Below the pieces are notes generated by a model. The model saw only the letters and a list, made by a program, of their open reading frames with translations, was not told the origin of the DNA and searched no databases. 41,123 nt of DNA, taken from the NCBI GenBank assembly GCA_025057135.1, contig JANWXY010000032.1:1-41123 (forward strand). Reading direction: 5' to 3'. The DNA comes from Bacteroidia bacterium. GTDB lineage: Bacteria > Bacteroidota > Bacteroidia > SpSt-205. The translations under genes were made by a program, and so were the position numbers. This document shows, one piece after another, positions 1-41,123 of the stretch (its first letter is position 1; the number at the start of each line of letters is the position of its first letter).

Positions 1-94
1 GCGCTTATGTCTCTGTGTTCCCCCTTTGTTTTTTTTTTTTTTTTTTTTGTTTTTGGGGGGGGGGGGGGCCCGCGCCGGGGGCCCCCCCGCCCCC
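1..94. other. low-complexity contig-end sequence, probably artefact
   Basis: Positions 29-48 are 20 T, 50-54 are T and 55-68 are 14 G, followed by alternating G and C runs up to 94. The T-then-G and C-then-A runs (with the A run at 95-102) mirror each other like a fold-back. No coding sense is visible. This looks like polymerase slippage or a chimeric read end directly behind the terminator T-tract at 95-102, so base calls here should not be trusted. Confidence 0.75.
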
Positions 95-131
95 AAAAAA
101 AACCAGGGCAGCTGCCTTCAGTCAGCTGCCC
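95..131 (-). terminator. Rho-independent terminator of the small peptide gene
   Basis: Read on the minus strand there is a 9-bp perfect stem GGGCAGCTG / CAGCTGCCC (123-131 with 106-114), an 8-nt loop, then TGG and 8 T (102-95). It lies 43 nt downstream of the stop codon of the minus-strand peptide gene at 175-384, supporting that gene as a real transcription unit. Confidence 0.8.
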
Positions 132-174
132 CGCAAGAACATACTGCCAAACAAGACCACTAATGCAAAGAGCT

Positions 175-384
175 CTATCGTCCACAGAAACGCTTCCAGT
201 TACGACACTTGCTTCCACCCCCACCGAAGTAGGCTCTCGCTATTTGAGCCCGGTAGTTTTTACCAGGACCTTCGCTGATTTCAGTTACTTCTACTGCTTG
301 GCTTTTGACTACGACTTCGGCTGTTTCGGCTTTCGCCAGCATCACCCCGAGAAGGGGTACCAAGGTCAAGGCTATCTTTCTCAT
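175..384 (-). CDS. small secreted peptide precursor with C-terminal two-cysteine loop (hypothetical)
   Basis: A 69-aa protein that I do not recognise. Residues 1-19 form a good signal peptide: MRK, a hydrophobic core, and an AKA cleavage site. The predicted mature part is about 50 aa. It has an acidic/valine-rich front (residues 20-38) and a basic tail that ends in a glycine run and two cysteines, GGGGSKCRNWKRFCGR (Cys60 and Cys67, six residues apart, five basic residues in the tail). This could be a disulfide-closed cationic peptide, for example an antimicrobial or signalling peptide; that is inference only. A clear terminator follows the gene at 95-131, and tRNA-Pro lies upstream on the same strand. 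The alternative is a short chance ORF, but signal peptide plus terminator argue against it. No ribosome binding site is seen; ATG at 384 is chosen because it starts the signal peptide. Confidence 0.55.
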   Translation of the reverse strand: MRKIALTLVPLLGVMLAKAETAEVVVKSQAVEVTEISEGPGKNYRAQIARAYFGGGGSKCRNWKRFCGR

Positions 385-442
385 ACATGATTTATACGGA
401 AAAGGCGCATGGTGAGGTTGCAAGGCTAGTCGGCTGCATATT

Positions 443-450
443 CAAAACTA
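443..450 (-). promoter_or_regulatory. -7 box TAGTTTTG upstream of the peptide gene
   Basis: Exact TAnnTTTG match. It ends 3 nt before an ATG at 439 that opens a 15-codon ORF ending at 392, just 7 nt before the ATG (384) of the peptide gene. Predicted transcription start is close to 439. Confidence 0.4.
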
Positions 451-542
451 CTGCTGAGGAAAGAGTTAGAGATATTGTGCTGGGCTGTTTGAAGGGAGAG
501 TGAGAGCTCTCTGGAAAAAGAGAACGGGCTTCTGGTGCTTCG

Positions 543-616
543 TCGGGGAGGCGGGATTTGAACCCACGACCCCTAGTCCCCTAAACTAGTGCTCTACCGG
601 GCTGAGCTACTCCCCG
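543..616 (-). tRNA. tRNA-Pro (anticodon AGG)
   Basis: Full cloverleaf on the minus strand: acceptor CGGGGAG/CTCCCCG, D-arm GCTC/GAGC, anticodon stem CTAGT/ACTAG with loop TTAGGGG, T-arm GTGGG/CCCGC with TTCAAAT loop, discriminator A. The C1-G72 pair, A73, and G36-G37 fit proline. The anticodon reads AGG, which is unusual in bacteria (normally TGG, GGG or CGG). CCA is not encoded. A TACCTTTG box (626-633) ends 9 nt upstream. Confidence 0.9.
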
Positions 617-625
617 AAGCGGCTG

Positions 626-633
626 CAAAGGTA
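626..633 (-). promoter_or_regulatory. -7 box TACCTTTG of tRNA-Pro
   Basis: Exact Bacteroidetes -7 box, 9 nt before the tRNA 5' end. It gives an internal calibration for the distance between this box and a transcript start. No TTG is seen at the usual -33 position. Confidence 0.7.
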
Positions 634-647
634 AAAACAATCTGGCA

Positions 648-2048
648 CTATTGCGCCCACTTCAAAGCTCTCTGCACGGCGGCACGCCATCGGTGCAGTT
701 TATGAGCAGTGTGACGGGGCTCCCAACGCTCATGGATAGGGAGCTTTTCCACATTCAAGCCTGCCATGCGTCCAGCCAAAGCCGCTACCCCCCACGCAGT
801 TACTTCACCATGAGCTGGGCGCTCCACAGGTCTACCTATGAGGTCCGCTTGCAGCTGCATCAAGTATGGATTTACGCTCACGCCCCCATCTACAAAAAGC
901 GTATCTACAGCTCCGAAAGCCTCCAAGGCATCAGCACTCTGATAAGCCATAGCCTCTAATGCAGAAAGAAGAATGGTTTGACGGTCAGTTTCCCGAGTAA
1001 GCCCTATGATGAGCCCCCGAGCATATGGGTCCCAATAAGGCGCTCCCAGCCCTGTGAATGCAGGCACGAAAAATACATCTCCCACTTGTCCCGACAGGCT
1101 GTCTAACTCGGCGTAATCATGGAGTAGCCCTACTTTTTCCAACCACTGGAGGGCAGCCGCTGCACTAAAAATAGCGGCCTCCCAAGCATACACGGTGGCT
1201 TCCCCTTCTATCTGCCAGGCGACTGTGGTCAGGATACCCTGAGGCGCAGGCTCTGGCACTGTGCCGATATTTTTTAGGATAAAACAGCCTGTCCCGTAGG
1301 TGTTTTTGGTTTGCCCAGGAATGAAAGCCCCATGCCCATACAACGCAGCCTGTTGATCTCCCAAAACAGCATAAATCGGCATACCCCCGCCCCATAATAG
1401 CGTCTCTCCGTAGAAGCTCCCACTGGGACGCACCTCAGGTAGCCGTATGCCTCCTAATCCAAATCTTTCCATAAGCGCTTCTTCCCAGCGCAGTGTATGA
1501 ATATCAAAAAGCAGCGTACGAGAGGCATTGGAGACGTCGGTCTGAGTACGCCCAGTGAGCTTATACAGAAGCCACGCATCCACAGTGCCAAACTGGGCAC
1601 TCTTAGGCACTCCTCCTTCAGACAAGAGCCAGGCTATTTTAGTTGCGGAGAAATACGGGTCTATTACTAATCCCGTTCGTTGGCGGAAATACGCCTCCTG
1701 AGGTTTGAGCTGTTCGCAGAGAGGAGCTGTCCGTCTGTCTTGCCAAACTATTGCTCGAGTATAGGGCTTGCCTGTGTCGGGGTTCCAGGCGATCGTAGTC
1801 TCCCGCTGATTGGTAATTCCCACAGCGGCGATGTCAGAAGGGGTGATACCAGCAGTCCGAAATGCCTCAGAGATAGCCGCATGTTGAGCTTCCCAGAGCT
1901 CCTCGGGGTCCTGTTCCACCCAGCCCGGATGTGGGTAATAAAGGGAGATGGTTTGACGCCCCAGTCCGAGTATTTCGCCTTTCGGAGAAAAAACTATCGC
2001 TCTGGCTGAGCTGGTACCCTCGTCAATGGCCAAAAGCAGCTGTCTCAT
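648..2048 (-). CDS. glpK: glycerol kinase
   Basis: Phosphorylates glycerol to glycerol 3-phosphate with ATP in the cytoplasm, feeding glycerolipid synthesis or glycolysis. The 466-aa protein has the FGGY-kinase layout: N-terminal phosphate-binding motif DEGTSSARA (residues 9-17), ITNQRETTIAW near 77-87, the GDQQAALYGHG substrate/ADP region near 231-241, and a C-terminal VDGGVSVNPYLMQLQADL block. The first motif has Glu where most glycerol kinases have Gln (DQGTTSSR). It is about 35 residues shorter than the E. coli enzyme; the shortening appears spread through the C-terminal half. The ATG overlaps the stop of moxR by 4 nt, so the two are translationally coupled. No glycerol facilitator or glycerol-3-phosphate dehydrogenase is in the window. 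Other FGGY sugar kinases are possible but less likely. Confidence 0.88.
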   Translation of the reverse strand: MRQLLLAIDEGTSSARAIVFSPKGEILGLGRQTISLYYPHPGWVEQDPEELWEAQHAAISEAFRTAGITPSDIAAVGITNQRETTIAWNPDTGKPYTRAIVWQDRRTAPLCEQLKPQEAYFRQRTGLVIDPYFSATKIAWLLSEGGVPKSAQFGTVDAWLLYKLTGRTQTDVSNASRTLLFDIHTLRWEEALMERFGLGGIRLPEVRPSGSFYGETLLWGGGMPIYAVLGDQQAALYGHGAFIPGQTKNTYGTGCFILKNIGTVPEPAPQGILTTVAWQIEGEATVYAWEAAIFSAAAALQWLEKVGLLHDYAELDSLSGQVGDVFFVPAFTGLGAPYWDPYARGLIIGLTRETDRQTILLSALEAMAYQSADALEAFGAVDTLFVDGGVSVNPYLMQLQADLIGRPVERPAHGEVTAWGVAALAGRMAGLNVEKLPIHERWEPRHTAHKLHRWRAAVQRALKWAQ

Positions 2049-3040
2049 ACCACGGGTACTTTCTGCTCCATGAGGTAGCGAATGATCTTTTCAGGCGAAA
2101 TGCCTTCTGCCTCAGCTTGATACGAAAGTACCATACGGTGGCGAAGCACTGGAACGGCTACATACTGAACATCCTCCACATCGGGCGAATACTTGCCTGA
2201 GAGGAGGGCATGCGCTTTAGCTGCCAAGAGTAGGAACTGAGCAGCCCGAGGACCAACCCCCCAGCTGACATTCTCTTTGATGAAGGTGTCTTTGGATTCT
2301 TGAGGACGGGTACTGCGAGCTAAGTCTACGGCATAACGCACCACATTATCAGCGACGGGCATCTGACGGATGAGCTTTTGCAAGTGGATAATTTTTTCCG
2401 CAGACAGCATCGGCTCAATAGAAGGCTCCCAGACAGCGGTAGTACGCTTCACGACTTCTATTTCCTCGTCGCGAGAAGGATACCCTACAAATATGGCAAA
2501 CATAAATCGGTCTAACTGCGCCTCTGGTAGAGGATAAGTCCCTTCCTGTTCTATGGGGTTTTGCGTGGCAAGTACAAAAAATGGGTCGGGTAGAGGATGG
2601 GTCTGCCCTGATATAGAGACAGAGCGCTCCTGCATCGCTTCCAAAAGGGCAGACTGAGTTTTAGGCGAGGCTCGGTTTATTTCATCCGCTAAGATAATAT
2701 GGGCAAAAACTGGTCCCGGCATGAAGCGAAAATATCTCTGCCCTGTCTCGGGGTCTATTTGCAGGACTTCGGTCCCCAAAATGTCGGCTGGCATGAGGTC
2801 TGGCGTGAATTGAATGCGATGAAAAGTCAATCCCATAGCCTGAGCTAGGCTACTCACCATGAGTGTCTTGGCTACTCCAGGAGGACCGATGAGTAGGGCA
2901 TGACCTCGCCCGAACAAACTGAGTGTGAGAAAGTGCAGTGGCTCTTCTTGTCCGACAATCACCGAGGAGAGTGTCTGTCTCAATCGCTGATAAAGGGTAC
3001 GAAGCGCTTCCGCTTCTCGCCGTAAGGTCTCCTTATCCAT
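2045..3040 (-). CDS. MoxR-family AAA+ ATPase
   Basis: A 331-aa MoxR (AAA_3) ATPase, a chaperone-like protein usually linked to maturation of metalloenzymes or envelope protein complexes. Visible motifs are Walker A GPPGVAKT (residues 52-59), the FTPDLMPADILG block typical of MoxR, Walker B ending ADEINRA, the sensor region ATQNPIEQEGTYPLPEAQLDRFMF, and a C-terminal lid. I place the start at ATG 3040 because the -7-like box CATTTTTG ends 4 nt before it; the upstream in-frame extension would run across the divergent ccmC gene. MoxR genes usually sit next to DUF58 and von Willebrand factor A genes; here the partner is glpK, overlapping by 4 nt, so the usual neighbours are missing. Confidence 0.9.
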   Translation of the reverse strand: MDKETLRREAEALRTLYQRLRQTLSSVIVGQEEPLHFLTLSLFGRGHALLIGPPGVAKTLMVSSLAQAMGLTFHRIQFTPDLMPADILGTEVLQIDPETGQRYFRFMPGPVFAHIILADEINRASPKTQSALLEAMQERSVSISGQTHPLPDPFFVLATQNPIEQEGTYPLPEAQLDRFMFAIFVGYPSRDEEIEVVKRTTAVWEPSIEPMLSAEKIIHLQKLIRQMPVADNVVRYAVDLARSTRPQESKDTFIKENVSWGVGPRAAQFLLLAAKAHALLSGKYSPDVEDVQYVAVPVLRHRMVLSYQAEAEGISPEKIIRYLMEQKVPVV

Positions 3041-3044
3041 GATG

Positions 3045-3052
3045 CAAAAATG
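3045..3052 (-). promoter_or_regulatory. -7-like box CATTTTTG of moxR-glpK
   Basis: One mismatch to TAnnTTTG, followed by CATC and the ATG of moxR at 3040. Predicts a leaderless moxR-glpK mRNA. Confidence 0.45.
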
Positions 3053-3077
3053 CTTCGGAAAAAGCGTTCCTTCGTAT

Positions 3078-3749
3078 ATGCGCATCGCTGCGGTAATAGC
3101 CACTGTCAGCATCACGACAGCTTTACTCTTAGGCTTTCTCCTTCCCCTTCCCAAGATAGCTGGATTGGGCTGGACTGACCGCAACATCTTTTTCCACGTG
3201 CCGATGTGGTTTTCCATGTATGTGCTTATGGGAATATCATTTTTTTGGAGTGCCTCTCATCTGCTGAGGGAGGAGCCAGTCTCGGACCTCAAAGCCCGAG
3301 AAGCCGCCAAAGCCGCTATATTTTTTGGCCTTCTGGGGCTGATGACGGGTATTTTATGGTCTCGCGTGACTTGGGCAGAAGCACTCCCCGATACAGACTT
3401 TCAAGCATGGTGGGGCTGGGACCCTAAACAAACTTTCGCTCTAATAGCCATTCTAATGTACGGAGCATATTTCGTTTTACGGATGAGTGTGCGCAGCGAT
3501 CGCCTCAGAGGGCGCCTTGCTGCCACATATAATATCGTCGCTACTGTACTGGTACTGCCCCTGACCTTCTTTTTGCCACGATATATAGGCGGACTGCACC
3601 CAGGGGCCGAAGGTACCCCTGCTTTCCGAACCGAAGATATTAGCATTCTCCATCGGATAGTCTTTTACATCTCTGCGATAGGCTTCATCGCTCTGGGGAT
3701 TTGGCTGTGGCAACTGCGCTATAAAATAGCTCGGCTAACCGACCACTAA
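3078..3749 (+). CDS. ccmC: CcmC/CcsA-type haem-handling membrane protein
   Basis: A 223-aa integral membrane protein of the cytochrome c assembly family, six predicted membrane segments. It carries the tryptophan-rich haem-binding signature WWGWDPKQT in the periplasmic loop, and conserved histidines in FFHVPMW (before) and SILHRI (after). CcmC passes haem to CcmE during c-type cytochrome maturation. I choose ATG 3078 (MRIAAVIATVSIT) because it opens the first membrane helix; an in-frame ATG at 3039 would overlap the moxR start. No ccmB, ccmE or ccmF is adjacent in this window; in Bacteroidota these are often found elsewhere in the genome. The gene diverges from moxR with only 37 nt between start codons. 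Confidence 0.85.
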   Translation: MRIAAVIATVSITTALLLGFLLPLPKIAGLGWTDRNIFFHVPMWFSMYVLMGISFFWSASHLLREEPVSDLKAREAAKAAIFFGLLGLMTGILWSRVTWAEALPDTDFQAWWGWDPKQTFALIAILMYGAYFVLRMSVRSDRLRGRLAATYNIVATVLVLPLTFFLPRYIGGLHPGAEGTPAFRTEDISILHRIVFYISAIGFIALGIWLWQLRYKIARLTDH

Positions 3750-3757
3750 GTACCGCC

Positions 3758-3810
3758 GGCCTCTAAAAACTAATGAGGCCCCCGAGCGACCGGTCATATC
3801 GGTTGTCTCG
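3758..3810. terminator. two stem-loops between convergent ccmC and fba
   Basis: First stem GGCCTC/GAGGCC (3758-3763 with 3775-3780, loop of 11 nt). Second stem 3783-3810 pairs CGAGCGACCG-like arms around a 7-nt loop with one bulge. Neither is followed by a T run, so a terminator role for the convergent genes is only suggested by position. Confidence 0.35.
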
Positions 3811-3843
3811 AGAGCCGCTGTCTGATTTAGATATGCCGTTGAG

Positions 3844-4929
3844 TTAGGCGACTGTGATTTTTTCCTCTAAATAGACTGCTTGTACCGCCCGAATGATAGC
3901 TATACCTTCTTCCATGGGTCGTTGGAAAGCTTTGCGTCCTAAAATGAGCCCCATACCACCAGCCCGCTTATTTATGACCGCTGTACGGACAGCTTCGGCT
4001 AAGTCTGATTGCCCCGAAGAGGCACCGCCAGAGTTAATGAGTCCTACGCGTCCCATGTAGTTATTTATGACTTGATAGCGGCACAAATCTATGGGGTGGT
4101 CGGTCGTGAGCTTATCATAAACCTTACTGCTGGTTTTGCCGAATTTCAGTGCATTGTAGCCGCCGTTATTTTCTGGGAGCTTCTGCTTGATGATATCGGC
4201 TTGGAGGGTAGCGCCGAGATGATTGGCTTGACCGGTGAGGTCCGCCGCTAAATGATAATCTTTATCAGCATTGAAGGCCTTATTTCGCAGGTAGGTCCAG
4301 AGGATAGTGACCATGCCCAGCTCATGGGCATAGGCGAAAGCTTCGGCGATTTCCTGAATCTGACGGCTGGACTCCTCTGAGCCGAAATAGATGGTCGCGC
4401 CTATGGCCACCGCCCCCATGTCCCAAGCTTGCTTGACAGTTCCAAAGAGAATTTGGTCGTATTTATTGGGATAGGTGAGGAGTTCGTTATGATTGATTTT
4501 GACGATAAAGGGAATCTTGTGGGCATATTTGCGGGCGACACTTCCCAGCACGCCGAATGTAGAAGCGACGGCATTACACCCAGCTTCCAGCGCTAAGCGA
4601 ACGATGTTTTCAGGGTCAAAGTACATAGGATTTGGAGCAAAGGACGCTCCTCCAGAATGCTCTACCCCTTGATCCACTGGAAGGATTGATACATAACCAG
4701 TCCCACCAAGTGCCCCGTGAGAAAGCAAGGCTTGCATATTACGAAGCACCTGTGGCGGACGATCGCTATGCACCCAAACGCGGTCAATAAAATCGGGTCC
4801 CGGTAGATGAAGCTGTGTCTTGGGTATAGTTTGAGAGACGTGGTTCAAAAGGCTTTCTGCTTCATCGCCCAGGAGAGTTACGATGTCGTTGTATGACTCT
4901 ACGGAACGAATAGCTGCTGTCGTAGCCAT
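3844..4929 (-). CDS. fbaB: class I fructose-bisphosphate aldolase (FbaB/DhnA family)
   Basis: A 361-aa Schiff-base aldolase of the archaeal/bacterial DhnA type, which cleaves fructose 1,6-bisphosphate into dihydroxyacetone phosphate and glyceraldehyde 3-phosphate (or the reverse). Recognisable blocks are [20 protein letters not shown] (substrate loop), [33 protein letters not shown], the Lys-containing stretch [11 protein letters not shown], and the phosphate-binding C-terminal [14 protein letters not shown] and [15 protein letters not shown]. Length fits E. coli FbaB (350 aa). The ATG is 4 nt after the metK stop, so it is probably cotranscribed with metK. An overlap in function with class II aldolases cannot be judged here. 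Confidence 0.92.
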
Positions 4930-4933
4930 AGAC

Positions 4934-6235
4934 TTATCGGTTAGATAAGGTTTCTTTGACAGAAAAGGCTTCGCGAAGCCGTTCCACCTGGTCTAACTTT
5001 TCCCAAGGGAAGGTTTGAGCCTTACACTTCTGGTGGATATAGTGCTCTTGGGGACCGTCTGGTGTCTGCTCGACTCGGAGGGAAACTTGTTCGTAAGAGA
5101 TTACCTCCGGTTGGCGTCCGAGATGCCCATAAGCGGCTGTGGGACGATAAATAGGCGCCTGCAAACCCAAATGTTCAATAATCGCCGCTGGACGAAAATC
5201 AAAAAGCCGAAGCAGCTGCTGCGCAATCTCTCCATCGCTGAGTGGGACATTAGCGGTGCCGTAGGTATTCACGTATAGGGCTACGGGGTGGGCTATACCG
5301 ATAGCGTATGCGACTTGGATGAGGACTTCATCAGCGATACCCGCAGCCACGAGATTCTTTGCGACATAGCGGGCCATGTACGCAGCGCTTCTATCTACTT
5401 TCGTAGGGTCTTTTCCTGAAAAAGCTCCACCCCCGTGAGGTGCTCGTCCTCCGTAGGTATCCACGATGATTTTCCGTCCGGTGAGCCCAGTATCTGCATG
5501 GGGTCCGCCGAGTACGAAGCGCCCCGTAGGATTCACAAAAAGGCGAGTGTTTTCATCCAGCATTTCTGCAGGCAATACCCGCGGCAAAAGGATGGTTCGA
5601 ATGTCCTCCTCTATCTTTTTATGCATCGTCCGCCAGTCAGATGCGAACTCCTCATGCTGCGTGGAGAGCACAATCGTATGCACCCGCAGGGGGCGACCAT
5701 CATCCGCATATTCCACAGTCACCTGGCACTTTGCATCGGGGCGTAAGTACGGCATGAGGTGAGGCTCACGCTTACGAATGTGAGATAACTCTCGCAGAAG
5801 TCGGTGAGCATAAGCTATGGGCATGGGCATGTACTCTTCGGTTTCGCGAGAAGCGTAGCCGAACATCATGCCCTGGTCCCCAGCTCCCAAATCTGGGTCC
5901 AGTCCCTGTCCGCGATTGACGCCGAGGGCGATGTCGGGCGATTGTCGGTGGATAGTGACAATCACACCGCAGCTATCCGCATCAAAGCGAAGCTCAGAAC
6001 GGTTATACCCGATCTCCCGAATAGTTTGCCGAGCTATCTCCTCGTAATCTACACGAGCAGTAGTAGTAATCTCACCAGCGAGAACTACCAACCCAGTAGT
6101 TACGAGCGTTTCACATGCCACTCGGCCATACGGGTCCTGCGCTAATATAGCATCCAGCACAGCATCTGAAATCTGATCTGCCACCTTATCTGGATGCCCT
6201 TCGGATACGGACTCAGAGGTGAAAAGGTATGACAC
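4934..6235 (-). CDS. metK: S-adenosylmethionine synthetase
   Basis: Makes S-adenosylmethionine from methionine and ATP in the cytoplasm. The 433-aa protein has [17 protein letters not shown] at residues 9-25 (ATP binding), [12 protein letters not shown] in the first third, and the glycine-rich P-loop [19 protein letters not shown] in the C-terminal half. It is about 50 residues longer than E. coli MetK because of insertions, as in many Bacteroidota. I choose GTG 6235 ([10 protein letters not shown]), which matches the family N-terminus and lies 5 nt after a CATATTTG box; the in-frame ATG at 6274 would overlap the divergent gene. Followed at 4 nt by the aldolase gene. Confidence 0.95.
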
Positions 6236-6240
6236 GAGTG

Positions 6241-6248
6241 CAAATATG
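6241..6248 (-). promoter_or_regulatory. -7-like box CATATTTG of metK-fba
   Basis: One mismatch to TAnnTTTG; 5 nt (CACTC) separate it from the GTG start of metK at 6235. Predicts a leaderless or nearly leaderless mRNA. Confidence 0.5.
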
Positions 6249-6260
6249 CACAAACCCGAG

Positions 6261-6268
6261 CATTTTTG
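6261..6268 (+). promoter_or_regulatory. -7-like box CATTTTTG of the 217-aa gene
   Basis: One mismatch to TAnnTTTG, then AACC and the ATG at 6273. It faces away from the metK box, and the two together fill the 37-nt gap between the divergent starts. Confidence 0.4.
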
Positions 6269-6272
6269 AACC

Positions 6273-6926
6273 ATGCGAACCTTAGTTATCGGTTCTCAAG
6301 AGCGTATTGAAGCCCTGATGCGCGGGGTTGGACAACGATGGCAGCCTGACTTGTGGGTATATCCGACTCGGATTTCCCCAGGATGGGGGTATTACGATGT
6401 AATCGTGGACTTGGAGGCCGATGAGCGGTCCTCACCTGCATTTTCGGTACCATCTCGGGCCCTATGGGTACTCTCTGCGGTCAAGAAACCTCTCCGAAGC
6501 CTCCTACCGGCTCCTACTTGGGCCCAGCGCTGTATCGGAGCGAATCTCCTACCAGTATTCTGTGAAAGAGCCCTAATAGAAGCTTGCGCCCTCTCCGAAG
6601 AAGCATGGTCAGCTTTTCAAAGTTGGGAACCTCAAGCTGTGCGCGTCCCAGACAGCGTCGGCATGGTAAGCCCGCGGCTCTTGGCTCTGATTCTCAACGA
6701 GGCCCTCCTCCTCCAAGGAGAAGCCGCTCTGACCATGGAGACTATTGACCTCGCAGTCAAACTCGGCCTGAACTATCCTCGTACCATCTCCGAATGGGGC
6801 AAAGCTATCGGTTGGCATCATATCCTACACCTCATGGAAGCCCTTCAAACAGATTATGGTGCAGGTACTTATCCCATAGCGCCCCTGCTTAGAAGTCTCG
6901 CTAATCAGACCATTTTATCCAGCTAA
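6273..6926 (+). CDS. lone 3-hydroxyacyl-CoA dehydrogenase C-terminal-domain protein
   Basis: A 217-aa cytoplasmic protein. Residues about 125-212 match the 3HCDH C-terminal helical domain: [39 protein letters not shown], and a final helix with [12 protein letters not shown]. The first 120 residues begin with a short hydrophobic strand (LVIGS) but lack the GxGxxG dinucleotide-binding motif and the HFFNP catalytic block. It therefore cannot be a complete dehydrogenase. Its neighbour 25 nt downstream on the same strand (6952) is a full-length dehydrogenase with its own promoter box. A helper, regulatory or substrate-binding role for the dehydrogenase is possible but is inference. I have seen similar short proteins annotated in Bacteroidota as 3-hydroxybutyryl-CoA dehydrogenases. 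Confidence 0.7.
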
Positions 6927-6939
6927 AATCCACACTTTC

Positions 6940-6947
6940 TACATTTG
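6940..6947 (+). promoter_or_regulatory. -7 box TACATTTG of the dehydrogenase gene
   Basis: Exact TAnnTTTG, then GCCT and ATG 6952. It means the dehydrogenase can be transcribed separately from the 217-aa gene, as a leaderless mRNA. Confidence 0.7.
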
Positions 6948-6951
6948 GCCT

Positions 6952-7755
6952 ATGGAGGTGCTTATTCTTGGCGCAGGCACGATGGGGAAGGGAATCGCCG
7001 AAGTTTTCGCTGGACACAAAATAGCCGTTACCTTGTACGAACCTGACCCCGCTGCATGCGAGCGCGCTACCCCCGTGATTGAAAAATACGCTGGAAATCT
7101 GTCCCTTATGAGAGAGCTGCCCCAATCGCTTCCCCATGACATCGTGATAGAGGCTGTCCCCGAAGACTTGGCTCTCAAACGGCAGGTGTTAGCGGATGTA
7201 TCCGAGCGGCTTTCCCCAGAGAGCATCGTAGCCACAAACACTTCCGCACTCTCTGTGACCCTCCTTGCGCAAGCTACGAAATGTAAGACGCACTTCTTAG
7301 GCTGGCACTTTTTCAATCCCGCTCCACGGATGCCGCTGGTAGAGGTTATTCCGACAGTGCTCACTGCCCAGACGGTGGTGGAAAAGAGCGTACGGCTCCT
7401 TCAATCGGTGGGGAAAGTCCCGATAGTCGCTCCGGACCTCCCAGGCTTTATTGTGAATCGCGTAGCTCGGCCGTACTATGTAGAAGCGCTGCGTTTAGTT
7501 GAGCGAGGCGACATTTCCCCTGAGGTTATAGATCAGCTTATGGAGGGATTAGGCTTCCGAATGGGACCTTTTCGGCTAATGGATTTGATTGGTATAGATG
7601 TCAATCACGCTGTTACTCAGCGGGTGTGGGAAGGGCTATTTTATCCAGCGAGATTTCGTCCCTCATGGCTGCAAGCGCAAAAAATAGCGGCTGGCCAAAC
7701 GGGACGAAAAGCTGGGCATGGATTTTACGAGTATGAAGCCCAGAAGCGTCTGTAG
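6952..7755 (+). CDS. 3-hydroxyacyl-CoA (3-hydroxybutyryl-CoA) dehydrogenase
   Basis: Oxidises (S)-3-hydroxyacyl-CoA to 3-ketoacyl-CoA with NAD(P); acts in beta-oxidation, butyrate metabolism or the late phenylacetate pathway (PaaH type). The 267-aa protein has the Rossmann motif GAGTMGKG (residues 7-14), the EAVPED block (67-72), ATNTSALSV (94-102), the catalytic His119 in HFFNPAPRMPLVEV, and a C-terminal dimerisation domain with LPGFIVNRVARPYYVEALRL and GPFRLMDLIGIDVN. It is slightly shorter than typical Hbd (about 283 aa). ATG 6952 follows a TACATTTG box by 4 nt. The paa genes 8 kb away suggest, but do not prove, a role in aromatic or fatty acid breakdown. Confidence 0.9.
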   Translation: MEVLILGAGTMGKGIAEVFAGHKIAVTLYEPDPAACERATPVIEKYAGNLSLMRELPQSLPHDIVIEAVPEDLALKRQVLADVSERLSPESIVATNTSALSVTLLAQATKCKTHFLGWHFFNPAPRMPLVEVIPTVLTAQTVVEKSVRLLQSVGKVPIVAPDLPGFIVNRVARPYYVEALRLVERGDISPEVIDQLMEGLGFRMGPFRLMDLIGIDVNHAVTQRVWEGLFYPARFRPSWLQAQKIAAGQTGRKAGHGFYEYEAQKRL

Positions 7756-7783
7756 TGAAGTTACACAGCGACCACACCTGGGC

Positions 7784-8437
7784 TTAGCTCAGAGATAGAC
7801 GGCTTATCTCCTCAGCGAAGTCTATCCATGGGTCCTGTGTGACAGGCGGAGATGCATGCCAGCGCTCTAACTGCCATGCCCATAAAGCAATGCTACGATG
7901 ATTAGGCGCAGGTGGCGGATAGCCATACTTCACATCACCAACAATCGGACTGCCTAAGGTAGCCAACTGTGCCCTAATCTGGTGAAAGCGACCAGTTTGG
8001 GGTTCTACCATTAGAAAAGAGCGCTCCTTCTTGACGCTAAGCGTTTGATACCTCAGTAAGGCGAGCTGGGCACCTTGTACAGCTTTATGAAAAATCTGCG
8101 CTCTGTGCCGGCGAGCATCTTTTTGAATAAAATGACGCAGCTCACCGAAGGGCGGATATATGGGCGGCTGTGTGATGGCGAGATAGCGCTTGGATACTTT
8201 GCTCTGACGAAAGCGCGCGCTCCACGAGGCAGCCGAAGACTTATTCTTAGCGAAAAGCACGACTCCCCCTACCGGACGATCTATCCGATGAACAAGGTAG
8301 AGGGATTGCCCATATCGCTCCCGAGCCCAAGTCAGCAGGTCTAAATCTCCCGTTTGGTCTGCCTGCGTAGGCATTCCCGCCGGCTTGCAGAGTATGAGCT
8401 CCTGAGACGTTTCAGCTATCAGCTGCGGCTCAGACAC
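7784..8437 (-). CDS. RluA-family pseudouridine synthase
   Basis: Converts specific uridines in rRNA or tRNA to pseudouridine. The 217-aa protein is the bare catalytic domain without an N-terminal S4 domain. It carries the motif HRIDRPVGG with catalytic Asp53, the KRYLA strand, and the C-terminal [11 protein letters not shown] block followed by [11 protein letters not shown]. The lack of S4 points to the RluA/TruC-type branch rather than RluC/RluD; the exact target base cannot be told. GTG 8437 is used as start; it overlaps the nuoB stop by 8 nt, so it is translationally coupled to nuoB. Confidence 0.88.
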
Positions 8438-8888
8438 CGCGTTGGATTTTTTCTCTCAGGCGCAAAATTCCATCTATCAAGGCTTCGGGACGCGGCGGAC
8501 ACCCAGGGACATAAATATCTACGGGAATGATTTTATCCACCCCTTTGACGACATGATATCCGTGCTGCCAATAGGGTCCCCCGGCCGTAGCACACGAACC
8601 CATAGAGATGACGTACTTAGGGTCAGGCATCTGGTCGTAGAGGCGCTTGATACGCTCCGCCATTTTGGCTGTAACTGTGCCCGAGACAATCATAAGGTCT
8701 GCCTGTCGCGGCGTAGCTCGGGGAAAAATCCCATATCGCTCCAAATCAAAGTGACTAGCAAAAGTGCCCATCATCTCAATCGCACAGCAAGCCAGCCCAA
8801 AAGTCAAGGGCCATATGGAGCTACTCTCTGCCCAGCGCATGGCCTCTTCTATACGCCATAAGACTACCCCACCGCTGCCATCTTTCAT
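8430..8888 (-). CDS. nuoB: NADH-quinone oxidoreductase subunit B
   Basis: The 152-aa NuoB subunit (the PSST homologue) of respiratory complex I holds the terminal iron-sulfur cluster N2 next to the quinone site. The four ligands are visible: tandem Cys34-Cys35 in LACCAIEMM, Cys99 in GSCATAGG, and Cys130 in [10 protein letters not shown]. Length is typical of the short Bacteroidota form. It stands alone: no nuoA, nuoC or nuoD in the window, and its operon partner is a pseudouridine synthase gene. ATG 8888 has a TAGATTTG box 13 nt upstream, and a purine-rich GGGGATAG in between that could act as a weak ribosome binding site, which is exceptional in this window. Related [NiFe]-hydrogenase small subunits are excluded by the tandem cysteines and size. 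Confidence 0.93.
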
Positions 8889-8901
8889 ACTCTATCCCCA
8901 A

Positions 8902-8909
8902 CAAATCTA
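8902..8909 (-). promoter_or_regulatory. -7 box TAGATTTG of nuoB
   Basis: Exact TAnnTTTG, 13 nt before ATG 8888. This is the longest box-to-start distance found in the window and would leave a 5' leader of roughly 6-8 nt. Confidence 0.6.
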
Positions 8910-8974
8910 CGGGCGTCTCTTTGATACATTTTCTGTGAAGCCTTTCCGAGCGAGTGCCTCGGGATAGTCGTGTC

Positions 8975-9607
8975 TCAGAAGTAGCCTTTATGCCAATAGT
9001 ATGCCGTTTTGGCGTACTCTTCAAAGACCGTGAGAATGCCCGCTTCGGAGCGCCACCACTCTTCTAAACGGTATTGAAGGGGAAGGGCTGCCGCTACGCC
9101 CCACTGAATCCCCTGCTCAGATAACCAGCGATTAGCTAAGCGCTCTATACGCCTACCGTGAAAAGGAGAAGATACGATAACGATGCGCTTCCACCCTCGC
9201 TCCCTGCATAGAGCCCGAATATGGAGAATCTCCTCCATAGTACTAGTACCTACGCATTCTGTCAGAATAGCTGTGTCTGGAATGCATAGGCTGCGTAACG
9301 CCAGCTGAGTGAAAGCACACTCCTGTGCAGGCGCCATGCCGATAGCCAGAAGGTCATCATTGTGACCACCGCCTAAGGCAACGACCGTCGTAGGATAGAC
9401 GCAATAAAGCTCAGCCGCCCTGAAGCTACGTTCATAAGGGCGGCCACTCAGGACGATGATTGCATCCCAAGGAGGGGGAAAGTTCTGAGTCCGGGCTTGA
9501 AGGTTTCTGCCTAAATAGACTAAGATGGAGCTTTGGGCTAAAAAAATAGTTGCAATCAGTAAAACAAGCAGGAGAAAAACGACCAGCCCTATGCGATATC
9601 GCTTCAC
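8975..9607 (-). CDS. DUF218 (SanA/ElyC/YdcF-like) membrane-anchored protein
   Basis: A 210-aa protein with one N-terminal membrane segment (residues 7-27) followed by a DUF218 domain: DAIIVLSGRPYERSFRAAELY, VVALGGGHNDD, the ECVGTSTMEEILHIRAL block and IVIVSSPFHGRRIERLA. In E. coli relatives (SanA, ElyC) are linked to envelope barrier function and peptidoglycan precursor handling; the biochemical activity is not settled. GTG 9607 overlaps the TGA of the upstream gene by 3 bases (GTGA), so this is the last gene of a three-gene coupled operon. The catalytic domain probably faces the periplasm. Confidence 0.8.
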   Translation of the reverse strand: MKRYRIGLVVFLLLVLLIATIFLAQSSILVYLGRNLQARTQNFPPPWDAIIVLSGRPYERSFRAAELYCVYPTTVVALGGGHNDDLLAIGMAPAQECAFTQLALRSLCIPDTAILTECVGTSTMEEILHIRALCRERGWKRIVIVSSPFHGRRIERLANRWLSEQGIQWGVAAALPLQYRLEEWWRSEAGILTVFEEYAKTAYYWHKGYF

Positions 9608-10347
9608 AAAGCAGGGGTAGAGCAGCTGCCAGAGGTAACTATGGAAAAATCATAGCGCAGAGGGTCTTCGGCGGAGATTTGTCTAAAAACATCTGTAAGT
9701 CGGCGCACATCTCGCCAGCTCGGAGAAGCAGCAATAAATATACCATGCCGCAGAGCCCAAGCCCTAACATGCACATCTATGGGAGCCAAAAGGCTGGCTG
9801 GGGAAAAGCCTTCCCATGGACCTGGGTCTATACAGTCTCGCCGTATCATCCACCGAAGCCAAAGGAGAATGCGCTTGGAGGCGCTCCCCTTCTTGAGATT
9901 TCCCACATATCGGCTCAGAGGCGGCAGGCCAATAGCCATCTGAAACTCTGCAATAGCCCCTTCCCAGTCCTGACGCCTCTTCCAAAAGAATCCGGCTAAA
10001 TTGCCCTCAGTCCGGTAAAGATATCTGAGCCTCTGCCATAAAGTTTGCATATCGTCAGGTGTCCATGTGCGATGCCGCCAATCTACCTGTAAGGCGTATC
10101 CTTCTCGCAAAGCCATGGCTGGAGCTCCATTCCACTGAGATAAAAGAGCTCTGACTTTGCGCAGGGCTACTTCTCTGCGCCCCCAGGCAAAAAGCGCAGC
10201 CCACAGCCCTGCTATCTCTTGATCTTCTAACTGATCATATGCCCATACTACCTCCACGGGGTCTGCCGCTCGGTAGCTCGGGCAGTGGTACTTGGTATAT
10301 AAGCTCTCTAACTCAGCCCTTAGCTTTGAAAGCGCGAGACCACCCAC
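9604..10347 (-). CDS. TIGR02757/DUF2400 family protein of unknown function
   Basis: A 247-aa cytoplasmic protein. Family blocks seen are: DPVEVVWAYDQLEDQEIAGLWAALFAWGRRE (residues about 26-56), SASKRILLWLRWMIRRD, and LLAPIDVHVRAWALRHGIF followed by SAEDPLRYDFSIV near the C-terminus. The function of this family is not known; it is common in Bacteroidota and epsilonproteobacteria. The likely start is GTG 10347, overlapping the 3' end of the upstream 359-aa gene by 28 nt; no ATG exists near this point. The extreme C-terminus (GSCSTPAL) differs from the FGLG-type ending common in the family. It is coupled to the DUF218 gene downstream. Confidence 0.75.
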   Translation of the reverse strand: MGGLALSKLRAELESLYTKYHCPSYRAADPVEVVWAYDQLEDQEIAGLWAALFAWGRREVALRKVRALLSQWNGAPAMALREGYALQVDWRHRTWTPDDMQTLWQRLRYLYRTEGNLAGFFWKRRQDWEGAIAEFQMAIGLPPLSRYVGNLKKGSASKRILLWLRWMIRRDCIDPGPWEGFSPASLLAPIDVHVRAWALRHGIFIAASPSWRDVRRLTDVFRQISAEDPLRYDFSIVTSGSCSTPAL

Positions 10348-11399
10348 TGCTCAAACTCACTCAGAGCTTGCGCATCTACTTTATCGCTACGCCAAGTTTG
10401 TATTAGCTTCCGGGCCTCCTCAGGGGAAGTGGTATTATTTAGCTGCTCTATGGCATGACGAAAGGCTACGGGATTGCCATCAAATATACGCTGGATATAT
10501 ACGAACTGCTTGTGGACGGGAATAGATTCTAACTCAAAACGGCGTAGCGTTTCCACCCGACGAGTAGTCGCCTGAAACTGCTCCATTAATATGCGGCGCG
10601 GCTCATAGTCTATCGCCGAGAGCAGTGGATTGCGAGCGCGTTCGGCAGCTGCTGAGCCCGCCCCTTCGCCCGGAGTAGTGCCGAAAAGATTCTTCATCAG
10701 CTCATCTGAGCCAGAATGTCCTTCAGTGAAAACAGAACTTATCACATCCTGTTCAGAGTTACGCAGCTCAGCCCAGCGCTTTTGAATCAGCTCTACGGGC
10801 TGCTGACACATTTTCTCCAAGTTATGCCGCTGGTAGGCTTCTATTTTCTCCTGTGTCTCTTCCTCATAGGCGGAGAGAATACGAGAAAACTTACTCACCC
10901 AGATGGACTTGTCTATGACGGATAGGTTATTTCGTTCTGCATATGACAGCAGAGCTGCGGGGACAAAATCAAAATAAATCACATATCGGCTGTAAAAAGC
11001 AAATTCCTTGATGGTCAGAGCCGAGCGCTGGCTGAAATAAAACTGTGTCAAACTCTCTTCAGGCGACGTAAGTAATCGCAAGCTATGAAATATAGCTGCA
11101 TGTAGCAGGGGTGAAATATGAAGATGTCCGATGGAAATTTTAGACTGAGCACTGGTGAAAAACTCTCCTAGAGAGGCGAGAAGCTCTCCATCTCGCCAAT
11201 CCCAAAAGCCTGTGTCATGAATAGCATTCAACGCTCGGTTCTCTATTTGGAATAAGAGAAACTGGACGACCTGTTCGGAAGGAAAGTTTTCCCTTAGATG
11301 GGCGATCGTCCATACTGGGAAAGCCTTTCCTGTAAGCCAAGAGCGCTGTAGCTCTTTGGCATAGCTCTCTAAAACGGATGCAGGAGGGGAACTCAACAT
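10320..11399 (-). CDS. hypothetical 359-aa protein, first gene of a three-gene operon
   Basis: I do not recognise this protein. It has no signal peptide and no clear membrane segment, and looks largely alpha-helical. A basic, Gln/Glu-rich helical stretch lies around residues 180-220 (possible coiled coil), and a short Gly/Ala-rich linker (GEGAGSAAAERARN) near residue 255 separates it from a C-terminal helical part. No catalytic motif stands out. ATG 11399 lies 8 nt after a TATCTTTG box. The gene overlaps the TIGR02757 gene by 28 nt and diverges from the Omp85-like gene with 41 nt between starts. The constant neighbours (TIGR02757, DUF218) would be the best clue to function. Confidence 0.65.
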   Translation of the reverse strand: MLSSPPASVLESYAKELQRSWLTGKAFPVWTIAHLRENFPSEQVVQFLLFQIENRALNAIHDTGFWDWRDGELLASLGEFFTSAQSKISIGHLHISPLLHAAIFHSLRLLTSPEESLTQFYFSQRSALTIKEFAFYSRYVIYFDFVPAALLSYAERNNLSVIDKSIWVSKFSRILSAYEEETQEKIEAYQRHNLEKMCQQPVELIQKRWAELRNSEQDVISSVFTEGHSGSDELMKNLFGTTPGEGAGSAAAERARNPLLSAIDYEPRRILMEQFQATTRRVETLRRFELESIPVHKQFVYIQRIFDGNPVAFRHAIEQLNNTTSPEEARKLIQTWRSDKVDAQALSEFEQWVVSRFQS

Positions 11400-11407
11400 A
11401 CTTTTCT

Positions 11408-11415
11408 CAAAGATA
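11408..11415 (-). promoter_or_regulatory. -7 box TATCTTTG of the 359-aa gene operon
   Basis: Exact TAnnTTTG, 8 nt before ATG 11399. It overlaps the upstream region of the divergent box at 11428-11435. Confidence 0.6.
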
Positions 11416-11427
11416 CAGCAAATCGGT

Positions 11428-11435
11428 TATACTTG
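11428..11435 (+). promoter_or_regulatory. -7-like box TATACTTG of the Omp85-like gene
   Basis: One mismatch to TAnnTTTG, then CAGAG and ATG 11441. This spacing supports the short-signal-peptide start over the in-frame upstream codon at 11378. Confidence 0.45.
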
Positions 11436-11440
11436 CAGAG

Positions 11441-12808
11441 ATGTGGGTGCGGGTTTTGATCGGGATAGTAGGGGTAGGATGGGCACAGGATACCATACTG
11501 ATTGATAGGCGGCGATATCTAACTCAATACGACCTAACTCGTAAGAGAGAAAAGTGGGTCATCACTGGATACCCTCTCGCTGGATACGACGCCCTGAGAG
11601 GTATAGGCGCCGGTGTAGCCGCCCTGATTGCTTACAACGGCCACCGCTCCGACCCTACATTTGCCTTTACACCTTACAAGTATCACCTCTTCACACAAGT
11701 AGGCGGATTCTTGCGGGGAAGTCGGTATCTCAGGCTGTTTTATGACATGCCCTGGATACATAACCGCCCGTATCGCGTGACTTTGCGCTTATCCTACAGA
11801 GAGGAAAACCAAGGGCAGTTTTGGGGAATAGGAGAAAGGACTTTTGACCGAGCTTTTCCCGAACCCTCTTTGGCAAGTTATGAGGCGAGACTAAGCATTG
11901 CGATGCTGGACTCATCAGGAACGTGGCAGACCTCCATAGCTCAGCACCAGTTTTACATAAAACAGTGGCAAGGATGGCTGATAGGGGAAAGGATTGCCTA
12001 CCGTGGGCTCATGCGATTGATGTGGGGGCTGCGCTGGACGGGGGAATACCTCGCCTCGCTCAAGGGCGAAACCTATTTCCTACCCACGCCTGCTGGAAAC
12101 AAAGTCTCTGCTCTCCAACGCCCCACCCTCATAGATAGCGCTGTGCAAGGATTAAGCCCTGTGCTAAAGCATACCTCCATACTCCTCAATCGCTGGCAAC
12201 ATAGATGGATGCTCGGTGGTGCAGTGGTATGGGATACCCGCGACTTTGAACTCAACCCCAATCGCGGCTGGCTCATAGAACTCAATCATGAAAGCCGAAT
12301 ACCTGATTTTGCTACACATAAAAGCACCCTGAGTATTCGGAACTATCATTTGTGGTATAAAAGTCCCTCGGAAGCTGTCCAAATATCTGGGGCAGTTCAT
12401 CTACTCATGACAGCCACCTACGGGTCAGCTTTACCCTTGACAGACTTACAAATTCACACACGCTGGGCGGATGGCCGCTTACCTAATCTCTTAAGCGGAC
12501 CATCAACTCTGAGGGCTTTTAGAGAAAATCGCTTTCTTGCTCCGTATGCCTACCTTTTCCAGTACGAAGTACGCAGTCGCCTGGGCGAACTTCGGATATG
12601 GCGGCAACACTTCACCGGAGGCCCCGTGATTTTCGCAGACATAGCCGCCGCTCGAGACAAACTCGGAAGCCCTTCACCAAAATACCTCGCTTCAGGAATG
12701 GGGACGGGGGTTCGCCTCCTGTGGAATATGAGTACAGTCGTGCGAGCAGACGCTGCTTATGGACGGGAGGGATGGCAGTTACACTTCACGACGACACATC
12801 CATTTTAG
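11441..12808 (+). CDS. Omp85-like (BamA/TamA-type) outer-membrane beta-barrel protein
   Basis: A 455-aa outer-membrane protein with a signal peptide (residues 1-16, ending GVGWAQ) and then a region rich in alternating hydrophobic/polar strands typical of a beta-barrel. The loop LLSGPSTLRAFRENRF (near residues 350-365) matches the GGxxxLRGYRxxxF loop of the Omp85 surface-antigen domain that inserts into the barrel. The C-terminus ends in Phe (THPF), as expected of a BAM recognition signal. There are no POTRA domains: the barrel begins almost directly after the signal peptide, so it is a POTRA-less Omp85-like barrel rather than BamA itself. Followed at 21 nt by the EEP-family gene on the same strand. 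Confidence 0.75.
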   Translation: MWVRVLIGIVGVGWAQDTILIDRRRYLTQYDLTRKREKWVITGYPLAGYDALRGIGAGVAALIAYNGHRSDPTFAFTPYKYHLFTQVGGFLRGSRYLRLFYDMPWIHNRPYRVTLRLSYREENQGQFWGIGERTFDRAFPEPSLASYEARLSIAMLDSSGTWQTSIAQHQFYIKQWQGWLIGERIAYRGLMRLMWGLRWTGEYLASLKGETYFLPTPAGNKVSALQRPTLIDSAVQGLSPVLKHTSILLNRWQHRWMLGGAVVWDTRDFELNPNRGWLIELNHESRIPDFATHKSTLSIRNYHLWYKSPSEAVQISGAVHLLMTATYGSALPLTDLQIHTRWADGRLPNLLSGPSTLRAFRENRFLAPYAYLFQYEVRSRLGELRIWRQHFTGGPVIFADIAAARDKLGSPSPKYLASGMGTGVRLLWNMSTVVRADAAYGREGWQLHFTTTHPF

Positions 12809-12818
12809 GTTAGGCTTC

Positions 12819-12826
12819 TACTTTTG
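12819..12826 (+). promoter_or_regulatory. -7 box TACTTTTG of the EEP-family gene
   Basis: Exact TAnnTTTG, then CGC and ATG 12830. The final TTG of the box is itself an in-frame possible start codon, but being inside the promoter it should not be transcribed. Confidence 0.65.
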
Positions 12827-12829
12827 CGC

Positions 12830-13942
12830 ATGCGCTGGTGGGTGCGCGCAGTCTTGATTGGAATAGGAGTAGTCCTAATTTTACTAAGCCTTATAGTCGG
12901 TACGGACCTTTTAGTGGTACAGTATAAAGCCCCTACTCCAGCCCTGCGTTATACAGCCCACTACGCCCAGCCCGCTCCGCCAAAAGACACCCTCATCGTT
13001 ATGACTTGGAATATCAAGTTTGGGGGAGCGCGAATAGACTTCTTCTTTGATTGCTATGGAGATAGAGTCTGGATGACTCGGGATGAGGTCTATACAAACC
13101 TGACGGGACTTCTGCGAAAAATTCGTCAAGTACAGCCTGATATTCTCCTTGTACAGGAGCTGGACATAGACTCTAAGCGGTCAGGCTACGTAGACATGCT
13201 TAAGTATATCGCAGACAGTAGCGGGCTACCCTATGCGGCTTATGCGAGCCAGTGGCATGTCCGATACCTGCCGAGTCGAGGGCTGGGCGCTATCAACTCA
13301 GGTAATGCGATTTTTTCACGCTGGCCCATAGATACCGCTTACCGGCTGCCTTTGCCATTAGTACGGGCATATCCCTGGTGGTATCGGCTATTTTACCTCA
13401 GACGAAACATACTCATAGCTCGCATTTCCCTACCTCATCATCCCAACTTTTGGGTCCTCAATACGCATTTAGAGGCTTATGTGCCAGAGCCAGATAGCAC
13501 ACGCTATATCCAAATACAAATCTTGAAAAATATCTTAGATAGCCTCACGAAAGCAGGGGCTACCTGGGTCGCAGGTGGAGACCTCAACACCGTACCTCCC
13601 GGTACGAAAAAGCTGAAAGATTTTGACGACAACGCTTGTAAAACCAAAGACCCCACATTTGTGGCTGATGATTATACCCGAGAGGTGAACTGGCTCTTGC
13701 CTCTGTACCAGCTTTATCAGGAAGCTATACCCTTAGAAGTATATCAAGCCCGAGAAGCGGATTTTTATTCTCATACCGTGAATGGCCGGGGCTGGTGGAA
13801 TCGGCGTTTGGATTATCTCTTCACGAACGCCCGATGGATAAATGGGCTTGTACATCAAGACAGCACAAAAGGCGGCATGGAAACTTTCCCTCTATCAGAT
13901 CACGCCCCTGTCTCTGGCGAGCTAATCCTATCCAGGCAATAG
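12830..13942 (+). CDS. membrane-anchored endonuclease/exonuclease/phosphatase-family protein
   Basis: A 370-aa protein with one N-terminal membrane helix (residues about 5-28) and an EEP fold, the metal-dependent family of DNase I, exonuclease III and sphingomyelinases. Motifs in order: VMTWNIKFGG (Asn metal/substrate site), ILLVQELD (catalytic Glu), VLNTHLEAY, VAGGDLNTVPPG (Asp-Leu-Asn) and the closing FPLSDHAPVSGEL with the catalytic SDH. The anchored location suggests a periplasmic or surface phosphodiesterase acting on lipids, inositol phosphates or nucleic acids; the substrate cannot be deduced. ATG 12830 follows a TACTTTTG box by 3 nt, so the gene likely has its own leaderless transcript although it lies just behind the Omp85-like gene. 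Confidence 0.85.
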   Translation: MRWWVRAVLIGIGVVLILLSLIVGTDLLVVQYKAPTPALRYTAHYAQPAPPKDTLIVMTWNIKFGGARIDFFFDCYGDRVWMTRDEVYTNLTGLLRKIRQVQPDILLVQELDIDSKRSGYVDMLKYIADSSGLPYAAYASQWHVRYLPSRGLGAINSGNAIFSRWPIDTAYRLPLPLVRAYPWWYRLFYLRRNILIARISLPHHPNFWVLNTHLEAYVPEPDSTRYIQIQILKNILDSLTKAGATWVAGGDLNTVPPGTKKLKDFDDNACKTKDPTFVADDYTREVNWLLPLYQLYQEAIPLEVYQAREADFYSHTVNGRGWWNRRLDYLFTNARWINGLVHQDSTKGGMETFPLSDHAPVSGELILSRQ

Positions 13943-13985
13943 AAAGACCAGACAATAGCTCATCAGCACAAGCTGGATAAAACGG

Positions 13986-15074
13986 CTACTTTTCTCTGTC
14001 TATCCAGCCTCCCACTACGATGTCGTCGCCTTCATATGCTACGGCAGCTTGGCCTGGAGTAATAGCTCTGACGCCTTCATCAAATACGACCTTAACCCGT
14101 CCATCCTCCGCAGTATATAGTCTCGCCGAGTGACCGGGGTCCATATGCCTAATTTTCACATGTACGGGGAAACCCTCAGCTGGAAGGGCAGGATACTTCT
14201 GCCACACCACTTCTCGCATATACAGGGTTCGCTGATGGAGATGCTCCTCTGGACCGATAATGATGGTATTCGTCTCGGGGTGTATATCCACGACGTAGTG
14301 AGGCTTGCCCAGAGCAGGGAGGCCTTTTCGTTGTCCAATGGTATAAAAGGGGTACCCTTCGTGGGTGCCGACAATCCGTCCATCTACATGACGAATAATC
14401 CCCTTACTCAGGGCGGCAATCGCTTCTGGGTCTTTTTGGGAAAGAAACGCTCTATAATCCCCCTCTGGAATGAAGCATATTTCGTAGGAGTCTTTTTTTT
14501 CAGCTACTCGGGAGAGCCCCCAGCCGGCGGCAAGGGCGCGTATTTCGGATTTGTACCTGCCCCCGAGTGGAAACATGGTCCGAGCCAAAACTGCCTGTGA
14601 CAGTCCCCATAAAACATAAGATTGGTCTTTGGTCAAATCGGTCGCCCTACGAATGAAATACCGCCCATTTTCATGTCCTATACGAGCATAATGCCCTGTG
14701 GCTACATAATCACAACGAAGTTTTTCACCACGGCGCCACAGGGCATCCCATTTGATATATGTATTGCAAAGAATACAAGGATTAGGGGTACGCCCCGCTA
14801 AGTACTCTGACACGAAGTTATCTATGACAGCCTGTCCAAACTCCTCTCTCAGGTCTAATACATAGTGCGGAAAATCATACATGAGGGCTACGCTTCGGGC
14901 ATCATTGATATCATCTAAGTTGCAACAGCCGGTATTTTTTCGCTTAGGGAGGTCAATGGTTTCATAGCTCCACGTCTTCATAGTAATGCCGACGACTTCA
15001 TAGCCCTCCTTCCGCAAGAGCACGGCGGCTACGCTACTATCTACGCCGCCACTCATTGCTACAAGTATCCGCAT
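13986..15074 (-). CDS. mnmA: tRNA-specific 2-thiouridylase MnmA
   Basis: Inserts sulfur at position 2 of the wobble uridine of tRNA-Lys, -Glu and -Gln. The 362-aa protein has the PP-loop SGGVDSSVAA (residues 8-17), the nucleophile cysteine in NPCILCNTYIKW, the tRNA-binding DYVATGHYARI and DQSYVLWGL blocks, and the second catalytic cysteine in SYEICFIPEGDYRAFL. The C-terminal beta-barrel part with HEGYPFYTIGQRKGL is intact. Length is normal. It converges with the EEP-family gene, with only 43 nt between the stops. A degenerate -7 box (TTTGTTTG) ends 7 nt upstream of ATG 15074. Confidence 0.95.
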   Translation of the reverse strand: MRILVAMSGGVDSSVAAVLLRKEGYEVVGITMKTWSYETIDLPKRKNTGCCNLDDINDARSVALMYDFPHYVLDLREEFGQAVIDNFVSEYLAGRTPNPCILCNTYIKWDALWRRGEKLRCDYVATGHYARIGHENGRYFIRRATDLTKDQSYVLWGLSQAVLARTMFPLGGRYKSEIRALAAGWGLSRVAEKKDSYEICFIPEGDYRAFLSQKDPEAIAALSKGIIRHVDGRIVGTHEGYPFYTIGQRKGLPALGKPHYVVDIHPETNTIIIGPEEHLHQRTLYMREVVWQKYPALPAEGFPVHVKIRHMDPGHSARLYTAEDGRVKVVFDEGVRAITPGQAAVAYEGDDIVVGGWIDREK

Positions 15075-15226
15075 GGAAATGCAAACAAAATAAGGCTTCT
15101 ACCGCTTATGCTATCTTTTTTCCCACTGACGAGCCAAATACTACCATTTAGGCAAGCTTCACTCATAGGATGGAAGAATAGCCTCATCTTTGACCTCAAA
15201 GAGTAGCCGCCCACACGAAGCAAGCC

Positions 15227-15264
15227 CAGGCGGTTGAGCTCCCTTCGGGTTGAGCTCCCGCCTG
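15227..15264. repeat. bulged stem-loop with two GAGCTC palindromes, downstream of paaD
   Basis: CAGGCGG (15227-15233) pairs with CCGCCTG (15258-15264); inside, GAGCTC (15236-15241) pairs with GAGCTC (15252-15257); then a CC(C)/GGG stem with a TTC or TTCG loop. The two TT bulges are symmetric. On the minus strand it lies 16 nt behind the paaD stop. No T run follows, so it may stabilise the paa mRNA 3' end or stop transcription by another route. An 8-bp palindrome GTTTAAAC (15271-15278) lies beside it. Confidence 0.5.
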
Positions 15265-15280
15265 TTTTATGTTTAAACTG

Positions 15281-15766
15281 CTATAAGGGCGGTTTGAAAA
15301 GCTCAAAAGCTTCACCACAGCTATGACAACGAAAAATAGCTCGGCAAGCCGTGGGACCGAATGGAGAAGACAAACTGACTGCCTCAGACCCACACCGAGG
15401 ACAGCTGACCTCCGAAAGCATTTCGGAAGGGTCAGGCGAGAGCTTCTTGGGGATAGCAAAGCCCGCTCTTCGGAGAGCTTGCCACCCCGCTGGGCTCATA
15501 TCTTCTACGCGCCAAGGACGGTCGTAACGAACTTCTACTTTTGCTTCTAAGCCTCGTTCTCTGAGGAGGGTTTGTATCTGAGACTGGAGAAGCTTGATGG
15601 CAGGACAGCCCGCAAATGTCGGTATAAGCTCCACAGACACCTGACTATCAGAGACTTTTATCTCTCCTATCATCCCCATATCTACCACCGATACGTGAGG
15701 TATTTCAGGGTCAGGTACAGTCCTGAGCCATTCCCGGATGGAATCTGCCGACACTTGGAGGCTCAT
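15281..15766 (-). CDS. paaD: phenylacetyl-CoA epoxidase subunit PaaD (PaaJ)
   Basis: PaaD is needed for assembly of the iron centres of the phenylacetyl-CoA 1,2-epoxidase (PaaABCE). The 161-aa protein has an N-terminal MIP18/DUF59 domain (residues about 8-85) with VPDPEIPHVSVVDMGMI and the cysteine at 54 in PTFAGCPAI, then a C-terminal zinc-ribbon with Cys122/Cys125 (SCPRCGS) and Cys147/Cys150 (RCHSCGE), exactly the PaaD architecture. ATG 15766 overlaps the stop of the arsC-like gene by 4 nt, so it is translationally coupled. It is the last gene of the operon; paaE does not follow, the next gene being mnmA after a 200-nt gap. Confidence 0.93.
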   Translation of the reverse strand: MSLQVSADSIREWLRTVPDPEIPHVSVVDMGMIGEIKVSDSQVSVELIPTFAGCPAIKLLQSQIQTLLRERGLEAKVEVRYDRPWRVEDMSPAGWQALRRAGFAIPKKLSPDPSEMLSEVSCPRCGSEAVSLSSPFGPTACRAIFRCHSCGEAFELFKPPL

Positions 15767-16158
15767 ATAGACTCAGCGAAGGAGATGGCCCACAAGCGAA
15801 TCGCCTCTCTGACTTGCCGGAAGTTTTCTATATCCCCTTGCGAAGGGTCAGAGAAGCTCACATGAACATGGTGCTCAGCGGGTACATAAGGACATGCCTC
15901 TCTGGCGTGATCACAGACGGTAATCACATAATCCCACTTTTCGCCGAGATATTTTTGAATGGGGTCAGAAGTATGGGTAGAAATATCGTGTCCTGCCTCT
16001 TTCATGACGGCTTGGGCTAGGGGATGCACGCCCCTTGGCTCTGTACCGGCACTACGCACTTCTGCTTTATCACCCAAAAAATGTCGGAGATAAGCTTCAG
16101 CGATTTGGCTACGAGCACTATTGTGAGTGCAGACTACCAGTATGCGTTTCTTTACCAT
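15763..16158 (-). CDS. ArsC-type thiol arsenate reductase / low-molecular-weight phosphatase-fold protein
   Basis: A 131-aa protein of the thioredoxin-coupled arsenate reductase family, built on the low-molecular-weight tyrosine phosphatase fold. The P-loop is CTHNSARSQ with Cys10; the redox pair is Cys82 and Cys89 (VCDHAREACP), and the SDPS motif supplies the catalytic Asp. These positions equal those of the well-studied Staphylococcus ArsC. The P-loop reads CTHNSA rather than CTGNSC. It lies inside the paa operon: its ATG overlaps the paaC stop by 7 nt and its stop overlaps the paaD start by 4 nt. No ArsR, ArsB or Acr3 is near. So it may be an ordinary detoxification gene that moved in, or a thiol/phosphatase partner of the epoxidase; the second is inference. 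Confidence 0.88.
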   Translation of the reverse strand: MVKKRILVVCTHNSARSQIAEAYLRHFLGDKAEVRSAGTEPRGVHPLAQAVMKEAGHDISTHTSDPIQKYLGEKWDYVITVCDHAREACPYVPAEHHVHVSFSDPSQGDIENFRQVREAIRLWAISFAESI

Positions 16159-16916
16159 TCTGCATCGGGGTCAGCGGAGGAGACTTCCGTCATCTCAGCG
16201 TACAGCTCGTCAAAATATGGGCTTCGGAGCCCATGTCGTCCCCCACGCATGGGCAGGAGAACATCCTCAGATGGGAAAGTTGGAGCGAGGTTTAGGCTCT
16301 CTAAAATAGGCATAACTTTTTCCAGCCAACGCTGCCTCAGCTCAGACGAAGGTGGAAGCCATCCAGCTTCTACCATTTCGGTTTCCATAGGTAGCTCTTC
16401 AAATACCATCCATGCATACGGGAAAAGCTGGTCTATAGCGCTGCGTAAGCGAAAATGTGCCTCTTCGGTAGAACGCCCAAGCCGCCGAATCCAAGTATGG
16501 GCATGCATCCAGTGGTACTTCTCCTCTCTGAGTAAGCGCTCCGCTAAGCCAGCAAGTGGCTCATAGCTACTCTGTCGGAGCGCTTCCAACCGCACCTGTT
16601 CTGCTGCATCATGGAAAAAGTGGCGTACAAGAGCCATAGCGTAATCGTAGTCGAAATTTGGCAGCTCTACTAAGTGCGCACTGCGAAACTGAGAAGCGGA
16701 GCGCTTGAAGGCATACTCATCTGGGGTTGGCAGTCCCAAATCTGTCAAAAGCTGATAATATGCTTGAGCATGCCCAGTTTCATCCTGAGCTATGGAAGCA
16801 AAAGCAATGTCTTCCTCCAAAATTGGGCCCAGCCCTATCCATTCCGCTTCACGATGCCCTATCAGGAGATCATCATCGGCGAGAGACAGCAGGAGGATTT
16901 CTAAGGCTTCAATCAT
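16152..16916 (-). CDS. paaC: phenylacetyl-CoA epoxidase subunit PaaC
   Basis: The structural, ferritin-like partner of PaaA in the phenylacetyl-CoA 1,2-epoxidase. 254 aa, all helical. The family signature is DDDLLIGHREAEWIGLGPILEEDIAFASIAQDETGHAQAYYQLL-type (residues 14-57, with Glu46 and His49), followed later by LREEKYHWMHAHTWIRRLG. Length matches the family (about 250). ATG 16916 overlaps the stop of paaB by 4 nt. Catalytic iron is thought to reside in PaaA; PaaC makes the supporting heterodimer. Confidence 0.95.
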   Translation of the reverse strand: MIEALEILLLSLADDDLLIGHREAEWIGLGPILEEDIAFASIAQDETGHAQAYYQLLTDLGLPTPDEYAFKRSASQFRSAHLVELPNFDYDYAMALVRHFFHDAAEQVRLEALRQSSYEPLAGLAERLLREEKYHWMHAHTWIRRLGRSTEEAHFRLRSAIDQLFPYAWMVFEELPMETEMVEAGWLPPSSELRQRWLEKVMPILESLNLAPTFPSEDVLLPMRGGRHGLRSPYFDELYAEMTEVSSADPDAEW

Positions 16917-17296
16917 GGATTGGCAGGTTTGAGACGGTCGCGATACTTTTCTATGCGCTCCCGGGTATGGAGGTAGCCTTGAGGTTCGCGGTAGCTTTTA
17001 TCCGTAGCGGGCTGAAAAATATCCTCTTCCTCGGGACGCGTCCATAGGATAGCTGCGGTTGGCACCACCCAGAGAGCGACACACGGGCTCCTCCGAGCAT
17101 ATTGTTCTTTCGCAAGGATAAGAGCCATCTCATCATTTGGCGCATGGAGGGACCCCACATGCTGCGCATGTCCTCCACGCGTGCGCAGAGTAAAGACTTC
17201 GTAGGTCTGCCAGTGCTCCAATGGCTCTAAGGGGCGAGTAGAAAATCGCCATAGGTCTGGCTCCGCCCGCCGAATCCGTGGGTCCAGAGAACTCAT
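16913..17296 (-). CDS. paaB: phenylacetyl-CoA epoxidase subunit PaaB
   Basis: A small bridging subunit of the phenylacetyl-CoA epoxidase. The core YEVFTLRTRGGHAQHVGSLHAPNDEMALILAKEQYARR followed by ALWVVP and the closing DKSYREPQGY is the complete PaaB domain (residues about 28-108), quoted here as motifs along the chain. At 127 aa it is longer than the usual 95 because of a charged N-terminal extension of about 25 residues and a C-terminal basic helix. The ATG shares one base with the paaA stop (TGATG), and its own stop overlaps paaC by 4 nt. Confidence 0.93.
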   Translation of the reverse strand: MSSLDPRIRRAEPDLWRFSTRPLEPLEHWQTYEVFTLRTRGGHAQHVGSLHAPNDEMALILAKEQYARRSPCVALWVVPTAAILWTRPEEEDIFQPATDKSYREPQGYLHTRERIEKYRDRLKPANP

Positions 17297-18291
17297 CAGG
17301 CCAAAGGAGTTACATACTTAGCTTCAGGCGAACGGAGGGCGTCACGCACCCATCGCCCCTTTTCCTCAGCAAAGCGACGCACCGCCAAGCGCTCTTTATT
17401 ACAAGGACCATTTCCATTGATGACTTGCCAGAATTCGTCCCAATCAGGATCGCTGTATTCCCATCGTCCCGTCTCAGGATTCTTACGCAGGTTAGGATCA
17501 GGTATAGATAATCCCAGCTCCCAAATCTTCGGGACATACATGTCCAAAAACTGCTGACGCATCTCGTCATTGGTAGCAAGCTTGACTTTCCATCTGACGA
17601 GCTTCTCCGTATGAACTGACTGGGAGTCTGGTGGGCCGAAAAAGTGCATGAGAGGTTTCCACCAGCGATTGAGGGCATCTTGGAGCATCGCCCGCTGACG
17701 GGGGGTACCAGTAGCGAGATAGACTACGCTATCATAGCCATATTTGAGGTGAAAAGACTCCTCCCAGCAAATCCTCTCCAAGGCCCGAACATATGGACCA
17801 TATGAGCCTTTGGAGTTAGTGGTTTGGTTAATGATAGCCCCTGCATCTACCAGCCAAGCTATGACTGCGGTATCAGCCCAAGTTTTCGCTGGATAGTTGA
17901 AGATATTGGAGTACTTGGACTTACCAGAGAGAAGGTCATTAATCATCTCCTCGCGAGACTTGCCAAGCGTTTCTGCCGCACTATACAGGAGCTGAGCATG
18001 GCCTACTTCGTCCTGAACCTTAGCCATGAGGGCAAGTTTTCTTCGGAAATTAGGCGCTCGGGTGATCCATGTACCCTCGGGGAGAGCACCGATAATCTCA
18101 GAGTGCGCGTGCTGCTCTATCAGCCGAATAAGCTGTCGCCTGTACTCAAAAGGCATCCAATCTTGGGGCTCTATTTTCTCTCCACGATCAATGCGAGCCT
18201 CAAACTCTGCGATTTTTTGAGGGTCCTCCTCGTGGACTTTCTTGCCCCAGTTTTCTATGTCCTCTGGACGAATGGTAAGGTTTCCGTACAT
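17296..18291 (-). CDS. paaA: phenylacetyl-CoA epoxidase catalytic subunit PaaA
   Basis: The di-iron oxygenase subunit that epoxidises the aromatic ring of phenylacetyl-CoA. In the 331-aa protein the ferritin-like di-iron ligands are visible: Glu65 (HAHSEIIG), Glu95 and His98 (DEVGHAQ), and Glu178 with His181 ([13 protein letters not shown]). The first residues [11 protein letters not shown] match the family. I place the start at ATG 18291: it lies 4 nt after an exact TATATTTG box; the in-frame ATG at 18309 lies upstream of or within this promoter and should be untranscribed. It heads the operon paaA-paaB-paaC-arsC-like-paaD, all overlapping by 1-7 nt. Confidence 0.95.
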
Positions 18292-18295
18292 GAGG

Positions 18296-18303
18296 CAAAT
18301 ATA
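18296..18303 (-). promoter_or_regulatory. -7 box TATATTTG of the paa operon
   Basis: Exact TAnnTTTG followed by CCTC and the ATG of paaA (18291). Leaderless mRNA predicted for the five-gene operon. Confidence 0.7.
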
Positions 18304-18305
18304 CG

Positions 18306-18328
18306 ACATTTTTCAATCTTCCAAATGT
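18306..18328. promoter_or_regulatory. candidate operator: inverted repeat ACATTT-N11-AAATGT
   Basis: A 6-bp inverted repeat immediately upstream of the paaA -7 box (arms 18306-18311 and 18323-18328), extended by CGA/TCG with a one-base bulge. Its place over the -13 to -35 region suits a repressor or activator site for the paa operon, but such short repeats also arise by chance. Confidence 0.25.
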
Positions 18329-18472
18329 TCGGTAGATGAGCTAAATGGGCTATATCTTTCAGGCATGGGGGACGGGTACAAGTGTCGGCCATCTTAGACT
18401 CACCCCCGCCGCAGCTTATCGCGACTCTCAACATACTTATCCGTCCCCCCTTATGTCCCTTCACTATGTGTC

Positions 18473-19963
18473 TCAAAGAAAGCTTTGCAGCTTCATCGCA
18501 GTACTCATGTCTCCTTTGACCCTAATCTTGCCAGCCATGAAAGCACTCATCGGGTTGAGCTCCCCTTTCAAAAGGGCATACATATCTTCGGGCGATATCT
18601 GGATCGTGCATGATGTCTCACGGTCGTCTTCACTGAGGATGTTTTTTCCAGAGGTACCGTCAATGACCAGCCGACGCACTCCGAAGTCAAACTTTATGCT
18701 CCCCTCCAACGGGCGCTCTGCTGCTCTGGCGCGAAGGTGAGTTATGATTTCCTCAACTATGGCATCGGTTCTATGTCCATTAGACGACACAGCAGGAGAC
18801 TTAGGCGGTTCGTAGGCTTTGTCGTCTATGAGCATCTTGGCGATAATCTCGCGCATGATTTCCGAAGTCCCCCCGCCTATTGTTAGAATGCGGACATCTC
18901 GATAGACCCGTGCTACCTTGTAGTCTTCTATGTACCCGTATCCACCAAACATTTGTAAGCACTCATATGCAGCTTTATTCGCCAGTTCGGTAGTGAGTAA
19001 CTTGGCGATAGAACATTCCCGCACCGCATAATGCCCATCGTTATGTAGGCGGCTGCAGTAATACACATATTCTTTCAGCACCTCGCACTCTGCATGAAGC
19101 TGAGCCATGCGATGCCGCAGAACCTGAAATTTATTGATAGGACGACCGAAAGCCTGCCGTTGAGCCATGTATTCAAGGGTATAAGCGATGAGATGTTCCA
19201 CCCCAGCGATGGTACCTATCGCCCCGACCAACCTTTCAAGCTGAAGCCCTTCCATGAGATAAAAGAACCCCTGCCCTTCCTCTCCAATCAGATTGGTAGC
19301 GGGCACCTTGACATTTTCAAAAAATAGCTCAGCCGTGTCAGAGGCATGCCAGCCGAGTTTATTGAGCTTATTTTTAGTGATGCCTGGGCTATCAAGGTCC
19401 ACTACGATGAGCGATATTCCGTGAATACCAGCCTCAGGCTTTGTCTTGACCACGAGAACTACATAATCGCCATAATACCCATTAGAGATGAAAGTTTTCT
19501 GCCCATTTATGATGTAATGATCACCTTGACGCACAGCGCGAGTCTGAATGTTCGCCACATCTGAACCTGCGCCAGGCTCGGTAATTCCGATAGCTGAAAT
19601 CATCTCGCCTCGGATGACGGGAACGAGATACTTCTGCTTCAGCATCTCGGAGCCGTACTTGTAAATGTAGGTGGAAGACATGTACTGTGTAACCGTTGGG
19701 ATGACACCGAAGCCTCCGGAAAAAACTTTGGATATCTCCTCACAGAATACGACCGTGTAAAAGAAGTCTAATCCAGCGCCCCCATATTCTGGCGGATAAT
19801 GCAGCCCTAAAAAGCCCTGCTCTCCGAACTTTTTCCAGAGGGATTTGGGCACCTGCTGCTGCATCTCCCACTCATCAATATAAGGGATAACCTCCTTCTC
19901 TAAAAACTTGCGCAGGGTATCTCTGAACATTTCATGCTCTTGGGTAAAGTAGTACGATTTCAT
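18473..19963 (-). CDS. acyl-CoA dehydrogenase with C-terminal SCP2 sterol-carrier domain
   Basis: A 496-aa protein. Residues about 1-385 are a complete FAD-dependent acyl-CoA dehydrogenase: KSLWKKFGEQGFLGLHYPPEYGG, AIGITEPGAGSDVANIQTRA (FAD/substrate), YIINGQKTFISNGYY, RQAFGRPINKFQVLRHRMA, MFGGYGYIEDYKVARVYRD and the closing RILTIGGGTSEIMREIIAK. After a linker with PPKSPAVSSNGH, residues about 395-496 form an SCP2 domain (ARAAERPLEGSIKFDFGV, then ELNPMSAFMAGKIRVKGDM and AMKLQ). SCP2 binds fatty acyl-CoA or sterol-like lipids; fused to the dehydrogenase it may hold or present bulky acyl chains. Its ATG overlaps the acyl-CoA synthetase stop by 4 nt. The fusion is the odd feature. Confidence 0.88.
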   Translation of the reverse strand: MKSYYFTQEHEMFRDTLRKFLEKEVIPYIDEWEMQQQVPKSLWKKFGEQGFLGLHYPPEYGGAGLDFFYTVVFCEEISKVFSGGFGVIPTVTQYMSSTYIYKYGSEMLKQKYLVPVIRGEMISAIGITEPGAGSDVANIQTRAVRQGDHYIINGQKTFISNGYYGDYVVLVVKTKPEAGIHGISLIVVDLDSPGITKNKLNKLGWHASDTAELFFENVKVPATNLIGEEGQGFFYLMEGLQLERLVGAIGTIAGVEHLIAYTLEYMAQRQAFGRPINKFQVLRHRMAQLHAECEVLKEYVYYCSRLHNDGHYAVRECSIAKLLTTELANKAAYECLQMFGGYGYIEDYKVARVYRDVRILTIGGGTSEIMREIIAKMLIDDKAYEPPKSPAVSSNGHRTDAIVEEIITHLRARAAERPLEGSIKFDFGVRRLVIDGTSGKNILSEDDRETSCTIQISPEDMYALLKGELNPMSAFMAGKIRVKGDMSTAMKLQSFL

Positions 19964-21693
19964 GGCTGTATGTTTTTTTGAGTGTGAGATTCAGATATCC
20001 AGAGGATTTTTCCTGGACGAGATAGCCACTCCTCATAATATGGGGAGTAGCGTTTATCTATTTCGCGTCGGCGCACCTTGAGAGTGGGGGTGAGCAGGCT
20101 ATTCTCTATGCTCCATACCTCGTGAAGGAGGACTGCTTTCGCCAGCTTTTGATAGGTGGGCAAAGGGTGATTTACACTCTGCATCACTTCCTCCACAGCG
20201 CGCTCTACTTCACCGGGCTCGGCTTTCTTTCCTAACTCTGATAAGGTCAGAAGTACAAAAGGCTGTACTTGCCCAAGTCCCACCACGCAGACTTGATCTA
20301 CGAAAGGCAGCTTCCCAAAAGGCTCTTCAAGCGGTGCGGGCACAACGAACATGCCCTTCGCTGTTTTGAAAGCATCGCTAACTCGTCCAGTTATTTTCAG
20401 GAAGCCCTCTTCGTCTATCTCGCCTGTGTCACCGGTATGAAGCCATCCATCGCGCAAAACCTCAGCTGTTTTCTGAGGCTCCTTGTAGTATCCGCTCATA
20501 ATCCAGTCAGCCCACATCAGGACCTCGCCTGTACTTTCATCTATCTTTAGCTTGACACCCGTCAGGGGCTTGCCGACGGTGCCGAGCTTATTTCTATTCT
20601 TAGGCATGACCGTACAGCCGGCGCAGTTTTCAGTCATAGCATATACATCCCTAACATAAATTCCCAACTCCTGAAACCAAACTTTGACGGCATCGGGAGT
20701 CTGAGCCGCACCTGTAAGGGCAAGTTCTACCTTGTTTAGTCCTAACCTTCTGCGTATGAGACTTTTGACAAGCGTACCGAGGAGGGGCGTACGGATGAGC
20801 CGATTGTAGCGCTCCTCTCCGCCAAACCGCTCCAGGACAGCCAGTCGGAACCGCTGCCAAATCCGAGGAACGCCAAAAAAGAAGGTTGGTTGCGTTTCCT
20901 GTAAGTTTTTCGCAAAGGTCTCTAAGGACTCGGCAAAAGATATCGTTCCCCCCAAACAAAGGCAACCTAACTCTATAGCGAGACGCTCAGCAATGTGGTT
21001 CAGTGGCAGATATGAGAAAAAACGGCCCTCACTCAAGTTGAATAGGCCTATTTCGCCGTATCGCAGTTCATGTTCCAGAAAGCGCGCAGGGGAAAGGTAT
21101 TTCAGCATTACGCCTTTGGGTGTGCCTGTCGTACCAGAAGTATATAGAATGGTCCAGAGGTCCTCCCGAGTGGGTACATACGCTTCTTTGAGGGGCTCAT
21201 GATGCCGAATAAGCTCATCCCATGCATGCCCATCTCGTATTTGAGAGCTCCCTGGGTAGTCTGAAAACCGAATGATCTGGATATGCGAGGGGACCACATG
21301 CCGAACTTTATCCCAATATCCAAGGTCTAATTTTCCAACGAATAGGTGGGTAATTTCGCTCTTTTCCAGAACGGTACGTAGGTCTTCGGGGGCTAAGTTT
21401 GCATAGAAAGGTACTGACACAGCCCCGCACATTAGGATAGACAAGTCCGCTAAAATCCAGTGATAGCAGTTTTTGGACAAGATGCCCACCAATGACCCTT
21501 TCTGTACATTCATGTGGCGAAGGGCATTAGCGATGCGTCTGGCTTGGTCCCCTGCCTCTCCCCAGGTCAGCGTCCGCCAAGTATTACCATAAGGCTGGCG
21601 CAGAAAGACCTTCTGGGGAGTTTCTGCCTCCCACTTATAGAAGAAATGTAAGTGAGTGGGTAGCAGTTCAGTCTGCTGCTTCGGCGTAGGCAC
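19960..21693 (-). CDS. long-chain-type acyl-CoA synthetase (AMP-binding family)
   Basis: Activates a carboxylic acid to its CoA thioester through an acyl-AMP. 577 aa. Motifs: P-loop YTSGTTGTPKGVM (residues 184-196), SYLPLNHIAERLAIE, the VYAMTENCAG A5-type motif, GWLHTGDTGEIDEEGFLKITGR (hinge and ATP binding), and the C-terminal TPTLKVRRREIDKRY. The layout is that of bacterial long-chain fatty acid ligases (FadD15-like), not of the shorter phenylacetate-CoA ligase PaaK. GTG 21693 is chosen: it lies 4 nt after an exact TAAGTTTG box. The gene overlaps the acyl-CoA dehydrogenase-SCP2 gene by 4 nt, so the two enzymes probably act in sequence on the same acid. Confidence 0.92.
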   Translation of the reverse strand: MPTPKQQTELLPTHLHFFYKWEAETPQKVFLRQPYGNTWRTLTWGEAGDQARRIANALRHMNVQKGSLVGILSKNCYHWILADLSILMCGAVSVPFYANLAPEDLRTVLEKSEITHLFVGKLDLGYWDKVRHVVPSHIQIIRFSDYPGSSQIRDGHAWDELIRHHEPLKEAYVPTREDLWTILYTSGTTGTPKGVMLKYLSPARFLEHELRYGEIGLFNLSEGRFFSYLPLNHIAERLAIELGCLCLGGTISFAESLETFAKNLQETQPTFFFGVPRIWQRFRLAVLERFGGEERYNRLIRTPLLGTLVKSLIRRRLGLNKVELALTGAAQTPDAVKVWFQELGIYVRDVYAMTENCAGCTVMPKNRNKLGTVGKPLTGVKLKIDESTGEVLMWADWIMSGYYKEPQKTAEVLRDGWLHTGDTGEIDEEGFLKITGRVSDAFKTAKGMFVVPAPLEEPFGKLPFVDQVCVVGLGQVQPFVLLTLSELGKKAEPGEVERAVEEVMQSVNHPLPTYQKLAKAVLLHEVWSIENSLLTPTLKVRRREIDKRYSPYYEEWLSRPGKILWISESHTQKNIQP

Positions 21694-21697
21694 GAAG

Positions 21698-21705
21698 CAA
21701 ACTTA
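21698..21705 (-). promoter_or_regulatory. -7 box TAAGTTTG of the acyl-CoA synthetase operon
   Basis: Exact TAnnTTTG, then CTTC and the GTG start at 21693: a predicted leaderless mRNA with a GTG first codon. Confidence 0.65.
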
Positions 21706-21727
21706 GGTAAAAAAATGAAGTTTACCT
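21705..21727. promoter_or_regulatory. candidate operator: inverted repeat AGGTAAA-N9-TTTACCT
   Basis: A 7-bp perfect inverted repeat (arms 21705-21711 and 21721-21727) touching the upstream edge of the acyl-CoA synthetase -7 box. A further half-site GGTAAA is at 21744-21749. The position fits a repressor site for fatty-acid or acyl-CoA control; no regulator gene is in the window. Confidence 0.3.
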
Positions 21728-21795
21728 TGGGAGGGAAAAGTTTGGTAAAGGGAACTACCACCGTCCCTAATCATGCGCCGCTCTTGCCCAAAAGC

Positions 21796-22083
21796 CTAAT
21801 ACCGTCCTACCTCCCACATACTTGTCGCCCGGGCTCGCTCCCGAAAATACACACGCATCTTTACCCAAAAGTCCCGAAACATCGCACTATGTCGGTAAGC
21901 TTCCAGCGCCTCTACGCTCTGCCATTGACTGAGGGAATATAGATTGGGGCCCTCAGCCTCATAAAGAGTGAGATGGAGACATCCGGGAAAAGCACGCGTG
22001 CGAGGCGCCTGCGCCAAAAGCATTGCTCGAGCTTCTTCTATCTTATCGGGATGAATGGGCATTTCTACCCATCGCCAGAGCAT
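21796..22083 (-). CDS. antibiotic biosynthesis monooxygenase (ABM)-fold protein
   Basis: A 95-aa protein with the small dimeric alpha/beta-barrel pattern of ABM/YgiN-like proteins: an opening strand LWRWVEMPIHPDKIEEARAM, the central FPGCLHLTLYEAEGPNLYSLSQWQSVEALEAYRHS-type segment described here by its parts, and a terminal helix. Members include quinol or haem-degrading monooxygenases and proteins of unknown role, so the substrate is open. ATG 22083 lies 3 nt after an exact TACCTTTG box, the shortest box-to-start distance in the window. The box itself begins next to the stop codon of the upstream M28 peptidase gene. Possibly also read through from that gene. Confidence 0.75.
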   Translation of the reverse strand: MLWRWVEMPIHPDKIEEARAMLLAQAPRTRAFPGCLHLTLYEAEGPNLYSLSQWQSVEALEAYRHSAMFRDFWVKMRVYFRERARATSMWEVGRY

Positions 22084-22086
22084 TTA

Positions 22087-22094
22087 CAAAGGTA
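22087..22094 (-). promoter_or_regulatory. -7 box TACCTTTG of the ABM gene
   Basis: Exact TAnnTTTG, TAA, then ATG 22083. It is wedged between the peptidase stop (22096) and the ABM start, leaving no room for a 5' leader. Confidence 0.65.
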
Positions 22095-22095
22095 G

Positions 22096-23265
22096 TCAAG
22101 GTTGCCGCAGAAGGGCTTCCATCCATCGCAAAAAAGGATATGCAGCGCGCCACGTGAGAGTCTCGGGTTTGTCGTTGATATCGTGATAAAATCCCGGTCC
22201 TCCTTGTAGATAGAAGAAAATGGCCGGTACGCCCTTCTCATGAAAGGGATAATGATCGCTATTTGGGGCGGTAGGACGCAACAGAAGCGGAATATCTAAC
22301 GACAAGGCCTGACGCACCTCATCTACCTTTGCCCAGAACAAGGGGCTGTCCAGAGCTCCGACAGCAGCTACGCCCTTTTCCCCGAACCCCATGAGATCAA
22401 AATTTAGCATACCTCTGAGACGCCCTAAGGGATATGGTGGATGCTCTACCCAGAACTGCGAGCCGATGAGCCCCAGCTCCTCAGCTCCAAACGCCACGAA
22501 CCATACATCATACGGAAGGGACTGCTGAGAAGCTTTGAGTCGTGCAGCCAGCGATAGTAGAACTGCGACGCCCGAGGCATTATCATTTGCGCCCCAAAAA
22601 GTCACCCCTTCCACTCTCCCTAAATGGTCATAATGTGCGCCTACAACCCACGCAGAGTCGCTTTGTCTGCCTTGCAAGCGGGCTGATACATTCCAGCCCA
22701 CAGTCTGATACATTTCACCGTGTAGGCTCACGCGGACGTACCTGAATAGCGGAAGGGTATCCATCACGCAGAAAACAGGAAGGCGATCCGGATGCGTGGA
22801 GACGCTCGCTGTAAGCTTTTTATCTCTCATCATGAGAAAAGCGACTTTCGCTTGCACTGCCTCTGCATAGGCGGTCCTGAGGGCTTTATTGGAGAGCCAG
22901 CCTCTGCCTCGCTGAGGGATAGTATCTATCTCCCAGAGACCTTCAATGGCAGGAGAGGTCCCCAGTGGAATAAAATCCTTGCCCAAACGGAGCCTGCGCC
23001 ACTTCCGCCCATCTGGGCTGATCCATAGTCGGGCCCGCCGAATCCGATATACATTTAGGGGAAAGGTATCTACTCGTAATTCGCAGCCGATAGACTGGAA
23101 CCTTTTCTGGATATAACGAACCGCCTGCTCCGAGCCGATGTCTGCATGTCCTCGTCCTCGCAGGGCGCACAATCGGGCTACGTCTTTTTGGAGAATGCGT
23201 ATAGTTGAAAGAGAGTCTTGGGCATATACGGCTAAAACGGCGAGTAGCCAGGAGAGTATTTTCAT
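22096..23265 (-). CDS. secreted M28-family zinc aminopeptidase
   Basis: A 389-aa exported metallopeptidase that removes N-terminal residues from peptides. Residues 1-16 are a signal peptide (MKILSWLLAVLAVYAQ). A PA-type insert precedes the catalytic domain, which has the zinc ligands and catalytic residues in VVGAHYDHLG, WGANDNASGVAVLL, FVAFGAEELGLIGS, MLNFDLMGFG and the final NSDHYPFHEKGVPAIFF with HDINDKPETL. I start at ATG 23265, where the signal peptide begins, and not at the far upstream in-frame codons, which would cross the GC-rich hairpin at 23353-23385. No -7 box of the usual type is visible right before this ATG, which makes it an exception among the window's first genes. Confidence 0.9.
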   Translation of the reverse strand: MKILSWLLAVLAVYAQDSLSTIRILQKDVARLCALRGRGHADIGSEQAVRYIQKRFQSIGCELRVDTFPLNVYRIRRARLWISPDGRKWRRLRLGKDFIPLGTSPAIEGLWEIDTIPQRGRGWLSNKALRTAYAEAVQAKVAFLMMRDKKLTASVSTHPDRLPVFCVMDTLPLFRYVRVSLHGEMYQTVGWNVSARLQGRQSDSAWVVGAHYDHLGRVEGVTFWGANDNASGVAVLLSLAARLKASQQSLPYDVWFVAFGAEELGLIGSQFWVEHPPYPLGRLRGMLNFDLMGFGEKGVAAVGALDSPLFWAKVDEVRQALSLDIPLLLRPTAPNSDHYPFHEKGVPAIFFYLQGGPGFYHDINDKPETLTWRAAYPFLRWMEALLRQP

Positions 23266-23352
23266 AGAAGTCGCTGATTGGGTGATATTGGCGAATAAAG
23301 ATGGGAATATCAGGGGATGATTTTTTCTGGGGTTAGAGGGTAGGAGGGTCGG

Positions 23353-23385
23353 GGGCGCGCCAGCGCCTTTGGCGCTGGCGCGCCC
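23353..23385. repeat. perfect 15-bp GC-rich inverted repeat with 3-nt loop
   Basis: GGGCGCGCCAGCGCC (23353-23367), TTT (23368-23370), GGCGCTGGCGCGCCC (23371-23385). Followed on the plus strand by AAAAA; on the minus strand, T5 precedes it. It lies in the gap between the GH57 gene (ends 23417) and the M28 gene (starts 23265), both read leftward. It could be a REP-like element, an mRNA-stabilising hairpin or a transcription stop for the glycogen operon, though the T run is on the wrong side for a classical terminator of the leftward genes. Confidence 0.85.
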
Positions 23386-23416
23386 AAAAACACCCCCCAC
23401 ACCCTTCCATACAAAC

Positions 23417-24637
23417 TCATGCAGAGTCACTTCTTTCTACAATAGGGTCCGAAGCATACTTCCGCACCCGCTCCCGAAAGTCAGCCAGCACATTCATGTA
23501 GGTTACATAAGCCTCGTAAGGGGAGTTATATGGATTGAAGTACTTATGCACATCGCCGTCCGAAAAAAACTTCGTGCACATGTAGTAGAAATGGTCACTG
23601 GTCTGCAGACGCAGCCAGTCACGCTGAACAGCCTCATCTTGTATGCTTTGAACCTCATCCTCCAGGGCGTAGAGCGTCTCAAATGCATCCGTTTGAAGCT
23701 CGTTGCCAAGCCATGCAGTTAGGTCCCGTTCAGAATCAGCCCACGATAAAGGCATGGGTACAGAGAGTTTAGCCGCAGGCTTATGACGCTCTAATATCTG
23801 AGAGGGAGTGAGAAAGACCCCATATCCTTCGGACAACATGAGATTGACCCAGTGTTCAAAGAACTCAAATATACCTGTCTCAACCCACTGATGCTCCCCA
23901 AAAGTTTCGTAATCCATGAAGAGATTGATAAGCTGCTGCTCTGCGGGAATATCGGCTATCCATCGCGCATATTTCTCAGCTGTCAGAGGCCATTCACTCC
24001 ATTCCCGATTAGAAAAGCGGAAAGCCACATCATCGCTGAGTTTGTAGTTTCGTAGGAGCAGTTTGAGTGGAGCAGCGGCACTTTCATATAGATAGTTCGG
24101 ACTGCGCCACCCAAGGAGAGCATCAGCCCCCTCTGCTAAAATCGCTTTGAAGCCCATCTGTCCAACCCACTGCGCGACTTGGTCATAATAGACCAGCTCA
24201 GTATTCCGAAAGACCGATGGCTGCTGCTCAAATAGACTCTGCATAAGTTTTACATGCTTTTTGACCTGCCGCTCAAACTCCCTCTTAGACTTAAGCGCAG
24301 CTAAACTATGCGCATAGGTCTCGCCGATAAACTCTACCCCCCCCGTTTCCGCAAGCTTCTGAAAGCTCACCAAAACCTCCGGAGCATAAAGCTGCATCTG
24401 CTCTATGGCAGTACCACTGACAGCAAAAGCCACGGAAAATCTCTCTTTTCCCCATTTCTCTATCAAACGATGGAGAAGGTCATTCATAGGAAGGTAGCAT
24501 TTGCGGGCGATACGCTGAAGGAGCAGGCGATTATTCAGTTCATGATAGTAGTCTTGCGAAGCCCCTATATCAAAAAAGCGGTAGATTCGCAAACGAAAGG
24601 GCTGATGCACCTGAAAGTATAGACATATATGTTTCAT
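23417..24637 (-). CDS. GH57 alpha-glucan-acting glycoside hydrolase
   Basis: A 406-aa intracellular glycoside hydrolase family 57 enzyme (alpha-amylase/4-alpha-glucanotransferase type). The N-terminus MKHICLYFQVHQPFRL is the family start; the likely nucleophile Glu is in GGVEFIGETYAHSL, and the acid/base Asp in NLFMDYETFGEHQW. A helical C-terminal domain follows. It has no signal peptide. ATG 24637 overlaps the stop of the glycosyltransferase gene by 4 nt. The GH133-GT4-GH57 order is a known conserved Bacteroidota cluster for cytoplasmic glycogen or malto-oligosaccharide metabolism. Confidence 0.9.
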   Translation of the reverse strand: MKHICLYFQVHQPFRLRIYRFFDIGASQDYYHELNNRLLLQRIARKCYLPMNDLLHRLIEKWGKERFSVAFAVSGTAIEQMQLYAPEVLVSFQKLAETGGVEFIGETYAHSLAALKSKREFERQVKKHVKLMQSLFEQQPSVFRNTELVYYDQVAQWVGQMGFKAILAEGADALLGWRSPNYLYESAAAPLKLLLRNYKLSDDVAFRFSNREWSEWPLTAEKYARWIADIPAEQQLINLFMDYETFGEHQWVETGIFEFFEHWVNLMLSEGYGVFLTPSQILERHKPAAKLSVPMPLSWADSERDLTAWLGNELQTDAFETLYALEDEVQSIQDEAVQRDWLRLQTSDHFYYMCTKFFSDGDVHKYFNPYNSPYEAYVTYMNVLADFRERVRKYASDPIVERSDSA

Positions 24638-25911
24638 ACGGAGAGGGTCTTGTAAGCTTCTATGACACGAGCACTGGAGCGTTCCCACTGTAGCTGAGAG
24701 AGTTCAGCCTGAGCATGACGGATAAAAAAGGGACGGATTCCCTTATATCGCAGGACGCCGTAAATAAGGTCAGCCAATCCGTCCACATCCCAGAAATCTA
24801 CCATCAGGGCATGAGGAAGCACTTCTGCAACGCCAGACTGACGGGAGATGATCACGGGTACGCCGGCTCTCAGGGCTTCCAGAGCAGATATACCAAAAGG
24901 CTCAGAGACAGAGGGCATGACATATACATCACTCAAATCAAATAGCCGTTCTACTTCGGCTGGGGGCAAAAACCCCGTAAAACTGAAGCGGGCACCGAGA
25001 CGCAATTGTGCTACACGCCGGATGATCCCTCGTAAAAGGTCACCCGTTCCTGCCATTACAAAGTGAGCCTCGGGTAGATACGAGGCTAAACGAGCCGCAG
25101 CTTCCACGAAGTATTCTGGTCCTTTCTGATAGGTGACTCGTCCTAAAAAGGTAACCACTTTACGAGTAGTAGGGGGACGCTCAAAAGGCTGACGGTCTTT
25201 GGGGAGAACGGCGTTATGAATAGCCCAAATCTTTTCAGGCGAAATGCCGTATTTCTCTATGATGAGGGAACGGGTATAAAAGCTCACTGCAATCACCAGA
25301 TCAGCCCCTTCCATCCCCATTTGCTCAATCGCACGAATTTGAGGATTGGGATTTTCGCCAGAGCGGTCATATTCTGTCGCATGGACGTGGACCACCAGAG
25401 GCTTTCCTGTTTTTTCTTTCAGCCAAAGCCCGCCTAAGTAGGTAAGCCAATCATGCGCATGAATAATATCAAACTCTTCTCGCTCAGCGAGATGGCTCAC
25501 AGCGTAGGCGTATCGGTAGACTTCGTTCAGGAGGTCAGTACCATATTTCCCAGAAAACTCTAATCTCAGCGTGCCCTCGCTACTAACGGAGACAGGTTCG
25601 GGCACGGCTTCAAAGTGCAGTTCAGGCTCTAAAAGCTGCTCTAAATAAGGCCCGAGCACGGTGCGAACACCATAAAAGGTGACCTGATGCCAGAAAGGCG
25701 GCAGAGAAACGCTCTGCGTAAAGGGAATGTCTATTTCATTAGCACCGAGTAGTCGGTAGCCATTGGGGGGCTCATCTCCTGTACGCAGCGGCATGACGAA
25801 AGTCACCTTTACCCCATGATGAACGAGCCCTCTCACAAGCCCATAACACGCCACAGCCAATCCACCAGCAATACGCGGAGGAAACTCCCATCCCAACATC
25901 AGAACTTTCAT
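24634..25911 (-). CDS. GT4-type glycogen synthase-like glycosyltransferase
   Basis: A 425-aa GT-B fold glycosyltransferase. The start MKVLMLGWEFPPRIAGGLAVA (quoted to 21 in the chain by its first part MKVLMLGWEFPP and GGLA) resembles glycogen synthases and GT4 enzymes; HAHDWLTYLGG lies in the acceptor domain. The nucleotide-sugar domain has FLGRVTYQKGPEYFVEAA and the retaining-enzyme motif PSVSEPFGISALEALRAGVPVI with its Glu pair. Context makes an alpha-glucan chain-extending role likely. ATG 25911 overlaps the debranching enzyme stop by 4 nt; upstream in-frame starts would lie inside that gene. No branching enzyme or ADP-glucose pyrophosphorylase is in the window. Confidence 0.88.
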   Translation of the reverse strand: MKVLMLGWEFPPRIAGGLAVACYGLVRGLVHHGVKVTFVMPLRTGDEPPNGYRLLGANEIDIPFTQSVSLPPFWHQVTFYGVRTVLGPYLEQLLEPELHFEAVPEPVSVSSEGTLRLEFSGKYGTDLLNEVYRYAYAVSHLAEREEFDIIHAHDWLTYLGGLWLKEKTGKPLVVHVHATEYDRSGENPNPQIRAIEQMGMEGADLVIAVSFYTRSLIIEKYGISPEKIWAIHNAVLPKDRQPFERPPTTRKVVTFLGRVTYQKGPEYFVEAAARLASYLPEAHFVMAGTGDLLRGIIRRVAQLRLGARFSFTGFLPPAEVERLFDLSDVYVMPSVSEPFGISALEALRAGVPVIISRQSGVAEVLPHALMVDFWDVDGLADLIYGVLRYKGIRPFFIRHAQAELSQLQWERSSARVIEAYKTLSV

Positions 25912-27752
25912 AAAACTTTCAGGATGAAGGCTAACCGAAGTATCTCGGCTACGCTCCAAGCTTGCGCAGGTGACCCGCAGGGCACATGAGGAGCATCCCC
26001 AGTGTAAATCTCGGATAGAGTACCCCATCCATAAGCATACAGGGCTTCTTCCAAACCGTTGAAGAGCCTAATCAAGGATGGCTTAGCGGCATCTCCCCAG
26101 AGAGCATATTTCGCATCGGCATAGCTCCCAAGAAGCCAGAGCCATGCCGTACCATTGTGATAAGCTAAGTCACGTTCTACAGATGTACCCTCGTATCTAC
26201 CCCTATAAGCCGGGTCCGCAGGTGAAAGAGTACGCAAACCTCTGGGTGTAAGTAGGTGCTTTTCTATCGTATCCACGATTAGCTCAGCTATTTTTTCACT
26301 TATCGGTCTGTATGGTAGAGATGCGGCGAAGATTTGATTTGGGCGAATCTGCCAGCTTACTTCACTCCCTTCACGCCAATCGGCCAAGTATCCCTGCGAT
26401 TTCTCCCAGAAAGTAGGCTTGAAAGATTCTAAGACTTTGCGAGCGAGTAACCCCCAACGCCAACGTACCCCCTCCTGAGAAGCCGCATCCGCAACAAACC
26501 GTAAGGCAGCATACCATAAGGCATTCAACTCTATGAGTGCCCCTCTTCGCTCCACCACAGGCTTCTGATCCACCACGGCATCCATCCATGAAGGTGGCGG
26601 GAATTTTTCTGTATATAGCAGCCCATCGTTACGAGCCAAACGCTGCAGATATCCCACCAGCACTTGAAGTATAGCCTCTCCATAACGCTTCCAAAGAACC
26701 TCAGCAGAAAGACCGAGTTTATGCGCTTGAATGATAGACCATATCCACCACAGGCCCGTATCCTCTGCGCTATAGTCGCTGGGGAAAGCGTTGGGAAACT
26801 TTCCTTCTGAAGTCAGATACCTTAGCGCCGTGTCTGTAATACGATAAAAGCGCTCCTCCTCCCCACGCGCCAGGGTAAGCCCCGGCAAACTAATAAACGT
26901 ATCTCGCCCCCAGACACCAAACCATGGATGTCCAGCGATCACATACTCTCCGCTGGCATCCCTGAGAAAAAACTCATCTGCCGCAGTAAAAAGCGTCTGA
27001 GAGAGCGTTTGATGAAATAAACGCTCTCCGGGCAGCTCGTAAGAAAGGCTCGGACGACCCGCAGGGCTCAGAGCAATCACAACTTCGCCAGGTCCATGTA
27101 GCCGCCACTCCCAACACTCTGTGGCTGTAAGGCGCTCAGTAGCCTCGTACCCCCTCTGAGCTTCCTCAGGATAATACACGCCCTCATACACATACGGCCA
27201 AGGAATAAAGCGCGGCGAAGGCCTACTCTCAAAGTTCAGGACTATGTCTTGAGGGAAATAAATGGTATGCCCCTGGCGCTCTACTTGAGCCTTTTCCGTC
27301 TGCAGCTCATGCCACAGGCGAGCCGCCCATAAAGGTATCCACCGAAAAAGTACCTCCGCCGAAAAGCGATACCGAAAAATCCACAGAGGCTCTGTTGGAG
27401 AAAGATAAACAGACTTTTCCACGGAAAGGTCTCCAATACGATAGACCCATTTCCATACGGCTCCCGCTCGGAAGCTCTGCAGATGACGATAACCCTCCCA
27501 GACAAGCTTTTGGTGAAAGTACTGAGTGGTCAGCAGAAAAGTGCCTTCTCGTAGGTGGAGCTCTTCTTGCATTTGCGGTAAGAGCTCATAGCGCCGGAAG
27601 TCGCGCCAAAGGGATAGCCAACTGTGATACTTTCGTGTCGGACATCCCCAAAGGGTCGTAGCGGCAAAGCCTCCCCACGAAGTGGAGCGAATCAGCTCCC
27701 GCCTCAGCGACCAGTGAGGCTCAATCAGAGGCATACGCGCCACTTCCCGCAT
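25908..27752 (-). CDS. glycogen debranching enzyme (amylo-alpha-1,6-glucosidase, GH133-like)
   Basis: Hydrolyses alpha-1,6 branch points of glycogen. The 614-aa cytoplasmic protein has an N-terminal beta-sandwich domain that opens with the family motif TTLWGCPTRKYHSWLS, and a C-terminal (alpha/alpha)6 barrel with VIAGHPWFGVWGRDTFISLPGL, TDTALRYL, NAFPSDYSAEDTGLWWIW, and the closing YEGTSVERDLAYHNGTAWLWL and TGDAPHVPCGSPAQAWSVAEIL. These match the archaeal/bacterial GDE-C family. It leads a three-gene operon with the glycosyltransferase and GH57 genes. ATG 27752 is 4 nt after an exact TACCTTTG box. Confidence 0.93.
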   Translation of the reverse strand: MREVARMPLIEPHWSLRRELIRSTSWGGFAATTLWGCPTRKYHSWLSLWRDFRRYELLPQMQEELHLREGTFLLTTQYFHQKLVWEGYRHLQSFRAGAVWKWVYRIGDLSVEKSVYLSPTEPLWIFRYRFSAEVLFRWIPLWAARLWHELQTEKAQVERQGHTIYFPQDIVLNFESRPSPRFIPWPYVYEGVYYPEEAQRGYEATERLTATECWEWRLHGPGEVVIALSPAGRPSLSYELPGERLFHQTLSQTLFTAADEFFLRDASGEYVIAGHPWFGVWGRDTFISLPGLTLARGEEERFYRITDTALRYLTSEGKFPNAFPSDYSAEDTGLWWIWSIIQAHKLGLSAEVLWKRYGEAILQVLVGYLQRLARNDGLLYTEKFPPPSWMDAVVDQKPVVERRGALIELNALWYAALRFVADAASQEGVRWRWGLLARKVLESFKPTFWEKSQGYLADWREGSEVSWQIRPNQIFAASLPYRPISEKIAELIVDTIEKHLLTPRGLRTLSPADPAYRGRYEGTSVERDLAYHNGTAWLWLLGSYADAKYALWGDAAKPSLIRLFNGLEEALYAYGWGTLSEIYTGDAPHVPCGSPAQAWSVAEILRLAFILKVL

Positions 27753-27756
27753 GCTG

Positions 27757-27764
27757 CAAAGGTA
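27757..27764 (-). promoter_or_regulatory. -7 box TACCTTTG of the glycogen operon
   Basis: Exact TAnnTTTG, then CAGC and ATG 27752. Leaderless mRNA predicted for debranching enzyme-glycosyltransferase-GH57. Confidence 0.7.
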
Positions 27765-27873
27765 GCCTTATAGTTTGAGCGAGAAAACTGAGAATGTCAG
27801 ATGAAGAAATAGTGCTTTGTGTGGGAAAACTGAACAAATGCCTCTGCCCCGAGAAACCCATCCCCGCATGTAG

Positions 27874-27948
27874 TGGGCTGTGGAGGAGTCGAACCTCCGA
27901 CCTCTGCTCTGTCAAAGCAGCGCTCTAAACCAACTGAGCTAACAGCCC
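27874..27948 (-). tRNA. tRNA-Val (anticodon GAC)
   Basis: Complete cloverleaf on the minus strand: acceptor GGGCTGT/ACAGCCC, D-arm GCTC/GAGC, anticodon stem CTGCT/AGCAG with loop TTGACAG (GAC, Val), T-arm GGAGG/CCTCC with TTCGACT loop. CCA is not encoded. It begins 6 nt behind the rpsA stop codon and has no clear -7 box of its own, so it is probably cut from the rpsA transcript. Confidence 0.96.
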
Positions 27949-27954
27949 GTAGAA

Positions 27955-29673
27955 TTACTGATTAGATTGCGAAAGGAGCGCCCTGAGCTGGGCTATCGCT
28001 TCTAAATCACCGAGCTTTTGACGAGAAGCGACTCGCGTACTCGGCTCAATAGGAGCTGCTTCTTCTGCGGCTTCGTCTTTCTTCTTCTTACTTTTTCGTG
28101 CCGGACGCTGAGCAGCTTGCGCCAAGACTATAGTACGATTCTGCTCATCCAGTTCAATCACCTTGAAGAGCACCGTCTCACCTTCTTTGGGCATTTCACC
28201 CGTAGGAGACTTCAAATAGTGGATTGGGCAAAAACCTTCCACCCCGAAAGCCAGCTCTACCTGAGCGCCCACATCGGTGATACGACTAATTAGCCCTTCA
28301 TGATAGCTTTCAGGATGGAATACCGACCTAATCATCTCCCATGGGTCTTCCGAAAGCTGTTTATATCCGAGGCGTAGGCGCTTATTCGCAGCATCAACAT
28401 CCAGTACTACAACTTCTATTTCTTGCCCACGGCGCAATATCTCAGACGGGTGTCGCACGCGGCGTATCCAAGAAAGGTCTCTCACATTTACAAATCCCTC
28501 CACCCCCGGTTCCAGCTCCACGAATGCACCGATAGCCGTGTAGTTTTTGACTACACCTTTATGAGTGGAGCCGACTGGATACCGCTCCGCAGCATGGAGC
28601 CATGGATCTGGCGATAGCTGTTTTACACTCAGAGTAAGCCGTTGAGTCTCCGGTTCAAACTGAATGACCTTGGCTTGAATCTTATCTCCAACCTTGTAAA
28701 GTTTAGCTACCTCTACGGGTGTAGCCGACCATGATAGCTCAAAGACTGGTAGGAGCCCTTCAATTCCAGGAATGACTTCAACCGTGACCCCGTAGTCAGC
28801 TATGGCTACGATTGTCCCTTCTATCACGGCACCGACTTGGAGCCAATCCGGTGGAGCTTCCCATGGGTTAGGGTAAAGCTGCTTGATCCCAAGATTGACG
28901 CGCCCCGTATCAGGATCATAATCTAAGACCACCACCTGCACTTTATCTCCGATTTTGTACAGCTCCTCAGGATGCGAGACTCGCCCCCAGGATAAATCGC
29001 TCACATGGACTAACCCGTCCATTACCCCTCCAAGGTCTACAAAGATACCAAATGAAGCCACATTTTTGACCACCCCTTCCAGCACTTGACCCCGCTCCAG
29101 GATGTTTAGGATTCGCTCTTTCTGACGAGCCAGCTCCTCCTCCATGAGCGTTTTGTGCGATACCACCACATTGTATTGAGCTGGATTGATTTTGACGACT
29201 TTGAACCTCATGCGCTTACCCAGTAGCTCTTCATAAGTGTCAGAGGCTCTGAGAGGCTTGAGGTCCACCTGAGAGCCAGGTAGGAATGCCTCTATCCCAC
29301 CGATATCCACTACGAATCCACCTTTAGTTCGTCGGCGAATAACTCCTTCTATCGGAGTGTCGTTTTGGAGAGCTTGCTGGATAAACTCCCAGGTGCGTAG
29401 AGAATGCGCTAAGCGGCGCGATATGCGCATACCTCCATCGTGCGCATCAGCCGTTTCCACATAAACCTCTATCTCATCTCCGGGACGCGGTGGCGGCTCA
29501 TCCGAGGCCCATTCAGATAAAGGAATATGCCCTTCTGCTTTGTGTCCGATAGAGACAAGCACTTCACTTTTATCTACGGCAACGATGCGCCCCTTTACTA
29601 TGGCATTTTGAATCCTCGGGGGCGAATACGACTCATACAGCTGCTTCAAATCAATCTCGGAGGCTTGGCTCAT
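27955..29673 (-). CDS. rpsA: 30S ribosomal protein S1
   Basis: A 572-aa protein with six S1 RNA-binding repeats (approximately residues 22-88, 108-172, 195-265, 280-352, 367-439 and 454-520), followed by a Lys-rich tail (KSKKKK) and an acidic/Ala stretch. S1 binds single-stranded mRNA and recruits it to the small subunit, which matters for mRNAs without Shine-Dalgarno sequences. Repeat 3 shows the most canonical form, VVKNVASFGIFVDLGG and GLVHVSDLSWGRVSHPEE. ATG 29673 lies 7 nt after an exact TAACTTTG box. tRNA-Val follows 6 nt after the stop. It could be called an S1-domain protein, but the six repeats and size fit true bacterial S1. Confidence 0.94.
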   Translation of the reverse strand: MSQASEIDLKQLYESYSPPRIQNAIVKGRIVAVDKSEVLVSIGHKAEGHIPLSEWASDEPPPRPGDEIEVYVETADAHDGGMRISRRLAHSLRTWEFIQQALQNDTPIEGVIRRRTKGGFVVDIGGIEAFLPGSQVDLKPLRASDTYEELLGKRMRFKVVKINPAQYNVVVSHKTLMEEELARQKERILNILERGQVLEGVVKNVASFGIFVDLGGVMDGLVHVSDLSWGRVSHPEELYKIGDKVQVVVLDYDPDTGRVNLGIKQLYPNPWEAPPDWLQVGAVIEGTIVAIADYGVTVEVIPGIEGLLPVFELSWSATPVEVAKLYKVGDKIQAKVIQFEPETQRLTLSVKQLSPDPWLHAAERYPVGSTHKGVVKNYTAIGAFVELEPGVEGFVNVRDLSWIRRVRHPSEILRRGQEIEVVVLDVDAANKRLRLGYKQLSEDPWEMIRSVFHPESYHEGLISRITDVGAQVELAFGVEGFCPIHYLKSPTGEMPKEGETVLFKVIELDEQNRTIVLAQAAQRPARKSKKKKDEAAEEAAPIEPSTRVASRQKLGDLEAIAQLRALLSQSNQ

Positions 29674-29680
29674 GTGGGCG

Positions 29681-29688
29681 CAAAGTTA
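29681..29688 (-). promoter_or_regulatory. -7 box TAACTTTG of rpsA
   Basis: Exact TAnnTTTG, 7 nt before ATG 29673. Transcription would start at or within a base or two of the start codon. Confidence 0.65.
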
Positions 29689-29696
29689 GCAAAAAC

Positions 29697-31400
29697 TCAC
29701 GGTAAATGAAGACGCAAACCGTAATAAGTCCCCTCCGATTCGGCTCTCAGAAAGTATGTTCCCGTGGGCTGAGCGGGAATAGCTAACTGCTTCTGCTTTT
29801 TCCAATAGTTAGCCTCTGCCACAGGTGAGGCCCACACCTTATTACCCTTGTCGTCGTATAACGAAAATGCCAACCGAGTCGGCATTTTATCAGGCATTCT
29901 CCACCGCAAAGCATAGGTATAGGGCCCCGTCGGCACCAGCTCAAACATCAGCCCGAGATTAGGGCTTGTAAGCCTCTGCCATAGAGGTGGAGGTAATACC
30001 TTATCCCCTGAACGGCAAACCATCCGACTGATAAGGCCCTTTTCTACTCCTATCAGAGATACCACCGCAGAATCTGGATAAAACTCCACTAACCCAAAAG
30101 CCGGCCGAAAGTGCTTCTGGGTGATACCCTGTCCTCCCCGATTGAATATACTGATGCCGAGACGCCTGGCAAGCTGATAGGAGCGTTTGATAGTTTTACC
30201 TATCCCCCCAGTCATCAGCTCGGGAAAGCCTCCCATCGTCCCATCTTCCAAGGTACCGATGTGTGTATCTCCACTGACGAAGAGAACCCCTCTGATATCC
30301 TTCTGCCAGCACCATGATAAAAGGGTATCTTGATCCGCCGGATAGCCTGCCCATGTATCTGCGATGTACCCAGCGACAAAAATCGCAGGAACTTTCAGAA
30401 TGCCAGCGACTAATGATAACTTCTGTTCTGGCATCGCTAAGGCTTGATGGATAAAAAGTTGCAGGTTTCGGTTATAGGTTACGCCCGAGAGGATCACTTT
30501 CCAACGAGCGGAACTTTTAGCCAGAGCACCTAAGAGCCATTCCCTTTGCCGCTGACCCAAAATAGTTATCTCTGGTCTGGGACGGAAATAATACCGTCCT
30601 AACTCCCCCATCTCAAAGACACGCATAGTGCCCGTACGAGCGCTTCTATTATCCAAGAGAAAAAACTCCACATCTCCCCATCGGAAACTTTGAAACAGCG
30701 CCTCAGTAGAGTCAATAAACTCATAATGAGGAAAATACGCTGCGTAAGCCCGCATGGCATTTGTACGTATCACTGGGTCAAATGGATAATCCCCCACTGG
30801 CAACTTCAATGTTCTATATTGCGCCCGATAATCTCGTCCAGTATTATCTGCGGCAAAATCGTGGTCATCGTACATATAAGACCAAGGAGCTATCGCATAC
30901 AACGAACGCATATAAGGGTCTGTAAATCGCTTCTGATACAGACGCCTGAGCCGCTCCCAGTCTTTGGGGAAAAAGTTGGTCTTCGGAGGAAATTCTTTCT
31001 CAGTCGTATCTGGATACCCCCAATCACCCAAATGAATTATCAAATGGGGCTCGTATCGGGCGAGCAGCTCGTAAGCCCTGAGTTGGTCTTTGCTTTCGGG
31101 GGATATATCATGGCAAGATATGAAAGCTACCCTGAGCGGACTGACTGGTGGGGTATGGAAAGCGCCTGTAATCTGTCGCCCATCCGATAAGCGGACCTCG
31201 TATGTATAACGAGTGGCAGGTCTGAGATTCGTAAGAGCAAGGCGAATAGGCGGCTCTGATACAGATAAAGACTTTGAGACGAGACTTCCGACAGAGACTT
31301 CAGCACGCGTATCCCATATGTAGAGATGAGCGGAAGTATCACTGACCCCCCCCACGATGACCTGAGCCCATAGGCATCCAAAAAGAGAGAGGATATACAC
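29697..31400 (-). CDS. PhoD-like secreted metallophosphatase
   Basis: A 567-aa exported phosphatase/phosphodiesterase. After a short signal peptide (residues 1-12, ending LWA/Q) comes a PhoD N-terminal Ig-like domain, then the calcineurin-like core: VAFISCHDIS, LIIHLGDWGYPDT, MYDDHDFAADNTG, LLDNRSAR and VLFVSGDTHIG. The last about 80 residues form a beta-rich module ending GTYFLRAESEGTYYGLRLHLP, which resembles a type IX secretion sorting domain (inference). The only usable start is GTG 31400, because the signal peptide begins there. This lies 3 nt after the last base of tRNA-Phe, so the mRNA 5' end is probably made by tRNA 3' processing. The signal peptide oddly has no positive residue at its front. 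Confidence 0.85.
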   Translation of the reverse strand: MYILSLFGCLWAQVIVGGVSDTSAHLYIWDTRAEVSVGSLVSKSLSVSEPPIRLALTNLRPATRYTYEVRLSDGRQITGAFHTPPVSPLRVAFISCHDISPESKDQLRAYELLARYEPHLIIHLGDWGYPDTTEKEFPPKTNFFPKDWERLRRLYQKRFTDPYMRSLYAIAPWSYMYDDHDFAADNTGRDYRAQYRTLKLPVGDYPFDPVIRTNAMRAYAAYFPHYEFIDSTEALFQSFRWGDVEFFLLDNRSARTGTMRVFEMGELGRYYFRPRPEITILGQRQREWLLGALAKSSARWKVILSGVTYNRNLQLFIHQALAMPEQKLSLVAGILKVPAIFVAGYIADTWAGYPADQDTLLSWCWQKDIRGVLFVSGDTHIGTLEDGTMGGFPELMTGGIGKTIKRSYQLARRLGISIFNRGGQGITQKHFRPAFGLVEFYPDSAVVSLIGVEKGLISRMVCRSGDKVLPPPLWQRLTSPNLGLMFELVPTGPYTYALRWRMPDKMPTRLAFSLYDDKGNKVWASPVAEANYWKKQKQLAIPAQPTGTYFLRAESEGTYYGLRLHLP

Positions 31401-31403
31401 CCG

Positions 31404-31476
31404 TGGTGACGGGCGGATTCGAACCGCCGACCCCCAGATTTTCAGTCTGGTGCTCTACCGACTGAGCTACATCACC
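31404..31476 (-). tRNA. tRNA-Phe (anticodon GAA)
   Basis: Cloverleaf on the minus strand: acceptor GGTGATG/CGTCACC (one G-T type pair), D-arm GCTC/GAGC, anticodon stem CCAGA/TCTGG with loop CTGAAAA (GAA, Phe), T-arm GGCGG/CCGCC with TTCGAAT loop. CCA not encoded. TACATTTG box at 31484-31491. The PhoD-like gene begins 3 nt behind the 3' end. Confidence 0.96.
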
Positions 31477-31483
31477 AGCCCCG

Positions 31484-31491
31484 CAAATGTA
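31484..31491 (-). promoter_or_regulatory. -7 box TACATTTG of tRNA-Phe (and the PhoD-like gene)
   Basis: Exact TAnnTTTG, 7 nt before the tRNA 5' end. It appears to serve both the tRNA and the coding gene directly behind it. Confidence 0.7.
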
Positions 31492-31603
31492 CAACATCTC
31501 TCTGATTCATGCTTTCCTTCCCTTAGCCTACTCACTCAAAAGATACGGACAGCTTATTAGCTCCTGTATGCTCTACCTCTCTCAAAAGGAGCCGAATAGA
31601 CCT

Positions 31604-32275
31604 TTAGTTCTCTCCTTCCAGTGCGAGCCCGCCCCCTCCGATGAGAAGACGGAGATACAGTTGCTGAGGAGTAATGTTAGGGCCGTTTTGAAGGCTGATC
31701 CCCGCCGTTTCCCAATCCCGAAATCCAGATAGGCTTCGTCCGTACCCTGCCTCAAAACCTATCATGAAACCTTTATTGAAATACTGCAAAGCGAGACTGA
31801 TACTCCCTTTCGCTCCACCAGCTGACAAGCTACGAGGCGGTATCCCGCTGCCTGGCTCTATTGCCTGTGAGAAATCTACCTGCTCGGGGCGACTGGAAAC
31901 TGTAAAAGCGTATCCACCCCCTCCTATGCCTACCGTAGGTAGAAGTATAAAACGGTTACCTAATCGCCAGAAATACCCCATACGGAAAAATCCGTAGCCC
32001 CCATTCAGCTCCTCCCCAGAAACCACCTCCCCATATCCTCCGACAAATACGCGACCCAAGTATGCCCCTCCCCCGCCGCCTATCAGAAAGCCTGATAAGG
32101 AGCGAGAGACAGATAGCCCCTTGGCTTCCAGCGCTTCTCTAAGGCCGTCATGACCAGTCAGAACTGTATAACCTGCACCAACCCAGCCGGCACCACCCCA
32201 GACCTTTTGGGTCTGGGCTTCAAGGCAGGAGAGTGAGAGGATACCTACTAGTGCCGAAGCCACACACTTCCTCAT
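31604..32275 (-). CDS. small glycine-rich outer-membrane beta-barrel protein (hypothetical)
   Basis: A 223-aa protein, function unknown. Signal peptide at residues 1-20 (MRKC, hydrophobic core, LEA/Q). The mature part alternates hydrophobic and polar residues with many Gly and aromatic residues (GGGGAYLGRVFVGGYGE, GYFWRLGNRFILLPTVGIGGGGYAF, KGFMIGFEAGYGRSL), typical of an eight- to ten-strand beta-barrel. A one-Cys motif near the signal peptide end (LSLSCLEA) could also be a lipobox, but the AQ ending matches the other exported proteins of this window. ATG 32275 is 5 nt behind a TACTTTCG box. The final aromatic residue expected of many barrels is missing (ends EGEN). Confidence 0.65.
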   Translation of the reverse strand: MRKCVASALVGILSLSCLEAQTQKVWGGAGWVGAGYTVLTGHDGLREALEAKGLSVSRSLSGFLIGGGGGAYLGRVFVGGYGEVVSGEELNGGYGFFRMGYFWRLGNRFILLPTVGIGGGGYAFTVSSRPEQVDFSQAIEPGSGIPPRSLSAGGAKGSISLALQYFNKGFMIGFEAGYGRSLSGFRDWETAGISLQNGPNITPQQLYLRLLIGGGGLALEGEN

Positions 32276-32280
32276 GAATG

Positions 32281-32288
32281 CGAAAGTA
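32281..32288 (-). promoter_or_regulatory. -7-like box TACTTTCG of the small barrel gene
   Basis: One mismatch to TAnnTTTG, then CATTC and ATG 32275. Confidence 0.4.
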
Positions 32289-32368
32289 AGATTTTCGGAT
32301 AGACTGCTACCCTTACAGGAGAGATTAGCTCTAAACAGCTCCCGTTAGATGGTTATAGAGGGATATTT

Positions 32369-33487
32369 TCACTTTGCGACCTGAGTCGCCCTACGAATCA
32401 AAAGAAACTCAGCGATATTCTCTGCATCTACTATGCCCAGTAGGCGATTATCTTGAACCACCACCAAGAAAGGCTTCTGATGCTCATTCAGAAGCTGATA
32501 GCCCTCGTTGAGTGGCATAGTAGGCGGGACGAGAAGGAGCTCTGAATCCATCACCTGAACAAGTGAAGTCGTGCGTGGCCTTCCTTCACTTAGAGATTGA
32601 ATGATCTGTTCCCGAGATAAACTACCCGCTGGCATACCCCAGGGATCCACGATGAGAAAGGAGCGCACCTGCGTGTTCAAGAGCTTCTGAATGGCATCCT
32701 CTAAGGTTTGAGAAACAGTCAGCGTAGGTATGTCTCTAAGCAGCGCATCGGCCACCACGAAGCCATACATCGCCGTGCGCTCCTCTACCTGCTGGCGCTC
32801 CTGTGCGGCCGCTACAAACACAAAGAAGCCAATCAAAATCAGGAAGGGATTGCTATAAATCCCGAAGATGATAAACAACACAGCAAATCCCTGCCCTATC
32901 AGAGCGGCTATGTGGGTGGCTTTCATATATGAAAGTCGCGTGGCTAAAAGAGCTCGCAGGACGCGCCCTCCATCCATAGGAAAAGCTGGTAGAAGATTAA
33001 AGATTGCCAGTACCATATTCATCACACTAAGGCTGACAATCAGCCGACGAAGGGTAAAACTTTGTCCCTCCACATACAGCAAATCATCAGCATGCCAATG
33101 CATGGCCCCCCCAGCTATCCTCAACCATACCGCCGAGAGCCCTACGATTATGAAGTTCACTAAGGGGCCTGCCACCGCTACGATAAGCTCTTGAATCGGC
33201 TTATCAGGTATGCGAGCCACAGAAGCAACCCCGCCAAATGGATACATAGTTATATCTCGGGTCGGTATCCCGAAAGCTTTGGCTGCCATGGCATGCCCAA
33301 GCTCGTGAAGAATGACGCTTAGAACAAGCCCACTCATTAGCACGAGCCGCCAAAGCAGATACTCTGTATCGGCCTGTCCAGAAAAAATGCTACTGAGAAT
33401 AACCCACGCAATCAAGAGCCAAAAGCTCCAGTGAATATATATTGGTATGCCGGAAACGACGGCTATCCGTACGGTAAAACGGCTCAC
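32369..33487 (-). CDS. site-2-protease-type M50 metallopeptidase with two CBS domains
   Basis: An integral-membrane zinc protease that cuts within membranes, probably in stress or envelope signalling. The 372-aa protein has about six membrane segments, the zinc motif HELGH (residues 61-65) in the second/third helix, and the third ligand in NLLPAFPMDGGRVLRALLA. Residues about 245-370 form a CBS pair (ADALLRDIPTLTVSQTLEDA, then VMDSELLLVPPTMPLNEG), which usually senses adenine nucleotides. This is the M50B SpoIVFB/Rv-type architecture. I place the start at GTG 33487, 3 nt after an exact TATCTTTG box; the TTG two codons earlier lies inside that box and is unlikely to be transcribed. The substrate is unknown. 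Confidence 0.9.
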   Translation of the reverse strand: MSRFTVRIAVVSGIPIYIHWSFWLLIAWVILSSIFSGQADTEYLLWRLVLMSGLVLSVILHELGHAMAAKAFGIPTRDITMYPFGGVASVARIPDKPIQELIVAVAGPLVNFIIVGLSAVWLRIAGGAMHWHADDLLYVEGQSFTLRRLIVSLSVMNMVLAIFNLLPAFPMDGGRVLRALLATRLSYMKATHIAALIGQGFAVLFIIFGIYSNPFLILIGFFVFVAAAQERQQVEERTAMYGFVVADALLRDIPTLTVSQTLEDAIQKLLNTQVRSFLIVDPWGMPAGSLSREQIIQSLSEGRPRTTSLVQVMDSELLLVPPTMPLNEGYQLLNEHQKPFLVVVQDNRLLGIVDAENIAEFLLIRRATQVAK

Positions 33488-33490
33488 GCG

Positions 33491-33498
33491 CAAAGATA
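33491..33498 (-). promoter_or_regulatory. -7 box TATCTTTG of the site-2 protease gene
   Basis: Exact TAnnTTTG, then CGC and GTG 33487. It forms one half of an 18-bp near-palindrome with the plus-strand box at 33501-33508. Confidence 0.65.
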
Positions 33499-33500
33499 GC

Positions 33501-33508
33501 TACCTTTG
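33501..33508 (+). promoter_or_regulatory. plus-strand -7 box TACCTTTG facing the PorE-like gene 3' end
   Basis: Exact TAnnTTTG on the opposite strand to all nearby genes. A transcript from it would start near 33514 and run into the 3' end of the PorE-like gene in antisense, passing through a 9-bp stem (33517-33525 with 33565-33573). No convincing ORF follows. Confidence 0.35.
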
Positions 33509-33516
33509 CACACTCC

Positions 33517-33573
33517 CTTCAACCCTGCACTTGCCGCGCGAATGTCTGAACACGATGAAACTTAGGGTTGAAG
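33517..33573. repeat. 9-bp inverted repeat CTTCAACCC / GGGTTGAAG around the PorE-like stop codon
   Basis: Arms at 33517-33525 and 33565-33573, spacer 39 nt. One arm encodes the last three sense codons of the PorE-like gene. It may act as that gene's 3' stem-loop or as the fold of an antisense RNA from 33501-33508; neither is followed by a T run. Confidence 0.45.
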
Positions 33574-35448
33574 CTCCTTGGGCCGCCCTACAAGCGGTGT
33601 AAATTCCACCCGGCGATTTAGGAATCGCCTATATGGGGTATCGTTAGGCACCATCGGACGATCCTCGCTATATCCCTTTGTTCTGAGGCGATATGTAGGT
33701 ATGCCTTTTTCTACAAGGTAACGATACACGGTATTAGCTCGGCGCTCGGATAGCTTTTGGTTGTACTCACGGGTGCCGATGCTATCCGTATGTCCCCCAA
33801 CTTCTAACACAAGCGTAGGATAATCCCGCAGGATTTGAAGTACCGAGTCCAAGGAAGGGGGCGCCTCGGTTCTAAGATCATACTTGTCAAAGTTGAAATG
33901 TACGCGTGGAAGCCTGAGTTGCTTGAGGGTCTGCTCAGAAAGCATGGGTATATCATGGACTACATCTCCTGTATCCGGTACAGAGATGGGATGCACATAC
34001 TGGGCATATCCGTCGGCATAGGCAGTGAGCAGATATTCTCCCACGGTCGGCTTAGATACAGTGTAGCGTCCATCAAGCTCATTTTCAAACCTAAAAGAAG
34101 TGGTATCACTTCGGGGAAGCAGAACGACCTTTACTCGCACCGGAGCACCGGTTCGCATGTCGTAGGCCCGCCCCGAAAGAGTATAAATGCGAGGTTCCGA
34201 AGGAAGTTGGGATGGAGCTGGTATGCTTTCTTTGACGATGAGATAGAGGTCCATTTTACCTTTACCACCGAGGCGATTTGATGAGAGATAGGCGGAGTCT
34301 GGATTAGAGAAAAATAGATAACTATCGTGTCCGGGTGTATTGAACGGTCGCGGCATGCGCTGAGGGGGACCCCACTGTCCATCGGCCCCTCTTATGCTGT
34401 AGAATAGATCATACCCTCCGATAGAGAGTGGGCCGTCGTGAGCGAAGTACAGCGTATCCCCTACGACGAAGGGAGCATCCTCATTATATTGAGAGTTGAG
34501 AGTCTGCAGATTTTGAGGCTCAGCGAATTTTCCATCGGGTAACCTGCGGGTGACCCACAGGTCCTTGCCTCCTTTGGTGCCCTTGCGGTCAGAGCTGAAA
34601 ATAATATCGCCAGTCTTGGGGTCATCACATAGGGCGTCCTCGCTTCCTCGTCGGGAATTTGGGAACGCCTTCCATTTCACTGGGTGTGTCCATCCATCAC
34701 CATTTGGATAGGCGATATAGAAGTCCCCCCTTCTACGCGCGGAGCGATATACAATGAGGGTATCGCCGATAAAGCCCGCTATTCCTTCGTGCCTCGCTGC
34801 AAAAAACCCAACAGGTTTAGGCTCAGATTGACCAGACTTTTGCCAATACAGAGCCTCATGAGGCAAAAGGTCCTCTGGATCGCGCCCTCGCCCAGAATCT
34901 CGCCGTGAAATGAAATACAGCGTGCCTTTATGTATGTACAAAGAGTATTCGTGGTGAGGAGTATTCAACTCTTCAAGGTTATACACGACCCATTTGAAGT
35001 CTTTCGGTTGCGGCTCCTTTAGGGACTCAAGCCGTCTAGCATGAGATAAATATAGCTGTATAAAATCCACAGAGTCCGGGTATCTAACCTGAGCGAGGGC
35101 CTGCTCAAAGCACTGGGCAGCCGTTTTGGCGTTTTCTCTCTCTAAGTTTAGTCGCCCATATTCCACAAGAAATGGATGGTAGGCATCCGAAAGACTGACC
35201 TTATCAAAAGCTCGCCGATAGAAGAGATACGCCTGTTCATTTGAGCCCAAACGGTAATAGCTGCTCGCATAGTAGAGCAGTGCTTGTGGAGACAGACTAT
35301 CTGGATTGGGATTATCTGCTGCGAGAATGTGGTATTGCCCCCTATAATACAGCTTTTCTATCTGGCGCATAGAGCGCTGGGCAAGCAGTGCCCCAGATAA
35401 GGCTAAAAATAAGCTGCATACCTGCCTCAAATCCATAGAAGGATACAT
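33562..35448 (-). CDS. PorE-like protein: TPR, PD40 beta-propeller, CRD and OmpA domains
   Basis: A 628-aa exported envelope protein. In order: signal peptide (residues 1-23, ending LLAQ), TPR-type helices (about 30-145), a beta-propeller of PD40/WD40-like blades (about 150-400, with IIFSSDRKGTKGGKDLW, GGYDLFYS and YLSSNRLGGKGKMDLYLI), a carboxypeptidase-regulatory-like domain (about 415-490, YTLSGRAYDMRTGAPVRVKV), and a C-terminal OmpA peptidoglycan-binding domain (about 505-620, VHFNFDKYDL, VGGHTDSIG, NQKLSERRANTV). This is the domain order of PorE, which ties the type IX secretion machinery to peptidoglycan. The lipobox of PorE is not evident. ATG 35448 is 5 nt behind an exact TACCTTTG box. 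Confidence 0.87.
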   Translation of the reverse strand: MYPSMDLRQVCSLFLALSGALLAQRSMRQIEKLYYRGQYHILAADNPNPDSLSPQALLYYASSYYRLGSNEQAYLFYRRAFDKVSLSDAYHPFLVEYGRLNLERENAKTAAQCFEQALAQVRYPDSVDFIQLYLSHARRLESLKEPQPKDFKWVVYNLEELNTPHHEYSLYIHKGTLYFISRRDSGRGRDPEDLLPHEALYWQKSGQSEPKPVGFFAARHEGIAGFIGDTLIVYRSARRRGDFYIAYPNGDGWTHPVKWKAFPNSRRGSEDALCDDPKTGDIIFSSDRKGTKGGKDLWVTRRLPDGKFAEPQNLQTLNSQYNEDAPFVVGDTLYFAHDGPLSIGGYDLFYSIRGADGQWGPPQRMPRPFNTPGHDSYLFFSNPDSAYLSSNRLGGKGKMDLYLIVKESIPAPSQLPSEPRIYTLSGRAYDMRTGAPVRVKVVLLPRSDTTSFRFENELDGRYTVSKPTVGEYLLTAYADGYAQYVHPISVPDTGDVVHDIPMLSEQTLKQLRLPRVHFNFDKYDLRTEAPPSLDSVLQILRDYPTLVLEVGGHTDSIGTREYNQKLSERRANTVYRYLVEKGIPTYRLRTKGYSEDRPMVPNDTPYRRFLNRRVEFTPLVGRPKELQP

Positions 35449-35453
35449 CGCTG

Positions 35454-35461
35454 CAAAGGTA
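35454..35461 (-). promoter_or_regulatory. -7 box TACCTTTG of the PorE-like gene
   Basis: Exact TAnnTTTG, then CAGCG and ATG 35448. Divergent from the ileS promoter 120 nt away. Confidence 0.7.
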
Positions 35462-35583
35462 AAGTATAAACGTTGCCTTTGCTACAACATGCTACCAAAG
35501 TTGCTTTCTGAATGCAAGCCTATTCAGAGACCTCAAACCGCCTAAAAGCTTACAAAGCGTGAGCCCTTCGGCGAGCGAATGCG

Positions 35584-35591
35584 TACCTTTG
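35584..35591 (+). promoter_or_regulatory. -7 box TACCTTTG of ileS-traR-lspA-lipB
   Basis: Exact TAnnTTTG, then CGCAA and ATG 35597. The box lies inside the longest open frame (ATG 35579), showing that the upstream ATG is not the true start. Confidence 0.7.
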
Positions 35592-35596
35592 CGCAA

Positions 35597-38500
35597 ATGT
35601 GGAAAGGGCTGGGTGCTCTGTCTCTCCCCTCGTGGGAAAAAGAGGTACTACTGAGATGGCGCAGGGAGAAAGTCTTTCAGACTGCTATGGAGCGACGAAG
35701 GGGAGCGCCGACTTTTGTCTTCTACGAAGGGCCACCCTCGGCTAATGGACGGCCGGGTATTCATCATGTTTTCGCTCGCACCCTAAAAGATATCGTCTGC
35801 CGCTACAAAACGATGAAGGGGTACTTCGTTCCGCGCCGAGCGGGATGGGATACCCATGGGCTCCCCGTAGAGCTTGCCGTAGAAAAAGAGCTGGGCATCC
35901 AGAAAGCCGATATCGGCCCCAAGATATCCATCGCTGAATATAATAAAGCCTGCCGAGAAGCCGTCATGCGCTATAAAGATGCGTGGGACGAGCTTACAGA
36001 GCGCATGGGATATTGGATAGACTTAGAGAAGCCCTACATTACTTTTGACCGCTCCTATATAGAGAGTGTCTGGTACCTTTTGCAGCGCTTCTACGAAAAG
36101 GGGCTGCTTTATCGCGACTATACCATTCAGCCTTATTCGCCTGCGGCGGGCACCGCTTTGAGCCAGCATGAGCTGAACTTACCTGGTGCCTATCGTACTA
36201 CCCGGGACCCTTCCATCACAGTGCAGTTCCGCAGCCGGAAGGACCCTCAATTGTACTTTTTAGCTTGGACGACCACCCCTTGGACTCTCCCATCAAATGC
36301 AGCCTTAGCGGTCCATCCTGATTACGTCTATCTGGAAGTGGAGACCTTTCAACCCTACACTCGTGAGCCTATTCGGGTCATTTTGGCTGAGGGGGCTCTG
36401 CGTAGGTACTTCTCAGAGAGCGAACTGCCGTTTACTCCAGAAGCCATAGACCTGCGGACAGGTCGTCTACCTTATAGAGTGCTTCGCTCCGTGCGCGGCT
36501 CGGCATTGGTAGAAGAGCGTTATGAACCTCTTTTCCGATATGTAGAACCAGAAGGGGAGGCGTGGCGAGTCATTCCTGCCGACTTCGTCACGCTGGAAGA
36601 GGGTACGGGCATAGTCCATATCGCCCCCACGTTTGGAGCAGATGACCTAAAGGCGGCTCGCAAGCATGGAGTCCCCCCCATCATAGTCCGAGACGAAAAT
36701 GGACACCCCTCTCCGCTGGTAGACAGGTCGGGGCGTTTCGTTTCTGCTGTGACAGATTTCGCTGGAAGGTATGTAAAAAACTATACCGATGACCCCGCCT
36801 ATAGGCCAGTAGATGAGGATATAACCCAAAACCTCCGCGAAAGGGGACTCCTTTTCCGCAAAGAGGTATATGAACACAACTACCCACACTGCTGGCGCAC
36901 GGATAAGCCGATTTTGTACTACCCAGTAGAGGCTTGGTTTATTCGGACCTCGGCTATGCGAGAAAAGCTCTCCGCCCTCAATCGCCAAATACAGTGGCAT
37001 CCCCCCGCCATCGGAGAAGGGCGCTTCGGAAACTGGCTGGAAAATGTAGAGGATTGGAACCTCTCGCGCAGCCGCTTCTGGGGCATTCCCCTCCCTATCT
37101 GGCGCACCAGCGATGGAAAATACGAGCGATGCATCGGCTCCTTTGAAGAGCTGCGGACGGCTGTGGATGAGGCCATAGCCGCAGGTGTCATGACGACAAA
37201 CCCTGTGTCTGACCCGAACTTTGACCCCCATCGGCCTTACGTGGACGAGATTGTACTGGTGGCTCCTGATGGCAGCCCAATGTATCGTGAGCCCGATGTG
37301 ATAGATGTGTGGTTTGACTCTGGCGCCATGCCTTATGCTCAGCTCCATTATCCCTTTGAACATGCTGAGACTTTTGAGCAAAACTTCCCCGCAGATTTCA
37401 TCGCCGAAGGGGTGGACCAGACGCGGGGGTGGTTCTACACGCTACATGTGATTGCGGCGGCCCTCTTTGATAGCGTGGCTTACAAGCGAGTACTGGTGAA
37501 TGGCTTGGTCCTGGATAAGGACGGCAACAAGATGTCCAAGCGGCTCGGCAACGTCGTAGAGCCGATGCAGTTGATGGAGAAATATGGCGCAGACCCGACC
37601 CGCTGGTATCTCGTGAGCAACGCAGCCCCTTGGGAAAATGTCCGTTTCGACGAAAAGCGTTTGGCTGAAAAAGTCCGCACTTTTTTTGGTACTATTCATA
37701 ATGCCTATGAGTTTTTCGCCCTCTATGCCCGAATAGATGGCTACGAAATAAGCAGCCTGCCAGCTCCGGAAGAGCTTCCTCTGATAGATCAGTGGATTCT
37801 AAGCGAAACAGAGAAGCTGACCGATGAAGTCACAGCGGCATATGAAGACTACTTCCCCACCCAAGCGGCGCGCCTGATTGAAGATTTTGTCATAGAAAAG
37901 CTTTCTAACTGGTACATTCGTCTCAATCGTCGCCGCTTCTGGAAAGGCGAGAAAGACACAGACAAATGGGCTGCTTTCACAGTACTCCATTATGTACTCA
38001 AACGAGTAGCTCAGCTCATGGCTCCCATAGCCCCCTTCTACGCAGAGCTCCTCTGGGAACATCTGGGCATGTCTGACTCCGTACATTTGAGTGACTTCCC
38101 CGAATCAAATCCAGCCTATCGCAAAGCTGAGCTGGAAGTCTCCATGGAAAAAGTGCGTCTGATAGCTTCTCTCCTGCACAGCCTCCGCAAGAAAAGTGGC
38201 ATTCGAGTGCGGCAGCCATTACCGCAAGCGCTTGTCCCCGCCAGCTACCGCATGTGGTTGGAGCCGCTCGCAGATATTCTCCTGCAAGAGCTCAATCTCA
38301 AAACCATCACATACTTAGACGATCACAGCGAAGCTGTGGTATATGAACTGCGCCCGAACTACCGCATCCTCGGTCCCCAGTTAGGTGCTCGTATGCCAGC
38401 TTTTGCTGCCTACCTTCGTAGCCTCTCTCAGCGGGATATCTTACAAGTCATAGAAACAGGCCAGCTGAAGTGGGAGGAGGAAACTTACCCGCTGGAAACC

Positions 38501-38863
38501 TTAGAAATACGAGCGCAAGCCCTGTCAGGCTGGCTCCACGCCTCAGAGAATGGTCTGACAGTCGCATTAGACACGCGTCTCACTCCTGAGCTGGAAGCAG
38601 AAGGTTGGGCCCGAGAGCTTATTCACCTTATCCAGCTTACGCGCAAGGAAGCGGGACTGGAAGTTACAGACCGCATTCAGTTAGCGCTTTATTTACCTGA
38701 GGCGTATCAGCAGGCTTTACGCCCTCATACGGCGCTCATTCAGCAGGAGACCCTCGCCACGACTCTACACTGGCTCAAGGCGCCTCCTGATAGCATCAAT
38801 GGGCGCTTTCTGGATACTATTCCACTTCATATCCAAATCTCTCAGACCTATGAGCACGCCTGA
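35597..38863 (+). CDS. ileS: isoleucyl-tRNA synthetase
   Basis: Charges tRNA-Ile with isoleucine in the cytoplasm. 1088 aa, class I synthetase. The HIGH-type motif is in GPPSANGRPGIHHVFART (near residues 45-62), followed by GWDTHGLPVELAVEKELG; the editing (CP1) domain has FLAWTTTPWTLPSNAALAVHP and GTGIVHIAPTFGADD; the WYF-type GVDQTRGWFYTLHVIA and the KMSKS motif GNKMSKRLGNV lie in the second half, then the anticodon-binding domain. The length and motif wording are those of the eukaryote-like IleS2 branch, which is often mupirocin-tolerant (family knowledge, not tested here). Start ATG 35597 is chosen from the promoter box 5 nt before it. The stop overlaps the traR start by 14 nt. Confidence 0.96.
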   Translation: MWKGLGALSLPSWEKEVLLRWRREKVFQTAMERRRGAPTFVFYEGPPSANGRPGIHHVFARTLKDIVCRYKTMKGYFVPRRAGWDTHGLPVELAVEKELGIQKADIGPKISIAEYNKACREAVMRYKDAWDELTERMGYWIDLEKPYITFDRSYIESVWYLLQRFYEKGLLYRDYTIQPYSPAAGTALSQHELNLPGAYRTTRDPSITVQFRSRKDPQLYFLAWTTTPWTLPSNAALAVHPDYVYLEVETFQPYTREPIRVILAEGALRRYFSESELPFTPEAIDLRTGRLPYRVLRSVRGSALVEERYEPLFRYVEPEGEAWRVIPADFVTLEEGTGIVHIAPTFGADDLKAARKHGVPPIIVRDENGHPSPLVDRSGRFVSAVTDFAGRYVKNYTDDPAYRPVDEDITQNLRERGLLFRKEVYEHNYPHCWRTDKPILYYPVEAWFIRTSAMREKLSALNRQIQWHPPAIGEGRFGNWLENVEDWNLSRSRFWGIPLPIWRTSDGKYERCIGSFEELRTAVDEAIAAGVMTTNPVSDPNFDPHRPYVDEIVLVAPDGSPMYREPDVIDVWFDSGAMPYAQLHYPFEHAETFEQNFPADFIAEGVDQTRGWFYTLHVIAAALFDSVAYKRVLVNGLVLDKDGNKMSKRLGNVVEPMQLMEKYGADPTRWYLVSNAAPWENVRFDEKRLAEKVRTFFGTIHNAYEFFALYARIDGYEISSLPAPEELPLIDQWILSETEKLTDEVTAAYEDYFPTQAARLIEDFVIEKLSNWYIRLNRRRFWKGEKDTDKWAAFTVLHYVLKRVAQLMAPIAPFYAELLWEHLGMSDSVHLSDFPESNPAYRKAELEVSMEKVRLIASLLHSLRKKSGIRVRQPLPQALVPASYRMWLEPLADILLQELNLKTITYLDDHSEAVVYELRPNYRILGPQLGARMPAFAAYLRSLSQRDILQVIETGQLKWEEETYPLETLEIRAQALSGWLHASENGLTVALDTRLTPELEAEGWARELIHLIQLTRKEAGLEVTDRIQLALYLPEAYQQALRPHTALIQQETLATTLHWLKAPPDSINGRFLDTIPLHIQISQTYEHA

Positions 38864-39227
38864 AAAAACTCGGTACACAGCCGAAGAGCTGGCAGAATTC
38901 AAACGGCTCATCCTGACTAAGCTGGAAGAAGCTGAAAAAGAATATCAGCGCCTCAAAGAAAGCTTAGGCGAGCTGGTCTCCGCCGCAGAGGACCAATACC
39001 GCACCGGTGAATACATGGGTAGCGAATACTCGGAAAAAGTGCAGTTAGAACGGCTCCTTCAACACAATCTCAAATACATAGATGCCCTCAAACGAGCCCT
39101 TATCCGCATAGAAAATGGCACTTATGGCATTTGTAAGGTCACCGGCAAGCTCATCCCCAAGGAGCGCCTCTTAGCCGTACCCGTCGCCGAAACTATCGTA
39201 GAAGTCAAAGAGAAACGCTCTAAGTGA
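38850..39227 (+). CDS. TraR/DksA-family protein (single-cysteine Bacteroidota type)
   Basis: A 125-aa small regulator-like protein. It has a long N-terminal coiled coil (residues about 12-75, KLEEAEKEYQRLKESLGELV) and the DksA/TraR C-terminal segment ALIRIENGTYGICKVTGKLIPKERLLAVPVAETIVE. Of the four zinc-finger cysteines of E. coli DksA only one (GIC) remains, so it probably does not bind zinc; this is normal for the Bacteroidota form that sits beside ileS and lspA. The role is presumed to be binding in the RNA polymerase secondary channel. ATG 38850 overlaps the last 14 nt of ileS; the in-frame codon at 38799 would be deep inside ileS. Confidence 0.88.
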   Translation: MSTPEKTRYTAEELAEFKRLILTKLEEAEKEYQRLKESLGELVSAAEDQYRTGEYMGSEYSEKVQLERLLQHNLKYIDALKRALIRIENGTYGICKVTGKLIPKERLLAVPVAETIVEVKEKRSK

Positions 39228-39838
39228 AACTCAGCCATCGTTTCCTTCTCATTGTCGCCGCAGCCCTTTTAGCAGACCAGGCGACAAAGCTGTATGTCAA
39301 GCTTTCCTATCCCTTAGGCCATGAAATGCGCTGGATAGGCAACTGGCTCAAATTTCACTATGTAGAAAATCCTGGCGCAGCTTTTGGGTTATCCCTATCA
39401 GGACTTTTCCAAGGAGCCGATGGGCGCGTAGCCGAAGTCGGACCCAAAGTCCTACTGACCTTCCTGTCCATCGCTATCACGATTGGCATAGGGTATTATC
39501 TCTACCGGCTCATCCAAGAGGATCATCGGCTGCTTATCCCATCGGGTCTGATCATCGGGGGGGCAATCGGCAATCTCATAGACCGCACCTTCTATGGTGT
39601 CATCTTCGCTGGGCGAAACTACTACGAAGGCGGCTGGTTTCAGGGACATGTGGTAGATTTCATCTACATAGACATTTGGCAGGGAGTAGTTCCCGAATGG
39701 GTGCCCATTTGGGGGGGGGAATATATGGCGCTTTGGCCTGTCTTCAACATCGCCGATAGCTGCATTTCCATCGGGGTAGCATGGCTGCTTCTCCTCAGCT
39801 TTCGCAAAAGCCGGTCCTCTACGAAGACTGGGGACTAA
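39224..39838 (+). CDS. lspA: lipoprotein signal peptidase
   Basis: Cleaves the signal peptide of prolipoproteins after diacylglyceryl modification, in the inner membrane. 204 aa, four membrane segments. Motifs: ADQATKLYVK (first helix end), VENPGAAFGLSLSG, LIIGGAIGNLIDRTFYG with the first catalytic Asp, and HVVDFIYIDIW plus WPVFNIADSCISIGVA with the second. The extra 40 residues compared with E. coli LspA are loop insertions, as in other Bacteroidota. GTG 39224 overlaps the traR TGA (GTGA) by 4 nt. Its 3' end overlaps lipB by 58 nt. Confidence 0.95.
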   Translation: MKLSHRFLLIVAAALLADQATKLYVKLSYPLGHEMRWIGNWLKFHYVENPGAAFGLSLSGLFQGADGRVAEVGPKVLLTFLSIAITIGIGYYLYRLIQEDHRLLIPSGLIIGGAIGNLIDRTFYGVIFAGRNYYEGGWFQGHVVDFIYIDIWQGVVPEWVPIWGGEYMALWPVFNIADSCISIGVAWLLLLSFRKSRSSTKTGD

Positions 39839-40470
39839 TCCCCTACGGCATAGCTTGGACGCGGCAAAGGACCCTCCTACAGGAGGCCCTCTCCAATCTC
39901 ACGGCATGGCAGGACCGGCTCATCCTCTGTGAGCACCCGCCCGTCATTACCCTCGGACGAAATGCTCACGAAGACAATATCCTCTTTCCTGAGCCGCTTC
40001 TCCGTCAAAAGGGCGTAGAGATTTACGCCGTAGAACGAGGCGGCGATGTCACCTACCACGGCCCCGGTCAAATCGTAGGCTACCCTATCCTCTGGCTGGA
40101 GCGGTATAAAGCGGATGTCGGCTGGTACATGCGGAGTTTGGAGGAGGTTATCATTCGCACTATTGGGGATTGGGGCCTGCGTGGAGAAAGGCTGGCGGGC
40201 TTGACAGGGGTGTGGCTACTCTCACCACCGCGCAAAATCGCCGCCATGGGCGTCAAACTCTCCCGATGGGTGAGCATGCATGGCTTCGCTCTAAATGTGA
40301 ATACGGATCTCTCTGGCTTCTCCTACATCGTCCCATGCGGCATCCGAGATAAAGCCGTGACTTCTATGGCTCGGGAGCTGGGCTACGCTGTATCTATGGA
40401 CGCTGTAAAAGCAAGCCTCAGGCAGCACTTCGCAGACGTCTTTGCGGTGGAAATGCAGATGGTGGGGTGA
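39781..40470 (+). CDS. lipB: lipoyl(octanoyl) transferase
   Basis: Transfers octanoate from acyl-carrier protein to lipoyl domains of dehydrogenase complexes. 229 aa. Conserved blocks: LCEHPPVITLGRNAHEDNIL, the RGGDVTYHGPGQIVGYPI motif (residues about 80-100), the catalytic Lys in AAMGVKLSRWVSMHGFALNVN, and the catalytic Cys in YIVPCGIRDKAVTS. ATG 39781 gives a 58-nt overlap with lspA; no other start codon fits the family N-terminus (VLYEDWGLIPYG). It is the last gene of the ileS operon. Confidence 0.95.
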   Translation: MAASPQLSQKPVLYEDWGLIPYGIAWTRQRTLLQEALSNLTAWQDRLILCEHPPVITLGRNAHEDNILFPEPLLRQKGVEIYAVERGGDVTYHGPGQIVGYPILWLERYKADVGWYMRSLEEVIIRTIGDWGLRGERLAGLTGVWLLSPPRKIAAMGVKLSRWVSMHGFALNVNTDLSGFSYIVPCGIRDKAVTSMARELGYAVSMDAVKASLRQHFADVFAVEMQMVG

Positions 40471-40715
40471 AGCTTTCCCTACCGCCTCAGGTACCCACTG
40501 GAATCCCCAAGGGAGCCGACAGTAGGGAGGAGCTGCCCCCGTCGTCTCTCGGGGGCTATCCCGTGCTCTATACTATTCTGGGTAGCTGCCATTCCTGTGG
40601 TCGGATAATGCCCTCTGACAGGCCTCAGGCTCACGGCATAGTCGGAGCTCTAAGTTTTACCTCGTCACGCTTCTTGTTTAGCTGCTGCTGGTCGCTTCTG
40701 TGCCATACCCTTTCC
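40471..40715. other. intergenic region between convergent lipB and SBBP gene, with one hairpin
   Basis: No gene is supported in these 245 nt. A 6-bp G+C stem GCCCCC/GGGGGC (40535-40540 with 40551-40556, 10-nt loop) could help end lipB transcription but has no T run. Otherwise I see nothing. Confidence 0.5.
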
Positions 40716-41123
40716 TCATCGCCAAAACTCACCGATACAGGTAGAGTACACCAGCCGGCTCCCAGCCGCATTCAGCTTCGTCACAAACACACCCCGAAAC
40801 TCCTCCCTGTGCGTCGTCTGAAACGCTCCGGTCGTCACAGAATAGTCGGGACTGCCAGTTTCCCCCGTCACATACGCCTGACCACTCCCATCTACCGCTA
40901 TGCCAAAGCCGAGGTCCTCGCGACTACCGCCAAGGTAGGTAGAATATACCAGCCTATTCCCAGCCGCATTCAGCTTCGTCACAAAGACATCCCCATTGCC
41001 TCCCTTCGTCGTCTGAATCGCTCCGGTCGTCACAGAATAGTCGGGGCTTTCAGTTCCCCCCGTCACATACGCCTGCCCACTCCCATCCACCGCTATGCCA
41101 AGGCCTCCATCCGGATCACTTCC
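40716..41123 (-). CDS. SBBP-repeat beta-propeller surface protein, partial (5' end outside window)
   Basis: The reading frame is open through the right window edge; about 135 residues are visible. It is made of SBBP repeats of 65 residues: GIAVDGSGQAYVTG, SPDYSVTTGA[IF]QTT, VFVTKLNAAGxRLVYST, then YLGGSREDLGFG. Two units are nearly identical at DNA level (195-bp period, for example at 41090 and 40895). Such proteins are secreted cell-surface beta-propellers. The last unit breaks off in YSTCIGEFWR and stops, with no C-terminal type IX sorting domain, so this may be a truncated or degenerate copy. The downstream sequence in other frames does not restore a known domain. Confidence 0.8.
   Translation of the reverse strand, partial: GSDPDGGLGIAVDGSGQAYVTGGTESPDYSVTTGAIQTTKGGNGDVFVTKLNAAGNRLVYSTYLGGSREDLGFGIAVDGSGQAYVTGETGSPDYSVTTGAFQTTHREEFRGVFVTKLNAAGSRLVYSTCIGEFWR

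Follow-up and report, generated by a model that had tools for sequence, protein, structure and literature searches.

An acyl-CoA dehydrogenase fused to an SCP2 domain in Bacteroidia and its possible place in an Atu-like pathway for branched isoprenoid acids

Introduction

A close counterpart of the genes considered here is the acyclic terpene utilisation (Atu) route of Pseudomonas, whose published set comprises the AtuC/F carboxylase, the AtuE hydratase, the AtuH synthetase, the AtuB/G dehydrogenases and the AtuD dehydrogenase; experimental proof of this route outside Pseudomonas was first reported in 2016 (PMC4847356). Geranyl-CoA carboxylase (GCC) and methylcrotonyl-CoA carboxylase (MCC) are distinguished, according to Jurado et al. 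2015, by a Gly in place of Phe191 and by the absence of a three-residue insertion before that position, both being marks of GCC, and swapping the Phe191/Gly residue shifts activity between GCC and MCC substrates (PMC4673880). Pseudomonas LiuE is reported to act on the isohexenyl substrate as well (PMC4097962), and the beta-keto acid cleavage enzyme (BKACE) converts a beta-keto acid and acetyl-CoA into a shortened acyl-CoA and acetoacetate (PMC6365646). In mammals, SCP2/SCPx is needed for the breakdown of phytanic acid, which accumulates upon loss of the Scp2 gene (PMC9602805).

Here we describe a gene that joins an acyl-CoA dehydrogenase (ACAD) to an SCP2 domain in a hot-spring bacterium of the class Bacteroidia. 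It lies in a window of 41,123 nucleotides, which is the whole stretch of DNA analysed (contig JANWXY010000032.1, assembly GCA_025057135.1).

Results

The fusion gene and its protein

A single open reading frame with an ATG start encodes one protein of 496 amino acids, with the following features.

18473..19963, minus strand: ACAD:SCP2 fusion gene, 496 aa (open reading frame, Pfam, same architecture in relatives)
18830..19945, minus strand: acyl-CoA dehydrogenase part, residues 7-378, of the long-chain/isovaleryl-CoA dehydrogenase (LCAD/IVD) type (Pfam; 2pg0 and human LCAD nearest in the PDB)
19235..19237, minus strand: codon of Glu243, predicted catalytic base at the LCAD/IVD position (alignment to the human LCAD Glu)
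18767..18820, minus strand: linker, residues 382-399, variable and of low confidence (alignment of fusions; pLDDT)
18476..18766, minus strand: SCP2 domain, residues 400-496 (PF02036, own HMM, AlphaFold2, Foldseek)

The dehydrogenase part is complete, with the Pfam domains Acyl-CoA_dh_N at residues 7-120 (2e-35), Acyl-CoA_dh_M at 124-218 (5e-23) and Acyl-CoA_dh_1 at 230-378 (1e-42), all above their cut-offs, which places the protein in the ACAD family. PF02036 matches residues 432-496 (profile positions 44-100) with 54.1 bits and an E-value of 2e-14, the curated cut-off being 21.3 bits, so that the domain search proposed in an earlier note on this DNA returns all four families above threshold. 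The Pfam match covers the second half of SCP2 only; the complete domain, of about 97 residues from approximately 400 to 496, was delimited with our own family HMM, built from eight fusions, and with AlphaFold2, and the order of its elements is that of the SCP2 type (helix, strands, two helices, strand, helix). On its own, the domain was modelled with a pLDDT of 90, and Foldseek matches its fold to SCP2 of rabbit and human and to the SCP2-like part of MFE-2 (1c44, E-value 2e-7, probability 1.0; 1ikt). The open reading frame, Pfam, our HMM, AlphaFold2 and Foldseek thus agree with the complete dehydrogenase and C-terminal SCP2 domain that the note had recognised.

The linker, at residues 382-399 approximately, is short and differs in length and sequence among the relatives in an alignment of 15 fusions, and residues 386-399 have a pLDDT below 50 in the full-length AlphaFold2 model, as would be expected of a flexible tether. 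This model, made with 15 sequences, is informative for the domain limits and the linker only; confidence is low in the last ACAD helices (358-384), and so it is for the orientation of the SCP2 pocket towards the active site. The core motif of SCP2 is kept across the fusions, while the first half of the domain varies, as the linker does.

Both by sequence and by fold, the closest solved relatives of the dehydrogenase part are 2pg0 from Geobacillus and human LCAD, with identities in the fold alignment of 48% and approximately 39%, respectively. Glu243 aligns with the Glu of human LCAD that reads Gln in chain 8w0z and is invariant in the 15 aligned fusions; where MCAD-type enzymes have their base (MCAD position 376), the window protein has Gly364 and the fusions have Gly or Ala. 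In LCAD and IVD, whose substrates are long or branched acyl-CoAs, the Glu at the equivalent position is the catalytic base. We therefore predict from the alignment that Glu243 is the catalytic base, located on helix G, of a dehydrogenase of this type.

Distribution and origin of the fusion

The survey of frequency and lineages that the note had called for found the fused gene in 21 of the 395 Bacteroidia genomes of our class sample, distributed over nine genera; the 21 include one genome with the gene cut by a contig end (G535) and one with an irregular ACAD part (G673). Records with the fusion include Thermonema rossianum and metagenome-assembled genomes (MAGs) of Saprospiraceae and Chitinophagales. 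An assembly artefact is excluded, since 20 more genomes of the class sample, as well as named records (for instance that of T. rossianum), have the same architecture. The fusion is a genuine and conserved feature, though a rare one. Within the genus of the window, the search detected it in six of 11 genomes, and a seventh (G001) carries the gene cut by a contig end. A phylum-wide sample, also of 395 genomes, yielded no additional fused open reading frame at the threshold used, and all the fusions found belong to Bacteroidia. Outside Bacteroidota, no fusion was seen among the 80 best genome-contig loci of a non-exhaustive scan based on a single motif. In the contig scan, a single C-terminal sequence used as query gave no match, and an alignment query retrieved the fusions. 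We met no ACAD-SCP2 fusion in the open literature searched, which does not prove that it is undescribed.

In the phylogenetic tree, all 26 fusions form one group (support 98/99), which indicates a single origin, and their neighbours are unfused ACADs from some of the same clusters. Several Bacteroidia have an unfused sister ACAD next to the fusion (L045:6539-7741, L047:9820-11013, L060:8327-9493 and L071:213-1376), with an identity of about 52% in the pairs compared; the two may catalyse consecutive reactions or assemble into a mixed tetramer. In two genomes (G581 and G509), a stand-alone SCP2 gene directly follows the fusion (L205:1029-1328 and L208:1949-2248), giving two SCP2 domains per locus.

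The note had also held that SCP2 usually occurs alone or, in eukaryotes, in fusions. Fusions are not confined to eukaryotes: in MAG loci of Desulfobacterota and Proteobacteria, MFE-2-like proteins (MaoC, SDR and SCP2) stand beside proteins that combine KASIII-like, ChsH2-type OB, SDR and SCP2 domains (L124:859-2976 and 3798-5879; L126:5421-8150; L103, L117, L122 and L128), the latter protein having 909 aa in several loci. In Holophagaceae/Geothrix, single proteins contain two or three domains of the SCP2/alkyl-sulfatase-C type (L131:7842-9053 and L129:5542-7512), and a 527-aa protein of Myxococcales (L078:6612-8195) has SCP2 at its C-terminus and about 420 residues lacking a Pfam match.

Gene neighbourhood in the window and in relatives

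Two features of the window adjoin the fusion.

19960..21693, minus strand: acyl-CoA synthetase, AMP-binding and long-chain-ligase-like (Pfam/NCBIfam, synteny)
15281..18309, minus strand: paaA-paaB-paaC-(ArsC/LMW-PTP-like)-paaD, phenylacetyl-CoA epoxidase genes (NCBIfam equivalogs), neighbours not counted as part of the system

The synthetase gene lies upstream of the fusion and overlaps it by 4 nt (ATGA, 19960-19963). It is the only neighbour kept beside the fusion in all the genus members read (G001, G002, G003, G007, G009 and G010), and it is also found there in Thermonema, so that the coupling to an acyl-CoA synthetase seen in the window extends to its relatives.

The operons of relatives explain the function of the fusion better than the window does. 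In T. rossianum (L055) and in two members of the window's genus (G009, L044; G007, L046), the gene order is carboxyltransferase (CT), biotin carboxylase (BC), enoyl-CoA hydratase (ECH), BKACE, SDR, synthetase and ACAD:SCP2, where the SDR, ECH, BKACE and synthetase assignments score below the NCBIfam equivalog cut-offs. The same operon is present from BC onward in G001 and from BKACE onward in G003; in G021, G013 and a Saprospiraceae locus (L065), the carboxyltransferase stays with the fusion, and in L058 an extra aldehyde dehydrogenase and a further SDR stand beside the synthetase and the fusion. In the window's own genome (G000), these genes are distributed among three contigs, with CT-BC-ECH on C76, BKACE-SDR on C52 and synthetase-ACAD:SCP2 on C55, the contig of the window; this genome also has an HMG-CoA-lyase-like protein. 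Within the genus, each of the seven genomes with the fusion has BKACE, and the four without the fusion lack it. A reading of the relatives' neighbours as Liv-type ABC transporter genes was wrong, since Pfam identifies them as carboxylase, hydratase, BKACE and SDR.

In the window, paaC and paaD are separated by an arsenate-reductase/LMW-phosphatase-like gene with overlapping ends (15763-16158, minus strand). It follows paaC in seven of the ten paa-bearing genomes of the genus, paaC being followed directly by paaD in G003, G006 and G010, and it has no obvious role in phenylacetate catabolism.

The carboxyltransferase signature and its co-occurrence with the fusion

The carboxyltransferases of six genomes or loci (G000, G009, G007, G021, G013 and L065) have the Gly and lack the insertion, and thus carry both marks of GCC, while Phe and the insertion are found in the leucine-type, MCC-like paralogue (C62) of the window's genome. 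The best PDB match of the signature segment is the GCC beta subunit 5ikl, aligned without gaps, and the GCC pattern was found in all 30 of the best loci of the class.

In the class sample, the carboxyltransferase is present in 20 of the 21 genomes with the fusion and in 27 of the other 374 (Fisher p ~9e-20); counted by genus, the values are 9/9 and 15/188 (Fisher p ~1e-9), and both p-values are too small because the genomes are related. The genus-level count is still telling despite this kinship. One genome (G010) has the fusion and no GCC-type carboxyltransferase. The total of 47 carriers among the 395 sampled Bacteroidia (loci L168-L192), together with the GCC signature of all 30 loci read, points to carboxylation of the isoprenoid type as a possibly widespread trait of Bacteroidia.

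Discussion

A candidate pathway for beta-methyl-branched acids

Several independent lines of sequence evidence point to an Atu-like pathway, and we consider it somewhat probable (roughly 0.55) that the fusion is an LCAD/IVD-type dehydrogenase with a tethered SCP2 carrier acting on beta-methyl-branched (isoprenoid) acids in such a pathway. This reading is favoured by the operons of relatives, the GCC signature, the co-occurrence, the BKACE profile of the genus, the LCAD-type base and fold, and the HMG-CoA-lyase-like protein. The substrate, the order of the steps and the acyl-carrier role of SCP2 are inferred. The coupled synthetase would form the acyl-CoA, and the SCP2 domain would hold or collect the hydrophobic chain near the enzyme, keeping it soluble and possibly presenting the acyl-CoA to the dehydrogenase, as the note had proposed. 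The ACAD, with Glu243, would produce the 2,3-enoyl-CoA, a geranyl-CoA-carboxylase-like enzyme would carboxylate the beta-methyl group, and the hydratase would then add water. Cleavage by an HMG-CoA-lyase-type enzyme would yield acetyl-CoA and a free beta-keto acid, which would give BKACE its place in the operon, since this enzyme could convert the acid and acetyl-CoA into a shortened acyl-CoA and acetoacetate. The SDR may aid unsaturated or alcohol/aldehyde steps.

Long isoprenoid acids are attractive as substrates because of the build-up of phytanic acid upon loss of mammalian Scp2, and microbial mats would be a source of phytol and similar chains. As a tentative extension, Bacteroidota of hot springs and elsewhere could have adapted the acyclic-terpenoid route, in a form not described before, to long isoprenoid acids such as phytol-derived C20, with a first dehydrogenase that has its own carrier and with BKACE resolving the beta-keto acid left by the lyase.

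Some observations count against an Atu-like role. The genes are scattered in the window's genome, and G010 has no carboxyltransferase of this type; the route does not require SCP2, given that 27 sampled genomes have the carboxyltransferase and no recognised fusion; the GCC signature may be characteristic of the lineage; and the unfused sister ACAD of some clusters could be the true dehydrogenase of the step. Four of the companion assignments fall below equivalog level, as stated above, and AtuA (PF07287) was found in none of the 11 genomes of the genus, an absence weakly shown, as the control set has none either.

Alternative explanations

The fusion could instead be an ordinary LCAD of straight-chain beta-oxidation, with SCP2 as an incidental tail for solubility or stability and the carboxylase nearby through shared neighbourhood ancestry. 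Its closest solved relatives are indeed generic LCADs, the synthetase resembles generic long-chain ligases, and the first half of SCP2 and the linker are variable; yet the core motif is retained across the fusions, the GCC-type carboxylase is linked or co-occurs in all nine fusion genera, and BKACE follows the fusion within the genus, which makes this explanation unlikely. Within an Atu-like setting, SCP2 could also serve mainly as a module for docking to the membrane, the synthetase or the carboxylase, in keeping with the flexible tether and with the synthetase as its invariable partner throughout the genus. This we judge distinctly improbable, given the canonical fold and core motif of a family known to bind ligands, and no docking interface was identified.

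SCP2 can bind sterols, and the side chains of steroids, too, are methyl-branched acyl-CoAs, so that the breakdown of sterol-like or bile-acid-like side chains deserves mention. The annotated genes of the window and of the related operons include no steroid-catabolism gene, ring degradation included, and to our knowledge the carboxylase route is absent from steroid side-chain degradation. The conserved partners belong to a route of beta-methyl carboxylation, which leaves sterol-like acids unsupported and very unlikely; the note had suggested long, bulky or sterol-like substrates, and a bulky or branched acyl group fits the LCAD/IVD-type site and the GCC-signature carboxylase. An IVD of leucine catabolism (Liu) would share the type of catalytic Glu, and the Liu enzyme classes include an MCC-family carboxylase, a hydratase and an HMG-CoA lyase. 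However, the carboxyltransferase beside the fusion lacks Phe191 and the insertion, both found only in the C62 paralogue, and we know of no role for BKACE or a long-chain-type synthetase in leucine breakdown; the leucine pathway was rejected on the GCC signature and has very little probability left. Participation in phenylacetate catabolism would draw on the position of the fusion, on the same strand and 163 nt upstream of paaA in the window. This linkage is local to the window, since in other genus members paa lies on another contig than the fusion or at a distance of about 19 kb from it, and ten of the 11 members have paa, those without the fusion included; membership of the phenylacetate operon was therefore rejected as extremely unlikely.

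Implications

Our results suggest that, in this hot-spring bacterium, the fusion starts the breakdown of fatty-acid-like molecules, which are likelier to be terpene-type acids, such as those of plant or algal pigments, than sterols. If this is true, Bacteroidota would have a distinct, conserved version of the route that points to who degrades phytol and isoprenoids in microbial mats; BKACE would gain a concrete role in an isoprenoid route; and the fusion would offer a thermostable, single-chain system for the old question of whether SCP2 hands acyl-CoA directly to a joined enzyme.

Comparison with known systems

LCAD and isovaleryl-CoA dehydrogenases have the same fold, domains and position of the catalytic Glu as the dehydrogenase part of the fusion, but not its C-terminal SCP2. 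SCPx (thiolase-SCP2) and MFE-2 (SDR-hydratase-SCP2), which are linked to branched-chain acyl-CoA in mammals, also join a beta-oxidation enzyme to a C-terminal SCP2. In the fusion, which is bacterial, the partner opens the beta-oxidation spiral, and Pfam detects an ACAD in the window protein and neither a thiolase nor an SDR-hydratase. In Bacillota (Sulfobacillus and MAGs; L087, L094 and L097), ACAD and SCP2 likewise stand side by side, the SCP2 gene lying between those of the ACAD and a thiolase, but as separate genes and with an ACAD from another clade; L090 has the same order with a broken ACAD frame. These triplets, an unfused equivalent of SCP2 fusions, independently indicate that SCP2 and ACAD act together.

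The Liu pathway of leucine and isovalerate has the same reaction logic, whereas the carboxylase here has the GCC signature and not that of MCC. The Pseudomonas Atu system, in which AtuD is the citronellyl-CoA dehydrogenase, has the same enzyme classes as the relatives' operons, namely a GCC-type carboxylase, a hydratase, a synthetase, an SDR and an ACAD. These companions, with the GCC alpha subunit, occur together in L055, L044 and L046 and are present but dispersed in the window's genome. In contrast to Pseudomonas, the dehydrogenase here carries SCP2, BKACE is present, the genes of the window's genome are dispersed, and the hosts belong to another phylum.
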